Part shown: piece after piece, positions 1 through 64,000 of the stretch
How the letters are laid out: each line of letters begins with the position of its first letter
How positions within the stretch are numbered: position 1 is the stretch's first letter
Assembly: GCA_945891505.1 (NCBI GenBank)
Contig: CAMDDL010000006.1
Coordinates: 1 to 64,000 of the forward strand
DNA from: Maricaulis salignorans
GTDB lineage: Bacteria; Pseudomonadota; Alphaproteobacteria; Caulobacterales; Aquidulcibacteraceae
Direction of reading: 5' to 3'
Length of the DNA stretch: 64,000 bases
Translations under genes and position numbers: made by a program
The notes under the pieces: model-generated
What the model was told of the DNA's origin: nothing
Database searches by the model: none
The model's input: the letters and a program-made list of their open reading frames with translations, nothing else

Positions 1-194
1 AGATTTTCAGCTTGGCTAAGGGCGTCGCGATATTGACCGGCTCGCAGAGCTGATACCGCAGCCTCTAAAGCGCGTTGGTCTGCCTCGGCTTCCAATGCCA
101 TGGGGCTGGCAGAGCTGTTAGTTTGGGCAACTGCCAAAGTGGGCAGCGCGAGGGCGCAGGCCAATAAGGCAAGGCGCGATCGTGTTAGGCGCAT
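1..194 (-). CDS. Exported protein, N-terminal fragment (cut by window edge)
   Basis: An open frame starts at an ATG at 194 and runs off the left edge. The first ~23 residues form a clear signal peptide: basic MRLTRSR, a Leu/Ala-rich core, and an AVA-Q cleavage site. The mature part is Ala/Glu/Gln-rich and helical, ending in a stretch ([19 protein letters not shown]) that looks like the start of a TPR or SEL1-type repeat. The start overlaps the end of thiE by 10 bp, so the two are probably co-transcribed. Function is not recognisable from about 64 residues; a periplasmic helical-repeat protein is the best guess. Confidence 0.6.
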
Positions 195-826
195 GTCTCA
201 AACATTTCCTTGAAGGCGGCACTTGCGGCAACTGGGCCTTGTGGCCACGACCATACCCCAGCCGACACAGCCAAGAAGTCTGCCCCAGCTTTGATTAGCT
301 CTGCCCCATTGTCTGGGGTGATGCCGCCAATGGCTACACATGGAAGTTCCATAATCTCTTGCCACCATGAAACTATGTCTAGATTGGCCCGTGTTGGTGC
401 CGCTTTTGTGGCGGTGTCGAAAAAGGCACCAAACGCAACATAGTCCGCCCCCGCTTCAGCAGCCTCCATCGCAAAATGGCGGCTGTCGTGACAGGTGACG
501 CCAATGACCCCATCCCTACCAACCTGCTTTCTCGCTTGGTCAACAGTGCCATCAGACTGGCCAATATGAACGCCGTCAGCCCCAGCTAGTTTGGCCAGAT
601 CTGCCCGGTCATTGACGAGGCATGCGACACCTAGCTCTTGTGCCATTGGAAAGATTGCTGCGGCGGCGGCAAGAATTTCAGCATCCGCCGCTTCTTTCAG
701 CCGCAATTGCAGGCAAGCCACATCACCAGCCTCAATAACCTCACGCAAGGACTTGGCAAACAGGTCCAGATTTTCAATTCTCGGCGGCGTGATAAGATAG
801 AGTCGCGTTTTTGGACGGTCCGACAC
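185..826 (-). CDS. thiE: Thiamine-phosphate synthase
   Basis: Joins the pyrimidine (HMP-PP) and thiazole phosphate moieties to form thiamine phosphate in the cytoplasm. The TIM-barrel motifs of ThiE appear in order: LQLRLKE near residue 40, [24 protein letters not shown]-type loop, GAFFDTATK and CVAIGGIT. The frame is open further upstream to an ATG at 919, but that extension is Cys-rich and unlike the family. A GTG at 826 has an AGGAG ten bases upstream and yields a 213-residue protein, the usual family length, so it is preferred. No other thi gene is nearby. It overlaps the downstream exported-protein gene and is divergent from the AbgT transporter. Confidence 0.9.
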
Positions 827-949
827 GAGTGATTGGCTCCTAATTGATCGATTGAGCAGAACAGATGTTGGACAGATGCCAACATTGTGAGATGCACAAC
901 CACTGAGAAACAGGCACATGACGCGCCTTCAACGATTTCAGAGATGTCT

Positions 950-2563
950 ATGACCCAAGCCACGCCTCCAGCCAAGCCTGTCCCCAACACCCAGCGCGGT
1001 TTCCTAGCTTGGGTCGAGCGGGTCGGAAACCTTTTGCCCGATCCTGTCATGATCTTTGTCTGGTTGATCGGCTTCCTGATGGTGCTGTCGGTTATTGGGT
1101 CGGCGCTGGGTTGGTCGGCATCCTTGCCTTTCTCGGGCGACAAGGCCCCGAGCGGCGGGGTCGTGAAAGATGGGGTCCTAACATTTCAGGCCACAAGTTT
1201 GTTCACCGAGGACAATCTTAAGAAGATAATCGTCGATATGCCACGCACACTCACCGGTTTTGCGCCGCTTGGCTTGATCTTAGTCGTGATGTTGGGGGCT
1301 TCGGTGGCAGAACGGGCTGGCCTGTTCAGCGCCTTGATCCGCAACAGCTTGCGCGATCTGCCTCGCGCCTTTTTGACCCCTGTTGTCTGTTTGATCGGCA
1401 TGATGAGCCACCATGCTTCAGACGCTGGCTATGTGGTTTTCATTCCTCTGTGCGGTTTGGTTTATGCAGCCGCAGGCCGTCACCCGCTGGTGGGGATTGC
1501 TGCGGCCTTTGCGGCCGTCTCGGGCGGCTTTGCCGGCAATATCACGCCGGGCCAGCTTGATGTGCTTTTGTTTGGCTTCACCCAAGAAGCGGCCCGCATC
1601 ATTGACCCGACTTGGACCATGAACCCCTTGGGCAATTGGTGGTTTATTCTGGCGATCGTCGGCCTGTTCACCCCCATCATCTGGTTCATCACCGACCGCA
1701 TGTTGGAACCGCGCTTGGGCACATGGACGGGCCAGCCTGATGATGATCTCCAAGCTGAATTGACAAAATCTGTTGTCACACCCGATGAAAAGCGGGGCCT
1801 TGCTTGGGCTGGCCTCGCGGCGCTTGTGGTGATCGCAGTTTTTGCTGCTTTGTCTTTGTGGCCCGGTTTCACCCCGCTGATTGATGAAAGCCAGAAGGGC
1901 ACCGCGCAGTTGCAACCCTTTTATCAGGGCCTGATTGCAGCTTTCACCCTTTTGTTCTTAGCCGGTGGCATCGCCTTTGGCGTGTCGGTTAAATCGGTCC
2001 GCTCCTCGTCAGACGTGATTTCCATGATGACTGAGGGCGTTCGATCACTCGCCCCCTATGTCGTCTTTGCCTTCTTTGCTGCGCATTTCATCGCCATGTT
2101 CAATTGGTCGAACTTAGGCCCAATCGCCGCAATCAATGGGGCGGCAGCTTTGAAAGAACTCAGCCTGCCAGCGCCGTTCCTGCTGGTCTGCGTGCAAGCC
2201 TTCTCGTCCTTCTTAGACCTGTTCATTGGTTCGGCTTCGGCTAAATGGAGTGCGATGGCACCCGTCGTCGTGCCGATGTTCATGCTGCTCGGTATCTCGC
2301 CAGAGATGACGACGGCGGCTTACCGGATGGGTGACAGCTATACCAATATTGCAACACCCTTGATGTCCTATTTCCCGCTCGTCCTCGCTTTCTGTCGCCG
2401 TTGGGACAAGAATGTCGGCGTTGGCACGCTTTTGTCCATGATGTTGCCTTTTGCGTTAGCGTTCATGGTCGCAGGCATGGCGATGACAGCGGCTTGGGTC
2501 TATTTCGACTGGCCGTTGGGACCGGGCGCTTCGGTCCACTACAGCCTGCCCGGTGCCAAGTAG
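950..2563 (+). CDS. AbgT-family transporter
   Basis: A polytopic inner-membrane protein of about 537 residues with many hydrophobic segments. It matches the AbgT (p-aminobenzoyl-glutamate transporter, AbgT/MtrF) family: N-terminal ERVGNLLPDP, a hairpin region with MSHHASDAGYVVFIPL, and a C-terminal stretch with SASAKWSAMAPVVVPMF and GDSYTNIATPLMSYFP. Family members export p-aminobenzoate or antifolates, or take up p-aminobenzoyl-glutamate; which applies here cannot be told. The frame is open to 887; ATGs at 944 and 950 are both possible, and 950 is chosen because GAG lies six bases upstream. It is monocistronic, divergent from thiE and convergent with astB (8 bp between stops). Confidence 0.85.
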   Translation: MTQATPPAKPVPNTQRGFLAWVERVGNLLPDPVMIFVWLIGFLMVLSVIGSALGWSASLPFSGDKAPSGGVVKDGVLTFQATSLFTEDNLKKIIVDMPRTLTGFAPLGLILVVMLGASVAERAGLFSALIRNSLRDLPRAFLTPVVCLIGMMSHHASDAGYVVFIPLCGLVYAAAGRHPLVGIAAAFAAVSGGFAGNITPGQLDVLLFGFTQEAARIIDPTWTMNPLGNWWFILAIVGLFTPIIWFITDRMLEPRLGTWTGQPDDDLQAELTKSVVTPDEKRGLAWAGLAALVVIAVFAALSLWPGFTPLIDESQKGTAQLQPFYQGLIAAFTLLFLAGGIAFGVSVKSVRSSSDVISMMTEGVRSLAPYVVFAFFAAHFIAMFNWSNLGPIAAINGAAALKELSLPAPFLLVCVQAFSSFLDLFIGSASAKWSAMAPVVVPMFMLLGISPEMTTAAYRMGDSYTNIATPLMSYFPLVLAFCRRWDKNVGVGTLLSMMLPFALAFMVAGMAMTAAWVYFDWPLGPGASVHYSLPGAK

Positions 2564-2571
2564 CGCCGATA

Positions 2572-3930
2572 TCAGGCGCGCTGAAATGGATAGAAGTCTG
2601 ACCCAAGTCTCATGATCTGGGTCAGCTCATCCAAGGCCGTCCGCCCTTCATTCAGCAGGCTGGGATCGGCCAAATCATCGGGTCCTAAGGTCTCACGATA
2701 ATGGCGGTTCACCCAAGCGACCAAGTCCTCATAGAGCGCAGCATCAAGCACAGCCCGTGCACTGACCGCCTGTTGCTTGGCGCCATCCAGCACCACCCGC
2801 AGCCGCAAGCAGGCCGGCCCGCCGCCATTGCGCATGGATTGGCGGACGTCGACGAATTGTACCCGACCAATCGGTCCATTGCTGGCCACCAGCTTTTCCA
2901 AATAGGCATTGGTCGCCGCATTCTCGCGACACTCCTCCGGCGCGATTAGGACCAAACGGTCTTCGCCCGGCATGGACAGCAACTGGGTATTGAACAAATA
3001 GGATTTGATCGCGTCCGCCAAGGGCACGTCCGCCTCGGGCACTTCGACGATAGCCACTTCCATCAAGCCATCGCAGGCGCGCTTGATCGCTTCATAGGCC
3101 CCCAGCCGATCTTCGAATGCGTGCTCGTGACAGAAGAGGACCTGAAGGCTTGCTACGGCCACCACGTCATTATGGAAGGCCCCAGCCTCAATGGCTTTCC
3201 GGCTTTGCTGCAGATGCAGGACACACTCAGCCGCAAGGCCATGGCGACGGGCGATGGCTTCACCGGTTTGTAACGTCTGGCGGGCTGGAAAGCGGGTTTC
3301 CTGTTGACCAAAGCCATTGCGGCCCCAGACAAAAATCTCCACGCCCGCTTCGCCATGGCTGCCACACAGGCGCATGTGATTGGCCGCTCCCTCATCGGCA
3401 AACAAGGGCTGATAGGGCAGCGCCTTGTGAACGGCAAAGTGGTTTGTATCAGCAAAGATCGCCCGCAAGCTGCGCTCGGTTTGGCTGGCCTCCAACGCGC
3501 GGTGCGGCATGGTCAGAAGATTAGCTGGGCTGAAATGCAGGCGGCCATCGCTACAGTCCGCTGACGGCGATACAGTAGCGGCATTGGCCGCCCACATCTG
3601 CGCGGAGGAGGAGACATTACGCACGAGCGCGGGGTCTGCCTTCCAAGCCTGGGCTAGAATTTCTGCGTCTGACCCCGAAAAGCCAATCGCTCTCAGGGTG
3701 GGTAGGTGTGGGCGCTCATGCGGTGGCAATAGCCCTTGAACCAAGCCCGCATCGGCAAGCCTCTTGGCTTTCGCTAGGCCCTGAAGCGCACCTTCCTTAG
3801 GGCGCGAGACCGCAGTCGCATTGGCAGCAGAGGCCAAATTGCCAGCGCTGAGCCCGCCATAATTGTGGGTTAAGCCAACCAAACCATCGAAATTTGCTTC
3901 AAACGCCAAGACCAACCCCTTTGTTGTCAT
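2572..3930 (-). CDS. astB: N-succinylarginine dihydrolase
   Basis: Hydrolyses N2-succinylarginine to succinylornithine, CO2 and ammonia, the second step of the arginine succinyltransferase (AST) pathway. The N-terminus (EANFDGLVGLTHNYGGLS) is diagnostic. The catalytic triad is visible as Glu in DEGAANH, His in GAFHNDVV and Cys in GGGPACLRLR. Length (about 452 residues) fits the family. A GTG at 3936 is also in frame; the ATG at 3930 is chosen. The other ast genes (astA, astC, astD, astE) are absent around it, which is unusual because they normally form one operon. Confidence 0.92.
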   Translation of the reverse strand: MTTKGLVLAFEANFDGLVGLTHNYGGLSAGNLASAANATAVSRPKEGALQGLAKAKRLADAGLVQGLLPPHERPHLPTLRAIGFSGSDAEILAQAWKADPALVRNVSSSAQMWAANAATVSPSADCSDGRLHFSPANLLTMPHRALEASQTERSLRAIFADTNHFAVHKALPYQPLFADEGAANHMRLCGSHGEAGVEIFVWGRNGFGQQETRFPARQTLQTGEAIARRHGLAAECVLHLQQSRKAIEAGAFHNDVVAVASLQVLFCHEHAFEDRLGAYEAIKRACDGLMEVAIVEVPEADVPLADAIKSYLFNTQLLSMPGEDRLVLIAPEECRENAATNAYLEKLVASNGPIGRVQFVDVRQSMRNGGGPACLRLRVVLDGAKQQAVSARAVLDAALYEDLVAWVNRHYRETLGPDDLADPSLLNEGRTALDELTQIMRLGSDFYPFQRA

Positions 3931-3960
3931 TGGCACGGGCTATAGACATAGGCTTTGGTG

Positions 3961-4662
3961 TCAAGCCTGTCGTGCCAACACTTTGGCCTGTGATGAACGG
4001 TCTCCCCGAACCAAAAGCCAGAGGCCAATGACGAGATTGCTGAGCAAGGTCACCGCGAAGGCGATTGAGCTCGGAATGTTTGTCTCCGGCCAGCCCAGTG
4101 CCATGACGGAGCTTACCAAGATGAGTATAGCACCCAACATAGCGATGGCGGATAAAAGGCGCGGCAAGGCGCGCACTTGGAACAAAAAGTAGAACCCAAT
4201 CAGCGTTGCCAAGGCCAATCCAATGGCACCAAGATCAAAGGCTGCATTGGCGGTATCTCGCAAAATTCTGTGCAGCGATTCTGCCACCGGCGCGCCCAAA
4301 AGATTGGGCTGTGTCTGATTGTCGACTAAGGCAAAGCGGATTGCCCACGTCACGGTTGAGCTGATCGCTTCAAACAGCCGCCAGCCCAGTACCAGTCCAG
4401 CACCTAAACGGCTGATCGGCGCAATCCAGAGCGCAAAGCTGACCGCGAGACCAATGCTTAAGATACTCGAGGCGCTATAGCTTAGCAGGGCTAGGCGATA
4501 GAGGCCTTCACTTTGGGCCATCTTGGTGCCGGTAGCCGCAAAGTCCCCCGAAACGACAAAGCTGCTGGCGATCTGAAAGCCTGCCATATGGGTGACGGTC
4601 ACCAGGAAAAGCAGAAGGCCCGTAAGCCGCGCAAGGGTCCAGAATTGAGAATTTGCGGTCAT
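3961..4662 (-). CDS. DUF4386-family membrane protein
   Basis: A 233-residue integral membrane protein with six predicted transmembrane helices. Sequence features such as LTGLLLFLVTVTHMAGF at the N-terminus and the WRLFEA motif after helix 3 fit the DUF4386 family, whose function is unknown. The start ATG has GAGG seven bases upstream. A rho-independent terminator at 4688-4721 separates it from the ABC permease gene upstream, so it is probably its own transcription unit. Confidence 0.7.
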   Translation of the reverse strand: MTANSQFWTLARLTGLLLFLVTVTHMAGFQIASSFVVSGDFAATGTKMAQSEGLYRLALLSYSASSILSIGLAVSFALWIAPISRLGAGLVLGWRLFEAISSTVTWAIRFALVDNQTQPNLLGAPVAESLHRILRDTANAAFDLGAIGLALATLIGFYFLFQVRALPRLLSAIAMLGAILILVSSVMALGWPETNIPSSIAFAVTLLSNLVIGLWLLVRGDRSSQAKVLARQA

Positions 4663-4687
4663 GGGATGTGCCTCTTTGGCGGGGATT

Positions 4688-4721
4688 AAAAAAGGGCCAC
4701 CGACGCGTCGCCGATGGCCCT
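4688..4721 (-). terminator. Rho-independent terminator after ABC permease gene
   Basis: On the minus strand the stem AGGGCCA/TGGCCCT encloses an inner CGACGCGTCG palindrome and is followed by six T residues (A-run at 4688-4693 on the plus strand). It lies 25 bp beyond the stop of the permease gene that ends at 4746. Confidence 0.8.
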
Positions 4722-4745
4722 GATGTTGAGGTGACTTACTGCCGC

Positions 4746-5804
4746 TTAGAGGGCGCGGCGGCGGCGGATTTCGCTGGCGGCATAGATGAAGCCCCCTGCA
4801 ACGACCAAGCCAATCCAGAAGCCGGGCTGTGTGAAGCTGTTGGACAAGTGCGCCAAGATTTCAGCTACAGGGATTGTGGGGAGCTGGTCGCTGCTGCCAT
4901 CAACAATCCGGCTCATGCCATCGGTTATAGGTTCGCCAATCAGGCGGCCAGTAGGTTCCCACAATGCGTTCAAAATCTTGTCATTGTCATCGCCGCGATA
5001 GGCAATGGCCATGTAGACGAGGGGCACAACGAACAGGGGAGCGAAAGCTGCAACGAAGGGCATTTTAGGAGCCCAAGCGCTAACCATGGTCACCCAGCCG
5101 TATACGGGCAAAGCCCAGCCAATATAGACGAGGAGTCCGACTGCCAGCACCGTCCACAATTTGGTGGCATTGAGGAACACCGCCCCAGCGCTGACGCCGG
5201 TGATGCCAACATTGCCAATGGTTGCGACAGCGAGACCCGTGATCGCAATGTGCAGGACAATCGTCACAGCCAAGGCAAAGAACAGACCGACCCCAACAAT
5301 AGACACAAGCTTGGCACTGGTGGTCTGAAGGTCGCTGACAGGCATCGACTTCCAAAACAAGATGGTGCGATCCTTGCGCTCGTCGTGCAAAGCCCCTGCT
5401 AAGACAAACAGGATAGAGATGAGGGCGATCGCCAATGGCAGCGCCGCTGCTACTGCTGTTCCAACAGGCAGAACGGCTTCAAGCCCGGCCTTGGCTTTAG
5501 GATCGATGGATTGATCCAACGATTTGGTTTGGCCATCGGCGGTCGTGATAGTGATTTTGCCGTCTGACCCACGTTTGACAGTGGCACCGCCATCTTCGTC
5601 GTCAAGCACAACTTGGCCTTGGATACCGCGGTGCTCCTTCGAGGCGGCAAAATCTTGAGGGTCAAAGCCAAACCGCGCATTGCCGGTCAAAGTGGCAAAC
5701 GTCGTAACAGCGAGCAAAATGGCTGCGATCACGAGGGGGGTGATGACCAATGCACCACGATTATCGGCCATATCCCGCCGAATGAGGGTCAAAAACTTGT
5801 TCAT
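4746..5804 (-). CDS. ABC transporter permease (ABC-2 type)
   Basis: A 352-residue membrane protein: one N-terminal helix (about 18-40), a soluble extracytoplasmic segment (about 45-110, with DDEDGG), then five or more C-terminal helices. The DERKDRTILFWKSMPVSD loop is typical of ABC-2 permeases of the YtrC/YtrD or bacitracin-export kind. It is the last gene of a gntR-ATPase-small protein-permease operon; its ATG overlaps the stop of the preceding 97-residue protein (ATGA). The substrate is unknown; related operons respond to cell-wall or membrane stress. Confidence 0.8.
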   Translation of the reverse strand: MNKFLTLIRRDMADNRGALVITPLVIAAILLAVTTFATLTGNARFGFDPQDFAASKEHRGIQGQVVLDDEDGGATVKRGSDGKITITTADGQTKSLDQSIDPKAKAGLEAVLPVGTAVAAALPLAIALISILFVLAGALHDERKDRTILFWKSMPVSDLQTTSAKLVSIVGVGLFFALAVTIVLHIAITGLAVATIGNVGITGVSAGAVFLNATKLWTVLAVGLLVYIGWALPVYGWVTMVSAWAPKMPFVAAFAPLFVVPLVYMAIAYRGDDNDKILNALWEPTGRLIGEPITDGMSRIVDGSSDQLPTIPVAEILAHLSNSFTQPGFWIGLVVAGGFIYAASEIRRRRAL

Positions 5805-6094
5805 GAGAACACTCCCGCAGGAAGGGTGAAGCTGACAACAGCTGTTTGAATATTGAGGCCAGTGGCTGGGTCAAACGACCATTCCACACCGCCAACGCCT
5901 AAGAGAAGCAGGCCAACGAGTGCCAGAACCACGCCCGAAGTTCGGGCCAGTTTCACCACCACATCCCCACTGCTTGGGATAAGTACGAGCTTTGATGTGC
6001 TCGCCTTGGAATTGATCGCTTTGCTGGGAAAGGCGCGGCCTTCGGCCGGTGCCTGACGCTGGGCTAAGGTAAAGAGTAAGCCAGTAATCATCAT
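5801..6094 (-). CDS. Small membrane protein in ABC operon
   Basis: A 97-residue protein with a short N-terminal hydrophobic stretch and one strong transmembrane helix (about residues 53-70, VVLALVGLLLLGVGGVEW). It lies 6 bp after the ABC ATPase gene and overlaps the permease start by 4 bp, so it is translated as part of the operon. No family is recognised; an accessory subunit of the transporter is a reasonable inference. Confidence 0.6.
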   Translation of the reverse strand: MMITGLLFTLAQRQAPAEGRAFPSKAINSKASTSKLVLIPSSGDVVVKLARTSGVVLALVGLLLLGVGGVEWSFDPATGLNIQTAVVSFTLPAGVFS

Positions 6095-6100
6095 GACCCC

Positions 6101-6949
6101 CTATTGCGCCAACGCGACAAACAAGTCGGCAAGACCAACCCGACGGGGTTCGCCAAAGGTCTTTAATTGGTCTGGGGCAACACCATCGAACACGAAAGTG
6201 GTGCGGCCTAAAAGCGAGCGGCCGTAGAGTGGGCGTAGGGCTTCGGCTTCGGCTTTCTGAGTGTCGAGGACATCGACCGCCAAGAAACGGTCCGCAATGA
6301 CATCCATCGATGCGTCCAGTGTGACCGCGCCATCGCGAATAAAGATCGCATGGCTCAAAATTGGCTCGACCTCGTCGACCTGGTGGGTGGTGATGATCAC
6401 CGTACGGGTTTCGTCAAAGAAGTCCGACAAAATGGCGTCGTAGAAGCCACGGCGGTTGACGATGTCGAGGCCCAAGGTTGGCTCGTCCAACACCAGAATG
6501 CGCGCATCAATCGCCAGAGCGATGGCCAAATGGACTTGCACGATCATGCCTTTAGAGAGGGCCTTAATCTTGGAGTCCAATTGAACCGTTGTGGTCTTGA
6601 GGCGGGCAATAGCTTTGGCTTGGTCAAACTTAGGATGCAGGCCTGCGACCCAATCGAGGAGGTCAGCCACTTTTGCCCAGCGGGGAAGGGTGGCAACGTC
6701 GGCGATGAAGCAAACTTGTTCCATTAAGACAGCCCGCTGCATCAGAGGGTTCATCCCCATGACTTGCAGATCGCCTTCATAGTCAGATAGGCCAAGGAGA
6801 CAGTTGAGCAGCGTAGACTTACCTGCACCATTGGCCCCAATCACACCAACAATCCGGCCCGCTGGGATTTCAAGGTTAGTCGGCTTCAGCGCTTGCTTCT
6901 TGCCATAGTTTTTCGCCAAGCCCTTGGCCGAGATTAACACTTCCGTCAT
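6101..6949 (-). CDS. ABC transporter ATP-binding protein (YtrB-like)
   Basis: A 282-residue ATPase. Walker A is GANGAGKST (about residues 36-44), the signature is ALSKGM followed by VHLALA, and Walker B is ILVLDEPTLGLD, followed by the H-loop TTHQVDE. The C-terminal ~70 residues form the regulatory extension common in export-type, GntR-linked ATPases. The start overlaps the gntR stop by 4 bp. It should energise the permease at 4746-5804. Confidence 0.88.
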   Translation of the reverse strand: MTEVLISAKGLAKNYGKKQALKPTNLEIPAGRIVGVIGANGAGKSTLLNCLLGLSDYEGDLQVMGMNPLMQRAVLMEQVCFIADVATLPRWAKVADLLDWVAGLHPKFDQAKAIARLKTTTVQLDSKIKALSKGMIVQVHLAIALAIDARILVLDEPTLGLDIVNRRGFYDAILSDFFDETRTVIITTHQVDEVEPILSHAIFIRDGAVTLDASMDVIADRFLAVDVLDTQKAEAEALRPLYGRSLLGRTTFVFDGVAPDQLKTFGEPRRVGLADLFVALAQ

Positions 6950-7311
6950 TGCCCATTCCCCTCAATATCTTTTAGCAATTCTTGTGCGCTCAAGCCCAAA
7001 CGCTTGATGCGGGTCACTACGACCGGCCATTCTTCTTTTAGGAAGGTGTTGCGTTCGCTGGCGCTCAATCCTTTGCGGGCACCCTCGATCACAAACATGC
7101 CAAGCCCACGGCGACGTTCGACCAGACCGTCATCGGCCAATTCTTGATAGGCTTTTGAAACGGTCAAAGGATTGACCTGAAGGTCTAAAGCCACTTGCCG
7201 AACGGACGGCAAGGGCTCTCCTTCTTTTATACCACCATCGAGAATGGCAGACAGGACCCGGTCCTTGATCTGCCTCCAGATGGGTTGATCGTCGCGCCAA
7301 GCTTGCGTCAT
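6946..7311 (-). CDS. GntR-family regulator, YtrA subfamily
   Basis: A 121-residue protein with an N-terminal winged helix (QIKDRVLSAILDGGIKEG, LPSVRQVALDLQVNPLTVSKAY, GLVERRRGLGMFV) and a short C-terminal dimerisation tail, the YtrA architecture. The ATG at 7311 has GGGAG six bases upstream; an in-frame TTG at 7317 is less likely. It heads the ABC operon and probably represses it, releasing it when a membrane- or cell-wall-active signal is present. Two inverted repeats upstream (7330-7377) are candidate operators. Confidence 0.85.
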   Translation of the reverse strand: MTQAWRDDQPIWRQIKDRVLSAILDGGIKEGEPLPSVRQVALDLQVNPLTVSKAYQELADDGLVERRRGLGMFVIEGARKGLSASERNTFLKEEWPVVVTRIKRLGLSAQELLKDIEGNGQ

Positions 7312-7329
7312 AGACAACTCCCAAATACC

Positions 7330-7377
7330 TAGAACTTGCTGTTCTAGCGTTCTGGTGTGTTGGTATGGTAATACACC
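7330..7377 (-). promoter_or_regulatory. Candidate GntR operators upstream of the ABC operon
   Basis: Two inverted repeats lie within 70 bp of the gntR start. One is TAGAAC-N5-GTTCTA (7330-7346, perfect). The other is GGTGTGT-N10-ATACACC (7354-7377, six of seven pairs), whose GTGT/ACAC half-sites resemble sites reported for YtrA-type GntR proteins. Autoregulation is inferred from position only. Confidence 0.5.
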
Positions 7378-7416
7378 GCCCGTGTCAAGCGGCTTTTTTG
7401 GGGTGTGGGGTGGCTA

Positions 7417-7482
7417 GGACCGCGCAGCACTAGCTGCGCATGGCAGCGCGTACAGATGCGCAGCTAGTGGCTCACGCGGTCC
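7417..7482. repeat. 66-bp interrupted palindrome (long hairpin)
   Basis: Outer arms GGACCGCG (7417-7424) and CGCGGTCC (7475-7482) and inner arms CACTAGCTGCGCA (7428-7440) and TGCGCAGCTAGTG (7457-7469) are perfectly complementary. They are separated by a small asymmetric bulge, with a 16-nt loop. It begins 19 bp after the stop of the M14 peptidase gene, so it may stabilise or end that mRNA, but no T-run follows on the minus strand. Confidence 0.7.
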
Positions 7483-7500
7483 AACATCCCCGCTGAAGCG

Positions 7501-10260
7501 TCACCGCACCGGGCGAGCCCGAGCCGCGCTGAAATAGATCGCGTTCATTACCAGCGAATCGAGGCCATCGGCCATGCCGCGATAGGTTGGGTCGATGGTG
7601 AAGGCGACGACATAGCCGCGCCCTTTGGCTTGGACGGCCACAGCGGGTTTAAAGGCCAATTGCTTGCGAATATCATCCCATACAATCCCGCTGGCTTTGA
7701 CTTGGTCTGGTCCGGCAAAGCGGACGACATTGTCGCCGACATCAGCGGTCAGCGGGCGATAAATATCCGATCCGGCAACCATCATGTGCAGATTTGGCGC
7801 GATGCCCGCCGTCAGCCAATGATCTTTTGCAGTCTCGCCGCGCAGAATAGCCCCGTCCAATTCGGTTGGATCGCGGCTGGTCTCAGCAATGGCCTGCTTG
7901 TACGTGGTCTCATCGGGGAAATTGATTCCATCAACCCCAGAAGCCCCGGCTTTAGCTTTGGGTTCAGGTAGGCGACCCTTGGCTTCTGCTTCCGATAGCG
8001 TAGCTTGCTCGCGGCGCAGGCCAATCAGATCAACGTCGGGGTCTGCCATCCATGCTGTAGCAGTGCCCAGCGAGATGAGGACCCCGCCATTTTGCACAAA
8101 CGTGCGCAAGTTACGGGCGCCCGCTTCACCCAAAGCCGCGCCATAACTGCCCTCGCCATCGGGCAAGATCACAACGTCATAGCCGCTTAGAGGTTGGCTG
8201 GCTAAACGCCGCATCCGAACCGGGGTTACGGGTACACCAAACTTACGTTCCAGCACATAACGGGTGGCGCCAGCAGAGTTGCGGTCTGCTGGGCTATCCC
8301 AAGCCAAAAGAATGCGGGGATTGCGCAGTTTAAGCGCCTTGTCAGAGCCCAAGCTTGGGCCATTAGTGACCCAAGAGGCGTTAAAGCCGGTCAGCGTCGC
8401 CCCGGTTTCGGTCACAAGGCCCGCCAGCTTGGTGGTCAGGTCGGCACCATTTTCGCCGCGCGCAACGACGAGGCTGCCCGCAGGATAAGTCTTGCCTTCC
8501 AGCGTAAAGGCTTCCTCCATGGTGCGCAGGACAAGGCCCTGTTGCAAAGCCTTCGTCATAAAGCGCGAGGTGGCAGTTGATCCGGAGGCAACCACAAAGG
8601 CGACCTTTGCGTCTGGATTGATCACTTGGCCGGGTTGAATCATTGCTGTGCTGGCCTTCTGGCTCGTCACAGCAGGATCTGTCGTGCACGGCACGACCTC
8701 CACATTATAGAGAAGGGGCAGCGACCAACCGGTCACATCATAGATTTGATCGCTAAGACCCGCGCGCCGGCGACGCTGTTGCTCGGCCACAAAACTGGCC
8801 TCCATCGCCGTGTCCTGTTCCAACAAGTTACGGATGAGGCGCTTCGCAGGTTGTGCGGCTGAAACCACATAGGAGCCCGCTGCATAGGTGCGGCCACAGG
8901 CGTTGAAATTGCTCGTCGTGCGTCCGACCTCAATGCCTTGCCGGCTGAGCAAAGCGGCTAATTTGTCGGTATTGGACTGATCGCTCTGGGTTGGCAGGAT
9001 ATAAGACTTCACGGCCTCAGCCTTACCCTCGGCAATAGCGGTGCGCCGGAAGTCGTAGAAGGAGCGGACGAAGCGGCCACGCTCGCGGGCGGCTACTTCC
9101 AAGGTCGACAAAACGGCGACGAATTGGCTTTTGACGGTATCGCGGAAGGCAAACTTTGACCCATCACTGCGCCGGGCGACCATGCCGCGAGAAGAGCCTT
9201 GCTCAAACGTCATGGCGATGCTGCCATGTGCAGTCGGCCAGCCGTCGCCATAGCCCGGATAGAACAAATCATAGCTCTCGCGCGTGAAATAGGGCAGGCC
9301 GAACTGATCAAACCAGCGGCCATTATTCTGGCCCAAAAGGTTTTTGAGCGCGAGCTGCTCTGTGGTCACATTGGGATTGATGGGCTGGGCTTCAGGCGGG
9401 AAGAAGAAGCTGCGGTCGCTGCCCATTTCATGGCTGTCGACCACCACGACGGGGAAATATTTCAAAACCGCTGCTGTGTGCCCGCGGGTTTCTGGCTGGG
9501 TTAGGGCAAACCAGTCGCGGTTTAAGTCAAACTGCATGTGATTGACGCGCCCGCCGGGCCAAGGTTGGTCGCGCTCTGCCGACATCGGGTCGCCGTCGGG
9601 TGCTATGCCCGTGGCGTTGAGATTTGTGCCGATAAAGCGATCACGGCCATCAGGATTTTGAATGGGGACGATGATCACCAGCGTATTGCGCTTGATCTCT
9701 GCCATACGCGGATCGCCGCGTGCAGCTAACAAGTGATAGGCAAGTTGAAGCGAAGAATCCGCAGGCCCAATCTCGTCACCATGGACGGAATAGGCCAACC
9801 AAACGACGGCCGGATGGCGGGCCATGATGGCTTCTGCCTCACCCGCACCCAGTTTGCGTGGATCGGCTAATTTCTGCGCGTCGGCTTGAATAGCGTCGAG
9901 ATTGGCGATCTTTTCCGGGCTGCCAATGGCGGCATAGATTAAGCGCTTGCCCTGCCACGTTCGGCCATAGTCGAAAATCTTCATTTGATCTGGGGCATAG
10001 GCCGCCAAAGCTTCAAAATAGCGGACGATTTGGGCGTGCGGCGTGATGGCCTCGCCAATTTGATAGCCCAGAATGCTCTTTGGAGATGGGACTGCTGGGT
10101 CGTAATTGGCACCGGGCCAATAAAATTCGGGTTCTACTGGTGGGACAGTCCCTACCGCACCTAGCTCTTCATGCGGGACACTTTGGCTTTGCGCAATTCC
10201 AGCCGCTGGAATCATGGACGTTGTGGCAATCAAAGCCATTATCAAGCGAGATTTGAACAT
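7501..10260 (-). CDS. Secreted M14-family zinc metallopeptidase
   Basis: A 919-residue exported protein with a signal peptide (about 1-23, cleavage after GIA). The M14 carboxypeptidase domain shows zinc ligands in HGDE (His160, Glu163) and DSHEMG (His277), the substrate-binding NPDGRDRF (202-209) and a catalytic-type Glu in TFEQGSS (Glu353). The second half (about 550-900) contains a Rossmann-like region (VVILPDGEGSYG, NGGVLISLG) resembling class I amidotransferase or ThuA-like folds found in large bacterial M14 proteins. It probably trims peptides in the periplasm or outside the cell. Monocistronic, followed by the long hairpin at 7417-7482. Confidence 0.87.
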   Translation of the reverse strand: MFKSRLIMALIATTSMIPAAGIAQSQSVPHEELGAVGTVPPVEPEFYWPGANYDPAVPSPKSILGYQIGEAITPHAQIVRYFEALAAYAPDQMKIFDYGRTWQGKRLIYAAIGSPEKIANLDAIQADAQKLADPRKLGAGEAEAIMARHPAVVWLAYSVHGDEIGPADSSLQLAYHLLAARGDPRMAEIKRNTLVIIVPIQNPDGRDRFIGTNLNATGIAPDGDPMSAERDQPWPGGRVNHMQFDLNRDWFALTQPETRGHTAAVLKYFPVVVVDSHEMGSDRSFFFPPEAQPINPNVTTEQLALKNLLGQNNGRWFDQFGLPYFTRESYDLFYPGYGDGWPTAHGSIAMTFEQGSSRGMVARRSDGSKFAFRDTVKSQFVAVLSTLEVAARERGRFVRSFYDFRRTAIAEGKAEAVKSYILPTQSDQSNTDKLAALLSRQGIEVGRTTSNFNACGRTYAAGSYVVSAAQPAKRLIRNLLEQDTAMEASFVAEQQRRRRAGLSDQIYDVTGWSLPLLYNVEVVPCTTDPAVTSQKASTAMIQPGQVINPDAKVAFVVASGSTATSRFMTKALQQGLVLRTMEEAFTLEGKTYPAGSLVVARGENGADLTTKLAGLVTETGATLTGFNASWVTNGPSLGSDKALKLRNPRILLAWDSPADRNSAGATRYVLERKFGVPVTPVRMRRLASQPLSGYDVVILPDGEGSYGAALGEAGARNLRTFVQNGGVLISLGTATAWMADPDVDLIGLRREQATLSEAEAKGRLPEPKAKAGASGVDGINFPDETTYKQAIAETSRDPTELDGAILRGETAKDHWLTAGIAPNLHMMVAGSDIYRPLTADVGDNVVRFAGPDQVKASGIVWDDIRKQLAFKPAVAVQAKGRGYVVAFTIDPTYRGMADGLDSLVMNAIYFSAARARPVR

Positions 10261-10343
10261 GTTGCGCCCCCAATTCCTAAAACCGGTTTCATGGTGGTAG
10301 GTGTAAAGCGCCCCGAACAGGCGTTCAAGTTGTTGGGCTGGGT

Positions 10344-12047
10344 TTAGCCTACGTCGGACTGGTTGGCGTCTTCAGACACCTCGTCCATTTGTGTTGCCCG
10401 CATTAGGGCATTGGCGAGGGCTTCTGCACTGATCGGCTTGGCTACAAAGTCGGTCATGCCTGACGCCATACACAGGGCGCGATCTTCTTCCCGAGCATTG
10501 GCTGTCAATGCGACGATGGGGGTGTGGCGATTGATGCCCTGACCCCCTCGCACGCGGCGGGTGGCGGTCATGCCATCCATGATGGGCATTTGCACATCCA
10601 TTAAGACGACATCAAAGGCCTGCAGCTCCATGGCCTCTAGCGCTTCTACGCCATTGGTCGCCCAAACTGTGGCGACGGGCCAAAGGTCTAGCATCGCGGC
10701 AAGGATCTGTCGGTTCAGCGCATTATCATCGACCGCCAAAACTTGCAGGGGCCGAGTGATCTCGGTCTCCGGGGCCGCCTCATGTCCCGCGGATTCCTGC
10801 TCAAGCGTGGCTTCGAACCGCCCCTCAAACAAAAAGGTCGAGCCCTTGCCGGGAGCAGACGTTAGGGTCAGGTCGCATTGCATCTGCTGCGCCAAGGACT
10901 TCGCAATCGCTAGGCCTAGGCCGGTGCCGCCAAACCGGCGCGTGATGGTACTATCGGCCTGGATAAAGGCCTTGAAGATCGAAATTTGGCGATCAAGCGG
11001 GATGCCAACGCCGGTATCTTCAACGTCAATGCCGACCCGGCAGTCCCGCCCGTTGGTCACACTTTTGATTCGTATGGTCACACCGCCGGAGACGGTAAAT
11101 TTCACCGCGTTTGACACCAGATTGAAGACAATCTGACGTAAGCGCGTGGGGTCCCCAATCACCATATCCCAATCAAGACCGGCCGTATCAATCTTCAAAT
11201 AGAGGCCTTTAGATGCCGCATGTGGGCCCCAAAGCGTCTCTAGCTCAAGCGCTAATTGTCTCAGACTGGTCGGGTGCTTTTCGATTTCCAACTGGCCTGT
11301 TTCAATCTTGGCATAGTCCAAAACGTCATTGACCATCGCCATCATCAGGCGACCAGCCTCATTGAACATGCGGACATAATTGGCTTGTGTATTGTCCAGA
11401 CTCGTCCGCGCCATCAGTTCGGCAGAACCCAGCAAAGCATTCAACGGTGTGCGTAATTCATGGCTCATCATCGCCAAAAAGCTCGATTTGGCTTCATTCG
11501 CATGCTCTGCCGTTTGCTTGGCAATCTCAAGGGCTTCTTCGCGGGCTCGCCGCTCTGTCTCATCGCGCAGGGCAATGATGCGGAATGCCATGCTGTCAAC
11601 CATGCCGACACTGAAGGTTGCCGATATCGGCACCTCGTAGCCAGCGCTATGACGGCCATTGAAATTGCTGACTTGACCCTCATTGAGGTGGGTTGGGTCA
11701 ATGAATCGATCAATCTTGGTGCCCGCGATGGTGCGCGGATTTTCTACGCCAAAGGCCTGTGCGGCCGCCTGGTTCATCAGAAGAATCTGATTGTCGGCGT
11801 CCAGCGTGATTAAGGCGTCGCGCGATTCAAGAATATAGCGTGTCAGGGTCTGGCGGGCTTCCATCGCGATCTGCGAATTCAGCTCGGCCATTTCCTCGGA
11901 CATCAAGGTAATGGAACGCTCTAAGCGGTGGCGCGCGCGTGCATCATCATCATAGGCGGACGAGATCAACGCAAAGAGTTGATCTTGATCCACTTTCCCA
12001 TTTTGATCGGTGCATTGTTCGATCTGGCGCGCCAGCAAACTGTGCAT
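10344..12047 (-). CDS. Hybrid sensor histidine kinase (PAS-HisKA-HATPase-REC)
   Basis: A soluble 567-residue hybrid kinase without transmembrane segments. Order: N-terminal coiled region (1-70), PAS (about 70-165), HisKA with SHELRTPLN (His196), HATPase with N313, DTGVGIP (344-350) and GGTGLGLA, and a receiver with phospho-acceptor Asp484 (VVLMDVQMP). Its ATG overlaps the stop of the upstream FIST gene (TAATG), so the FIST protein is probably its input subunit. No Hpt protein or separate output regulator is adjacent. Confidence 0.9.
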   Translation of the reverse strand: MHSLLARQIEQCTDQNGKVDQDQLFALISSAYDDDARARHRLERSITLMSEEMAELNSQIAMEARQTLTRYILESRDALITLDADNQILLMNQAAAQAFGVENPRTIAGTKIDRFIDPTHLNEGQVSNFNGRHSAGYEVPISATFSVGMVDSMAFRIIALRDETERRAREEALEIAKQTAEHANEAKSSFLAMMSHELRTPLNALLGSAELMARTSLDNTQANYVRMFNEAGRLMMAMVNDVLDYAKIETGQLEIEKHPTSLRQLALELETLWGPHAASKGLYLKIDTAGLDWDMVIGDPTRLRQIVFNLVSNAVKFTVSGGVTIRIKSVTNGRDCRVGIDVEDTGVGIPLDRQISIFKAFIQADSTITRRFGGTGLGLAIAKSLAQQMQCDLTLTSAPGKGSTFLFEGRFEATLEQESAGHEAAPETEITRPLQVLAVDDNALNRQILAAMLDLWPVATVWATNGVEALEAMELQAFDVVLMDVQMPIMDGMTATRRVRGGQGINRHTPIVALTANAREEDRALCMASGMTDFVAKPISAEALANALMRATQMDEVSEDANQSDVG

Positions 12048-13171
12048 TAGGCTGCCTCAAACACCGTGACAGTCATGGTTTGATTGTGCAGGTTACACGT
12101 GCCTTGGAAGCCATTGGGCGAGATCTCACCGTAGGAATAGAAGCCGGCATGGGCGATCCCGCCCAGCGCATCGACGACGGCGCGGACTTCTTCCGTGGCC
12201 CGCTGGCCCAGAAGCAAGCGCCGACCGATACAGGAAACCAGCATAGCAAAGCCGTGATTGTCGCCACCTGAAGCAGCAAGGCCAGCTTTGCCAGCGCCTT
12301 CAATTAGGCCATTGGTTTCACCTACCATCAATTGCGCGGTCCACCCTTCGGGCATGTCGCCAGCGAAGGTCATTGCCCCGGTTGCCTCGTCAATACCTAA
12401 AATTGTCCGCACCACGGTGTCGGCGGGGTTGGCTGGATTGCTGACTTGTAAGGGGTAGAACAGCGCAGAGCCTGGCAGCTTTTCGGCCTCATCGCCGAGA
12501 TAGCGCTTGTAAAGCTCAAGGGCAGATTTGTTGTCGAGTTGATAGAGCGTATTGCCTTCGGACTTGGTGATCTTCCGCATCGGGCCAAACACTTCCCAGC
12601 CACCAAACGAGCCTGTGCGCAGTCGTAAGCCAGTTCCGAAGAAGGCCACGGCCACCACTTTTCCAGGGCTCATTGGGCCAGAACACCCAACCAAGGTTTC
12701 GCCGAACCGGTCGCCATCGCCAGCTAGACCGCCATTGATGGAGGCATGGGTGCCTAATACGCTGCGGAAGCCTTCGACCAGAGCGGATCCATTTACGCGT
12801 GCACCGTCGGAAACGATAAAGACGCCTGCCAATTCGTCGCCGTCAAATTGGTTTGCCAGTGCTTCCCCGATGCCAAAGCTTTCGCCTGCGGTGTCAATAT
12901 CGGCCTCGACTACTTGGACGCTGACATTGTTAAAACCAAGCAGGGCAGCAAAGCCATCGCCAACATAGGCCTGACCATTGGCAATCTCGCCGCCAGTCGT
13001 ACATCCAATGACCTTGGCGTTTGGCAGCAGGGCCTTTAGCGTTTCAAAGGCATCGGTGGAGCGGGCCACTTCCGGATCCAAGAAGGTGAAAACGACTTCG
13101 TAGGAATCTGGTGCGAAGTCCGCCGGGAGTTCCCAGCAGCCTTGATGAAAATGCAAAACATTATGGCGCAT
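12047..13171 (-). CDS. FIST-domain (FIST_N/FIST_C) sensory protein
   Basis: A 374-residue protein with FIST_N (about 25-220; GCTTGGEIANG, LAGDGDRF) and FIST_C (about 220-365; NKSALELYKRYLG, GFYSYGEISP) domains. FIST proteins are thought to bind small ligands such as amino acids and feed signal-transduction proteins. The start is placed at the ATG at 13171, which has AAGGGG six bases upstream; the frame is open to 13264 but the extension has no RBS. Translation is coupled to the hybrid kinase by a one-base overlap, which supports a sensor-kinase pair. Confidence 0.88.
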   Translation of the reverse strand: MRHNVLHFHQGCWELPADFAPDSYEVVFTFLDPEVARSTDAFETLKALLPNAKVIGCTTGGEIANGQAYVGDGFAALLGFNNVSVQVVEADIDTAGESFGIGEALANQFDGDELAGVFIVSDGARVNGSALVEGFRSVLGTHASINGGLAGDGDRFGETLVGCSGPMSPGKVVAVAFFGTGLRLRTGSFGGWEVFGPMRKITKSEGNTLYQLDNKSALELYKRYLGDEAEKLPGSALFYPLQVSNPANPADTVVRTILGIDEATGAMTFAGDMPEGWTAQLMVGETNGLIEGAGKAGLAASGGDNHGFAMLVSCIGRRLLLGQRATEEVRAVVDALGGIAHAGFYSYGEISPNGFQGTCNLHNQTMTVTVFEAA

Positions 13172-13267
13172 TTGGAGCCCCTTACACACTAAGAACTCCA
13201 GATAACACCAAAGTGATTTAAATTTCGTTGAAGGCAGCTCTTTATGATAAAAAGGCCACCCCAAAAC

Positions 13268-14380
13268 CTAATAAGCGTTGAGCTTGGCCCACCGGTCTCG
13301 ATGGAAGCCACTTGATCCGTAGACGGTTTCTAATACCCGGGCACGTTTCAAGTAAAAGCCGCTGTCATGCGCATCGGTCATGCCGATCCCGCCATGCATT
13401 TGGATCGTTTCATTGGTGACCAATTGCAAGGTATCGCCGGCTCGCGCCTTGGCGAGGCTGACAGCTTCGCCAACACCTTTGCCCCGTTCAATTGCATCAA
13501 TGGCCGCAACCACGCAGGAGCGCGTCAACTCAATCTCCACCAACATGGCCGCTGCGCGGTGCTGCAACGCTTGGAAGGACCCGATCAATTGACCAAATTG
13601 GGTGCGGGTTTTCAGGTAGTCGTGCGTCATGTCGAACGTGGCACCGATGAGGCCCATCATTTCGCAGCACAGCCCAATCCGGCCGTAGTCGAGAATGAGG
13701 TCCAACGTGGAGTCATCCAATGCCTTGCCGCCTAAGTAAGCGTCATCTCCGATAGCCACAGCGTCGAACGCCACATCCGCTAAATCGCGCGCATCGACGC
13801 CCGCTAGCGCATGGCGCGTTACACCTGGCGCATCACTTGCGACCAAGAAGGCTCCAAGACCTGCATCGGTCTTAGCGATGACGATTAAGATCTGTGCATG
13901 GGCTCCATCGGGAACAAAGCGCTTCTTGCCCGAAAGGCTCCAGCCGTCGGCAGTCTTCGTAGCTTTCGCGTCGATTTTGTGTGGGGCATGGTGTGCCCCT
14001 TCATCCAAAGCCAAGGCAAAGCTTAGGCTCCCGTCCGCGATTTTTGGCAGTAACGCGTCCTGCTGCGCGGAATTGCCCTGCAGCTTCAAGATGGATGCGG
14101 CCATCAGACCGGTTTGGAACAAGGGCGAGACGCCCAAGGTGCGCGCTTGGGCTTCCAGCACGAGGCCCATGGCGCGCAGACCCATGTCTGAGCCGCCATG
14201 TTGCTCGCCTATCAGGGCACCGGCAAAGCCCATGGCCCCAATCTCGCCCCACAGGGAAGGGTCGAGCGTTTCCTTGGCATCGCGCAATTTGCGGAAGCTG
14301 GCCACAGGCGCATTGTCGGAAAAGAACCCGTCAGCGGCGTCCTTCAGGAGGGTTTGATCTTCATTGAGTGAAAATGCCAT
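13268..14380 (-). CDS. Acyl-CoA dehydrogenase, smaller partner subunit
   Basis: A 370-residue acyl-CoA dehydrogenase-like flavoprotein: N-terminal helical domain, a central region lacking the usual strong FAD/substrate motifs, and a C-terminal helical domain (RTQFGQLIGSFQALQHRAA, IQMHGGIGMTDAHDSGFYLKRA). The position that normally carries the Glu general base in an EG motif reads ETVYGSSG here. It follows the other dehydrogenase gene by 9 bp. Pairs like this resemble FadE-type alpha2-beta2 heterotetramers, where only one subunit is fully catalytic; that model is inference. Confidence 0.85.
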   Translation of the reverse strand: MAFSLNEDQTLLKDAADGFFSDNAPVASFRKLRDAKETLDPSLWGEIGAMGFAGALIGEQHGGSDMGLRAMGLVLEAQARTLGVSPLFQTGLMAASILKLQGNSAQQDALLPKIADGSLSFALALDEGAHHAPHKIDAKATKTADGWSLSGKKRFVPDGAHAQILIVIAKTDAGLGAFLVASDAPGVTRHALAGVDARDLADVAFDAVAIGDDAYLGGKALDDSTLDLILDYGRIGLCCEMMGLIGATFDMTHDYLKTRTQFGQLIGSFQALQHRAAAMLVEIELTRSCVVAAIDAIERGKGVGEAVSLAKARAGDTLQLVTNETIQMHGGIGMTDAHDSGFYLKRARVLETVYGSSGFHRDRWAKLNAY

Positions 14381-14389
14381 CGGGCCCTC

Positions 14390-15580
14390 CTATTGATGGT
14401 CGCGCAAGCCAAGCACGCGCTTGGCCACGATATTCAGATTGACTTCCGAAGTGCCACCTTCGATCGAATTGGCTTTAGCCCGCAGCCAATCGCGCGTGAC
14501 TTTCAGGGCCTCGGGGCGATAGCCTTCGCCTTCCCAGCCAAGACCCTCCATGCCCAAGGCTTCTACCAAAAGCTCTGTCTTGTCTTGGTTGAGTTTGGCA
14601 GCCGCGATCTTCAGGACAGACGCATAGTGCGAGACTTCCGCCCCAGCTTTTGCTTCTTCTTGACCGCGGCGCATGGTTAAGTGGAAAGCCCGCTCATACA
14701 TGCGTTGTTTCGTGATGCGCGAACGCAGGTCGCTATTGGCCAGCTTGCCATTCTCAAGACCAATCGATTCTTTCGCAGCATCGACCAGATCAAGGCCTGC
14801 CCCGCTACCAAAGCCAGAAGCCGAAATATTGGTGCGCTCAAACTGCAAGATGCGCTTGGCAACATCCCAGCCCTTGTTCTTGGGGCCCAGCATTTGGGAT
14901 GCGGGAACGCGTACATTGGTCAGGAAGGTCTCGCAGAAGGGCGACGCGCCGGAAATCAGTTTGATCGGACGCGCTTCTACGCCGGGGGTCTTCATGTCGA
15001 ACAGAAGAACCGAGATACCTTCATGCTTGGGGGCATTTGGTTCGGTTCGCACCAAGCACAGCATCCAGTCGGCGTGGTTTGCATAAGACGTCCATACCTT
15101 TTGCCCATCAACCACATAATGATCGCCATCCAGAACGGCGCGCGTCTGTAGGCCCGCCAAGTCCGAGCCAGCTCCTGGCTCTGAATAGCCTTGGCACCAC
15201 CACGTCCGGCCATGCACCATATCGGGCAAATAGGTTTGCTTTTGCTCTTCGGTGCCAAACTCCAAGATCACGGGTCCAAACATCCAGATCCCGAAAGAGA
15301 GCAGGGCTGGGCGGGCGTTGATGCGGCGCAATTCATCTTGCAGCACGCGGTCCTCTTCCCCGGTTAGGCCGCCGCCGCCATAGGCCTTTGGCCATTTGGG
15401 TGCGGTCCAGCCTTTTGAAGCCATGGCTTCGAGCCAAGCTTTCGCGTCTGGGTTTTTGAAGGTTGCATTGCGGCCACCCCAGACTGTTTCGCCTTCTGGC
15501 ATGGGGGTTCGCATGGAGGCGGGGCAATTAGCTTCAAGCCAAGCCCGCGTTTCTTGTCGAAAAGTCTCAATGTCGGTCAT
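14390..15580 (-). CDS. Acyl-CoA dehydrogenase, catalytic subunit
   Basis: A 396-residue acyl-CoA dehydrogenase. Visible motifs: WWCQGYSEPGAGSDLAGL (FAD and substrate contacts), VVDGQKVWTSYA, and the C-terminal SIEGGTSEVNLNI containing the probable catalytic Glu. The ATG at 15580 follows GGAGG closely, so the five-residue extension to 15595 is not used. With the downstream gene it probably oxidises a branched, cyclic or otherwise unusual acyl-CoA; the substrate is not deducible. Confidence 0.88.
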   Translation of the reverse strand: MTDIETFRQETRAWLEANCPASMRTPMPEGETVWGGRNATFKNPDAKAWLEAMASKGWTAPKWPKAYGGGGLTGEEDRVLQDELRRINARPALLSFGIWMFGPVILEFGTEEQKQTYLPDMVHGRTWWCQGYSEPGAGSDLAGLQTRAVLDGDHYVVDGQKVWTSYANHADWMLCLVRTEPNAPKHEGISVLLFDMKTPGVEARPIKLISGASPFCETFLTNVRVPASQMLGPKNKGWDVAKRILQFERTNISASGFGSGAGLDLVDAAKESIGLENGKLANSDLRSRITKQRMYERAFHLTMRRGQEEAKAGAEVSHYASVLKIAAAKLNQDKTELLVEALGMEGLGWEGEGYRPEALKVTRDWLRAKANSIEGGTSEVNLNIVAKRVLGLRDHQ

Positions 15581-15690
15581 GATGCCTCCGCTCACCTTGA
15601 TGGGCCGCCTCTAATGGACGTTGCATTTTAATTAGAACGCGCGGAAGGCGCTGACTAGCCCCCAAGCTGGGCTGATCTTGGTCAAAGCTT

Positions 15691-15909
15691 TTAGCGCATT
15701 GGGGCAGAGGTTTTGCCCGTCTGAATTCCCGCCAGATTGACAGCATGGATCAGCATAAAAAGCGCCACCACAGCACAAATGATCGACAGCGTTGTCCAAG
15801 GGATCATCCGAACCTTGCCGAATTCAGCAGGCCTTGAGGCCCGCCAAGAGGAAAAACCAAACCCACAAAGACCGATTGTGAGAGCGATTAAAGTTGCTGG
15901 CCAATCCAA
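15691..15909 (-). CDS. Small two-helix membrane protein
   Basis: A 72-residue protein with two hydrophobic helices (about 4-21 and 41-60) joined by a basic loop. It overlaps the 3' end of the broken glycosyltransferase gene by 22 bp. No family is recognised and there is no strong ribosome-binding site, but the clean two-helix topology argues for a real gene. Confidence 0.5.
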   Translation of the reverse strand: MDWPATLIALTIGLCGFGFSSWRASRPAEFGKVRMIPWTTLSIICAVVALFMLIHAVNLAGIQTGKTSAPMR

Positions 15910-17386
15910 GTCTGTGGCTCACTCATTGCGTGTTGACCCTCGGCGGTGGCGAGCCTACGCGGCCGTGCCTCTACACCCTGCTTGGTTTTGTCCCAGATCG
16001 ACGGCGAAAGATAGATGCGCCAAATCGCACGAAACAGTGCCGGCACCTGGCAGGCTTGATAGAGCGGCAAGACAAAGCAGGCGATCCAAAATGTGTCTCG
16101 CCCATCGCGGAGGACCGCTACCATCCCAACAATCGCTTGGCTTAAGGCCATGGATAGTACCCAGAGCACTACTTGGTCGGACGCTCCAGCAATCGTCTGG
16201 CCAATTGCCAGAAGCGCCGATACAAATAGGATTGCCCCATTCAACGGGCCGGTTGTCAGACCCAGAAGAAAGGCGAGCAGGCCAAAGCAGCCAAGCTGTA
16301 GGGTCAGTCGTCTCGGTGTGCGAAAATGGACACTGACTGTTTGAATATGGCCCTGGATCCAACGACCGCGCTGGCGGACCCAGCCCGTAAAAGTGGGGCA
16401 CCCTCTTCATAGGTGGGGCTTTGGATCAAGTTGGCAATCAGGCCTAGCCGGGCAAGTCTTGCGCCCAGATCTGCGTCTTCGGTGACATTGAATGGGTCCC
16501 ACCCACCGGCCGCTCGTAAATGGGTGATATCAAAATGATTGGAGGTTCCACCAAGAGGCAAGAAGCGGGAAATGCGCACCAGTCCCGGCAAGATTAGGCG
16601 GAACCAGATCGCATAGTCGAGTGCAAACTGACGACTGATCCAACTTTCCCGCTCATTCCAAATCACCAGCGGGGCTTGAACGACAGCAAGCGTGGCGGGT
16701 CCATTTCGAAAGGCCATCCAAGCCTCGCGTAATTGACCTGAAGCTGGGAGGTCCTCCCCATCATAGACCGTCAGATAGCGCCCTCGAGAAAAGGGCAGGG
16801 CCGTTTGAAGGGCCTTCGGTTTGGTGCGCGGCCCACCAGTGGGAATGGCAATGATCCGGAAGCGATGGCTATGTCGTCGTAAATCTAGGGCTGCCAATGT
16901 CTCGCTGTCATCGGCTTCACAGGCAAAGACGAGGTCAATCTTCTCCTTGGGCCAATCCAGTTTGTCTAACGCATTCAGCAACGACCCAACCGAGCCCGCC
17001 TCTTGATAGAGCGCGATCAATATAGTCCAGACGGGTTCTGACCCGTTAATGTCCGCTTGCGGACAAGCAGAAACGCGCGGTTCAGGCAGATAACAAGTCC
17101 AAAGCCGGAAGACGTTTAGGGACAGCGCCAATGTCATTACCGCCCAAGCTAGGGCTTCTGTATCCACCAACAGAAATAGGGCAAAAACCGACCAAAAGCA
17201 GGTCAGTAAGATCAAGGTAGCAAACATCCGCCCAGCAGGCTTGGCTGCCGAAAGCCTTGGGTCTAGGTGGGCGAGTCGACACAACGCTTGGGCCATAGCA
17301 GCTGCGACAGCGTCGGCAGGCGGGTCTTTGTCCTCAAGGCAGAGCATGCCCGCCGCCGTAGAGACGATATCTGGAATTTCCTTCAT
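15888..17386 (-). pseudogene. Family 2 glycosyltransferase, frameshifted
   Basis: Frame 1 (17386 to 16304) encodes two N-terminal transmembrane helices and a GT-A domain: TILIALYQEAGSV, ACEADD, YDGEDLP and FNVTEDADLGARL, ending in SPTYEEGAP. The expected continuation sits in another frame: WVRQRGRWIQGHIQT (the Q/RxxRW motif of processive GT2 enzymes), then three or four transmembrane helices (GPLNGAILFVSALLA, TFWIACFVLPLY) and a tail ending at 15888. Restoring one base near 16384 joins them into a 499-residue protein of normal layout. It is either a recent pseudogene or a base error. Start ATG at 17386 follows AAGG. Confidence 0.8.
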
Positions 17387-17608
17387 GGCCTATCACCTTC
17401 TGCTGGCGAAAGACGCACTCCCTTCTTCAACGATCGCCCTGAGCCCCATCAGTCCAAAACCATCTGAAATTGTCTAGCTATCTATAGTTGAGGAGACCAA
17501 GCCATTGAGTTTAACCTGCATGCGGGTGGATCAAGCGGTTGCGTGTGTCGGCGTGGCTGGCTAGAAGCGCCTAACGAAATTTTGTGCTGCACAGGGGACA
17601 TTTTATCC

Positions 17609-18811
17609 ATGAACGTTCATGAACATCAGGCCAAAGAAGTCCTCGCAAACTATGGTCTTCCCGTTCCTCCAGGCATTGCGGCTTTCTCGGTAGAGGAAGC
17701 CAAAGCCGCGGCTGAGAAATTGGGTGGCTCCATGTGGGTGGTAAAGTCGCAGATCCACGCTGGTGGCCGCGGCAAGGGCAAGTTCAAGGAACTCCCACCC
17801 GAAGCAAAAGGCGGCGTGCGCCTTGCTTTCAACCTCGATGAAGTGGCTTCCCACGCAAAAGACATGCTGGGCAATACGTTGGTGACCGTGCAAACCGGGG
17901 CGGCTGGCAAGCAGGTTCAGCGCCTGTATATCGCTGGCGGCGCAGACATTGCGCGCGAACTTTATCTCTCGGTTCTGGTTGATCGTGGTACCGGTCGAGT
18001 TGCCTTTGTCGCTTCTGAAGCTGGCGGCATGGACATTGAGACAGTGGCGCATGACACGCCAGAGAAAATCTCCACCATCGTTATCGACCCTGCTGTCGGC
18101 GTCACCCCTGCGGACAGTGCAAAGGTGACCACGGCTCTGAACTTGGACGCTGGCCAAGCCGATGAGTGCCATGACCTTTGCGTGAAGCTCTATACCGCCT
18201 TCACCAAGGGCGACATGGAAATGTGCGAAATCAATCCGCTGATCGTCGAAGAAGGCACCGGCAAGCTCGTCTGCCTCGACGCGAAGATGAGCTTTGATTC
18301 CAACGCAGAATTCCGTCACCCCGAGTGGGCCGCCATGCGCGACCTGTCGGAAGAAGATGACAAGGAAATCGAAGCGTCCAAATATGACCTCGCCTATATC
18401 GCGCTCGACGGCACGATTGGCTGTATGGTCAATGGCGCAGGCTTGGCCATGGCAACCATGGACATCATCAAGCTTTATGGCGAAGAGCCTGCCAACTTCC
18501 TTGACGTAGGTGGTGGTGCAACGCGCGAAAAAGTAACGGCCGCTTTCAAAATCATCACCGCTGACCCAGCCGTAAAAGGCATTTTGGTCAATATCTTCGG
18601 CGGCATCATGCGCTGTGATGTTATCGCTGAAGGCGTGGTCGCTGCCATCACCGACGTCGGCCTGAAGGTTCCTTTGGTCGTGCGTCTGGAAGGCACCAAT
18701 GTCGAATTGGGCAAGCAAATCCTGCGTGACAGCGGTCTGGCCGTGGTGCCAGCCGATGATCTGGCCGATGCGGCGCAAAAGATCGTCGCGGCGGTTCGCA
18801 AGGCGGCTTAG
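17609..18811 (+). CDS. sucC: Succinyl-CoA synthetase, beta subunit (ADP-forming)
   Basis: With SucD it converts succinyl-CoA to succinate with ATP formation in the TCA cycle. A 400-residue ATP-grasp protein starting [20 protein letters not shown]; further motifs are [63 protein letters not shown] and [10 protein letters not shown]. The ATG at 17609 is chosen because the family starts there; the 22-residue upstream extension is unlike the family. A terminator follows at 18837, and sucD lies 11.5 kb away, which is unusual. Confidence 0.95.
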
Positions 18812-18836
18812 GGTCACTGGGTTCGGTATCGACTTA

Positions 18837-18870
18837 AACAAAGGCCTCCTAACGGGGGCCTTTGTTGTTG
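18837..18870 (+). terminator. Rho-independent terminator of sucC
   Basis: A perfect 10-bp stem AACAAAGGCC/GGCCTTTGTT (18837-18846 and 18857-18866) lies 25 bp after the sucC stop, followed by a modest T-rich stretch. Confidence 0.75.
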
Positions 18871-18964
18871 GGATTCCTTTCGCATTTCTTCGTGCATCAA
18901 AGTTTGAAATCGACTTCCGCAGCCTCACATGTTATGTGCAGTACATAGACAGTGGAGGTCGATT

Positions 18965-19219
18965 GTGACCAAAAATATCACTTTGGCGGTTGATGCAGAG
19001 GTGCTTCAGCGGGCGCGGGTCGTTGCGGCAATCCGTCGGACTAGCGTCAGCGAGCTTGTACGTGGGTTCTTAAAAGGGCTGACAGAGGCGGAAGTGCCCG
19101 TTGAAAAAGACGAGGCGCGCGAGGCTTTATTGAAACTGATCGACGAGTCACCCTACCGCATGGGTGATTGGCGACCCTCACGTAGTGACACGTATTCTGG
19201 CGATCCCCGCTTTGACTAA
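18965..19219 (+). CDS. VapB-like antitoxin (ribbon-helix-helix type)
   Basis: An 84-residue protein whose N-terminal half (VTKNITLAVDAEVLQRARVV, then RRTSVSELVRGFL) fits a ribbon-helix-helix DNA-binding fold. The acidic, polar C-terminal half would bind the toxin. The GTG start has GGAGG six bases upstream. Its stop overlaps the likely start of the PIN-domain gene, as is typical of vapBC pairs, so it should neutralise the toxin and autorepress. Confidence 0.8.
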   Translation: MTKNITLAVDAEVLQRARVVAAIRRTSVSELVRGFLKGLTEAEVPVEKDEAREALLKLIDESPYRMGDWRPSRSDTYSGDPRFD

Positions 19220-19628
19220 GCTTGTTTTCCTAGACACCAATATCCTCATGTATGCCGCTGACCGTGGCGGGCAGGAGGTTGAAAAGGCCAAAATCGCACG
19301 TGAAATCATTCGACAAGAGGATTATTGTACTTCAGGCCAAGTTCTAGAGGAATTTTTTTACAACGTGACGCGGAAGGGAACCCATGTCATGTCATCGGCC
19401 TTGGCCTTAGGTTGGGTCCGGCAAATTGCACTCAAGCCATGCCAAGCCATTGATAGCCAATTGGTTGAAGCCGCGATTGGATTGTCGACACGCAATCAAA
19501 TCTCATACTGGGATGGTGCAATTATCGCGGCGGCAGAGCGGCTTGGCGCAAGATTACTTTATACCGAAGACCTGAACCATAATCAGATTTACGGCACCGT
19601 GACCGCACGAAACCCATTCCTTTCCTGA
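19212..19628 (+). CDS. VapC-like PIN-domain toxin
   Basis: A PIN-domain ribonuclease of about 138 residues. The four acidic residues are visible in FLDTNILMYA, QVLEEFFYN, YWDGAIIAAA and YTEDLNH. The start is uncertain: a TTG at 19212 inside the TTTGACTAA that ends the antitoxin gives the usual family N-terminus, while an ATG at 19164 gives 154 residues. It should cleave RNA (often tRNA) unless held by the preceding antitoxin. Confidence 0.82.
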   Translation: MTKLVFLDTNILMYAADRGGQEVEKAKIAREIIRQEDYCTSGQVLEEFFYNVTRKGTHVMSSALALGWVRQIALKPCQAIDSQLVEAAIGLSTRNQISYWDGAIIAAAERLGARLLYTEDLNHNQIYGTVTARNPFLS

Positions 19629-19672
19629 GGCACCAACTAGCCCTTCTTGGCGCGCCGCGCTAAAGCCCGTTT

Positions 19673-20431
19673 ATGTCCACACCGAATCCATCCGTGCCCC
19701 GCTTAGAACCGCTCGACATTTCCGTTGTGGTGCCTGTCCATAATGAGAGTGGGGCTGTGGCGAGTCTGGTGCAGGAAATCGCGGCGGCCCTGGATGGTTG
19801 GGCCTATGAGATGATTTTTGTCGATGATGCGTCCAAGGACGATACCCATGCCAAGCTGGTGGCGCTAAAGGCTACCTATCCCGCGCTGCGCGTCCTCGCC
19901 AACCGCAATAATGCTGGGCAGAGCCGCGCGATCATGAATGGCGTCTTGGCTGCGCGGGCACCGGTGATCGGTACGCTGGATGGCGACGGCCAGAATGATC
20001 CAGCAGACCTTCCAGCCCTTCTGCAGCGGCTAAATCGCCCCGATGCGCCACAAGGTTTAGGCTTTGTCGGTGGTCGTCGGGTGAAGCGGCAAGATAGCCA
20101 AGCCAAGAAATTAGCGTCTCGTTTGGCCAACAATGTACGCCAGGCTTTGCTGCGCGATGGGGCGGATGATTCTGGTTGCGGCATCAAAGTGGTTCGGCGC
20201 GACCTGTTCCTGCGTCTGCCCTATTTCGATCACATGCATCGCTACATGCCAGCCTTGGTGCAGCGCGAGGGGGCCTTGGCAGAGTTCGCCGTCGTCAATC
20301 ATCGCCACCGCTCAACCGGTGCGTCCAAATACACCAATCTAGGCCGTCTGCTGGCCGCTTTGACCGATTTGGGCGGCGTCATTTGGCTCAGGACACGTCG
20401 CCGCGACTTCGGCCATGTGGACGAAACGTGA
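19673..20431 (+). CDS. Family 2 glycosyltransferase (dolichyl-phosphate mannosyltransferase-like)
   Basis: A 252-residue GT-A glycosyltransferase: ISVVVPVHNESGAV, MIFVDDASKDDT, NAGQSRAIMNG and LDGDGQNDPADLP containing the metal-binding DxD. It lacks C-terminal membrane anchors, like polyprenyl-phosphate sugar synthases of the DPM/ArnC group. The membrane protein gene 53 bp downstream probably belongs to the same unit and could act as partner. The sugar is unknown. Confidence 0.85.
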   Translation: MSTPNPSVPRLEPLDISVVVPVHNESGAVASLVQEIAAALDGWAYEMIFVDDASKDDTHAKLVALKATYPALRVLANRNNAGQSRAIMNGVLAARAPVIGTLDGDGQNDPADLPALLQRLNRPDAPQGLGFVGGRRVKRQDSQAKKLASRLANNVRQALLRDGADDSGCGIKVVRRDLFLRLPYFDHMHRYMPALVQREGALAEFAVVNHRHRSTGASKYTNLGRLLAALTDLGGVIWLRTRRRDFGHVDET

Positions 20432-20484
20432 GTGGCGGTTCACTCTGCGCCGCAGGGCATAAAAAACTGGGGTGATTCGAAGCC

Positions 20485-20928
20485 ATGCTGGTGTTGAGAC
20501 GTATCTTTGAGATGGTGCCGATCTTGACGATCCCAGTCTTGATCTATGCCCTGTTTGGCGGGGTCACTGCCACAACGCGCGGGCCGGACGTCTTTACCCA
20601 GTCGATTGAAAAGGGCGTCTTCGTGCTGACAATGCCTTCCGGCGCGCCTTGGGCGTTGTCTGGCGGCGATCTTCTGTTGATGATGGGCCTGATTATCCTG
20701 TTTTTTGAATTGACGCGCGGCGTGGGTGTTAGTCGTTTTGCCATCATCCACCACACCTTGGCAGTCTTGCTTGCCCTCTCGTGTGCTGGGGCGTTTTTGT
20801 TGTTTGAAGCCTTTGCCACATCCACCTTCTTCCTGTTGACCCTCATGTGCTGGCTCGACATGATTGGTGGGGTGATTTTCAATATCGCCAGTGCGCCGAG
20901 TGATCGGCGGACTTCCAATTACGATTAA
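20485..20928 (+). CDS. Hypothetical four-helix membrane protein
   Basis: A 147-residue protein with four hydrophobic helices (about 10-27, 58-76, 84-106 and 110-132). It lies between the glycosyltransferase and a helix-turn-helix gene on the same strand, with short gaps. I do not recognise a named family; an inner-membrane protein of unknown function. Confidence 0.65.
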   Translation: MLVLRRIFEMVPILTIPVLIYALFGGVTATTRGPDVFTQSIEKGVFVLTMPSGAPWALSGGDLLLMMGLIILFFELTRGVGVSRFAIIHHTLAVLLALSCAGAFLLFEAFATSTFFLLTLMCWLDMIGGVIFNIASAPSDRRTSNYD

Positions 20929-20945
20929 TACGGAGATTTAAAAGC

Positions 20946-21275
20946 TTGGCCCTATTTTTTGATGCAGGCTGGTTCAGTAAGCGTTTGACCGCGCTCAATC
21001 TTCAAAAGGACGACATGGCGCGCGTAACGGGTTGGACGCCGGAAGAGCTCGCCTTGGTGTTTAAGGATCAGAAGGAAGTCAGTGCGCGCGAGGTCGAGGT
21101 CTTGAGCGCTCTCTTACATGCCTCGCCCGGCGAAATCGCCAATCGATGCGGCATTTCGACGCCTGCCGCCGCACAGCCGCTGAGCGCTGCAGCACAGATT
21201 GACCATTTGCAAAAGCGTGTTGCCGCTTTGGAAGCACATATCGCGTCCCTAGAGGCAGCCCTTAGAAGCCGTTAG
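20946..21275 (+). CDS. Small protein with HTH-like N-terminus and coiled coil
   Basis: A 109-residue protein. Residues 10-65 resemble an XRE-type helix-turn-helix arrangement (LTALNLQKDDMARVTGWTPE, VSAREVEVLSALL), and the last ~30 residues form a heptad-rich coiled coil (IDHLQKRVAALEAHIASLEA). The start is a TTG with GGAG ten bases upstream. Its stop overlaps that of the convergent hypothetical gene. Likely a small regulator; no target is known. Confidence 0.6.
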   Translation: MALFFDAGWFSKRLTALNLQKDDMARVTGWTPEELALVFKDQKEVSAREVEVLSALLHASPGEIANRCGISTPAAAQPLSAAAQIDHLQKRVAALEAHIASLEAALRSR

Positions 21276-21604
21276 ACGACCAGTTGGATGCGACGTGTCC
21301 GGGCAACGCGGGCTTGATAGGCCTTCGCGCCGCGCATTGCAGCAAATGGGTCTTCACCGTTTAGCCCAGCTTCCATCAGAACATGAATGGAAAAGCCAGC
21401 CGCCGCACTATTGGCGTCATAGCGCCCCCGCTCGAAGGTATGTTTGTCCTGACGCGCGCGGCTCGTATAGTCCTGACTTGACCCCCTTAGGTCGTCGGGG
21501 ATCGGCTCAATCGCAGGCACAGCTGTGACTTTGTGCCGATATGGCACAGAAGCGAAAGCTGCATAGGGCGAGAGTGCGTTCATGGCCTGCACGTCGCAGG
21601 TCAT
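21272..21604 (-). CDS. Conserved-looking hypothetical protein
   Basis: A 110-residue (or, from the ATG at 21583, 103-residue) soluble protein with no signal peptide, membrane helix or recognisable motif. It is rich in Ala and Arg, with a basic C-terminus. The frame lies in a gap between two convergent or tandem genes, with reading-frame composition like its neighbours, so it is probably coding. Function unknown. Confidence 0.5.
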   Translation of the reverse strand: MTCDVQAMNALSPYAAFASVPYRHKVTAVPAIEPIPDDLRGSSQDYTSRARQDKHTFERGRYDANSAAAGFSIHVLMEAGLNGEDPFAAMRGAKAYQARVARTRRIQLVV

Positions 21605-21631
21605 GTGCCATGCAGCCGAAGCGCAAAAAAG

Positions 21632-22330
21632 CTAGTGCGAGCGGGTTAGGTTCTTGGCTGCAATCGCATGGACTTTGGCGCTCGGCCCTGAGCCGCTGGC
21701 CATCAGCGCGTGGATGGGTCCTTGAAACAGCCCATCAAAAGCCGTGTCAAACAAGTTCAGGCCACCTGTAAAGGCACCAAAGGCGGGCATGATTAGACTG
21801 CGCCCATCGGTCACAAAGCAGCGCCGCCTGATGCTGCCACCGCGCTTGCCCGTCACCCGCGCACAGGGGTGCAGGTGGCCCGCCACTTCGCCTGACGTCT
21901 GCCCGGTTGGCTCATGGCGAAACCACAGGCCGTCATGCTGGATTTCTGCCGCGCGCTGGCCTTCCAGCCAAGCGGGCGGCTCTGGGTCATGATTGCCCTC
22001 GATCCAAATGGTTTCGGCTTGGCCGACCAAGCTTTCAAGTTTGGCCCGATCCGCGTCGGCCAGCCGACTGCCTGCGCCCCGATCGTGAAAACTATCACCC
22101 AAGGCGATCAGGACTTTGGGTGCAAGTGCCACAATCAAAGCCTCAAGGCGACGCAAGGTTTCCGCTGTATCAAAGGGCGGCAGCATAATGCCTTTGACGG
22201 CAAAGGCAGAACCTTTTTCGAAATGAAGGTCGGAGACAATCAGCGTCTGTGTCCGGGGCAAGAATAATGCGGCCTCTGCCAAGGCGACGACAGGAGTCTC
22301 ATAGAGCTGAAAGGCATGCCCCTGCATCAT
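21632..22330 (-). CDS. pdeM: Ligase-associated DNA damage response endonuclease PdeM
   Basis: A 232-residue calcineurin-like metallophosphoesterase. Metal-binding motifs are in order: SDLHFEKG, LGDSFHDRG, EGNHDP and GHLHPCARV. The RRRCFVTDGRSLIMPAFGAFTGGLN segment is typical of PdeM, which usually sits beside an Lhr-type DEXH helicase, an ATP-dependent ligase and an exonuclease. None of those partners is here. It starts 6 bp after the stop of the lactonase-like gene, in a possible three-gene operon with the ABC exporter. Confidence 0.85.
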   Translation of the reverse strand: MMQGHAFQLYETPVVALAEAALFLPRTQTLIVSDLHFEKGSAFAVKGIMLPPFDTAETLRRLEALIVALAPKVLIALGDSFHDRGAGSRLADADRAKLESLVGQAETIWIEGNHDPEPPAWLEGQRAAEIQHDGLWFRHEPTGQTSGEVAGHLHPCARVTGKRGGSIRRRCFVTDGRSLIMPAFGAFTGGLNLFDTAFDGLFQGPIHALMASGSGPSAKVHAIAAKNLTRSH

Positions 22331-22336
22331 CAGCCT

Positions 22337-23563
22337 CTATTTGGCCGGTTCGCTAGCACCTGCTTTGGCGGCCTTCTCGGCCTCTTTCTTCAACTCATCG
22401 CGCTCAGTGTCTAAAAGCCGCTGGGCTGGATGGCTCTCGGATTGCCGCCAGACTTTTGGCAATTGGCAAACCCGGACAGACTTCTCAAACACGCTGCCCA
22501 ACACCATGGTGGAGCCCGACCGGATGGCAACAGACGCGCCAGAGAAACCATCGGCACCGTCTTTCAGATAGATCTGATCAATCTTACCGCCCTTGCCGGT
22601 AGGCGAAGGCTCTAGGATCAAAATCTGGCTGGGCGAAGGCTTTGCTGGATTGCCGGCATGCTGAATGAAGCTGAGCATTTTGGGATGGGCCGCCATCCAC
22701 ACAATGCCGTCTGGATCGACATCGAGATTATCGATCCCTGTGCCGAGCAAGGCCGCGTCGCGCCGCTTGATCGCTCCAGTGGCCGGATCGCGGTCATAGA
22801 GGTAGATGCTGCGGCTGATGGTGGCGCTGGCATAAAGCGTCTTACCGTCGTTTGAGAGGGCCAGCGAATTGGCAAAGCCCAGCCCGCTGTCGAGCTTATT
22901 GCCCTTAGCCCCATCAAAATACCAAATTGTGCCCGTGCGATCATCACCGGTAACAAAGCTCAAGCTTTCCGATAGAGAGCCCCGTTCGAGGTCACTTTCG
23001 CTGGTCGCATAGAAGCTATCTGTACCCGTAGCAACGATGTCATTGATGCGGGTTAGGCCCGGAACAGCAACGCTACGACGAAGTTTCAAGCTGCCGTCGT
23101 CTTGTGCGTCGAAAACCTCGACCGTGGTGCCCGTATAGTCAGCAGCGCCTTTTGGGTGGTTCACCACCATCAGGGTCACTTTACCATCAGGGCCTCGGAA
23201 CAAGGACGTTCCATGGGGATGGAACGCCGTTGGCTGGCCGCCAGTTAGATCTTTCAACGCAGGAGGGGTGGCCAAACTCTCGACAGGTAAGCTGTAGATC
23301 GCGCCGCGAACAGGTTTGCCCATTGCAGCTGCACGGCGGTCGTCTGACGCCACAAAGATGCGCCCTGTGGTACGATCAATGGCCATGTCTTCGGCACCAG
23401 GCATGCCCGCGATCTCGGTACAAGTGCCGTCAAATACCGGCACTAAGGTGGTGAATTCACCCGCGCGCGATGCCGTGCGAAACCACGTGAACGACAAGAT
23501 TCCGACGATGGCGACACCAGTTAGAAGGATAATCTGAGAGGGTTTCATCAACCTGACTTTCAC
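22337..23563 (-). CDS. Paraoxonase/arylesterase-like beta-propeller lactonase
   Basis: A protein of about 408 residues with an N-terminal membrane anchor or signal (about 10-26) and a six-bladed propeller like serum paraoxonase. Calcium-site and active-site elements are recognisable: GAEDMAIDR, FHPHGTSLF, RINDIVATG, FANSLALSNDG and IDNLDVDPDG. Family members hydrolyse lactones and aryl esters, sometimes including homoserine lactones; the substrate is inferred only. A charged Lys/Glu/Ala tail ends the protein. The GTG start overlaps the exporter stop (GTGA); an ATG at 23548 is an alternative. Confidence 0.78.
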   Translation of the reverse strand: MKVRLMKPSQIILLTGVAIVGILSFTWFRTASRAGEFTTLVPVFDGTCTEIAGMPGAEDMAIDRTTGRIFVASDDRRAAAMGKPVRGAIYSLPVESLATPPALKDLTGGQPTAFHPHGTSLFRGPDGKVTLMVVNHPKGAADYTGTTVEVFDAQDDGSLKLRRSVAVPGLTRINDIVATGTDSFYATSESDLERGSLSESLSFVTGDDRTGTIWYFDGAKGNKLDSGLGFANSLALSNDGKTLYASATISRSIYLYDRDPATGAIKRRDAALLGTGIDNLDVDPDGIVWMAAHPKMLSFIQHAGNPAKPSPSQILILEPSPTGKGGKIDQIYLKDGADGFSGASVAIRSGSTMVLGSVFEKSVRVCQLPKVWRQSESHPAQRLLDTERDELKKEAEKAAKAGASEPAK

Positions 23564-25410
23564 GCCTGAGTTTGGGTTTCAAATTGCAGCTTTGCGAGGT
23601 GGGCATAGAGGCCGCCCTTGGCCACCAAGTCACTATGTGTGCCTTGCTCGGCGACTTGGCCATCGTCCAGCACGATAATCCAGTCCGCGCGTTGGACTGT
23701 CGCCAGACGGTGCGCAATCACGAGCGTTGTCCGGTTTGCCATGGCGACATCGAAGGCCTTTTGGACCAAACGCTCATTTTCTGCATCCAGTGCGCTGGTC
23801 GCTTCATCGAGCAGCAAGACCGGCGCATCGCGCACCAGCGCCCGCGCAATTGCCAAGCGTTGCCGCTCGCCACCTGAAAGCGCACGACCGCGGTCGCCAA
23901 TGGCTTTGTCATAGCCACCAAGACGGGCGAGAATAAAGGGCTCTGCCTCCGCCCGTTGCGCGGCCTCTTGTGCCATGTCGGACGTGGCACCCTCGTTGCC
24001 GAACAAAATATTGTCCATCGCTGTGCCGGTAAACAAGTCCGGGTTTTGCGACACATAGGCAAAGCGGTGCCGCCAAGCGACCGGGTCTGTATCGCGCGCA
24101 TCAATACCATCGACCTCAATCGCCCCTGCTGCAGGGTCGTAATAGCGCAGGAGAAGCTTAAACAAGGTCGATTTTCCGGCCCCTGAAGGGCCTACAATCG
24201 CAACCGTCTGGCCGGGCTTCACCTCAAAGCTGATGCCTTTGAGGGCGCTGCGCTCGCCATCACTTGGATAAGCAAAGGCAACATCTTTGAACGAAACAAG
24301 GCCAGGTGCCTCAAGCGGAAACGAAACTGGAGCGGAAGGCGCGGCAATTTCGGGCACCTCATCGAGGATTTCCGACAGGCGCTGCGTGGCCCCAGCAGCC
24401 TTCTGCACATCGCCCCAAACCTCTGCCAAGGCACCCACGCCAGAGCCTGTCAGTACTGAGAGGATAACAAACTGGGTCAAAGCACCGGGCGTCATCGACC
24501 CTGCCAAGACCGAACGGGTGCCCTCCCATAGAACAAAAGAGATGCCACAAAACACGATGGCGATTGCCACTGCCGTCATCATGCTGCGGGCAGCAATCCG
24601 ACGACGGGCGGCAGCAAAGCTAGTTTCAATCGCTTGGCGAAAGCGGGAGCGCGCGTAATCTTCGCGGCCAAAGGCCTGCACGGTTTCTACGGCATCCAGG
24701 CTCTCCGACGCTTCTGCTGCCGCTTCGGCGACCCGGTCTTGCGCCGAGGTGGAGAGTGCGCGGACCCGACGGCCAATGGTGAATAAAGGGACCAGAACCA
24801 AGGGGATGATCAGCAAAACCATGAAGGTGAGCTTCAGGCTCGTTACCACCATCATGGATATGCCACCCGCCAACATAACTAAATTGCGGATTGCGATTGA
24901 GGCAGACGATCCAACCAAGGATTCAATGAGGGTGGCATCGACGGTCAGGCGGGAGAGCGCTTCACCGGTGCGGACACGCGCAAAATAAGAAGGCGATAGC
25001 CCGATCAGGCGGTCATAGACGTCTGCACGCAGGTCTGCGACAACGCGCTCGCCCAACTTAGTCACAAAGTAAAAGCGCGACGCAGAAAATACGGCCATGC
25101 ACAAGGCCACACCCACCAACAACAGAAACCATTGATTGACGGCTTCTGGGGTTGCGGTGGCAAAGCCACGGTCGACCAAAGCGCGGGCGGCGACCGGCAG
25201 GGCCAAAGTCGCAGCCGCTGCCAGAATAAGGAAAATGGCTGCCGCTGCCACATCTTTTGGCCGACGCTGGATATAGGGAATCAAGCGCGTCAGTGGGCGC
25301 AGATCAGAGCTGCGGCCTCGCTTGGCGGCGGCATCGGCGGTTAATTCGGCTTGGACGGCTCCGCGACTGGGACGATCCTCAACGACGCGGCTGGCAGGGG
25401 TATCGGTCAT
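23560..25410 (-). CDS. ABC exporter, fused membrane and ATPase domains
   Basis: A 616-residue half-transporter: six transmembrane helices (about 55-330) then an ATPase domain with Walker A GPSGAGKST, Q-loop YVSQNPDLF, signature ALSGGERQRLA, Walker B VLLLDEATSALD and H-loop IAHRLAT. This is the MsbA/LmrA-like exporter class. It is coupled to the lactonase-like gene downstream by a 4-bp overlap. In several alphaproteobacteria a similar exporter sits next to rpmE, as here. Substrate unknown (lipid or hydrophobic compound likely). Confidence 0.88.
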   Translation of the reverse strand: MTDTPASRVVEDRPSRGAVQAELTADAAAKRGRSSDLRPLTRLIPYIQRRPKDVAAAAIFLILAAAATLALPVAARALVDRGFATATPEAVNQWFLLLVGVALCMAVFSASRFYFVTKLGERVVADLRADVYDRLIGLSPSYFARVRTGEALSRLTVDATLIESLVGSSASIAIRNLVMLAGGISMMVVTSLKLTFMVLLIIPLVLVPLFTIGRRVRALSTSAQDRVAEAAAEASESLDAVETVQAFGREDYARSRFRQAIETSFAAARRRIAARSMMTAVAIAIVFCGISFVLWEGTRSVLAGSMTPGALTQFVILSVLTGSGVGALAEVWGDVQKAAGATQRLSEILDEVPEIAAPSAPVSFPLEAPGLVSFKDVAFAYPSDGERSALKGISFEVKPGQTVAIVGPSGAGKSTLFKLLLRYYDPAAGAIEVDGIDARDTDPVAWRHRFAYVSQNPDLFTGTAMDNILFGNEGATSDMAQEAAQRAEAEPFILARLGGYDKAIGDRGRALSGGERQRLAIARALVRDAPVLLLDEATSALDAENERLVQKAFDVAMANRTTLVIAHRLATVQRADWIIVLDDGQVAEQGTHSDLVAKGGLYAHLAKLQFETQTQA

Positions 25411-25603
25411 GCGCAGGGAGTTAGCACGCGCGAGCCCGACGTGAAATATTGTCAGCAGTTAAATTGATGGCTTGGTCTCTGCGCACGACCTGCGCGCAAC
25501 ACTAGACTCTGAAGCGATTTTCCTCTAACCGCGCCGCTCTATTTGGTTCAAAGCCGCTCTCAACATCGCGCGCCCTTTTGGGGCCTGCGCGCAGGACACG
25601 AAG

Positions 25604-25828
25604 ATGAAAGCCGACACACATCCTAATTACGATTTCATCACCATCGTGATGACCAATGGGACCACCTACCAGACCCGTTCGACCATGGGTGGCGAGGGCA
25701 AGTCCCTGTCGTTGGACATTGATCCGACAGTGCATCCCGCTTGGACCGGTTCAACCAACACGCTTCTTGACCGCGGTGGCCGTGTAGCCCGCTTCAAGGA
25801 TAAGTTCGCTGGTTTCATCAAGAAATAA
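25604..25828 (+). CDS. rpmE: Ribosomal protein bL31
   Basis: A 74-residue 50S subunit protein: [11 protein letters not shown], then [13 protein letters not shown] and the C-terminal FKDKFAGFI. The zinc-binding Cys residues of some bL31 proteins are absent, giving the Cys-free form. AGGA lies about eight bases before the ATG. A strong terminator follows at 25873, overlapping the start of the next gene. Confidence 0.95.
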
Positions 25829-25872
25829 GTATTTATCTGGTTGGCTTAACTGGATGATTACATAAACAGTTT

Positions 25873-25908
25873 AAAGCGCTCGGTATGTTCCGGGCGCTTT
25901 TCTCTTTT
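25873..25908 (+). terminator. rpmE terminator overlapping the next start codon
   Basis: An 11-bp stem AAAGCGCTCGG/CCGGGCGCTTT with one G-T wobble and a six-base loop (25884-25889) is followed by TCTCTTTT. The loop contains the ATG (25885-25887) of the downstream hybrid kinase. Confidence 0.85.
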
Positions 25909-28215
25909 GTATCTCGTTCAATTGCACGCCGTCTTGCGTTGGCATTCATTCTCTTCGCTATGCCTGTCTGCTTCCTGACTTGGCAATTGATACAAAAGCA
26001 AAATCAAGAAATCGCTTTCTCAGAATCTGAGTTAAGCGGGGCGCTTTATCTTGAGCCGCTGCTGGTTTTGCACGCTACAATGGCCGATGCGGCATCCGCC
26101 TTGGCTGACAAAAGACCGGTCCCCCAAATCTTGCAGCCAGCGCTTGACAAGGTGCTTGAGGCACGGGCAAACGCCCGACCTAGTTTGCAATTCCGCGATG
26201 ATTTCTTGGCGCTTAAGGCCGCGGTTGCTGAATTGCAGGCGATGCAAACCTACGATCCCGCCCGTGTCCGCGATATTTTGTCGACAAGCCAGCAGCATTT
26301 TACCCGCGTTGTGGAAGCGTCAAACCTCTTACTCGATACCGAGCTCTCAACTTTTTATCTCATGCAGGCCGTGGCGCTGCATGCAACGCCGCTGATTGAG
26401 CAGATTGGCTATTTTGGTTCGGCTAAGACTTATATCAATGAACCAGGCGTTACCCCAGAAAACACGTTCTGGCGCTTGGTCGCGAAGCATCAAGGCAATC
26501 TGAACGCCAAGACGCTGGCCTTTGAAACTTCGATCGATGATGCCATTCGCGCTTCAGATAAGGCTCGCGCCCGCGCGCTTGGGTTGCCTGACCTTAAGCT
26601 GACCATGTCGCAAGCAATCGCGAACCTGATTGAGGATCCCGATCCCAAGGTCGCGCAGACAAATGCGCAAAGTGCGCGGAATGCTGTCGTACGCGCGTCC
26701 TTGGCCTCGAATCAAGAACTGGTCCGCGGCCTGGAAATTCGCATCAATCGCCTCGAGACCCAACAAAACGACGTATTGGCGGCGGCAATAGGGTTGTTCC
26801 TGGTTGCACTGCTGGGCGTGTTGCTTGTTGTCCGCGACGGCGTGGTCCAACCCTTGGGTCACCTGACTAAAGCCATGCGCAAAGTTGCTGAAGCCGACTT
26901 TAGCGCGGAACCGCCCTATCAGAAGCGTGCGGACGAGATTGGCGGCATGGCTCGCGCCCTGAGTATTTTTAAGGAAAATGCGCTAGCTCGAATTCGTGCC
27001 GAACATGCTGCGCAGGCCAAGTCTGAGTTCTTGGCCATGATGAGCCACGAAATCCGGACGCCGATGAATGGTGTGATCGGGATGGCGCAAGCCTTAATGA
27101 AGACCCAGATGAAGGACGAACAGCGCCAAATGCTGTCGGTCATGATCGATTCCAGCGATATGTTGCTGCTGCTCTTGAATGACATTCTTGATATGTCGAA
27201 GATTGAAGCGGGCAAGATCGAGCTTGAGAGCATTCCGTTCTCACCCCAAAAACTGGTTCACGCAGCCAGTGACTTGTTTGATGCGCGCGCCTCAGCGAAG
27301 GACATTCAGCTGGAGGTCGAGATCGCAGCCGATGCTTCGCAATGGCGTTTGGGCGATCCGGCTCGTCTTCGACAGATCCTCTTCAACCTCGTGTCGAACG
27401 CAATCAAGTTTACCGACCAAGGGACCGTCAAAATTGCGCTCAACTTGGGTCCGAAGCGAGAAATGGCGATTTCTGTCACCGATACGGGGATTGGCATCCC
27501 GCCTGATCGGGTGGCGCACTTATTTGAGAAGTTCACCCAAGCCGATTCCTCGCATACCCGTCTCTATGGTGGCACTGGCTTGGGACTGTCTATTGCAAAG
27601 GCCATGACCGAGGCGATGGGCGGCGAACTATTGGTTGAGAGCGAGGTGGGGGTTGGATCAACCTTTACCTGTCTTGTGCCACTCCAAGCCGTTTCAGCGA
27701 CTTTCGACGAGCCGGAAAACTTGGCCGAAAGCAGCAAGAGTGCCAACGTGAAGGCGCTTGCTCTGCAGGATACGCCGCCAGCTTCTGCCTTGAAGCTGTT
27801 AGTCGCCGAAGACAATCAAACCAACCAATTGGTTCTGCAGGCTTTGCTATCAAGTTATGAGATCGAGCTGGTCTTCACGCAGAATGGGCAAGAAGCCATC
27901 GAAGCTTGGCAAGCAGCCCGCTATGACGTCATTTTAATGGACATGCAGATGCCGGTGATGGACGGCGTCACGGCGATCCGCGCGATCCGAGCGCAAGAAA
28001 TCCGCGAGAATCGTCCCCGAACGCCAATTGTCTCTCTAACTGCCAACGCCCTGCAGCATCAGATTGATGCGCAAATCGACGCCGGGGCCGATGCGCATGC
28101 GCCTAAACCGATTCATTTGCCAAGTTTGTTGGCAGCCATAGATGCGGCCATTTCACTATGTGAATTACAAGACGAAACGGACTACCGTCAGTTCGATGCG
28201 CCCAATGCCGCTTGA
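25885..28215 (+). CDS. Membrane hybrid sensor histidine kinase (TorS-like layout)
   Basis: A 776-residue kinase: transmembrane helix (about 15-35), a large helical periplasmic sensor (36-295), a second helix (297-316), HAMP (about 318-372), HisKA with SHEIRTPMN (His388), HATPase with N505, DTGIGIP and GGTGLGLS, and a receiver with Asp686 (VILMDMQMP). The ATG lies in the loop of the rpmE terminator and has no visible SD; no better start upstream of the first helix is seen. It overlaps the convergent rcdA by 28 bp. The ligand and the downstream Hpt partner are unknown. Confidence 0.88.
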
Positions 28216-28712
28216 AGACGCTTTAACTGCGCACTGACCGGATTTTCAACCGGCGTTTCGCTGGCTTCAAAGAGACTGAGTTCCATTCGGTCAACCCGTT
28301 CGTAAAGCCGTTTAGACCGTTCAAGAAGGTCTAGCAAACGCACGGGCAATTCCGCTAGGGGCTGCTTATCCGCGCTGCAAACCGCCCGCGCACCCAGCCG
28401 ATACTTTGGATCATGCGCGTCGCGTGGCGTCATTTCGCCCTCACGAACCGCGCGATGAACCAGCAACCATGAGGCCGACTGCATCAAACGGGTCGTCAAT
28501 CGCATGCTTTCAGAAGCATAGGCCAAGGCTGCGACTCGTTCGAGGCTGCGTGCTTCCTGTCGGCCATCGCCATCCAGATAGGCCGCTGTTTCCTCAACCA
28601 AGTCCATGCCTTCGCGGAACATACGTTCAAAGATGTCCGAACTCGCAAATTCCGCGATCCGATCAAATGCTGTCTTTAGACCCACGGTCTGCTTTGAAAC
28701 TTCCGTCAACAT
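28188..28712 (-). CDS. rcdA: RcdA-like cell-cycle proteolysis adaptor (DUF1465)
   Basis: A 174-residue helical protein of the DUF1465 family, which includes Caulobacter RcdA, an adaptor that helps ClpXP degrade CtrA and other cell-cycle proteins. The diagnostic block is [20 protein letters not shown] followed by [20 protein letters not shown] and REGEMT. The ATG at 28712 has a purine-rich RBS upstream. Its position beside a DUF1192 gene is common in alphaproteobacteria. The C-terminal variable region is used for cargo delivery in Caulobacter; that role is assumed here from homology. Confidence 0.85.
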
Positions 28713-28928
28713 GCGGCATTCCGCCCTTCTCTAGTCTCTGTCTTTAACCCGCAAAGCGCCGTGGGCCAAGTGCTTGATCTGGAGAGCTCCATTTTGGAGC
28801 TAATTCCAATTCAATCCCGATTTTTCCCACTCTCCCAAACCGATGATCCAGTCTGAAGCAAGGGTTTAAGTGGAAGAAGCACCGTGCTTCCTGCGTCTGT
28901 CTCAGCAAGGGTCGTGCCGCTTTTTCGG

Positions 28929-29111
28929 TTAGCTTGTCTTAAAAAAGGAATCTGCCGCTTTTTTGCTACCTTCTTTCGCCTTAATTAGGTCGTTTATCTG
29001 CCGGATTTCCGCTTCGAGGTCAGAGACGCGCTCTTGAAGCTCCCGAATGGACAAGTCTTCTAGGCGTATGGACTGGGGTTTTGACTTGGCGAATGGGTCG
29101 TCGTCGAGCAT
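28929..29111 (-). CDS. DUF1192-family small protein
   Basis: A 60-residue acidic, coiled-coil protein (MLDDDPFAKSKP, LEDLSIRELQERVSDLEAEI) of the DUF1192 family, function unknown. The ATG at 29111 is preceded by AGGAGG at six bases, so the longer frame reaching 29207 is rejected. Divergent from the quinone oxidoreductase gene, with the two starts only 41 bp apart. Confidence 0.85.
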   Translation of the reverse strand: MLDDDPFAKSKPQSIRLEDLSIRELQERVSDLEAEIRQINDLIKAKEGSKKAADSFFKTS

Positions 29112-29152
29112 GAGTAGCCTCCTGATCCCATTTTGGCGCCGGAGTGTGAATT

Positions 29153-30139
29153 TTGACAGCCCTTCCTGAAAAAATGCGTGCGATTGTTTCATCCCCCGGC
29201 ACCCCATTGCACGTTGAGCTCATCGATCGGGCCGTGGCTGGCCCCGGCCAAGTCCTGATCAAAGTCGCTTATGCGGGTATTAATCGACCTGATCTGATCC
29301 AGCGTATGGGTGCCTATCCGCCACCAAAAGGTGCCCCTGACACGATGGGGCTGGAATGTTCAGGCGAGATCGTCGCGATTGGCCCCGATGTTTCGCGCTG
29401 GAAGCTGGGGGATCAGGTGTGCGCCCTTTTGCCAGGTGGTGGCTATGCCGATTATGCTTGGGCGGATGAAGGCTCGTGCATGGCAATCCCTGAGGGCATC
29501 AGCTTGCTGGAGGCCGCAGCCCTGCCTGAAACCGTCTTGACGGTCTGGGCGAATGTGTTTGAGCGGGCGGCCTTGCAACCGGGCGAGGCCTTTTTGGTCC
29601 ATGGCGGTGCATCCGGCATCGGCACGACGGCCATTCAAATGGCCAAAGCGCATGGGGCGAAAGTCTATGCAACTGCAGGCGGCGCAGAAAAGGCAAGTCT
29701 GTGTGCAAAGCTAGGTGCCGATGTTGCCATTGATTATCGGGCGCAGAGCTTCTCTGACATTATCAAAGCCGATGGTGGGGTCGACGTGGTCCTCGATATG
29801 GTTGGTGGGCCCTATGTCCAGCAAAATCTCGATTGCTTGAAGCTGGATGGGCGCTGCGTCCAAATCGCATTTCTGCAAGGTCCCCAGGTCGATCTTAATT
29901 TAATGGCCTTGATGCTGAAGCGTCTCACTTTGACCGGCTCTACCCTGCGGGCGCGGCCCGTGGCGGAAAAGGCGCGGCTGGCGCGCGCGGTTGAAGGCCA
30001 TGTTTGGCCGTGGGTGGCCAAAGGTCTCGTGCGTCCTGTGGTGGATTCGGTCTTTGATCTGGAAGATGCCGAGGCCGCTCAAGCCAAGATGCAGGCCAAT
30101 ACCCATGCCGGGAAAATCATGCTGAAGGTTGCAGCTTAG
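29153..30139 (+). CDS. NAD(P)H quinone oxidoreductase (medium-chain dehydrogenase family)
   Basis: A 328-residue zinc-independent medium-chain dehydrogenase/reductase, PIG3/QOR type: YAGINRPDLIQRMG, GLECSGEIVAIG, the nucleotide-binding VHGGASGIGTTAIQMAKA and DVVLDMVGGPYV. It reduces quinones or enones with NAD(P)H. The start is a TTG with GGAG nine bases upstream. It lies 137 bp before sucD on the same strand, but no functional tie is evident. Confidence 0.87.
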   Translation: MTALPEKMRAIVSSPGTPLHVELIDRAVAGPGQVLIKVAYAGINRPDLIQRMGAYPPPKGAPDTMGLECSGEIVAIGPDVSRWKLGDQVCALLPGGGYADYAWADEGSCMAIPEGISLLEAAALPETVLTVWANVFERAALQPGEAFLVHGGASGIGTTAIQMAKAHGAKVYATAGGAEKASLCAKLGADVAIDYRAQSFSDIIKADGGVDVVLDMVGGPYVQQNLDCLKLDGRCVQIAFLQGPQVDLNLMALMLKRLTLTGSTLRARPVAEKARLARAVEGHVWPWVAKGLVRPVVDSVFDLEDAEAAQAKMQANTHAGKIMLKVAA

Positions 30140-30276
30140 CCTTTTGACATCGGGATATCGCGCCTGCCCTAGGGCGAGGTGAGATTCATTTGGCGATTAC
30201 CGCCTCTTTCGGTTTGCAAGTGGAGCGGGCTGCGCTAACACGGCGGCCAACATATCAGCTGTTAGCCGAGGGCCTC

Positions 30277-31161
30277 ATGTCGATCCTGATCAATAAAGAA
30301 ACCAAGGTAATCTGCCAGGGCTTCACCGGAAAGAATGGTACCTTCCACTCCGAACAAGCGATTGCCTATGGCACGCGCATGACGGGTGGGGTCAGTCCGG
30401 GCAAAGGTGGGCAAACCCATCTGGGTCTTCCCGTGTTCAACTCGGTTCAAGAGGCCAAGGATGTGGCCGGCGCAGACGCCACGGTAATCTATGTGCCGCC
30501 TCCAGGTGCAGCTGCTGCAATCATCGAAGCGATTGAGGCCGAAATAGAGCTGATCGTCTGCATCACCGAAGGCATCCCAGTTGCAGACATGGTGCAGGTT
30601 AAAAGCCGGTTGGAGCGTTCTAAGTCGCGCTTGATCGGGCCAAACTGCCCCGGCGTTTTGACCCCAGATGAGTGCAAGATCGGCATTATGCCCGGCTCCA
30701 TTTTCAAAAAGGGCAATGTTGGCATTGTGTCTCGTTCGGGCACTTTGACCTATGAGGCGGTTTTCCAAACCTCCAACGCAGGCCTTGGCCAAACAACGGC
30801 AGTCGGTATCGGCGGCGACCCTGTGAAGGGCACCGAGTTCATCGATGTGTTGGAAATGTTCTTGGCCGACCCAGAGACCCAGTCGATCATCATGATCGGT
30901 GAAATCGGCGGTAGCGCCGAAGAAGATGCCGCACAATTCATTCTTGATGAAGCCAAGCGCGGCCGTAAGAAGCCGATGGCAGGCTTTATTGCAGGGCGCA
31001 CAGCGCCTCCAGGCCGTCGCATGGGCCATGCTGGCGCGATTATCGCCGGTGGCAAAGGTGGCTCGGAAGATAAAATTGCAGCTATGGAAGCCGCAGGTAT
31101 TCGCGTTGCCCCATCGCCTGCTGCATTGGGTTCAACATTGTTGGAAGTTCTTAAGGGTTGA
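30277..31161 (+). CDS. sucD: Succinyl-CoA synthetase, alpha subunit
   Basis: A 294-residue subunit carrying the phosphohistidine used for ATP formation (His in [14 protein letters not shown]). Other motifs: [50 protein letters not shown] and [12 protein letters not shown]. The ATG at 30277 is the family start; the 29-residue upstream extension is rejected. It begins the sucD-sucA-sucB-orf-lpd run and is separated from sucC by 11.5 kb. Confidence 0.95.
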
Positions 31162-31164
31162 TGT

Positions 31165-31184
31165 GCTTTAAGCATCATTAAAGC
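31165..31184. repeat. Small inverted repeat after sucD
   Basis: A perfect GCTTTAA-N6-TTAAAGC repeat begins 4 bp after the sucD stop. It may attenuate or process the sucD-sucA transcript, or be an operator. There is no T-run, so a classical terminator is unlikely. Confidence 0.5.
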
Positions 31185-31275
31185 AGTCGCCTGAAAAGCG
31201 AATGACTATATAGACGTAAATGTGTGACGGCCGGGCAAGGCCGACTTCCTTCGCCCTGACCGACCGTCCCCACGA

Positions 31276-34275
31276 ATGGACGGTTGGCTTATGGCAGACG
31301 ACATGCGCAGTGCGCAAAATTCCGCACTCCTCGATACTTCCTTTCTTTATGGCGGCAATGCCGTCTTTATCGAGCAGCAATACGCCAAATGGGCGGCCAA
31401 TCCGGCCTCGGTTGACGCGTCTTGGGCTACCTTCTTTGCCGGTATGGGAGATGGGGCAGGCGACGCACAGCGCGCGGCCAGTGGCCCATCTTGGAAGCGC
31501 AACGATTGGCCAAAGTCTGAAGTCGGCGAATGGGTTGCGACCTTGGACGGCAATTGGGCGCTGATCGAGCCGAAGATTGAAAAGAAGCTCACTGAAAAAG
31601 CAGCCGCCGCGCCCGCCAATGCTGGCAAGCCAGTTTCAGAAGTTGATGTGATGCGCGCGACGCGCGACAGCATCAAGGCTTTGATGATGATCCGCGCTTA
31701 TCGGATCCGCGGTCATTTAGCGGCAAAGCTCGACCCCTTGGGCCTAGATGAAGGCCGTGAGCCGCAGCCAGAGTTGCAGCCTGAATCATACGGCTTCGGC
31801 CCAGAAGATATGGACCGGCCGATTTTCATCGATTTCGTGCTCGGCATGGAATATGCCACGCCCCGCCAGATGCTGGACGTTTTGAACCGCACCTATTGTT
31901 CGACGGTCGGCATTGAGTTCATGCACATCTCTGACCCTGCCGAAAAGTCTTGGCTGCAAGAGCGCATTGAAGGTCCAGATAAAAGCATTGCCTTCACCAA
32001 TGAAGGCAAGAAGGCGATCCTCAGCAAGGTCATCCAAGCGGAGACCTTTGAGAAGTTCCTGCACAAGCGCTTCCCTGGCACCAAGCGCTTCGGCCTCGAT
32101 GGTGGTGAAGCATTGATCCCTGCGATGGAGCAAATCATCAAGCGCGGTGGCAATCTAGGTGTGAAAGACATCGTTCTGGGCATGCCACACCGGGGCCGCT
32201 TGAACGTTTTGTCTGCCGTGATGGGCAAGCCGTATCACGTGATCTTCCACGAATTCCAAGGCGGCTCTGCCACGCCAGATGATGTCGGTGGTTCGGGCGA
32301 TGTGAAGTACCATATGGGCGCGTCGTCGGATCGTGCGTTTGACGGCAATAGCGTGCACTTGTCGCTGACACCAAACCCGTCTCACCTTGAGATCGTCAAT
32401 CCCGTCGTCTTGGGCAAATGCCGTGCGAAAATGATGACGCATGGCCCTGAGAAGGCCGATCAATTCCGCGCTGTTATGCCACTTCTGCTGCACGGCGACG
32501 CTGCTTTTGCCGGCCAAGGCGTGGTGGCAGAGTGTTTTGCAATCTCTGGTGTGCGTGGTCACCGCACCGGCGGGACCGTGCACCTGATCGTCAACAACCA
32601 GATCGGCTTCACCACCGCACCGCGCTTCTCGCGCTCGTCGCCTTATCCGTCAGACGTGGCGCTGATGGTGGCCGCCCCCATCTTCCATGTGAATGGCGAC
32701 GATCCAGAAGCGGTTGTGTTTGCTGCGAAAGTGGCGACTGAGTATCGCCAGAAATTCGCAAAAGATGTGGTGGTCGACATGTTCTGCTACCGCCGCTTTG
32801 GCCACAATGAAGGCGATGATCCAACCATGACGAACCCCGTCATGTACGCCAAGATCAAGAACCAAAAATCAACCCGTGAACTTTATGCCGCCCGCTTGAT
32901 CGAGCAAGGCATCGTCAACGCCGACGAGGTAGAGGTTGAAGTCAAACAATTTGAAGATTTCCTCGAAAGCGAGTTTGCGGCCGCCAAATCCTATAAGCCC
33001 AATAAGGCTGATTGGTTGGACGGCGTCTGGGCGGGTCTTGGTCTGCCAGAGGGCGAAGATCGTCGTGGCGACACCAATCTCTCACTCGAGAAGCTGAAAG
33101 ACTTAGGCGAGAAGATCACCACCATTCCCGCCGACTTGACCATCCACAAGACCGTTGAGCGTGTGGTGCAAGCCCGCCAAAAAATGATCGAAGCGGGCGA
33201 AAATGTCGATTGGGCCTTGGGTGAACATTTGGCCTTTGCGTCCTTGCTGGACGAAGGCTTCCCAGTACGCCTGTCGGGTCAAGACTCCTGTCGTGGGACC
33301 TTCTCTCATCGCCACAGCCATTTCGTCGATCAATTGACGGAGCGGCGCTATACGCCGCTGAACAATATCTCGCCCGCCCAAGCCAATTACGAAGTCATCG
33401 ATAGTGCTTTGTCAGAAGAAGCTGTGCTTGGTTATGAATATGGCTTCTCGCTGTCCTCTCCTAATAGCCTGACGATTTGGGAAGGCCAATTCGGCGACTT
33501 CGTGAATGGCGCGCAAGTCGTCATCGACCAATTCATCTGCTCGGGTGAACGTAAATGGCTGCGCATGAGTGGCTTGGTTATGCTGTTGCCACACGGCTAT
33601 GAAGGCCAAGGGCCAGAGCACTCCTCAGCACGTCTCGAGCGCTTCTTGCAACTATGTGCGGAAGACAACATGCAAGTGGTGAACTGCACAACGCCCGCGA
33701 ATTACTTCCACGTGCTGCGTCGCCAAATCCATCGCCAGTTCCGCAAGCCCTTGATTGTGATGTCGCCTAAGTCGCTGTTGCGGCACAAGCGCTGCATCTC
33801 GACCTTGGCTGAAATGGGCCCAGGCTCGTCCTTCCACCGCATCTTGTGGGACGACGCCCATTATCGCCCTGAGACCACGACCGTCACGCTGAAGCCTGAT
33901 TCAGAGATCAAGCGCGTGATCTTCTGCTCGGGCAAGGTCTATTATGATTTGTTTGAAGAGCGGGAGAAGCGCGGATTGAACGATGTGGTGATCCTGCGCG
34001 TTGAACAACTTTATCCATTCCCCGCCAAGTCGATGATTGCTGAATTATCGCGTTTCCAAAATGCTGATGTGGTTTGGTGCCAAGAAGAGCCGAAGAACAT
34101 GGGTGCTTGGAACTTTATGGAACCGAATATCGAATGGGTTCTTGGCAAAACAAAGAATAAAGCTAAGCGTGCGGCCTATGTCGGCCGGCCCGCTTCCGCT
34201 TCTACTGCTGCTGGCTTGATGAAGAAGCATATTCGCGAACTTGAGATCTTCCTCAATGAAGCGATGACCTACTGA
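31276..34275 (+). CDS. sucA: 2-Oxoglutarate dehydrogenase E1 component
   Basis: The thiamine-diphosphate-dependent decarboxylase of the 2-oxoglutarate dehydrogenase complex. About 999 residues, close to the family norm. Motifs include the N-terminal SFLYGGNAVFIEQQYAKW, MPHRGRLNVL, HLSLTPNPSHLEIVNPVV, the ThDP region GDAAFAGQGVVAE with NNQIGFTT, DMFCYRRFGHNEGDDP and RQDSCRGTF-type SGQDSCRGTFSHRH. An ATG at 31291 is an equally plausible start (MADDMRS). The 114-bp gap after sucD carries a small inverted repeat, so transcription may be modulated there. Confidence 0.95.
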   Translation: MDGWLMADDMRSAQNSALLDTSFLYGGNAVFIEQQYAKWAANPASVDASWATFFAGMGDGAGDAQRAASGPSWKRNDWPKSEVGEWVATLDGNWALIEPKIEKKLTEKAAAAPANAGKPVSEVDVMRATRDSIKALMMIRAYRIRGHLAAKLDPLGLDEGREPQPELQPESYGFGPEDMDRPIFIDFVLGMEYATPRQMLDVLNRTYCSTVGIEFMHISDPAEKSWLQERIEGPDKSIAFTNEGKKAILSKVIQAETFEKFLHKRFPGTKRFGLDGGEALIPAMEQIIKRGGNLGVKDIVLGMPHRGRLNVLSAVMGKPYHVIFHEFQGGSATPDDVGGSGDVKYHMGASSDRAFDGNSVHLSLTPNPSHLEIVNPVVLGKCRAKMMTHGPEKADQFRAVMPLLLHGDAAFAGQGVVAECFAISGVRGHRTGGTVHLIVNNQIGFTTAPRFSRSSPYPSDVALMVAAPIFHVNGDDPEAVVFAAKVATEYRQKFAKDVVVDMFCYRRFGHNEGDDPTMTNPVMYAKIKNQKSTRELYAARLIEQGIVNADEVEVEVKQFEDFLESEFAAAKSYKPNKADWLDGVWAGLGLPEGEDRRGDTNLSLEKLKDLGEKITTIPADLTIHKTVERVVQARQKMIEAGENVDWALGEHLAFASLLDEGFPVRLSGQDSCRGTFSHRHSHFVDQLTERRYTPLNNISPAQANYEVIDSALSEEAVLGYEYGFSLSSPNSLTIWEGQFGDFVNGAQVVIDQFICSGERKWLRMSGLVMLLPHGYEGQGPEHSSARLERFLQLCAEDNMQVVNCTTPANYFHVLRRQIHRQFRKPLIVMSPKSLLRHKRCISTLAEMGPGSSFHRILWDDAHYRPETTTVTLKPDSEIKRVIFCSGKVYYDLFEEREKRGLNDVVILRVEQLYPFPAKSMIAELSRFQNADVVWCQEEPKNMGAWNFMEPNIEWVLGKTKNKAKRAAYVGRPASASTAAGLMKKHIRELEIFLNEAMTY

Positions 34276-34353
34276 TCATCTGGCTAAACCTGTTTACGAT
34301 CCTTACATAGGGGCTTGTTGCCCCTTCACCATTCTGACTCCGCTGGAGGTTTT

Positions 34354-35565
34354 ATGCTCGATATCGTCGTCCCCGTTATGGGAGAATCCGTTGCCGAAGG
34401 CTCGATTGGTTCTTGGTCGAAAAAGGCCGGTGATGCGGTCAAGAAAGATGAGATTCTGGTCGAGATTGAAACCGACAAGGTTGCTCTGGAAGTCGTGGCA
34501 CCTGCCGATGGTGTTTTGGCTGAAATCTTGGCAACAGACGGCGCAACCGTAACCCCCGGCATGGTGATTGGTCGCGTCGAAGCCGGCGCAGCAGGTGCTG
34601 CAGCCAAGCCAGCGGTCGTCTCCATGCCAACGCCTGCAGCTGCCCCAGCCCCCGTGGCAGCGCCGACTGCGGCCCCCACAGCCGCCCATGACCCGATGCC
34701 ATCCGCCGCGCGTGCTTTGGAGACTGCCGGCGTTGCAGCTAGCGCCGTGACTGGCAGCGGCAAGGATGGCCGGATTACGAAGGGTGACGCTTTGGCCGCT
34801 GTGGCGGCTTTGGCTGCCGCCCCTGCACCCGTCGTGGCAGCCCCGTCGGCCCCGCGCGCTTTGGGTGCCCGCGAAGAGCGCGTGAAGATGACGCGCCTAC
34901 GTCAAACCATCGCCCGTCGCTTGAAGGACGCGCAAAACACCGCAGCCATGCTGACGACGTTCAACGAAGTCGACATGACCAATGTCATGGCCGTGCGCAA
35001 CAAATACAAAGACATTTTCGAGAAAAAGCACGGCGCCAAATTGGGCTTCATGAGCTTCTTTGTTAAAGCCTGTCTCGTTGCCCTCAAAGACGTGCCTGCG
35101 GTGAATGCCGAGATTGATGGCACCGACATTATCTACAAGAACTTCTATGACATTGGCGTCGCTGTCGGCACGGAAAAGGGCTTGGTTGTGCCCGTCCTTC
35201 GCCATGCAGAAGACCTAGGTCTCGCTGGCATCGAAAAGGGCATTGCCGATCTGGGCAAAAAGGCCCGTGATGGGGCTTTGAGCATTGATGATATGCAAGG
35301 CGGCACCTTCACCATCTCCAACGGTGGGGTTTATGGCTCGCTCATGTCCACGCCGATCCTGAATGCCCCTCAATCTGGCATTTTGGGCATGCATAAAATC
35401 CAAGATCGTCCGATGGTTGTCGGCGGTCAAATCGTGGTTCGCCCGATGATGTATCTAGCTTTGTCCTACGATCACCGGATCGTCGACGGCAAAGAGGCTG
35501 TGACCTTCTTGGTGCGCGTGAAAGAGTGCTTGGAAGATCCTGAGCGCATGTTGCTGGACATCTAA
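34354..35565 (+). CDS. sucB: 2-Oxoglutarate dehydrogenase E2 (dihydrolipoyl succinyltransferase)
   Basis: A 403-residue acyltransferase core subunit. The lipoyl domain (1-80) has Lys42 in ETDKVALEV, followed by a long Ala/Pro linker (about 85-115), a peripheral-subunit-binding domain (about 118-155, [20 protein letters not shown]) and the catalytic domain with [13 protein letters not shown]. The ATG at 34354 has GGAGG five bases upstream; the longer frame from 34315 is not used. It transfers the succinyl group to CoA. Confidence 0.95.
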
Positions 35566-35613
35566 CAAGGCCGCGCAAGTCGTGGCAGTGGCCTTAGGGC
35601 TGGGATGGATTGA

Positions 35614-36048
35614 ATGCTAACCCTCGCCGGGATCATCGTATTTCTCTATGCTGTCTCCAGCATTCTGGGACTGTGGCTCTCGTCGCAGGTCACCAAGGTG
35701 CTGGAGGGCGAGGGGGAGATCCCGGAGGCGCTGGCGGAGACACCGCAGCATCACCTCGACCTCATGGCTAACTATAGTATGGGCTGGCGGGCAGCAGCAT
35801 GGCGCACCTCGATTGCAGCGTTGGTTACAAGTCTGGTTGCACTCGCCTTTTCAAGCTCTCTGGCCTTTTGGGCCTTGGGTGTGGCGCTTGCGATTGATTG
35901 TGTCCTGTTCATGACCTGCCGCGATATCCGCCTCATTTTATACAAGACCTCCTCGATGGAGCGTTTGGTCGATGCCGCCCAATGCGTGGCCTTGTTGGCG
36001 AGCTTTACCCTTTTCTTCTGGCTGACGCTGACGGGCGCTTTGGCTTGA
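35614..36048 (+). CDS. Hypothetical membrane protein between sucB and lpd
   Basis: A 144-residue protein with four hydrophobic helices (about 4-22, 62-80, 82-99 and 120-141). It lies 48 bp after sucB and 108 bp before lpd on the same strand, so it is likely co-transcribed with the 2-oxoglutarate dehydrogenase genes. No family is recognised and a role in the complex is not supported by the sequence. Confidence 0.65.
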   Translation: MLTLAGIIVFLYAVSSILGLWLSSQVTKVLEGEGEIPEALAETPQHHLDLMANYSMGWRAAAWRTSIAALVTSLVALAFSSSLAFWALGVALAIDCVLFMTCRDIRLILYKTSSMERLVDAAQCVALLASFTLFFWLTLTGALA

Positions 36049-36156
36049 GAAGTTTTACACGGGCCAAATGCAGAATTTGGTCGATCCCTATGTAGCGATT
36101 GCACGCCAAGCGGCGTAAGAGCGGTCGTTGAAACCATCCAATCAGGAGCTTTTTTC

Positions 36157-37560
36157 ATGGCAGAACAGTTTGACGTCGTCATCATTGGCGGGGGACCAGG
36201 GGGCTATAATTGCGCCATTCGGGCCGCCCAATTGGGACTGAAGACCGCCATTGTAGAAAAGCGCGGCCGCTTGGGCGGAACCTGCCTGAATGTTGGCTGT
36301 ATCCCCTCCAAAGCCCTTCTGCATGCTTCAGAAGCCTATGAAGCCGCGCAACACCACTTTGCTGATATGGGCATTGAAGTTACAGGCGTCTCGCTCAACC
36401 TCGCCAAAATGTTGGCGCAGAAAGATGACGCCGTCGATGGTTTGACCAAGGGCGTTGAGTTCTTGATGAAGAAGAACAAGATCACTTATCTGATTGGCAC
36501 GGGCGCGATTGCCGGGCCCGGCACGGTGAATGTCACAGCAGCCGATGGCGTGGTTTCTGCCCTAGCTACCAAAAATATCGTCATCGCTACGGGCTCGGAC
36601 ATCCTGTCCTTGCCAGGCGTGACCATTGATGAAGAACGGATCGTCTCTTCCACCGGCGCTTTGAAACTGGCCGCCGTGCCCAAGAAAATGATTGTGATTG
36701 GCGGGGGCTATATCGGCCTTGAGATGGGCTCAGTCTGGCGTCGTCTGGGTGCCGAAGTGACGGTGGTTGAATATCTCGACCGCATCACGCCCACGATGGA
36801 CGGCGAAGTCTCTACCCAATTCATGCGCATCTTGAAAAAGCAGGGCCTGATTTTTGAGCTTGGTACCAAAGTCACCCAAGTCGAAAACACCGGCACGGGC
36901 GTGAAGGTTACTGTAGAGCCCGCCAAGGGCGGCGACGGCAAAGTCCTAGAAGCCGATGTCGTGCTCGTCTCCATCGGCCGCAAACCCTATACCGAGGGCT
37001 TAGGGCTGAAGACAGTGGGGGTCGCGACCGATGCGCGCGGCTTTATCCCCTCCACCCACTGGGCCACGACCGCCCCCGGCGTTTATGTGATTGGCGATGT
37101 GACTTATGGTCCGATGCTGGCACATAAGGCAGAAGAAGAAGGCGCCGCGGTGGCCGAAATTATGGCGGGCAAGTCTGGCCATGTGAATTTCGACGTCATT
37201 CCGGGCGTGGTTTATACTAATCCGGAAGTGGCCAGCGTCGGCAAAACCGAAGAAGAATTGAAGGCCGCTGGGACGCCCTACAAAGTCGGCAAATTCCCCT
37301 TCATGGCAAACAGCCGCGCCCGCACCAATCACGAGACCGATGGCTTTGTGAAAATCCTTGAACATGCCGAAACCCGCCGCATCCTTGGCGTGCACATGAT
37401 CGGCGTTGGTGTTGGTGAGATGATTGGCGAAGCCTGTCTGGCGATGGAATTTGGTGCGTCGGCCGAAGATATTGCCCGCACCTGCCATGCCCACCCAACG
37501 ATGTCAGAAGCCATGCGCGAGGCCAGCAAAGCCGTTGATGGCTGGGTCATGCAGATGTAG
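36157..37560 (+). CDS. lpdA: Dihydrolipoyl dehydrogenase (E3)
   Basis: A 467-residue flavoprotein that reoxidises dihydrolipoamide with NAD+. FAD motif [17 protein letters not shown], redox disulphide Cys43 and Cys48 in [18 protein letters not shown] motif [15 protein letters not shown], and the C-terminal His-Glu dyad in [19 protein letters not shown] precedes the ATG by seven bases. It completes the sucA-sucB-lpd complex set. Confidence 0.95.
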
Positions 37561-37618
37561 TCCATTTGGATGGCCCCTCGGGCTTCGCGTAATTCGATTA
37601 TCTAGCGGGAGAGTTGCC

Positions 37619-38935
37619 ATGGCGACCACGACAATCCAAACCCCACTCACGCTACCTTGTGGGGCTGTCCTAAAGAACCGATTGGCCAAGGCAGCTATGA
37701 CCGAAGGCTTAGCCGACAGCCGTGGCGTGGCGACCACTGGTTTGGTCCGCTTGTATGAAGGCTGGGCACAGGGCGGCTGTGGTCTGTTGATTACGGGCAA
37801 TGTGGTCATAGACGCCGATCACTTGGAGCGGCCGGGTAATGTCATCTTGTCCGGCCCGCCATCGCCAGAGGCCGAAACGGCGTTGCGGGCTTGGACGCAA
37901 GCGGGCACGGCGCACGGCACGCAACTTTGGGCACAAATCAGTCATGCCGGGCGACAAACCCAGAAACTGGTCAATCCAACTCCTAAGGCACCCTCAGCCG
38001 TAAAATTGGGCCTGCCCGGTGGCCAATTTGGCGAACCCCAAGCCATGACCGCTGACGAAGTCGAGGCTGTTATCCAAGCCTTTGTGCAAGCGGCCTTAAC
38101 CTGTCAGGCAGTCGGCTTTACGGGCGTGCAAATCCACGCCGCCCACGGCTATCTCTTGTCGTCCTTCCTCAATCCCTTGGCAAACCAACGCGATGACCTC
38201 TACGGTGGCTCGCTCGAGAACCGTGCACGGCCCTTATTGGAAGTGGTCAGCCAAACGCGCGCTGCAGTCGGCCCGCACTTTGCCATTGGCGTAAAGCTCA
38301 ATTCCTCGGACTTCCAAAAGGGCGGGCTGACGACAGAGGATTCGGTCCAGGTGGCTAAGTGGCTGCAAGATCTGGGCGTGGATTTGCTTGAGGTCTCCGG
38401 CGGCAATTATGAGGCCCCTGAAATGATGGGGATGGAGGGGTTGGACCCGACAGCCCCGAGGCCTACGAAGAGCGCTTCGACTTTGGCGCGCGAAGCCTAT
38501 TTCATCGACTTTGCCCGCACCTTGCGCCGCGAAGTGACGATGCCGCTTATGTTGACTGGTGGCCTGCGCACCGTAGCTGGCATGCAAGCCGCATTAGACG
38601 AAGGCGTAGACGTCATTGGCATCGCCCGACCGCTGACCATCGACCTTAAAGCTGCCAATGCCCTGCTAGATGGCACACAAGACCATCTGCCGGCGTGGGA
38701 ACAACAGTTGCAGGAGCGGCCTGGCTTCTTTGGGCCAAAGTCCCCCATTAAACTCATTCGCACCATCCAAGGCTTTGCGGGCATTTATTGGTACTATAGC
38801 CAATTCTACCGCCTTGGTCGCGGGCAGCCTGCCGAGCCAAACCTGTCGCCCTTGAAAGCCATGGGCGAGGTGACGGGCCTATCCAAGCGCTTGATCCAAG
38901 CCCGGCGAGGCGGACCGCCGGTGTCGCCGGTTTGA
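37619..38935 (+). CDS. NADH:flavin oxidoreductase (old yellow enzyme family)
   Basis: A 438-residue FMN TIM-barrel enzyme: AMTEGLADSRG near the N-terminus, IHAAHGYLLSSFLNPLAN with the His-x2-His pair that binds the substrate, then DDLYGGSLENRARPLLEVV and GVDVIGIARP. The C-terminal ~80 residues (IRTIQGFAGIYWYYSQFYRLG) are an extension seen in one OYE subgroup. The ATG at 37619 with GGGAGAG upstream is chosen over the frame opening at 37424, which overlaps lpd. It probably reduces an enone or related compound. Confidence 0.88.
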   Translation: MATTTIQTPLTLPCGAVLKNRLAKAAMTEGLADSRGVATTGLVRLYEGWAQGGCGLLITGNVVIDADHLERPGNVILSGPPSPEAETALRAWTQAGTAHGTQLWAQISHAGRQTQKLVNPTPKAPSAVKLGLPGGQFGEPQAMTADEVEAVIQAFVQAALTCQAVGFTGVQIHAAHGYLLSSFLNPLANQRDDLYGGSLENRARPLLEVVSQTRAAVGPHFAIGVKLNSSDFQKGGLTTEDSVQVAKWLQDLGVDLLEVSGGNYEAPEMMGMEGLDPTAPRPTKSASTLAREAYFIDFARTLRREVTMPLMLTGGLRTVAGMQAALDEGVDVIGIARPLTIDLKAANALLDGTQDHLPAWEQQLQERPGFFGPKSPIKLIRTIQGFAGIYWYYSQFYRLGRGQPAEPNLSPLKAMGEVTGLSKRLIQARRGGPPVSPV

Positions 38936-38966
38936 GGACCGCTAGCCTCGGCTAGGACGAGCTCCT

Positions 38967-39791
38967 TCACTTCTTCACGCTCGCCTGCTGTCGTGGGGCA
39001 GCGGGGGCCATGATGAACTCAATTTGCTCAGGATGGTCTACCCAAACGCTCGGACCGTTGGAATTGCGCACATGGCCGCGCACGCGGATGGTGCGACCCT
39101 GAAGCGCGAGAATATCGGGTGCGCCACCCCGCCAGCGTTGAAAGGCGGTTTCGGGCACAACAGCTGTCACATCTGTTTTCTCATCGGTTCCAAAATTCAA
39201 AAAGATGACTTTGCCGCGCTGGCTGGCCTTCTCGACTTTGCCTTCCATCAGTTGGAAACTGTTTAGACCGCCTTGTAGGGCTTCGGGTGTGGCAAAGCGG
39301 ACTTGATAGGGACCGGATGTCCATACGCCGCGCCCAGCACGCCGTGCTTCGCGTTCTGCCTGCCAAAGGTCACCCACCGCGCGGCGATTGTCGGCATAGG
39401 TATGAACGCGCGCCAGACCGCTTTTGAGCAAGGTCGATTGCACCCAAACCGCCTCTTTGCCGAGGCCTTGCGGCACAAAGACATGGGCGATGGCCCGGCC
39501 ACGCCGGTCCCGCCGCAGGCCATCATAGCGCAACTCAACCTTCTTGCCTAAGACCAAGCGTTCTAGGTCCTGGCTGGCCCGTGGACCCCAAATGTCACCG
39601 GGCCGGACACGAGGTGCCTCATCCGCCGCAAGGCGCACTTCAAGCCCAGAGTCGAGAACAAAACTATCCCCGTCGAGCACCTTGCTGACTTTGCCTGTTT
39701 CCCCGCGTTCAAAATTCGGGGCAGCAGCCGCAATTGCCAAAAATAGGCCAAGCAAACCGATCAGCTTCATAGACTTCGTCAATCTCATCAC
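38967..39791 (-). CDS. Exported thermonuclease-like (SNase) protein
   Basis: A 274-residue protein with a signal peptide (about 1-24) and a staphylococcal-nuclease-type OB fold (KVLDGDSFVLDSGLEVRLA, then WGPRASQDLERLVLGKKVEL, DRRGRAIAHVFV, LKSGLARVHTY and AEREARRAGRGVW). The C-terminal ~100 residues look like a second OB-like domain (GKVIFLNFGTDEKTDVTAVV). The usual Asp/Arg/Glu nuclease residues are only partly matched (Ala in place of Glu/Asp in RLAADEAPR), so activity is uncertain. AGGAGG lies eight bases before a GTG at 39791 and eleven before an ATG at 39788. Confidence 0.75.
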   Translation of the reverse strand: MMRLTKSMKLIGLLGLFLAIAAAAPNFERGETGKVSKVLDGDSFVLDSGLEVRLAADEAPRVRPGDIWGPRASQDLERLVLGKKVELRYDGLRRDRRGRAIAHVFVPQGLGKEAVWVQSTLLKSGLARVHTYADNRRAVGDLWQAEREARRAGRGVWTSGPYQVRFATPEALQGGLNSFQLMEGKVEKASQRGKVIFLNFGTDEKTDVTAVVPETAFQRWRGGAPDILALQGRTIRVRGHVRNSNGPSVWVDHPEQIEFIMAPAAPRQQASVKK

Positions 39792-39897
39792 ACGCTTTGC
39801 CTCCTGCTGCGCTGCAATTGAGACGAGCCTATGTTCCTGTTTTGATCTTGTCGAGTCTTATTTTAGGTAATCATCAGTGCTTTGTTGATTTTTGGAT

Positions 39898-40860
39898 TTA
39901 ACCGTATGAAACGCCTGTCAATTTTTCTGACAGCGTCCAGAGATCGCGGGCCGCATCTTGGTCCACGGCGTGATCGCGTACCTCACCATGGGCTTTGCCG
40001 CCGGCAATATGGCGCACCGCAATGTCGCAATCTTCGCAATAGACCCCGCCCATGCCATCCAGTTGCGGAGATGTCGCACACCAGACGCTGGTGGCGGCAC
40101 CTTGCTCTGTCGTTTTGAACAGAGGGTTGAGATTGCCGTCCTTGTCCATCCAGCCCATCGCGATCATTTCTTCTTGTGGTAAATAGCGTTGAAGGTTGGT
40201 CATGATACCGCCCGGATGTAGCGAGAAAGCGCGGATGCCATGAGCCTTACCGCGTGCGTCCAACTCTACTGCAAACAGGCTATTGGCGCTTTTTGCGCGG
40301 CCATAGGAGACCCACTTGTCATAGGGCGTGGTCTCAAAATTCGGGTCATTCAGGTCTGGGGCACCAATGCGGTGACCGATCGAGGAGACCGAGACCACCC
40401 GTGCGCCTTTGGCTGCAACCAGATTGTCCCACAAGCGGCCAACCAATTGGAAATGACCCAAATGATTTGTGGCAAATTGGCTCTCATAGCCGCGGCTGTC
40501 GCGGGTCAATGGATTGGCCATGATGGCGGCATTATTGATCAATATATGAACCGGCCCGCTCAAGTTTTCGCCAAAAGAATCAATGCTGGCTGGGTCGCCA
40601 AGGTCGAGTGCGGCAATCTCAATCTTGCCAGCGACACCTGCGAGTTCGGTAGCAGCCGTATCTGGGCGGCGCGCTGCAACAATCACACGTGCCCCGGCGC
40701 TGGCGAGAGCCCGAACGGTTTCCAAGCCAAGACCGGAATAGCCGCCCGTCACCACAGCCGTCTTACCGGTGAGGTCGATACCGTGGATCACATCCATCGC
40801 GGAGGACCGCATGCCAAAGCCTGAATTAAACGGTTTTTGTAACTCTGAAATCTGTACCAC
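39898..40860 (-). CDS. Short-chain dehydrogenase/reductase
   Basis: A Rossmann-fold SDR of about 320 residues: nucleotide motif VVTGGYSGLGLET, NNAAIM, catalytic Ser in VSSIGHR and YGRAK. The layout with a C-terminal DGMGGVYCEDCDIA segment resembles retinol-dehydrogenase-like or light-dependent protochlorophyllide-reductase-like SDRs. The GTG at 40860 has GGGAG six bases upstream; the frame stays open to 40965 but that part has no family match. Substrate unknown. Confidence 0.82.
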   Translation of the reverse strand: MVQISELQKPFNSGFGMRSSAMDVIHGIDLTGKTAVVTGGYSGLGLETVRALASAGARVIVAARRPDTAATELAGVAGKIEIAALDLGDPASIDSFGENLSGPVHILINNAAIMANPLTRDSRGYESQFATNHLGHFQLVGRLWDNLVAAKGARVVSVSSIGHRIGAPDLNDPNFETTPYDKWVSYGRAKSANSLFAVELDARGKAHGIRAFSLHPGGIMTNLQRYLPQEEMIAMGWMDKDGNLNPLFKTTEQGAATSVWCATSPQLDGMGGVYCEDCDIAVRHIAGGKAHGEVRDHAVDQDAARDLWTLSEKLTGVSYG

Positions 40861-41035
40861 GGTCTTCTCCCTCACAGTCAATTTTCTAAAGTTTGTGGAC
40901 CAACTCAGGCGCGAAGCAAAGCCAAAACTTGTGTGTCGTCTGTGCAGAATGCCTGCAGTGGCCAATCACATATCCATTGGTCCGGCCGAATCGTGGTGTT
41001 AGAGTGGGTGAAACCAAGACAGGATCAGAAACGTT

Positions 41036-41887
41036 ATGGCTGACGGACATTTTTCCCAGGAAACAGAGACTGCTCCTGCCAACCATGCAGACCGTGTTTA
41101 TCAGGCCCTGCTGGCCGATATCTTGGAGAATGGCCAAAAGCGCGAGGACCGCACCGGTACTGGCACGTTGGGCGTATTTGGTCGCCAAATGCGGTTTGAT
41201 CTCGCCGACACCTTCCCACTTTTGACCACCAAGAAGTTGCACACCCGGTCCATCATCATCGAGCTTTTGTGGTTCCTGCGCGGGGAAACCAATATTGCTT
41301 GGCTGAAAGAAAATGGCTGCTCGATTTGGGATGAATGGGCCGATACGCAAGGGGAGTTGGGCCCGGTTTATGGCAAGCAATGGCGGTCTTGGGCAGCGCC
41401 AGATGGTCGCTCTATCGATCAAATCAGCCAGTTGGTCGCCGCCTTAAAGACTAATCCCTGGTCTCGGCGCCACGTAATTTCCGCGTGGAACCCAGCCGAT
41501 GTGGACGATATGGCCTTGCCACCTTGCCATTGCTTGTTCCAGTTCCACGTCTCAACCGACGGCAAATTGTCTTGCCAATTGTATCAGCGTTCAGCCGATG
41601 TGTTCCTCGGTGTGCCGTTCAATATCGCATCCTATGCTTTGTTGACCCTAATGATGGCGCAAGTCACAGGCCTCAAGCTAGGCACCTTTGTGCACACCTT
41701 GGGTGATGCGCATCTCTATCTGAACCACCTTGATCAAGCACGCCTTCAAATCTTGCGGGAGCCTATGGCCCTGCCGCGCATGAAGCTAAACCCAGACGTT
41801 CAAGACCTATTTGCCTTCAACTATAGCGACTTCAAGCTTGAGGGCTATCAAGCGCATCCAAGCATTAAGGCTGATATCGCGGTCTAA
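41036..41887 (+). CDS. thyA: Thymidylate synthase
   Basis: A 283-residue enzyme making dTMP from dUMP with methylene-tetrahydrofolate. Catalytic Cys164 lies in [10 protein letters not shown]; other motifs are [50 protein letters not shown] and [12 protein letters not shown]. It has a ~19-residue polar N-terminal extension compared with the common form. No folA follows it. Confidence 0.95.
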
Positions 41888-41893
41888 AGCGCG

Positions 41894-43387
41894 TTAGAAG
41901 TTCAACCAGGATTTTTTGCCAGACGGGGGTGCTTCATCCTCGTCCGCGCCAAGGCCATCGAAAGCCCCAATACCTGGATCATCGGGCACCAAAGGCTCCG
42001 AATCTGTGCTAGCCGCACTGGTTGCCAGCGTGCGCTCGGTCAAGGCTGCAAGCTCTGGGGCTACCAGACGCTCGGTATCTGATCGTTCAAGGCGGGGATG
42101 GATCAAAAGACCACGTTCGCCATAGGATTCGATCAGGCGTGCCCAATCGGCATCTTCATAGGCAAAGGCACTGCCATCGGGGTCGAGGTCAGACCAATCT
42201 GGTTCGCGCGGCGCATTAGCGCCCTTGGCTAGCCATTCTCGGGCACCCGCTTCATCACCGGAGGCTTTGGCCGCCGCAGCACGTAAAGCCAAAACACGCG
42301 AGGTAGGCCGTTCTGCTAGCAGAGGTTCTAGACCTTGAATGGCGGTCACCGCATCTTGGTTCAACAAGGCTTGTTCGACGGTGAGAATGCGGCTTTCGCG
42401 ATGATTTGGGTTGAGACGAATGAGGCCATCTAGCCAGCGCGCTTGCGCCTGAGGGGTCTCTTCGCTCTTCAGGTCCTTATAGGCGATTGCCAATGCCGGG
42501 TGGGGGGCTGCTTCCCAAGCGGATTCCAAGGTGCCCGCTGCTTGCCATTGCTTACCGATAATGGCTTGGAGACGGGCCGCCATTACTGCGGCCGGGGCAA
42601 AGCCTGCCGCAAATTTGCTAGCGCGTTGCGCCAATTCTAGCGCTTGGGCTGGCTCCATCATGCGTTCAGCGCGATGGGCTGCTGCTGCTAAAACCACAGC
42701 CCGCCTGCGAGTGGCGGTCTTTTGACCAACTAAACCACGCTTCTCCGCATCATCAAGGGCGGCCAAGGCACCATCCCAATCGGCTGCCAAGACGCGTCGA
42801 TTGAACAGGAATTCAGCGGGCCAAGGGGCCTTCTTAGAGCTTTGTAGGGCCGCTTCCGCATGGGAAATAGCAGCCGCCATATTGCCGCGATTGAGGGCCA
42901 GCTCCGCTAAGCCACGCCGGGCCGCAACGCCATAGCCCGCTACATCGGTCAATTCGCCATAAAGGCGCTCGCCAGCGGCACCATCGCCCGCCACGACGGC
43001 AGACTTAGCCGCCAAGAACTTGGCACTTGCGGCATCTGGGGCAAAGCCCAGAGCCTTTTGCGCCTGACGACGGGCTTCAGAAATCTCACCACTTTCAAAT
43101 GCCGCCATGGAGAGGCCTAATGTGTCCAAGCACTTCTTACGCGCATTTTCTTGCTGGGCGCGCTTCATGCGCGCAGGCAAACTCCAAAGCCAGCCAATGA
43201 AGCCCCAAGTGGCTGTCATTAAAATGGTAATTGCCATCAGCATAGCCGCAGCAACGCCCGGGCCGACACTGACCTTTTTCAAGCCGTCATTATAAACAAT
43301 TTCGCCGGGCTGGCTGGCCAGAAAAACAAAGCCTGCCAGCATTGCTAGTCCTAAAATGATCAGGACGATCAGACGGATTAGTTTCAT
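41894..43387 (-). CDS. HemY-like membrane TPR protein
   Basis: A 497-residue inner-membrane protein: helices at about 4-24 and 45-68, then a long cytoplasmic or periplasmic tetratricopeptide-like region (about 85-400), and an acidic C-terminal tail. It is the HemY_N-type protein encoded with hemC and hemD in many proteobacteria; the role in haem synthesis is not settled and it is not protoporphyrinogen oxidase. Its ATG overlaps the mic60 stop (ATGA). Confidence 0.82.
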   Translation of the reverse strand: MKLIRLIVLIILGLAMLAGFVFLASQPGEIVYNDGLKKVSVGPGVAAAMLMAITILMTATWGFIGWLWSLPARMKRAQQENARKKCLDTLGLSMAAFESGEISEARRQAQKALGFAPDAASAKFLAAKSAVVAGDGAAGERLYGELTDVAGYGVAARRGLAELALNRGNMAAAISHAEAALQSSKKAPWPAEFLFNRRVLAADWDGALAALDDAEKRGLVGQKTATRRRAVVLAAAAHRAERMMEPAQALELAQRASKFAAGFAPAAVMAARLQAIIGKQWQAAGTLESAWEAAPHPALAIAYKDLKSEETPQAQARWLDGLIRLNPNHRESRILTVEQALLNQDAVTAIQGLEPLLAERPTSRVLALRAAAAKASGDEAGAREWLAKGANAPREPDWSDLDPDGSAFAYEDADWARLIESYGERGLLIHPRLERSDTERLVAPELAALTERTLATSAASTDSEPLVPDDPGIGAFDGLGADEDEAPPSGKKSWLNF

Positions 43388-44703
43388 GGCAGACTTCCTT
43401 GCTTCTGTGGGGCAGTGGGTCCCTTAGGAGCACCAACAGGGGCCGGTGATGCAGGAATGATGCCAACAGGCGCGCTTTGGGCGGCGGGTTGTGTGGGGGC
43501 GAGTGCTTGCGGGGGTGGCACGCGCGTGCCGCGTTCAACAGCGCCACGCACAGCCGCCAATCGGCTTTCAAGGGTCAGGCGGTTTTGAGCCCCTTTGATC
43601 CATTCGGCTGCGACAGCGGGGGCAGGGCTGATGGCTTTAACTTCCTCAACAGCGGCAGCTAAATCACCTTGATCGAGCTTAACCTTAGCACGCAACAAAC
43701 TCGACTGTGCGCTGGTTCCATTGACATCGGGCACTTTCTCAACCCGCACGAGGTCTGTGAAGAAGCCCTTGATCCAACCCCAAAAGCCGCTCTCCTTTTG
43801 GGCAGCGCGGTCGCTCGCGACAATGGCGGGCTCGAGTGCGGCAAACCGTTCCTGCAACAGGGTGCGGGTGGGCACGCCTTTGCGGGCAAAGTCTTCCAAG
43901 GCCGCCACTTCGGGCAGGCCGGGCAAAGCCGCACGTATGGTCTCAAACTCGGGCCAGAAGGGGCCGGGCCGACTGGCTGCTTCAACCAGATTGATGACGG
44001 CAAAGGTCACGCCCGGTGACGGGGCTTGTGCGGCTTGGCTTTGTAAGGTCTGGACCATGATCTTCAGGCCGGCAATTTCAGCCTGAAGGCTCGCGATAAT
44101 GGCCCCGCCTGCACCGGTTGGGTCCAAGGCTGCCAAACGGGTTTCAATGGCTGTGACCCGCCCTGAAACACCTTTAAGCTCGCCATCTAGGGCTGCTGTA
44201 TCCACCGGTGGAGCCGGTGCTGGGGCTGCAGGATCAATGGGGGACGCTGCTGCTTGGGCGGTGGGTTTTGGCCCTTCTAGGCGGGTGACACGGCCCTCAA
44301 GCACGGCCAAGCGCGCTGCGACGGCGGCCATTTGCTGTCCAGTTTGGTTTGGTTCGGCCTGCGTTTGAGCAACCAGCTGGCCCAACCCAACTTGCTTCAT
44401 CAAGCCCGGTTGGCTCAAGGCCAGCAACGCCAGAACCGCGCCACCACAGGCAGCAGCGGTCGAAAAAATCAAAACGGTGAATAGCCCAACGCCACCGCGC
44501 CGTGCACTTGGCGTAGTCGGTGTTGAGGATGGGAAGACAGGACTGCTCGCGCTGGGCTCGCTTGCCTTCGCACTCGCGTTACCAGAGCCAACTGCCCGCA
44601 ATTGGGCGTCTAAAAACGGGTCTGAAACAGGCCTTCTCTCGACCTTCGGCTCAGGCGTTACAGTCGAATCAAGCGGGTCTGGGGGAAGTTTTTCATCAGC
44701 CAT
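43384..44703 (-). CDS. Mic60/mitofilin-like membrane protein
   Basis: A 439-residue protein: a disordered Pro/Ser-rich N-terminus, a single transmembrane helix (about 72-96), a coiled-coil region (MAAVAARLAVLEGRVTRLEG and similar to about residue 235), and a C-terminal mitofilin-like helical domain (about 290-400). In alphaproteobacteria Mic60 homologues occur at this exact place between hemD and hemY and are thought to shape membranes. A low-complexity Pro/Ala/Gln tail ends it. Confidence 0.82.
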   Translation of the reverse strand: MADEKLPPDPLDSTVTPEPKVERRPVSDPFLDAQLRAVGSGNASAKASEPSASSPVFPSSTPTTPSARRGGVGLFTVLIFSTAAACGGAVLALLALSQPGLMKQVGLGQLVAQTQAEPNQTGQQMAAVAARLAVLEGRVTRLEGPKPTAQAAASPIDPAAPAPAPPVDTAALDGELKGVSGRVTAIETRLAALDPTGAGGAIIASLQAEIAGLKIMVQTLQSQAAQAPSPGVTFAVINLVEAASRPGPFWPEFETIRAALPGLPEVAALEDFARKGVPTRTLLQERFAALEPAIVASDRAAQKESGFWGWIKGFFTDLVRVEKVPDVNGTSAQSSLLRAKVKLDQGDLAAAVEEVKAISPAPAVAAEWIKGAQNRLTLESRLAAVRGAVERGTRVPPPQALAPTQPAAQSAPVGIIPASPAPVGAPKGPTAPQKQGSLP

Positions 44704-44730
44704 AATCTAGTTAAACTCTGCTGCGCCCAT

Positions 44731-45450
44731 TCACTCAAGGCTTTGTTTTTCAACTTCGTCGCGCAAGGTCGCCATCAGCGCCTCTTCGTCGGGTGAGTCT
44801 GCGACATTTATAGACTTAAACCCTAATTCTTCCAGTGATTTAATGCATGCAGATGACAGCCCAACCACATGCCAAGCGCCTAAGTTCATTACCGAATCGC
44901 TTACAGCGGCGGCAAGCCGTCGTCCGCCAGCTGGCGAGTGGATCAAGATAAACCCACTCTGCTTGGTCAGTTGCTCTGTAATATTGGTTTTGAAATCAGG
45001 ATTATCATGGGTGGAATAGACCTCAACATGGCGCGCTTCAAAGCCACAAGCACGCAGCATACCTGTGACATCACCGGCAACTTCGCGGCCACGCAAATGC
45101 AATAAAGCACCATTTCGAGGGCTCATGCGGTCTGCGGCCAAGACGGCCAAGGTGGCCCCATCTCCCCCGGCCGAGATGACGTTTTCAAAGCCCGCCGCTA
45201 CAGCCGCTTCAGCGGTCGCATCACCTACCGCATAAAGTGGCAAAGCCTTCAAAGTCTCGGTTATCTGAATGGCGCGTGCGGCGGCTGCACTCGTCATCAA
45301 CAGCGCTTGCACGCCTTCTAGATCAAGGGTCGCCGGGGTTATTTCGACCCGCGCTGCAGGCATGATCAACGGGGTCAGCCCAAGGCCTCGCACTGCCTCA
45401 GCAGTGGCATGGGCACCGGGTTCGGTCCGCGTAATCACACAGGCTTTCAT
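44731..45450 (-). CDS. hemD: Uroporphyrinogen-III synthase
   Basis: A 239-residue two-domain cyclase that closes hydroxymethylbilane to uroporphyrinogen III. The sequence is divergent, as in this family generally: VITRTEPGAHATAEAVRGLG at the N-terminus, LLMTSAAAARAI, LYAVGDATAEAA and SGFILIHSPAGGRRLA. The start ATG at 45450 lies one base after the hemC stop; an upstream in-frame ATG at 45459 overlaps hemC. Part of the hemC-hemD-mic60-hemY operon. Confidence 0.85.
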   Translation of the reverse strand: MKACVITRTEPGAHATAEAVRGLGLTPLIMPAARVEITPATLDLEGVQALLMTSAAAARAIQITETLKALPLYAVGDATAEAAVAAGFENVISAGGDGATLAVLAADRMSPRNGALLHLRGREVAGDVTGMLRACGFEARHVEVYSTHDNPDFKTNITEQLTKQSGFILIHSPAGGRRLAAAVSDSVMNLGAWHVVGLSSACIKSLEELGFKSINVADSPDEEALMATLRDEVEKQSLE

Positions 45451-45451
45451 G

Positions 45452-46390
45452 TCATCCATGCGCCCCGGCAAAAGCATTGCCGGCCATTTCTTTGACCTTG
45501 TGGCCGAGCTCAGTGCCTAAGGCTTCGGCTTTGTCCTTTGTTGCGTGGGTCAGCGTTCCGTCACAGCGCCAGCGCTCTTGCCCATCGGCTTGCAGGGCTT
45601 CCCCGATAAAGGTCAGGGTGCCTGCTGCATCAAGGCTTGCCAATGCGCCAATAGCGGTGCGGCACGACCCGTCTAGGGCAGTCAAGAAAGCGCGCTCTGC
45701 AGCTACTTCAATCTCTGTCACCGGGTCAGCGATCTTGGCGAAAGCAGCTGCGGTTGCTGCATCGCCAGCGCGCGCCGTAATGGCCAAAGCCCCTTGGCCA
45801 ATAGCTGGTGGCATGGCGACAGGGTCCAATAAGACATGGGGCACATCGCTATAACCCAGTCGCGCTAAACCGGCTGCGGCCAACAGGGTTGCATCGCATT
45901 GGCCAGCTTTGAGCTTTTCGAGCCGCGTGCCGACATTCCCGCGCAAGGACACGATGGTCAGGTCCGGGCGGGCATGCAGCAATTGTGCGGCGCGCCGCAG
46001 GCTAGCGGAGCCGATCACAGCGCCCTGCTTTAAGTCACTGAGCCCCATGCCCGCGACCGTCACCAAGGCATCGCGTCTATTCTCACGCTCTGGTCCGGCC
46101 AAAAGCACAATGCCGTCTGGCAATTGGGTCGGCACGTCTTTGAGAGAGTGAATGGCGCAATCGATGCGACCTTCCAGCAGGGCGTCATCCAACTCTTTCG
46201 TGAACAGGCCTTTGCCGCCCGCCTCACTCAATGGGCGGTCTTGAATCCGATCCCCGGTCGTGGTGATCGGTATGATGGGCAGGCGATCTTCGATCTCGGC
46301 GCTTGGAATGCCCAAAGCGTCCGCCAAAAGGGCGCGGAGTTGGCCGGTCTGGGCCAACGAAAGAGGGGAGCCGCGAGCACCAATACGCAT
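45452..46390 (-). CDS. hemC: Hydroxymethylbilane synthase (porphobilinogen deaminase)
   Basis: Polymerises four porphobilinogens into hydroxymethylbilane. Motifs: MRIGARGSPLSLAQ, GGKGLFTKELDDALLEGRID, HSLKDVPTQLPDG, GSASLRRAAQLL and GNVGTRLEKL; the dipyrromethane cofactor Cys is in ALDGSCRTAIGA. An ATG at 46417 is also in frame; 46390 is chosen by family length. It is divergent from tsaD and starts the haem operon. Confidence 0.93.
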   Translation of the reverse strand: MRIGARGSPLSLAQTGQLRALLADALGIPSAEIEDRLPIIPITTTGDRIQDRPLSEAGGKGLFTKELDDALLEGRIDCAIHSLKDVPTQLPDGIVLLAGPERENRRDALVTVAGMGLSDLKQGAVIGSASLRRAAQLLHARPDLTIVSLRGNVGTRLEKLKAGQCDATLLAAAGLARLGYSDVPHVLLDPVAMPPAIGQGALAITARAGDAATAAAFAKIADPVTEIEVAAERAFLTALDGSCRTAIGALASLDAAGTLTFIGEALQADGQERWRCDGTLTHATKDKAEALGTELGHKVKEMAGNAFAGAHG

Positions 46391-46467
46391 GATAGGTTCC
46401 AGTTCAGAGCGTTGCATCTCTTACTAATCACCCCTAGTGGCAAGTCAGGTCAAGCTTCGGAGCCAGC

Positions 46468-47577
46468 ATGAGCGGACAGATCCTCCATTCGGGTCCACAA
46501 ATCGTCCTTGGACTAGAAACAAGTTGCGATGAAACGGCTGCGGCATTGGTTGTCTTGCAGGATGGTCGTGCGCGGGTTTTGTCCAGCATCATCGCCAGTC
46601 AGATCGACGCGCACGCCCCCTATGGCGGTGTGGTTCCTGAAATTGCAGCCCGCGCCCATGTCGACGTGATTGACCATGTGATTCTGCAGGCCATGAGCAA
46701 GGCTGGGCTGGGCTTCGAAGATCTCACCGGCGTGGCAGCAACGGCAGGGCCCGGTCTGATCGGTGGGGTGATGGTGGGCCTGCTGACAGGCAAGGCGATC
46801 GCTCTGGCCCGCGGTCTGCCACTGGTCGCAGTCAATCATTTAGAGGGACATGCGCTATCGCCGCGCCTCGAAACCGATGTGCCCTTTCCCTATTTGTTGC
46901 TGCTGGTGTCGGGTGGCCATTGCCAACTTTTACGCGTGGCAGGCCTAGATGCGTGTGCGCGTTTGGGCTCCACAATTGATGATGCCGTGGGCGAAGCGTT
47001 TGATAAGACAGCCAAAGTTCTGGGTTTGGGCTATCCCGGTGGGCCAGCGGTAGAGCGTGCGGCGCGGACGGGCGATCCCAAAAAGTTTGATCTGCCGAGG
47101 CCCCTAAAGGGCCGGCCCGGATGTGACTTCTCCTTTGCCGGCCTCAAAACCGCTGTTGCACGCGAAGCCGCCGCATTCGGCTCGTTGAGCGAGCAGGACA
47201 CTGCTGATCTATGTGCGAGTTTTCAGGCCGCTGTTGGCGATGTCCTTGTGGATCGCACCCGTCAAGCAATGGCGGCGATGGTGCTGCCTGTGGGGCAATC
47301 CGGTCGTTTTGTTCTCGCAGGTGGTGTTGCGGCAAATCTAGTTTTGCGCAGCAGGCTTGAAACCTTGTGCGAAGAGTTTGGCTGGTCCTTTTTTGCCCCG
47401 GCTTTAGCCTATTGTGGCGACAACGCCGCGATGATTGCCTTGGCGGGGGCAGAGCGTTTGGCACAAGGCATCTCAGACGATTTGGATGCGCCCGCCCGAC
47501 CGCGTTGGCCATTGGATGCGGAAGCCGCCCGCGCTGCGCCGATGTATAAGACGGGGCGTAAAGGGGCTAAGGCTTAA
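46468..47577 (+). CDS. tsaD: tRNA N6-threonylcarbamoyladenosine transferase TsaD
   Basis: A 369-residue ASKHA-fold enzyme that, with TsaB and TsaE, makes t6A37 in ANN-decoding tRNAs. Motifs: [15 protein letters not shown], metal-binding [50 protein letters not shown] and [13 protein letters not shown] precedes the ATG. Its stop overlaps the convergent glycosyltransferase stop. In many relatives gpsA follows directly; here an island intervenes. Confidence 0.95.
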
Positions 47578-48551
47578 GCCTTCGGCGCCGCTAGCTGCTT
47601 CTTGTGTGCGGCTGCGCCGTAAAGGCCAACACGGAATGGGCCAAACCAGAGAACTTTGCCCAAGCCCCGCCACATCTTGTCATAGGCCCAAGCCAAACGG
47701 TCGTGCCGCGCGATCCATAAGAGCGCGACCAAAGGTGCCAAGGCCAAAGCTTGGGCGACCCCCTTGATCATCGAAATGACCATCCGGACATAGTCCCTGT
47801 CGGCCCGATTATACCATTGGCCGGTGGTATTATGACCAAAGGCAAAAGCGCGCTTGGTCAAATAGGCCCACGTCGCGCGGCTTGGCGGCACGTCTTCATA
47901 GACCCAAGCATCCTGTGCCCAGCCGAAGGTGCCACCGCTGGCTACCACTTCTCGCCACAAAATATCGTCCTCGCCGCCCGTTTCATTGGCAGCAGGATTA
48001 AAGGGCTCTGCTTTGGTCAAAACGGTGGCGCGCTTCAACAGGCTGTTGCCACAGCCGTAGGGGATATCAATCAAGCGTGTTGGCCCGTCGAGGCGTCGGG
48101 AAAAGAAGTTTTGAAAATAAGCGTGGGGCACGGTGTGATTCGCAGGTAAGCGGGCCTCAATCGGGCCGAAAACCACGTCGGCACCTGTTTCTAGTTGCGC
48201 GCGGATCAAGTTCGCCAGCCAATTTGGCTTGGCCACTTCATCATCATCCAAGAAGGCAACAAACTTCCCACGGGCTAAACCAACCGCTTTATTGCGCGCA
48301 TTGGCGACACCGGCTGCGGGCTCCACGGCATAGGTGAAGGGCGTTTGACCGGCTTCCTGTGCCAATTGCTCGGCAACGGATTTGCAGGATTGATTGGCAT
48401 CATTGTCGACCAGAATGATCTCCAGCGATGGTGCATGCGTCTGCGCCAAAACAGAGCGCACAGCCGCTAAGGCACCGTCCGCGCGGTGAAAAGTTGGTAT
48501 GATCACGCTGATGGTGAGCGCTTCTGAATCAGAATTGGTCACAACAAACAT
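47574..48551 (-). CDS. Family 2 glycosyltransferase
   Basis: A 325-residue enzyme with a GT-A domain ([50 protein letters not shown]) and a C-terminal hydrophobic helix (about 268-285) that may anchor it to the membrane. It resembles GT2 enzymes of surface polysaccharide pathways. It is a single gene at the tsaD side of the accessory island, downstream of the small-ORF terminator. Confidence 0.82.
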
Positions 48552-48651
48552 GCCTTCTGGCGGTTAGGGGCGTGAGGTGGCCCCGCATCTGGCAATCCTT
48601 ATCGCACAAAAGCGTCGCTCATTTCTTACCAAGCTTCAGGTTTAGCACATG

Positions 48652-48684
48652 AAAATGCCGCCAAAGCACAGGGCTTTGGCGGCA
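48652..48684 (-). terminator. Perfect-stem terminator of the small-ORF unit
   Basis: A perfect 12-bp stem TGCCGCCAAAGC/GCTTTGGCGGCA (48656-48667 and 48673-48684) with a 5-base loop is followed on the minus strand by TTTTC. It lies 90 bp after the stop of the 37-codon ORF and ends the transcript begun at the promoter at 48925-48953. Confidence 0.8.
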
Positions 48685-48773
48685 GAGTAGCACGTCCGAT
48701 TTTGGGGGGGAGACGTGGGGCTTGGAAAAGAATTCTGGCAAAGCCGAGCCGGGTGGACCCCAGCCTTAAGTGC

Positions 48774-48887
48774 TTAGTAGCCAGCTGCCCGCGCTGCCAA
48801 CTCACCAATTGGGGTGAGGATAGAAGCGACGAGGAAAGTTGCGAGCATCAAGCTCCAAAAATGTGGGTTCGAATTTGTGTTGGTCAT
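48774..48887 (-). CDS. 37-residue hydrophobic small protein (or sRNA locus)
   Basis: A 37-codon ORF: a polar start (MTNTNSNPHF), one hydrophobic helix (WSLMLATFLVASILTPIG) and a short C-terminal ELAARAAGY. It sits about 30 nt downstream of a predicted start site from a consensus sigma-70 promoter and upstream of a strong terminator, so the locus is clearly a transcription unit of roughly 265 nt. The SD is weak (GGA eight bases upstream), so the RNA itself might be the product. An operator-like repeat abuts the -35 and matches one upstream of tetR (50165-50752). No family is recognised. Confidence 0.5.
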   Translation of the reverse strand: MTNTNSNPHFWSLMLATFLVASILTPIGELAARAAGY

Positions 48888-48924
48888 GGGGAGGATCCGT
48901 TTCTGTTTCTTTGTTTGTACAGTC

Positions 48925-48953
48925 TATATAGGGAAACGCTGCACGCTTGTCAA
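48925..48953 (-). promoter_or_regulatory. Consensus sigma-70 promoter of the small-ORF unit
   Basis: On the minus strand TTGACA (48953-48948) and TATATA (48930-48925) are separated by exactly 17 bases. The predicted transcription start is near 48918, giving a ~30-nt leader to the ATG at 48887. Confidence 0.75.
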
Positions 48954-48977
48954 TGAACAATTTGCATATCGTTCATT
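48952..48977. promoter_or_regulatory. Operator-like inverted repeat at the -35 of the small-ORF promoter
   Basis: A 26-bp palindrome with 11 of 13 pairs: outer arms AATGAAC/GTTCATT, core TGAACA-N10-CGTTCA (48954-48975). It overlaps the -35 box by two bases. The same 22-bp spacing and half-sites occur upstream of tetR at 50778-50799 (16 of 22 bases identical), so the TetR protein is the best candidate to bind both. Confidence 0.6.
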
Positions 48978-48994
48978 AATTATTGGAAAGGTAC

Positions 48995-49025
48995 AAAAAA
49001 GCCCGGGCTTTTGGGGCTCGGGCTT
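48995..49025 (-). terminator. Terminator of the higBA-like operon
   Basis: The stem AAGCCCGGGC/GCTCGGGCTT (one G-T pair) is followed on the minus strand by a run of six T (48995-49000). It lies about 160 bp after the antitoxin stop at 49187. Confidence 0.72.
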
Positions 49026-49052
49026 GTTTGGATTAGCAATGCGCTTCGCGCC

Positions 49053-49170
49053 GTAGGGCGCGCCCTTGGGTGCACCAATTTCGAGTAAGCCCTGGCCTTT
49101 GTTTATCTTTGCACTTGGGGTGGGGATGAAGCGATGCCTTGAGGATGTTGCACCCAAGTGTGCACCCTAC
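49053..49170. repeat. 118-bp MITE-like element with 22-bp terminal inverted repeats
   Basis: The left end GTAGGG-N6-CTTGGGTGCA (49053-49074) and the right end TGCACCCAAG-N6-CCCTAC (49149-49170) are inverted repeats with 19 of 22 matches, separated by 74 bp with no ORF. The GTAGGGTGCA ends recall mobile palindromic repeats of many bacterial genomes. It lies between the antitoxin gene and its terminator. No clear target-site duplication is visible. Confidence 0.5.
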
Positions 49171-49186
49171 GGGCCATTGGCATTTG

Positions 49187-49465
49187 CTATACAGGTATGA
49201 AACTTATCTGTAGCCGTGTTCCGGTGGCCTGAGCGTAGCGTTCTAGGGTGCGTGTAGAAGGCTTTGTTTTGCCACTTTCAAGTCGTGCAATGGTGGCTTG
49301 TGATGTTGCCATGCGCTCCGCTACTTGTTCTTGAGTGAGGTGCGCTTGTGTACGGGCTTTGAGAAGTGCTGCCATGAGCGCAAATTCTTCTTCAAGTGCG
49401 TCGTATTCTGCTTTGTAGGTGGGTTTCTCCATCCACTTAGCGTGCAGGTCTGCAATTTTGGTCAT
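49187..49465 (-). CDS. HigA-like antitoxin (XRE family)
   Basis: A 92-residue protein with an XRE helix-turn-helix (LTQEQVAERMATSQATIARLESGKTKPS) and a preceding helix. It overlaps the toxin gene stop by 4 bp (ATGA), and the toxin comes first, which is the HigBA arrangement. It should bind the toxin and autorepress the promoter at 49789-49816. Confidence 0.83.
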   Translation of the reverse strand: MTKIADLHAKWMEKPTYKAEYDALEEEFALMAALLKARTQAHLTQEQVAERMATSQATIARLESGKTKPSTRTLERYAQATGTRLQISFIPV

Positions 49466-49782
49466 GTGACCTCCTTTGCTCGAAGTCGAGCGAGTTCTAA
49501 TTCTGTTTTTGGTGTCTTTTGGGTTTTCTTGATGAATGCCCGTAAGATCACAACTCGTTTGCCTTTTGTCGTCACGTATATGGCTCGTGAAATTCCGCTT
49601 TTGCCCGCGAGCCTAAGTTCACAAAGTTTGTCTTCTAGATGTTTGGTTGAGTCAGGTGGTAATGCCTGCAATCCAAAATTTCCGATAATCTGAGCAAACC
49701 TTGCAAGGCGCGCTTGCATGTCTTCGGGTAAATTCTCGATTTCAGAATCTACAAGGCTATTTAGCGTCTCGACAATCCACAT
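49462..49782 (-). CDS. HigB/RelE-like toxin (Gp49-like, DUF891)
   Basis: A 106-residue basic protein with the Gp49/RelE-type core: LEDKLCELRLAGKSGISRAIYV and KRVVILRAFIKKTQKTP, followed by a helix ELELARLRAKE. This family includes mRNA interferases acting on the ribosome. The predicted start site of the promoter falls on or next to the ATG, implying a leaderless message; there is no SD. Paired with the HigA-like antitoxin downstream. Confidence 0.83.
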   Translation of the reverse strand: MWIVETLNSLVDSEIENLPEDMQARLARFAQIIGNFGLQALPPDSTKHLEDKLCELRLAGKSGISRAIYVTTKGKRVVILRAFIKKTQKTPKTELELARLRAKEVT

Positions 49783-49788
49783 TGCCTT

Positions 49789-49816
49789 ATTATACCAAAA
49801 TAAGCATATTTGTCAA
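49789..49816 (-). promoter_or_regulatory. Perfect-consensus promoter with internal operator, higBA-like operon
   Basis: On the minus strand TTGACA (49816-49811), 16 bases, then TATAAT (49794-49789), followed by AAGGCA and the ATG at 49782. Between the boxes is a perfect inverted repeat AAATA-N4-TATTT (49798-49811), a likely site for the HigA-like protein. The start site is predicted at about the first base of the ATG. Confidence 0.8.
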
Positions 49817-50106
49817 TTGAGCGGCGCCCAATTTTCGGGCCAGTGTTACCGTTCAGACGAAAGGCAGCTTTCGACGTCTCCACTCCCCAAACCCGCCATT
49901 CTCTTTACGGCCAAAAGGCGACACAGATATCGCGCTCATCCTTCATGATCCATTTTGGTGAAACAGGGTTTCCATCAAAATGGGTCCAGACAAACGAGGT
50001 CCGCTTTTGGAAGCGGCCTCTGCCGAAGGCTGCGCCCAAGCAAAGGCTTCCGTCGACCTTGACGCCCCAACCTGCCCAGAAAATTTGTTTAAGCCGTTCC
50101 AAAACG
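49817..50106. other. Non-coding stretch between toxin promoter and tetR
   Basis: About 290 bp (380 bp counting its flanks) between the toxin promoter and the tetR stop contains no gene that I can support. Overlapping frames of 71-117 codons exist on both strands, but none has an RBS or a recognisable motif. It may be a decayed gene or repeat remnant, ended by the palindrome at 50107-50136. Confidence 0.4.
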
Positions 50107-50136
50107 AGGGTGCATTCCATTAATGGATTGCACCCT
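50107..50136. repeat. 30-bp palindrome downstream of tetR
   Basis: Two 15-bp arms match at 14 of 15 positions: AGGGTGCATTCCATT then AATGGATTGCACCCT. On the minus strand it is followed by CGTTTTGG, so it could end the tetR transcript. The right end continues into GCACCCTAC, shared with the right end of the MITE-like element at 49170. Confidence 0.65.
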
Positions 50137-50164
50137 ACCGCGCAAAACGCGATCCTTGTTTAGA

Positions 50165-50752
50165 TTAGCGCTTAAGCAGGCCTTTGTAGATCAGGTCCAT
50201 CGTGCCTTCGAGCTCTCGTCGAAGCATATCAATGCGGAAGCAATTATAGAGTTGCGGATAACGAAACTTCATGGTCGCGCATTGGATCATCTCAGCAAGC
50301 TCGTCGAGACTTTCGTGCCGCTCAAACAGACCTTCCGCGATGCCATCTTCCAACATACGCACCAGATAGACCCGCTCAATCGCCAAACGCCGATTGGCGT
50401 AGGCAGGGCGCTCGCGCGAGATAGCTTGCGCCAGCTCGAAAATCTTCTTGCTCTCGTCGATCAGCTTGAAGGTGTGCTCAAGGATCACGCGGTGAAATTC
50501 GCGCAGCCGGGTTCCGGCAGAGCCGCCAGATACCACAACAGCTTCCATCATCGCGTCCTCGTCGCACTCATGCGCTAGGGCGTGGGCTTCGGCAATGTCG
50601 AGCTTAGACGGGTAGAATCTGTAAAGATTCCCAGTCGACATCTTGAGGTCAGAGGCGATCTCCGACATCGTGGTTTTGCTATAGCCGTAATGCTCGAACC
50701 GCCGACCTGCGGCTTCCAAGATACGATCGCGGGTTTCTGCTTTCTCATCCAT
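50165..50752 (-). CDS. TetR-family transcriptional regulator
   Basis: A 195-residue repressor-type protein. The N-terminal HTH is typical: TRDRILEAAGRRFEHYGYSK, TTMSEIASDLKMSTGNLYRF and YPSKLDIAEA. The rest (about 70-195) is the all-helical ligand-binding and dimer domain. The ATG at 50752 has AAGGGG six bases upstream, so the longer frame to 50791 is not used. A 22-bp inverted repeat lies 26-47 bp upstream and a closely similar one abuts the promoter at 48925-48953, suggesting autoregulation and control of the small-ORF unit. The ligand is unknown. Confidence 0.87.
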   Translation of the reverse strand: MDEKAETRDRILEAAGRRFEHYGYSKTTMSEIASDLKMSTGNLYRFYPSKLDIAEAHALAHECDEDAMMEAVVVSGGSAGTRLREFHRVILEHTFKLIDESKKIFELAQAISRERPAYANRRLAIERVYLVRMLEDGIAEGLFERHESLDELAEMIQCATMKFRYPQLYNCFRIDMLRRELEGTMDLIYKGLLKR

Positions 50753-50777
50753 GCGAAACCCCTTAGACTGGAAATGA

Positions 50778-50799
50778 TGAACAATCAACAAAATGTTCA
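50778..50799. promoter_or_regulatory. Candidate TetR operator in the tetR-gpsA gap
   Basis: TGAACA-N10-TGTTCA, a perfect 6-bp inverted repeat 26-47 bp upstream of the tetR ATG. It matches the repeat at 48954-48975 in spacing and in 16 of 22 bases. A second short palindrome (TGACGC-N2-GCGTCA) is at 50813-50826. Confidence 0.6.
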
Positions 50800-50853
50800 G
50801 TTTTTACAAACCTGACGCCAGCGTCAAATTTACACAGGGGAAGCAGGCTTAAC

Positions 50854-51846
50854 ATGGCGCAAATTGGCATCCTTGGGGCAGGGGCTTGGGGCACGGCTTT
50901 GGCGCAAGTTGCTGCAACGGCTGGGCACGATGTCTGCCTGTGGGCGCTCGAGCCCGAGGTGTTGGACAGCATTCGGACTTCTGGCGAAAATAGCCTATTC
51001 TTGCCGCAGGTTAAGCTGTCACCGCGCATTCAGGCTACGGGACATTTACCTGACTTGGCCACAGCCGACGCTATTCTAGCGGTGGTGCCTGCCCAGTTCA
51101 TGCGCCAAACCTTAACCGCGCTCGCACCCCATGTGCGCGCAGGCACGCCCATAGTCCTGTGCTCGAAAGGCATTGAGCAAGGCACGCAAAAGCTAATGAC
51201 GGATGTACTCGCCGAAGTCTTGCCTGACTGCGTTGGAGCGGTTTTGTCCGGGCCGAGCTTTGCGAAAGACGTCGCCATCGGCCTGCCGACAGCAGTCACT
51301 TTGGCGTGCAGCGATGCCAGCGTTGGCGCGCGCTTGGTCGACTTAATCGGCATCTCGACGTTCAGGCCTTATCTGGCAACCGATCTGGTCGGTGCCGAAA
51401 TCGGGGGCGCGGTCAAAAACGTCCTAGCCATAGCTTGTGGGATGGCGGAGGGCCGCGGCTTGGGGGAGAGTGCGCGCGCCGCTTTGATCACACGCGGCTT
51501 TGCCGAGATGACCCGGCTTGGCGTTGCCATGGGGGCTGATGCTCGCACTCTGGCAGGCCTATGCGGCTTGGGCGATCTGGTCCTGACTTGCTCTAGCGCC
51601 ACGTCGCGCAACTTCGCTTTGGGCTATGCCTTGGGCCAGGGGCAGAGCTTCCAAGAGGCCACAGCGGGAAAGCGCAGCATTGCCGAAGGGGCCTCAACCG
51701 CCCCCGCGCTTTTAGAACTTGCCGCCAGCAAGGGCGTTGCCATGCCGATTTGTGAGGCCGTCGCTGCCATCTTGGCTGGACGCGTGGATGTGGCACAGGC
51801 CATTGGAAAACTTCTTTCGCGGCCATTCAAGGTGGAGGCAGACTAA
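50854..51846 (+). CDS. gpsA: Glycerol-3-phosphate dehydrogenase [NAD(P)+]
   Basis: Makes sn-glycerol-3-phosphate from dihydroxyacetone phosphate for phospholipid synthesis. A 330-residue protein: [13 protein letters not shown] at the N-terminus, [37 protein letters not shown] with the catalytic Lys, and [19 protein letters not shown]. Its stop overlaps the YciI start (TAATG). Confidence 0.95.
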
Positions 51847-52133
51847 TGACTTTATTTCTTTTGACATGCTTGGATCATGAAGATGCATTGGATAAGCGCT
51901 TGGCCACCCGCCCCGCGCATCTCCACTATGTTGGAACCTTCGGCGCTGCGGTGAAATTAGCTGGGCCCGTTTTGAATGCCCCAGACGGTGGGCCCATCGG
52001 CTCGCACTTTATCTTGGATGTGGCCGATCAAGCCGCAGTGGAGGCCTTTGCCGCCAACGATCCTTATGCACGAGCGGGCGTTTTCAAGTCCCACACGATC
52101 CATCCGTTCCGCGTGGTGGTAGGGAATTTGTAG
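51846..52133 (+). CDS. YciI-family protein
   Basis: A 95-residue protein of the YciI/ferredoxin-like alpha+beta fold: LTCLDHEDALDKRLATRPAH, AGPVLNAPDG, and the conserved AANDPYARAGVF. Family proteins are small dehydrochlorinase-like or stress-linked enzymes of unclear role. Translational coupling to gpsA is conserved in alphaproteobacteria as far as I recall. Confidence 0.88.
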   Translation: MTLFLLTCLDHEDALDKRLATRPAHLHYVGTFGAAVKLAGPVLNAPDGGPIGSHFILDVADQAAVEAFAANDPYARAGVFKSHTIHPFRVVVGNL

Positions 52134-52139
52134 AAGGCT

Positions 52140-52168
52140 AGCCCCTCTCCCCTATAAGGCGAGGGGCT
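52140..52168. terminator. Hairpin between convergent yciI and aldehyde dehydrogenase genes
   Basis: A perfect 8-bp stem AGCCCCTC/GAGGGGCT with a 13-base loop lies between two convergent stops. No T-run on either side, so efficiency is uncertain. Confidence 0.5.
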
Positions 52169-52185
52169 GTTCGGTGGCCTAAACC

Positions 52186-53625
52186 TTACTCAGCCGCGAC
52201 CGCGCCATAGCCCATGACGGCTTTGACTTCGAGGAACTCTTCAAGACCGAAGTCGCCCCATTCGCGGCCATTGCCGGACTGCTTATAGCCACCAAATGGT
52301 GCGACCGTGTCGGTGCTGGCGCCGTTGATGTGGATCATGCCGGCGCGGATTTGCTTGGCGACCGAGCGGGCATGGTCAAGGTTTTCCGACTGGACATAGC
52401 CCGACAGGCCATAAACCGTGTCATTCGCCATCGCGACGGCGTCTGCTTCGGAATCATAAGGAATCATAGTCAGCACAGGGCCGAAGATCTCTTCGCGTGC
52501 GATGGTGGTGTCGTTGGTATCGCTGACGAACACGGTTGGGCGCACGAAATAGCCTTTGTTGAAGCCTTCAGGGCGACCCATGCCGCCAGCCACTAAGGTG
52601 GCTTCTTTCATGCCGATTTCGATCAAGGATTGGACCTTTTCGAATTGGCGGCCGTTGGCCAAGGGGCCCATGGCAAAGCGCTTGTCGCCAGCAGGATCAG
52701 CTACCACAACCGATTCCGCGGTCGCTTTGGCTACAGCGGTTGCTTCGCCGAGCTTTGCGCGCGGCACGAACATGCGGGTTGGCGCGTTGCAGGACTGGCC
52801 CGAATTGGTCATGACTTGCATGACGCCCGAAGAAACCGCCTTTTGAATGTCGGCATCTTCTAGAACGATGTTGGGCGACTTGCCACCCAGTTCTTGCGCG
52901 ATGCGCTTCACAGTTGGCGCAGCACTCTTGGCAATTTCGATGCCTGCGCGGGTGGAACCGGTGAAGGACACAAAGTCGACTTCGTCATGGGTCGACAACA
53001 CGCTGCCTACGCCCGGACCATCGCCATTGACGAGGTTGAACACGCCCTTGGGCACGCCGGCTTCATGGACGATGTCGGCCAAGATCATGGCGTCGAGTGG
53101 CGCGAGTTCGGATGGCTTCAACACCATGGTGCAACCAGCAGCCAAAGCAGGTCCAACTTTGCAACCGATTTGGTTCATTGGCCAATTCCAAGGGGTGATC
53201 AGGCTGCATACACCAATCGCTTCATAGCGAATGCGGGTATTGCCGCGCGAATGCTCCCAAGTGAATTCTTTCAACGCATTCAAAGCGCCCATCAATTGGC
53301 CGAGGCCAGCTGGGGCTTGGGCGGCTGTTGCCAGCCACATGGGCGCGCCCATTTCTTGGCTGATGGCATGGGCGATCTCGGGCAGCTTTGCCGAATAAAG
53401 CGCAATAATCTTTTCCAACAGCGCAATGCGCTCATCATGGCTGGTTTCGGAGAAAGCGGGGAAGGCGGCGCGGGCGGCGAGGATGGCCTTTACTGCATCT
53501 GCTTCACCACCCAGAGAGATGACGGCAATCGCTTCTTCCGTTGCCGGATTGATGACATGGTGATCGCGCGGCGTGACCGGATCAACCCAAGCGCCGTCGA
53601 TGTAAAATTGTTTGCGTTCAATCAT
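52186..53625 (-). CDS. NAD(P)+-dependent aldehyde dehydrogenase
   Basis: A 479-residue ALDH: PWNWP with Asn147, FTGSTRAG (221-228), general base Glu245 in AQELGGKSP and nucleophile Cys279 in NSGQSCNAPTRM. The C-terminal FGGYKQSGNGREWGDFGLEE is typical. GGGAG lies six bases before the ATG. It oxidises an aldehyde to the acid; substrate unknown. A 14-bp tandem repeat sits about 100 bp upstream of its start. Confidence 0.92.
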   Translation of the reverse strand: MIERKQFYIDGAWVDPVTPRDHHVINPATEEAIAVISLGGEADAVKAILAARAAFPAFSETSHDERIALLEKIIALYSAKLPEIAHAISQEMGAPMWLATAAQAPAGLGQLMGALNALKEFTWEHSRGNTRIRYEAIGVCSLITPWNWPMNQIGCKVGPALAAGCTMVLKPSELAPLDAMILADIVHEAGVPKGVFNLVNGDGPGVGSVLSTHDEVDFVSFTGSTRAGIEIAKSAAPTVKRIAQELGGKSPNIVLEDADIQKAVSSGVMQVMTNSGQSCNAPTRMFVPRAKLGEATAVAKATAESVVVADPAGDKRFAMGPLANGRQFEKVQSLIEIGMKEATLVAGGMGRPEGFNKGYFVRPTVFVSDTNDTTIAREEIFGPVLTMIPYDSEADAVAMANDTVYGLSGYVQSENLDHARSVAKQIRAGMIHINGASTDTVAPFGGYKQSGNGREWGDFGLEEFLEVKAVMGYGAVAAE

Positions 53626-53727
53626 GGCAGACTCCCTTTTGCGTCTCTCAACCCCGTTGATCGGAGCTTGTGCGTAGCGGCCCCTTCATACCAAGGTCCA
53701 CGCGACATGGCGAGGGACCTACACATG

Positions 53728-53755
53728 AAATTTATCGCATCAAATTTATCGCATC
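53728..53755. repeat. Two tandem copies of a 14-bp repeat
   Basis: AAATTTATCGCATC occurs twice, head to tail and without mismatch, between the HerA-like gene stop and the aldehyde dehydrogenase start. It could be a regulator binding pair for the dehydrogenase or a simple slippage duplication. Confidence 0.6.
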
Positions 53756-53784
53756 GGACTCAAAAGGGGTGTCGACCAGCGGGT

Positions 53785-55317
53785 CTAGCGGCGGCGCAAC
53801 GATCCCATAAGTCCGCGCATCAATTCCCGCCCGATGGTGGAACTGGCTTGGCGCACCATGGTCTTCATTGCAGTCTCAGCCAAGCTTTGCCGCGAGCGGC
53901 CAGAGCGACCACGCTGGGTACCAAAAATCATACCCATGATCCCGCCATCGTCTTGGGTTTCTTCCACTTGACGGGTGGGCTTGGAGCGTGAGGGCTCCGG
54001 CTGTTCTAGTTCAGCTTGTTGGGCTTCAAGTTCTGCAGCTTTGCGCTCCAAGATTTCAAACGCGCTGTCGCGGTCAATCACAGCATCATAACGTGGGCCG
54101 ATGGGGCTTGCCGAAATCACGCGGGCACGCGCTTCAGGTGAACAGGGGCCAACTTGGCTCAGCGGTGGACGGATGAAAGTACGCTCCACGACGGTGGGGA
54201 TACCTTTCGCGTCGAGCGTGGAGACTAAGGCTTCACCCACGCCCAAAGCGGTGATCATATCTTCAGTCTTAAAGCTTGGATTAGGCCGGAAGCTTTCGGC
54301 GGCGATGCGCACAGCTTTGGTTTCGCTTGGCGTATAGGCGCGCAGCGCGTGCTGAACCCGGTTACCCAATTGCGCGAGGACGGCTTCTGGAATGTCTTGC
54401 GGGTTCTGGGTAACGAAATAAATGCCCACCCCTTTAGAGCGGATCAAACGCACCACTTGCTCAATGGTATTGAGCAGGGCTTTTGGCGCGTCGCGGAACA
54501 ATAAATGGGCTTCATCAAAGAAGAACACCATTTTCGGACGATCCATGTCGCCGACTTCAGGCAATTGCTCGAACAATTCCGATAGCATCCATAAGAGGAA
54601 GGTCGAGTACAGCGTTGGGCTCTGGACCAGGCGGTCTGCCGCCAGAATGTTGACGATGCCTTTGCCAGACAGGTCAGTCCGCATGAAGTCGCGGAGATCG
54701 AGCGCAGGCTCACCAAAGAAGCCATCGGCTCCAGCTTGATCTAATTGCATGATCTTGCGCTGAAGCGCGGCAATCGATTGAGGGGTGACAAGGCCGTATT
54801 TCTTCGAAACGACGCTGTCGTTTTCCGCCATGAAGTCGAGAATGGCCTTTAGGTCCTTCATGTCGAGGAGGAAGAGGCCCTCTTCATCGGCCATTTTAAA
54901 GGCAACAGCCAAAGCACCTTCTTGCGCGTCGCTGACTTCCATCAGGCGGGCGAGAAGGGTCGGGCCCATTTCTGAGATCGTGGTGCGAATGGGATGACCC
55001 TTTTGGCCATAAAGGTCCCAATACACGACGGGAGTCGATTCGCTCTTATAGTCGGTCAGACCAATTTGCTCTGCACGTGCTTTGAACGGGGGCGAGGGCT
55101 CCCACGATTGGCTCATACCCGAAAGGTCGCCTTTGATGTCGGCAGCAAAGACCGGCACGCCTGCGCGCGAAAACCCTTCAGCAAGGACTTGCAGCGTTAC
55201 CGTCTTGCCGGTCCCAGTTGCCCCGGCCACTAAGCCATGGCGGTTAGCGCGCTTCAGCAGAAGCTCAATGGAGGCAAGCGGCTCGCCGCCGGCACCGATC
55301 AGAATGGACTCACTCAT
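53785..55317 (-). CDS. HerA-like ATPase (DUF853 family)
   Basis: A 510-residue FtsK/HerA-superfamily ATPase: Walker A GATGTGKT (32-39), FAADIKGDLSG, Walker B MVFFFDEAHLLF and a C-terminal Gln/Glu-rich coiled segment (about 425-450) followed by a Gly/Arg-rich tail. DUF853 members are widespread cytoplasmic ATPases of unknown physiological role. No NurA-type nuclease is adjacent, so a DNA end-resection system is not supported. Confidence 0.85.
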   Translation of the reverse strand: MSESILIGAGGEPLASIELLLKRANRHGLVAGATGTGKTVTLQVLAEGFSRAGVPVFAADIKGDLSGMSQSWEPSPPFKARAEQIGLTDYKSESTPVVYWDLYGQKGHPIRTTISEMGPTLLARLMEVSDAQEGALAVAFKMADEEGLFLLDMKDLKAILDFMAENDSVVSKKYGLVTPQSIAALQRKIMQLDQAGADGFFGEPALDLRDFMRTDLSGKGIVNILAADRLVQSPTLYSTFLLWMLSELFEQLPEVGDMDRPKMVFFFDEAHLLFRDAPKALLNTIEQVVRLIRSKGVGIYFVTQNPQDIPEAVLAQLGNRVQHALRAYTPSETKAVRIAAESFRPNPSFKTEDMITALGVGEALVSTLDAKGIPTVVERTFIRPPLSQVGPCSPEARARVISASPIGPRYDAVIDRDSAFEILERKAAELEAQQAELEQPEPSRSKPTRQVEETQDDGGIMGMIFGTQRGRSGRSRQSLAETAMKTMVRQASSTIGRELMRGLMGSLRRR

Positions 55318-55408
55318 GGGTTACACCAAATCCTTATAAATGCTCGAGAAAAGGCCTAACATCACCTTATTGCGGTCTGATTGGCTTGTTAAGGGCAGGG
55401 GCGGGAAT

Positions 55409-56890
55409 TTAACCGGTAACCAGCGGTCCAATCAGGCCAATTGCCGCGGCAATGGTCAGAACGCCAAACAGATTCAAAGCAAAACCAATGCGCAACATCT
55501 CAGACTGCTTGGGGGCGCCAGTTGCGAAGGCGATGGCATTGGCCGCTGTCGCGATGGGCAGCATGAAGCCAAAGCTGGCCGCGAACGTTGCCGAAGCCCC
55601 GATCAAAAAGGGGTCCCCACCCGAACCTGCAACCATGGCGGTCAATACAGGCAGCATGGCCGTGAGTGTGGCGACGTTAGAGGCAAGTTCTGACAGAAAG
55701 ACCGTCGCGGCCACCAGGATCAGGACCACCAACAGGATAGGTAGAGCGCCAACGCCTGCCATATGGCCACCGATAAAGGTCGAGAAGCCCGTTGCTTCTA
55801 AAGCCGCTGCAATCGACAGGCCACCGCCAAACAAAATGGCAATACCCCAAGGGATGCGCTCGGCAACGTCCCAGCCCAGCAAAGCCTTGTTCGGGTCTGC
55901 CTTATCGCCTGCTGGTACGACAAATAAAGCAACGGCACCCAGAATGGCGATCACCATATCGGTTAGCCCTTCTAGGCCGGGCAATTTGCTCAAGGGCTCG
56001 CGCAGAATCCAAGCCAATGCCACGCTTAGGAAAATGACCATGACACGCGCTTCTTTTTGGCTCATTGGGCCCAACGTGCGGGCTTCGGCGGCTATCACCT
56101 CGCGCGCTGTGTCATCACCCAAATGGGCGGGCAAACGATAGGCGACCTTCGTTAGAATGAGCCAAGCCAGTGGCACCATGACGAGAATGATCGCACCGCC
56201 AATTGCCATCCATTCCGGGAAGCTCAAGCCTACATTATTGGCATCGAGCCACTTCGCACCGATCAGATTTGTGGGGGAGCCGATAGGCGTACCAATTCCA
56301 CCGATCGACGCGCAATAGGCAACGCCCAACACACACGCCGCCATCAATTTGCGTCGATCAGGGCCTGCTGGTGCGGCTGCGGTGCACACTGCCAATGCAA
56401 TTGGCGTCATCATCAATGCGGTGGCTGTATTGGATATCCACATTGATAACAAGGTTGTCGCGACCATGAAGCCACCAACGATGGCGGCAGGGCTTGATCC
56501 AACGGCTAAGAGTACATGGATGGCAATTCGGCGATGCAGGCCTGATTGTTCAATGGCTGCAGCAATCATAAAGCCGCCGATGAACAAAAAGATGATGGGG
56601 TCAGCATAGGGGGCCGCAGCATCAACGGGCTTTAACACCCCTAACAGGGGCAAGGCACCCAACGGCAGAAGGGCGGTTGCCGCAACCGGGATTGCCTCAC
56701 TTACCCACCACACAATCATCAAAGCCAACAAGCTGAGGGCTTTCCAAGCCTTGGGGTCTAGGCCTTCCGGTGCTCCCAACCAGAGCATGACAGCCGCAAC
56801 CACTAAGCCCAAGACAAAGCCGATCTTTTGACCGAGGCCAGACGTCCCGTGGCCTTCTTCGAATTCTGTCTCATGGACTGGCTGTGGCAT
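55409..56890 (-). CDS. SLC13/DASS-family sodium:dicarboxylate symporter
   Basis: A 493-residue transporter with about 11 hydrophobic segments. Two SNT-type motifs mark the substrate and sodium sites: SMWISNTATALMMTPIAL and LSELASNVATLTAMLPVL. Further signatures are IFLFIGGFMIAAAIEQSGLH and GTPIGSPTNLIGA. It probably imports TCA-type dicarboxylates or sulphate. A TGACT-N3-AGTCA palindrome at 56919-56931 lies in the gap to divergent pgi. Confidence 0.88.
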   Translation of the reverse strand: MPQPVHETEFEEGHGTSGLGQKIGFVLGLVVAAVMLWLGAPEGLDPKAWKALSLLALMIVWWVSEAIPVAATALLPLGALPLLGVLKPVDAAAPYADPIIFLFIGGFMIAAAIEQSGLHRRIAIHVLLAVGSSPAAIVGGFMVATTLLSMWISNTATALMMTPIALAVCTAAAPAGPDRRKLMAACVLGVAYCASIGGIGTPIGSPTNLIGAKWLDANNVGLSFPEWMAIGGAIILVMVPLAWLILTKVAYRLPAHLGDDTAREVIAAEARTLGPMSQKEARVMVIFLSVALAWILREPLSKLPGLEGLTDMVIAILGAVALFVVPAGDKADPNKALLGWDVAERIPWGIAILFGGGLSIAAALEATGFSTFIGGHMAGVGALPILLVVLILVAATVFLSELASNVATLTAMLPVLTAMVAGSGGDPFLIGASATFAASFGFMLPIATAANAIAFATGAPKQSEMLRIGFALNLFGVLTIAAAIGLIGPLVTG

Positions 56891-56979
56891 TGGGTTTCCT
56901 CATGATGGTCACGTACGATGACTGATAGTCAGGGTCTTAAGGCCTCGACAAGTGCGGGCGGTCTTGGCAGAGGTGAGCC

Positions 56980-58584
56980 ATGACACACAATGATTTGATC
57001 GCCCGTGGCCAATCGGCGGCTTCCGCCTCCATATCAACCCTTTTGCTCGATCTGGCGCGTCACAAACGCTTGAACTTTCAGGCTGACGGATTGCATTTCG
57101 ATTTTTCCCGCGCCCTTCTCAGCCAAGCTGATTTGGATGCCCTCTTGCTCCATGCCCAAGAAATTAGACTAGAACAAGCACGATCCGATCTTTTCGCCGG
57201 CAAAGCAATCAACGTGACCGAAGGTCGCGCTGTCATGCACATGGCCCTTCGTCAGCCTGACCGAGATTTTATGGCCAAAGGTGAAGCGATCAGCGCGGCC
57301 GTGCGTGTTGGCCGGGCTGCGGCAACGGCCTTTGCTAAAGGCGTTCGCGATGGATCGATAGCGGCCGCGGATGGTCGCCCATTCAAGTCGATCGTCCATA
57401 TCGGGATCGGCGGATCAGACCTTGGGCCGCGCCTTGTTTATGAAGCTTTGGCCCCAACAGTTGGCAGCGACATCATTTTGCGCTTTGCCGCCAATATTGA
57501 GCCCGGAGAATTAGCCGCGGCGCTCGTTGGCCTCGATCCCCGTGAGACTTTGATCCTGTGCGTGTCGAAGACCTTCACGACGCTAGAGACTTTGGAAAAT
57601 CTCAAAGCTGCCCGCACTTGGTTACAGGCCGCCATCGGTCCAGATGATAGCGCCCATCTAGTTGCGATCAGTGCCGCGCCTGAAAAAACCAAAGCAGCCG
57701 GCTTTAGGTCCGACCGCGTGTTTGACTTTAAAGAATGGGTAGGCGGACGGTTTTCGCTCTGGTCGGCGGTGGGCCTGTCGTGTGAAATCGCGTTGGGGCC
57801 TGAAGTTGTCGCAGAAATGCACGCGGGTGCCGCCGCGATGGACAATCTGTTCGAGGTCTTGCCGCTCGCAGAAAATCCCGTTGTTGTCGCCAGCCTGATC
57901 GGTTGGTGGAACCGCACCTGCCTGCAGTTCAAGAGCCGCGCCGTTATTCCCTATGCCAAGCGTCTGCGTCTCTTGCCGCAATTCCTGCAGCAATTGGAGA
58001 TGGAGTCGAATGGTAAGTCCGTTAATTTGGATGGAAATGGCGTTGAAACCTCCGGTCCAGTTGTCTGGGGTGCAGAAGGCACAAACGCCCAGCATGCCTT
58101 CTTCCAGCATCTGCACCAGAGCCCGGATGTGACCCCGGTTGAGTTTGTAGCCATCGCACAAGATGACGAAAATGCGCTGGTTCGCACCCGCATGACCTTA
58201 GCCAATGTCTTAGCCCAAGCTGAGGCTCTCACCCATGGCAAAAGCTTGGCTTCGGTAATCGAAACGATGCAAGCCGCAGGTGCGAGCGAGGCGCAGATTG
58301 CCGCCATCGCGCCACACCGGGTTTTCAAAGGCAATCGCCCGTCCAGCTTTGTTCTGATGGACTGCTTAAGCCCGACCAATTTCGGGGCCTATCTGGCCTT
58401 CTGTGAGCACCGCACCTTTGTTGAAGGCAAGCTATGGGGCGTCAATTCCTTTGACCAATGGGGCGTTGAGCTGGGCAAAGTGATCGCCAGCGAGATCGAC
58501 CTTGATCTGCAACATGGCCCAAGCGATCACCGTGACCCATCCAGTGTGGCGATGATTGAGCGGATCCGTGCGTTGCGGGCCTAG
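56980..58584 (+). CDS. pgi: Glucose-6-phosphate isomerase
   Basis: Interconverts glucose-6-phosphate and fructose-6-phosphate. A 534-residue protein: VHIGIGGSDLGPRLVYEAL, VSKTFTTLETLEN, GGRFSLWSAVGL, catalytic region WGAEGTNAQHAFFQ and family signature GKLWGVNSFDQWGVELGK. Its stop overlaps the convergent deacetylase stop (58581-58584). Confidence 0.95.
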   Translation: MTHNDLIARGQSAASASISTLLLDLARHKRLNFQADGLHFDFSRALLSQADLDALLLHAQEIRLEQARSDLFAGKAINVTEGRAVMHMALRQPDRDFMAKGEAISAAVRVGRAAATAFAKGVRDGSIAAADGRPFKSIVHIGIGGSDLGPRLVYEALAPTVGSDIILRFAANIEPGELAAALVGLDPRETLILCVSKTFTTLETLENLKAARTWLQAAIGPDDSAHLVAISAAPEKTKAAGFRSDRVFDFKEWVGGRFSLWSAVGLSCEIALGPEVVAEMHAGAAAMDNLFEVLPLAENPVVVASLIGWWNRTCLQFKSRAVIPYAKRLRLLPQFLQQLEMESNGKSVNLDGNGVETSGPVVWGAEGTNAQHAFFQHLHQSPDVTPVEFVAIAQDDENALVRTRMTLANVLAQAEALTHGKSLASVIETMQAAGASEAQIAAIAPHRVFKGNRPSSFVLMDCLSPTNFGAYLAFCEHRTFVEGKLWGVNSFDQWGVELGKVIASEIDLDLQHGPSDHRDPSSVAMIERIRALRA

Positions 58585-59327
58585 CCGAACATGACTTTCG
58601 CAGCGGCAGCCTTTACCGGCAGCGTCTCAATTCCCGCGTCCTTAAGGGTTGTGATCACATCCTCAAGATTTTGCGGCGTGCAGCCATAGTCTGATGGGTC
58701 CGGCCCTACATCGTGGGTGAAGAAGATGATCCACGCGTTGCGCTCTTTGGCCTCGGCCACAAGATCGCGGACTTGGCCGATATCGTGCTGACGGCGCTCT
58801 ATCCCAATCGCGCGCAGCTCAGCGAAATCTATTCGGCCTGTGTTCAGCCCCCGATAAACACCCCTGCAGGTAAAGAATTGGCGCGCATAGTAGGCTTTGG
58901 CCGCCAAACTCACCGCACCATAGGGATAGGCAAAGCTGGTCATCATCACGTCACCCAGCGTGTCGCGTATAAAGTTCGCATTGGCCTGCCGATCTTGATC
59001 GCGCGCGGTGTCCGATAGCTTGGTGACAAAGGGGTGGGCAAAGGTGTGGCAGGCAATCTCATGGCCCGCTTGGTGCAGGGCCAAAAGGTCATGGGCTTGA
59101 TGCTGGGCGCGGTCTTCAAAGGTCTCCCCGGTGTGGCCACCACACACGTAAAAGGTACCTTGGATTTCAGCACGCTCTAGAATGGGTGCACCGACGCGGG
59201 CAGCCGAAAACGGAATGTCGTCAAAGCTAATCGAGGCAAGCGCTTGGGTCAGGCGCGATTGAATTGGGTTTAAGGGGATGGCGCGGGTTATGGCCCCTTC
59301 GATGCGCGTCAGAAGTCCAGTTGCCAT
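58581..59327 (-). CDS. Polysaccharide deacetylase-family protein
   Basis: A 248-residue NodB-fold protein without a signal peptide: SFDDIP holding the Asp pair, HEIACHTFAHP with the two metal-binding His, FAYPYG, and a C-terminal FFTHDVG. It is 2 bp after the FkbH-like gene and so in the same operon, which suggests a shared role in making or modifying a sugar-based product. The lack of an export signal points to a cytoplasmic deacetylation step. Confidence 0.83.
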   Translation of the reverse strand: MATGLLTRIEGAITRAIPLNPIQSRLTQALASISFDDIPFSAARVGAPILERAEIQGTFYVCGGHTGETFEDRAQHQAHDLLALHQAGHEIACHTFAHPFVTKLSDTARDQDRQANANFIRDTLGDVMMTSFAYPYGAVSLAAKAYYARQFFTCRGVYRGLNTGRIDFAELRAIGIERRQHDIGQVRDLVAEAKERNAWIIFFTHDVGPDPSDYGCTPQNLEDVITTLKDAGIETLPVKAAAAKVMFG

Positions 59328-59329
59328 AG

Positions 59330-61150
59330 CTACACAACCTCCGTGTCAAGGGCAGGAATGGGTTCATCAGCGGCGTGTACGACGCGCACAATGTCGCTAC
59401 CCCCAAAGCCAGAAGGTAGGCTGCGCCGCAATTGGCCGTGGCTGTCATCGGTCGAGTCCAGCGTAAACCCTAAGCCCAAAAATAGGTCCAGCGCCGGGCC
59501 ATTGCGTGCCGCCTTCTGATAAGAAATAGCGAGGTCAGGAGCCCCTTCCGTCTCATATCGCGCTGCCAGCCAAGCAAAGAAAGCCGCTTCCACGCGCTTG
59601 CGTTGCACGCGGCAGCTCATGAAGAAGTCGCGGATGTGTCCAGTCTGCGGGGTCCCATAAGCAAAGCCGATCAGGCCGTAATCGCCAAAGCGATCGGCAC
59701 AGCGTAGCGTCCAAGCCTCAGCACCGTTCGAGTCTGACAGCATGGCGGCGACGTCGTCGCGACTATAGCGGGTTGCGGCAATATTGAGTTGGTTGGTCCG
59801 CTGCGACAATTCATAGACCCGCTCAGCATCCTCTGGCGACAAGCGGGCGATGCTTAAGACGAGATCGCAACCGCGCAGGAATTGGTCCATATCGCCAGCA
59901 GCAGACTCGGCCGCCAGAGCGCGCGCAGCCTCCACTGCATAAAGCGCGCGCCGGCCACGGCTTTCGGGCGTCACAGGCACGTCAAATTGTGGGCGCTCTA
60001 GCAATTTAAGCGCTTCGGTATCAGGCAGCACAGTCACGGACGGATGGGCTTCACCAACTTCCCCGCGTTCAAACGGCTGATCGTCTATGAATACAAAGGA
60101 GTCGATCCCGAGATTGAGCGTCTCTGCAATATGAGACAAGGCCGCACTTTTCGGGCCCCAGCTGATTTGCGGGGCGAGCATGAAATTGAGGAGCCCGTGA
60201 TGGGCGAGGGCAGCCACGGCCTCGTCATGATTATTCTTGCTGGCGACCGATTGCAGAATGCCACGCGCGTCTAGCGCTTCGATCATCTCGCGGATACCGG
60301 GCTTTACGATCACGCCCTCTGGCCCGTCCTCGAGCAAGATGCCGTCCCAGATCGTATGGTCGAGGTCCCAGACGACGACCTTAGCTTTGGTGGCTGGCAT
60401 GTTTGGCGCGGATGGAAGTGTCACCGCTTGTGTCCAAGTCACAAAGTCACACAGGCCCAAAAGGACCTCAAGACCCTCTGCCTCCCCGACCGGCTCAATC
60501 TGGACCAGATAGTCTTGGGCGAGGTCGATGGTCCGCGCAATGTCTGCGACCGGGATTGAGATCCTTGTCCAGTCTGCGTTCAATGAGAACTGGCTTTGGA
60601 ACAGGGCCGGATTGGTTTTGTCGACGGGGACAAATGTAAGCGTGAAAGTTATTGCCTTGGCAGAAAGCGCTGCACCTTCGATCAGAAATGCATCGAACGA
60701 GCCATGCACGCCTCGACTCGTCTCGATATGGCCTGCAGTGCGTTGACGGGCTTCCCGACGCGCCAAAAAGGCCAGACCTAAACCCAGGGCGGGCTGTGCG
60801 TATTGTTCTTCGGCGGCGGCTTCTTGTTTACTCATCGGACGGACGGGTCCTCGCCCCTCCAGCTTACCCCAGCGGCGAAAGGCGATCCGGGTCAATGGGG
60901 TCTTGTCAGAAGTCCCGCTGTCGACGGTTTCGATGCCCCTCGTAAAGCGGCGGCAATGGCCATCTGGGCGCGGGGTGTAGAAACTGCAGGCGGTATAACA
61001 CGTGGGGGCGGCGCATTCAGAACAATGTTCGCTCCACACGATCATGCTGCGTTTTTGGATGAGATCGTAGGTGGCGGCGCGTGCATCGGCCATGGCTTCA
61101 GGCAGCCGTATCTGGGCCTGCGCATGATCCAACGCCACCGTCTCTTTCAT
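59330..61150 (-). CDS. FkbH-like HAD-IIIC protein with N-terminal Cys cluster
   Basis: A 606-residue protein with an unusual layout. Residues 43-66 hold C-x2-C-x4-C-x3-C (HCSECAAPTCYTACSFY) and a further Cys, suited to binding an Fe-S cluster or zinc. Residues ~90-245 are beta-rich and may be a sandwich or carbohydrate-binding-like module. A HAD-IIIC domain (from VVWDLDHTIWDG, Asp262 and Asp264) and a GNAT-like C-terminal domain follow, as in FkbH, which loads glyceryl from 1,3-bisphosphoglycerate onto carrier proteins. ATG at 61150 has AAAGGGG seven bases upstream. No carrier protein or polyketide gene is nearby. Confidence 0.82.
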   Translation of the reverse strand: MKETVALDHAQAQIRLPEAMADARAATYDLIQKRSMIVWSEHCSECAAPTCYTACSFYTPRPDGHCRRFTRGIETVDSGTSDKTPLTRIAFRRWGKLEGRGPVRPMSKQEAAAEEQYAQPALGLGLAFLARREARQRTAGHIETSRGVHGSFDAFLIEGAALSAKAITFTLTFVPVDKTNPALFQSQFSLNADWTRISIPVADIARTIDLAQDYLVQIEPVGEAEGLEVLLGLCDFVTWTQAVTLPSAPNMPATKAKVVVWDLDHTIWDGILLEDGPEGVIVKPGIREMIEALDARGILQSVASKNNHDEAVAALAHHGLLNFMLAPQISWGPKSAALSHIAETLNLGIDSFVFIDDQPFERGEVGEAHPSVTVLPDTEALKLLERPQFDVPVTPESRGRRALYAVEAARALAAESAAGDMDQFLRGCDLVLSIARLSPEDAERVYELSQRTNQLNIAATRYSRDDVAAMLSDSNGAEAWTLRCADRFGDYGLIGFAYGTPQTGHIRDFFMSCRVQRKRVEAAFFAWLAARYETEGAPDLAISYQKAARNGPALDLFLGLGFTLDSTDDSHGQLRRSLPSGFGGSDIVRVVHAADEPIPALDTEVV

Positions 61151-61292
61151 CACCAAACCCCTTTAGTGGCTGTCTAGCATCTTGGCCTTAAAAAACCATT
61201 TTCCACGTTGGTTCTGCACTGTCTGCAACAGGGCATGCATTTCGACTTCACTTGTGCTAAGGAAGACTTCAAATTTCTGAAAGGCCTACACC

Positions 61293-61661
61293 CTGTCGTC
61301 CGAACTAAGTGATACTCAAAACCCTGATCTGAAAGACATCATCCTCGCATCTTTGGATGACGACCAAGCAGAAGATGTGCTGTGCATTGATTTAACAGGC
61401 AAAAGCTCCATCGCAGACGCGATTATCGTCGCTTCTGGCCGCTCGCAGCGCCACGTTGCCGCGATTGCAGACCATATTGTGCGCAAGCTAAAAGATGCGG
61501 GCGTTGGTAAGGCACGGGTTGAGGGGTTGCCCAATGCTGATTGGGTCTTGATTGATGCTGGCGATATCGTCGCCCATATCTTCCGGCCAGAAGTGCGCGC
61601 CTTTTATGCGATTGAACGCATCTGGACTGGGGAAACCCGTCACGCGGCAGGTGCTGCTTGA
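61293..61661 (+). CDS. rsfS: Ribosomal silencing factor RsfS
   Basis: Binds uL14 and blocks 30S-50S joining in slow growth. The core reads AEDVLCIDLTGKSSIADAII then ASGRSQRHVAAIADHI, and VEGLPNADWVLIDAGDIVAHIF. No ATG or GTG fits: a TTG at 61353 would remove the first helix, while a CTG at 61293 has AAGG eight bases upstream and gives 122 residues with the usual N-terminal helix. That start is preferred but not certain. Confidence 0.88.
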   Translation: MSSELSDTQNPDLKDIILASLDDDQAEDVLCIDLTGKSSIADAIIVASGRSQRHVAAIADHIVRKLKDAGVGKARVEGLPNADWVLIDAGDIVAHIFRPEVRAFYAIERIWTGETRHAAGAA

Positions 61662-62134
61662 ATGTGACTTTGGCTGCCATTGGGCGGCTTAAGGCGCAAG
61701 AACCTGAACAAGTCATGACCCTAGACTGGCTCGGCCGTGCCGACGCCATGGGCAAGCCATTGGGCATTAAATCGGTCCGTTTAGCGGAAATTGACCCGCG
61801 TCTGCGGGAGCCCGACCGCGACAAAGAGGCCACTGCCCTTTTGGCCGCGATTGAGACCGGAAGTTTCATTATCGCATTGGATGAGCGCGGCGAAGCGCCG
61901 GGCTCTGTTGGTTTTGCCAACAGACTGGCCAGCCTGCGCGATCAAGGCCAAAGGCACATTGTTTTGGCGATTGGCGGCCCGGATGGGCACGGCCAGGCTT
62001 TGACCCAAGCCGCCTCGATGAAACTGGCCTTCGGCACTTGGACTTGGCCGCATAAGCTGGTGCGCGCCATGGCGGCAGAGCAACTTTATCGCGCAGTCTC
62101 CATCCTTGCAGGCACGCCCTATCATCGGGTTTAG
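61658..62134 (+). CDS. rlmH: 23S rRNA pseudouridine1915 N3-methyltransferase RlmH
   Basis: A 158-residue SPOUT methyltransferase: LAAIGRLKAQEP, IALDERGEAPGSVGFA, VLAIGGPDGHG and the C-terminal TWPHKLVRAMAAEQLYRA. It methylates helix 69 of 23S rRNA. The TTG start overlaps the rsfS stop by 4 bp, and the rsfS-rlmH pair is widely conserved. Confidence 0.93.
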   Translation: MNVTLAAIGRLKAQEPEQVMTLDWLGRADAMGKPLGIKSVRLAEIDPRLREPDRDKEATALLAAIETGSFIIALDERGEAPGSVGFANRLASLRDQGQRHIVLAIGGPDGHGQALTQAASMKLAFGTWTWPHKLVRAMAAEQLYRAVSILAGTPYHRV

Positions 62135-62198
62135 AGCGGCGAGGCCCGCCTGTAACAGCGAGATGACCGCAGTGCCAAATCTGGTTATCTCTGGGACC

Positions 62199-63359
62199 AT
62201 GCGCAGATTTCGAGCAATCCTTCTGTTGTGCGTGACGCTGGGCGCAGCCATGCCGGTCTACGGCCAAAGCTCTGCCGAACAGGAGCTCAAGCGCCTTGAA
62301 GCTGAACGCCAGCGACGCGAAGAGCGGGTTGGCACGCTCGTCGATGATGCCAATCGTGTTGCTGGTGATGCAGAAGCTCTTCGGAAAAAGCTCGTTGCCG
62401 CCGCCGAAGATCGGGATCGTCTCGAGCGCGAGGTGGAACGTTCAGAAGTCCGCCTTATCCAGATGCGCGCTCAAGAAAAGCAATTAAATACAAAGCTGGA
62501 CAGCAATCGTGGCGCCTTGGAAGATGTCGTCATTGCCCTGATTGCCATGGAACGCGACCGCCCACCGGCGCTGGCGGTCCGGCCTAAAAATGCGGCTGAG
62601 GCAGCTCGTGTCGCCATTTTGATGGGAGAGATTGCGCCCTTGCTCGACACTCGCGCAAAGCAAGCGGCTGCCGATATTGCAAAGCTGCAGAGCCTGCGCG
62701 AGTCGATTTTGATGCAAAATACCAATTATCGGGACAGCAACACCCGCCTAATGATTGCGCGGCAAACGATTGGCTCCTTGATCCAAGAAAGGCGCATGGT
62801 TCAGGCCCGTATCATGCGTGACGCAGAGACAGAGAGGACGCGGATTTCTGAGATTGTGCGGCGTGCCAATGATTTACGCGACTTGGTGGTCCGGCTAGGT
62901 GGCTCGGTCCCCGGGCTTGACCCACAGCAACAACAAGACGGCTCTGACTTCGCGCGCGGCTTTGACCGTGCCATGGGCACTGTTGCCTATCCGGCCTATG
63001 GCCAAGTCGTGACAGGGTTTGGGGCAGCGCTGGACAGTGGCGGGCGATCTGAAGGGATCACCATTCGAACCCGCCGTTCCGCACAAGTCGTTTCCCCCTA
63101 TGATGGCGAGGTCGAGTTTGCGGGTCCTTTCCGCTCCTATGGTCGGGTAATGATTTTAAATGTCGGCAATGGCTACCACATTGTTTTAGCAGGCATGGCG
63201 ACGATTTATGCGGAGGCCGGTCAGGAAGTTTTGGCGGGGGAGCCGATTGGCGAAATGGCGACAGACAGTCGCATTATGCCCGATCTATATATGGAAGTGC
63301 GCAAACAAAGCACGCCGCAAAACCCCAATCTGTGGCTAAAGCGGCCTAACGGCACTTAA
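62199..63359 (+). CDS. EnvC-like murein hydrolase activator
   Basis: A 386-residue exported protein: signal peptide (MRRFRAILLLCVTLGAAM), two long coiled-coil regions (about 25-120 and 165-250), and a C-terminal LytM (M23) domain. The LytM zinc ligands are missing (SEGITIRTRRSAQV, HIVLAGM), as in EnvC, so it should activate an amidase and not cut peptidoglycan itself. The frame is open to 62106; the ATG at 62199 places the signal peptide at the N-terminus. Confidence 0.87.
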   Translation: MRRFRAILLLCVTLGAAMPVYGQSSAEQELKRLEAERQRREERVGTLVDDANRVAGDAEALRKKLVAAAEDRDRLEREVERSEVRLIQMRAQEKQLNTKLDSNRGALEDVVIALIAMERDRPPALAVRPKNAAEAARVAILMGEIAPLLDTRAKQAAADIAKLQSLRESILMQNTNYRDSNTRLMIARQTIGSLIQERRMVQARIMRDAETERTRISEIVRRANDLRDLVVRLGGSVPGLDPQQQQDGSDFARGFDRAMGTVAYPAYGQVVTGFGAALDSGGRSEGITIRTRRSAQVVSPYDGEVEFAGPFRSYGRVMILNVGNGYHIVLAGMATIYAEAGQEVLAGEPIGEMATDSRIMPDLYMEVRKQSTPQNPNLWLKRPNGT

Positions 63360-63504
63360 GCCCGACCGGTCATCCCCGGCCGACTGTAGATTAAATCACC
63401 GCAATCAACTGTGGTAGGTGGTGCTTAACCACTTTGCTTGGATTATATAGGGTGTGCAAGTTTCTTGATGTACCTATGGCCTTAGCCACTCGGAGTAGCC
63501 GCAT

Positions 63505-64000
63505 ATGACAGATTCCCAAAAGACGCAGCGCTGGTGGATTGCGCCAGTCTTGGCCGGGACATTGGGACTGGGTGCTGCTTTGGGCGCGACGGCGGTGGCG
63601 TGGTCAGCTGGTGGTCGTCAAGACACGGCAGTACCAGCGGCCAAGGGTGTGGATACGCTGCGCCAACTAGAAATTTTTGCCGATGTGATGGCGCGCGTCC
63701 GCACCGACTATGTCGTACCAACCAAGGATGACAAATTGGTGGCAGCAGCCATTGATGGCATGCTGCAATCGCTGGACCCACACTCCAGCTTTCTTGATGC
63801 CGAAGCGTTCAACAATATGCAGGTATCGACCAAGGGCGAATATGGCGGCATTGGTATTGAAGTGACCAGTGAAGATGGCGCGGTCAAAGTAATCTCGCCC
63901 ATGGACGATAGCCCAGCGGTTCGGGCTGGCATTAAGGCGGGCGACAAACTAATTGCTGTCGATGGCGTTTCTATTCTGGGCCTGCCCTTGGATGAAGCCG
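63505..64000 (+). CDS. ctpA: C-terminal processing peptidase (S41), partial at window edge
   Basis: The first ~165 residues of a CtpA-type periplasmic protease: an N-terminal membrane anchor or signal (WWIAPVLAGTLGLGAALGAT), the helical YVVPTKDDKLVAAAIDGML segment, MLQSLDPHSSFLD and a PDZ domain (GGIGIEV, SPAVRAGIKAGDKLIAVDG). The catalytic Ser/Lys part lies beyond the window. ATG at 63505 follows GGAG. It follows envC by 145 bp, an arrangement common in alphaproteobacteria. Confidence 0.92.
   Translation, partial: MTDSQKTQRWWIAPVLAGTLGLGAALGATAVAWSAGGRQDTAVPAAKGVDTLRQLEIFADVMARVRTDYVVPTKDDKLVAAAIDGMLQSLDPHSSFLDAEAFNNMQVSTKGEYGGIGIEVTSEDGAVKVISPMDDSPAVRAGIKAGDKLIAVDGVSILGLPLDEA

Follow-up and report, generated by a model that had tools for sequence, protein, structure and literature searches.

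Enzymes of the FkbH family (TIGR01686), among them FkbH and Mad7/Mad14 of tetromadurin, consist of a HAD-IIIC domain joined to a GNAT domain. The protein described here has the same layout and the same catalytic residues, but adds an N-terminal Cys-containing domain resembling carbohydrate-binding modules, and has a constant deacetylase partner; it is referred to below as Cys-FkbH. HfsH, the holdfast oligosaccharide deacetylase of Caulobacter and Hirschia (NF050820), belongs to the same CE4 family as this partner and matches it over nearly its full length; the partner, however, scores 176.2 bits, below the equivalog cut-off of 400 bits, and is encoded on contig C6, outside the core hfs locus taken to mark HfsH. 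HfsK, a FemX-like holdfast GNAT acyltransferase, follows the same two-step idea as the pair in the account of its authors, who suggest that it might acylate amines exposed by HfsH, its exact role being unclear (PMC5362036). As described there, HfsK has two GNAT domains in tandem, of the FemX type (PMC5362036), whereas Cys-FkbH combines HAD with GNAT.

The window, that is, the whole 64,000-nucleotide stretch analysed, carries the pair at 58581-61150 on the minus strand, and both open reading frames were confirmed at these coordinates:

59330..61150, minus strand: Cys-FkbH gene, 606 aa, with N-terminal Cys/beta domain, HAD-IIIC and GNAT
60410..61150, minus strand: N-terminal domain, residues 1-247, Cys cluster and predicted jelly roll like carbohydrate-binding modules
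60953..61027, minus strand: Cys cluster, residues 42-66 (H42, C43, C46, C51, C55, C66; all invariant in the A3 alignment)
59969..60388, minus strand: HAD-IIIC domain, about residues 255-394 (D262, D264, T266, K334, D356, D357 invariant)
59411..59863, minus strand: GNAT-fold domain, about residues 430-580 (S512-C513-R514 invariant)
58581..59327, minus strand: CE4/NodB deacetylase, HfsH-like, 248 aa

The conserved start of Cys-FkbH is the ATG at 61150, with M-K-E-T common to close homologues; the program-made list of reading frames sets the start two codons upstream. Its FkbH-like identity, proposed in a sequence-only reading of this DNA, was borne out by TIGR01686 (247.7 bits; cut-off 146.65), and all 75 members of A3 match this profile at E 0.001. 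The deacetylase lies downstream, its ATG separated from the Cys-FkbH stop by the 2 bp given in that reading, and scores 66.3 bits against PF01522 (cut-off 23.1). Residues D36, D37, H94, H98 and P135, which we take to fill the roles of the CE4 motifs, occur in 42/42 aligned partners (42 rows, window included), and H205 in 41/42.

Cys-FkbH loci were drawn from about a dozen phyla, according to record titles. One of 80 loci (L040, a match over a broken frame) was removed, leaving 79; the A3 alignment comprises the window and 74 of these, without L110 and L114, in which FkbH is broken across frames, and without the near copies L038, L039 and L041, and A4 is A3 minus L050, which has an over-long start. 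FkbH proteins without the Cys domain served as controls (n = 35), with longer flanks for 20. D262, D264, K334, D356 and D357 are present in 35/35 control proteins and S512-C513-R514 in 34/35; D294, R401, E447, Q450, R451 and K518 distinguish the Cys-FkbH subfamily from most controls. Fifty records in a plasmid collection match Cys-FkbH, none covering 80% of the query, and among the matches listed only the HAD/GNAT part is covered.

The N-terminal cluster had been described from sequence as containing four Cys; it is present, but has five Cys plus an invariant His, in the pattern H-C-x2-C-x4-C-x3-C-x10-C, conserved in 75/75 aligned sequences, so that the loss among homologues named beforehand as counter-evidence was not seen. 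In 13/79 loci the residue inside the first Cys pair is neither S nor T. The five Cys are retained in all 13, loci that the Cys search pattern could not have picked out, which indicates that the cluster is more than chance. Seven further members, found by profile rather than pattern, likewise keep all five, and a chance feature was ruled out by the aligned and the profile-found members together.

The N-terminal domain has no Pfam family match, and a PDB sequence search with its profile gave a single match, at E 2.3. A fold search with the whole model gave a list taken up by HAD and GNAT matches, so the N-terminal part was modelled separately and used as a query of its own. The AlphaFold model of residues 1-248 (pTM 0.87, mean pLDDT 86.8) supports the beta-rich domain earlier placed before the HAD part, and adds a resemblance to carbohydrate-binding modules: the best fold match was CBM11 (Z 9.1, rmsd 3.7, 141 residues aligned), followed by CBM30 (Z 8.9), CBM4 (Z 8.6) and many other CBM families below CBM11, and Foldseek gave E 1.9e-4. 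If the model is right, the N-terminal domain would have a jelly-roll fold in common with CBM11, CBM30 and CBM4, although identity is 8-11% with no sequence match, and its Cys loop sets it apart. The domain looks like the jelly roll of carbohydrate-binding modules, and may bind a glycan. The five Cys and His would fold a metal site, with structural zinc more likely than an Fe-S centre. The C-x2-C-x4-C-x3-C stretch resembles ferredoxin-type spacing, and Fer4_11 matched 5/74 members (best E 0.054), as would suit an Fe-S centre conferring redox control or redox activity on the enzyme; but these matches are non-significant, an unrelated Cys-rich family matched 8/74 members equally weakly, and we consider such a centre very improbable.

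In 61/79 loci a deacetylase gene is found no more than 150 bp from Cys-FkbH, and in 70/79 no more than 2 kb away; these counts are not independent of the NodB, YdjC and PIG-L profiles used, since partners from the same loci went into building them. Three further loci have a deacetylase at 2-10 kb, and none was found in six. Partners were counted with a six-frame HMM search, as greedy gene calls missed partners hidden by antisense ORFs, and distances were measured from the border of the HMM match, which makes the broken L110 and L114 look slightly less adjacent than they are. No deacetylase was found within 1 kb of the control FkbH genes (0/20; nearest 1297 bp), which rules out an accidental neighbour. 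The distance matrices of 51 FkbH-deacetylase pairs correlate at r = 0.90, with 0/1000 permutations as high (Mantel). The pair is co-inherited, and it is a conserved module. The neighbour is therefore conserved, where its absence from other loci had been set out as grounds for rejection, yet not always adjacent, as the sequence-only reading had asked: five of the six partnerless loci fall in one sister clade of Cys-FkbH, and three further loci fetched later also lack a partner. Since this clade is mostly without a nearby deacetylase, the partner need not be encoded in cis. The idea of a distinct sugar- or glycerate-modifying pair gains support from the invariant Cys and the recurrent neighbour; its chemistry we still infer.

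The partner is not always of one family. In eight loci it is a YdjC (PF04794, n = 6) or PIG-L (PF02585, n = 2) protein; Pfam families were confirmed for the window partner, L078, L085, L107 and L108 (NodB), L104 (YdjC) and L106 and L110 (PIG-L). With partners drawn from three families (NodB/CE4, YdjC, PIG-L), what the loci seem to require in common is deacetylation and not one particular protein. Glycosyltransferase or Wz-type genes occur within 7 kb in 36/79 Cys-FkbH loci versus 3/20 controls. The window and most Caulobacterales members have no glycan genes beside the pair; a glycan query set run over the window found no cluster adjoining it and matched two isolated GT2 genes only, about 10 kb and about 38 kb away. 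The reported lack of a nearby glycan cluster thus holds here but not elsewhere, and is special to this and related genomes.

The window's own genome (G000) has an hfs-like (holdfast) locus on contig C16, without hfsH in its usual slot, and the pair deacetylase, beside FkbH, is its only HfsH homologue. An hfsH-type gene stands beside hfsG in G031 and G073, and is missing there in G000, G004 and G017; G008, a member of the genus, lacks Cys-FkbH, HfsE and HfsH together. In this freshwater, Aquidulcibacter-type genome the pair probably serves the holdfast, or surface glue, which would be the most likely polymer here, with the pair standing in for the HfsH that the hfs locus lacks. Counting against this, Cys-FkbH is absent from G019 and G020, although both retain an HfsH-type deacetylase. 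A relocated core hfsH is not favoured, as hfs-locus HfsH proteins form their own group apart from the linked deacetylases (SH-aLRT 94, in a quick, provisional tree with several long branches). Replacement of HfsK by FkbH was likewise not favoured: the genome also encodes three clear FemAB/GNAT proteins (PF13480), to which class HfsK belongs, so FkbH is not simply the missing HfsK.

We propose, with about an even chance of being right, that the pair first deacetylates and then re-acylates an amino sugar of an exported polysaccharide, most likely holdfast in this organism. The deacetylase would take the N-acetyl group off one sugar in a glycan precursor that is cytoplasmic and probably lipid-linked, a step suggested by its family and its invariant CE4 residues. 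Cys-FkbH would hold the same glycan through its CBM-like N-terminal domain. Because all canonical FkbH catalytic residues are conserved, HAD and GNAT would together draw on a phosphorylated donor of a three-carbon acyl group, probably 1,3-bisphosphoglycerate, to form a glyceryl thioester, for which the invariant Cys513 may be the site, and would then pass the glyceryl group to the freed amine. The FkbH protein would in this way re-acylate the exposed sugar amine, probably with glycerate.

The same catalytic residues would serve a canonical FkbH that loads glycerate onto an ACP encoded elsewhere, from which a separate transferase acts on the glycan, the deacetylase being linked only by the common polymer. 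In agreement with the carrier protein reported absent, a search of the flanking 6 kb with a strict ACP motif gave hits in 0/79 loci, and a relaxed scan in 7/79, none convincing by eye, yet in only 1/20 controls. As controls likewise show no convincing ACP-like ORF nearby, the scan cannot separate direct transfer from ACP loading, and the absence of ACPs was dropped as support for direct transfer. With an ACP as acceptor the glycan-binding-like domain would be superfluous, and we regard this route as unlikely. The glycan context and partner counts would equally suit O-acylation of a hydroxyl in the same repeat unit, parallel to deacetylation rather than consecutive on one amine, and GNAT-fold domains accept varied acceptors; three deacetylase families beside one enzyme are better explained by a freed amine, which leaves O-acylation somewhat less probable still. 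Another amino-sugar carrier (lipid A, a peptidoglycan precursor or a glycolipid) would fit the PIG-L partners in two loci and the lack of adjoining glycan genes in the window and most Caulobacterales members, but the glycan genes near so many other loci and the co-loss with HfsE in G008 make it improbable.

Literature searches for FkbH with deacetylase and exopolysaccharide, and for HAD-IIIC with polysaccharide deacetylase, found no paper; most subscription journals and preprints lay outside their coverage, so absence is unproven. The pair appears as a compact, widely spread version of the HfsH/HfsK two-step idea, with a concrete donor hypothesis. More tentatively, such pairs may be widespread glycan N-acyl editing modules, in which a deacetylase from any of three families works with a metal-site, glycan-binding FkbH that passes glycerate from a glycolytic acyl phosphate directly to the amine, with neither CoA nor ACP, so that holdfasts and biofilm polysaccharides would contain N-glyceryl amino sugars. 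If the two-step reading of the pair is right, the adhesiveness of surface polysaccharides would be tied to glycolytic flux, FkbH enzymes would gain a role outside carrier-protein loading, and a name would be given to a Cys-rich domain of glycan-binding-like character that is uncharacterised and occurs in about a dozen phyla.

The window's Cys-FkbH protein, an FkbH enzyme carrying an N-terminal Cys/beta domain, is encoded beside a deacetylase:

59330-61150, reverse strand: Cys-FkbH gene, 606 aa; FkbH domain at about residues 256-564 (TIGR01686, 247.7 bits against a cut-off of 146.65)
58581-59327, reverse strand: deacetylase gene, 2 bp downstream of the Cys-FkbH gene

The named loci nearest to the window protein include Aquidulcibacter isolates (81-86% protein identity), and the host genome is that of an Aquidulcibacter relative; the position of this genus inside the Caulobacterales is among the topics discussed in PMC12700997.

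The sequence-only reading had described a four-Cys cluster; the cluster stands, but the count was corrected to five cysteines and one histidine when the window protein was aligned with 74 of 79 loci. The pattern is H-C-x2-C-x4-C-x3-C-x10-C, and H42, C43, E45, C46, P49, C51, C55, C66 and W94 are invariant. The locus set carries a selection bias, because one of the two peptide patterns used in the search included the first Cys pair; at that pattern's S/T position, however, 13 of the 79 loci carry a V, N, I or L residue, which made them retrievable only via the other pattern, and all 13 keep the five cysteines. Profile searches added seven members (L031, L032, L033, L181-L184), all of them FkbH fusions with five cysteines; the frame at an eighth place, L034, is 186 residues long and contains a stop. 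The motif was absent from all 35 FkbH proteins of relatives (29 from a class search, 6 from a family search), hereafter controls, so the Cys domain marks an FkbH subfamily. It is uncommon: 15 of the 398 order-level genomes carry it, as do 7 in a phylum-wide draw of 398. In Hyphomonadaceae bacterium UKL13-1 (G004; L007, L018, L040) the Cys-FkbH gene is broken across two frames with the deacetylase present, reflecting either recent loss or an assembly error.

For the N-terminal domain of the window protein, Pfam gave no hit at E 1 and a PDB sequence search returned nothing significant. Modelled alone (pTM 0.87), it supports the beta-rich domain proposed ahead of the HAD part, with a predicted jelly roll resembling carbohydrate-binding modules; CBM11 came first (Z 9.1, rmsd 3.7, 141 residues), then CBM30 (8.9), CBM4 (8.6) and further CBM families, although a Z of 9 only modestly exceeds the level typical of models without a clear match. 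Foldseek also placed CBM11 first (E 1.9e-4). Glycan-binding jelly rolls made up the majority of the 50 structural neighbours listed, and phage, toxin and capsid jelly rolls also matched, the fold being common. The Cys loop, a putative metal site, is modelled with low confidence in the full-length protein (residues 48-51, pLDDT under 50).

FkbH chemistry is very probably retained, because D262, D264, K334, D356 and D357 of the HAD part are present in all 35 controls, T266 in 34 and S512-C513-R514 in 34; C513 may be the residue that bears the acyl group. The subfamily is set apart from most controls at D294, R401, E447, Q450, R451 and K518, which might reflect an altered acceptor.

The deacetylase neighbour, whose conservation the sequence-only reading had set as a test, is kept: it lies within 150 bp in 61 of 79 loci (55 NodB, 5 YdjC, 1 PIG-L) and within 2 kb in 70 (adding 7 NodB, 1 YdjC, 1 PIG-L), with three more at 2-10 kb and none in six, the contigs of some loci stopping near the Cys-FkbH gene. 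By Pfam, L104 has a YdjC partner, L106 and L110 have PIG-L, and L078, L085, L107 and L108 divergent NodB. Flanks of 20 control loci gave a NodB match in 4, the nearest at 1297 bp, and no YdjC or PIG-L match. On a quick FkbH tree, partner type was clustered, needing 9 changes where shuffled labels averaged 15.6; those YdjC and PIG-L partners that were on the tree fell in one group of 11, and five of the six partnerless loci in another of 8. Three later loci of this mostly partnerless type (L186-L188) also lack a deacetylase; L189 has a convergent NodB gene. In Sphingomonas parva (L088:1295-3316), an AMP-binding enzyme gene lies immediately upstream of a Cys-FkbH without an adjacent deacetylase. 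FkbH and NodB distances were correlated (r = 0.90, 51 pairs; none of 1000 permutations as high), as expected for linked genes inherited together, and the pair therefore travels as a unit. It has also travelled into Pararobbsia and Nitrosomonas, betaproteobacterial genera placed among Alphaproteobacteria on the same quick tree.

With seventeen queries (glycosyltransferases, Wzx, Wzy, Wzz, Wza and related proteins), 36 of 79 loci against 3 of 20 controls had one or more glycosyltransferase or Wz/Hfs-type genes inside 7 kb, a comparison tilted toward the Cys-FkbH loci because the queries were partly drawn from them. Clusters of glycosyltransferase/Wz-type genes surround the module in Nitrospira and many Acidobacteria; in Caulobacterales it mostly stands alone. 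Directly after the pair in Pseudaquidulcibacter (L061:12579-15932) lies a 1118-aa GH18-polysaccharide deacetylase-GT2 fusion, which hints at an N-acetylglucosamine polymer. The window holds two lone GT2 genes, 47574-48551 (reverse), close to haem biosynthesis genes and TsaD, and 19673-20431 (forward), which could belong to the same pathway as the pair.

Elsewhere in the host genome (G000), contig C16 carries matches to HfsE (501.6 bits), HfsF (381.1) and HfsG (292.1), all under the equivalog cut-offs of 750, 700 and 500, adjoining genes of export, chain-length and kinase-like type whose arrangement fits that expected of hfsD-A-B-C, names assigned here by position and general family. An HfsH-type (holdfast deacetylase) gene adjoins hfsG in G031 and G073; the same locus in G000, G004 and G017 has none. 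The top HfsH homologue adjoins Cys-FkbH in G000, G001, G003, G004, G007 and G017, and likewise in G002, G005, G006, G018, G040, G180 and G195. Of 17 genomes searched for HfsE, 16 have it; G008, a small genome from the same genus (2.5 Mb, rated 100% complete), lacks it together with Cys-FkbH and HfsH. Against a holdfast link, Cys-FkbH is missing from G019 and G020, which carry an HfsH-type gene, and G128, despite its Cys-FkbH, gave no HfsH homologue at 1e-15. The linked deacetylases form a group separate from hfs-locus HfsH (SH-aLRT 94), suggesting that hfsH was replaced rather than relocated. The G020 and G019 deacetylases (L199, L200) fall inside the FkbH-linked group, and Cys-FkbH may have been lost there.

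Most simply, the two genes would form an editing pair that removes N-acetyl and adds another acyl group, perhaps by direct transfer, on a surface polysaccharide, most likely the holdfast in the window organism. Observed directly are the architecture, its conservation, the constancy of the partner and the lack of hfsH at the hfs locus; the substrate, the acyl group, direct transfer and a metal are inferred. This two-step idea was already proposed for HfsH and the FemX-like GNAT acyltransferase HfsK, as outlined in PMC5362036; as reported in PMC8449245, the Caulobacter holdfast loses cohesion when either is deleted, though HfsK is dispensable in Hirschia. New here are the FkbH-type partner, the Cys/CBM-like domain on FkbH, the spread of the pair and the swapping of deacetylase families.
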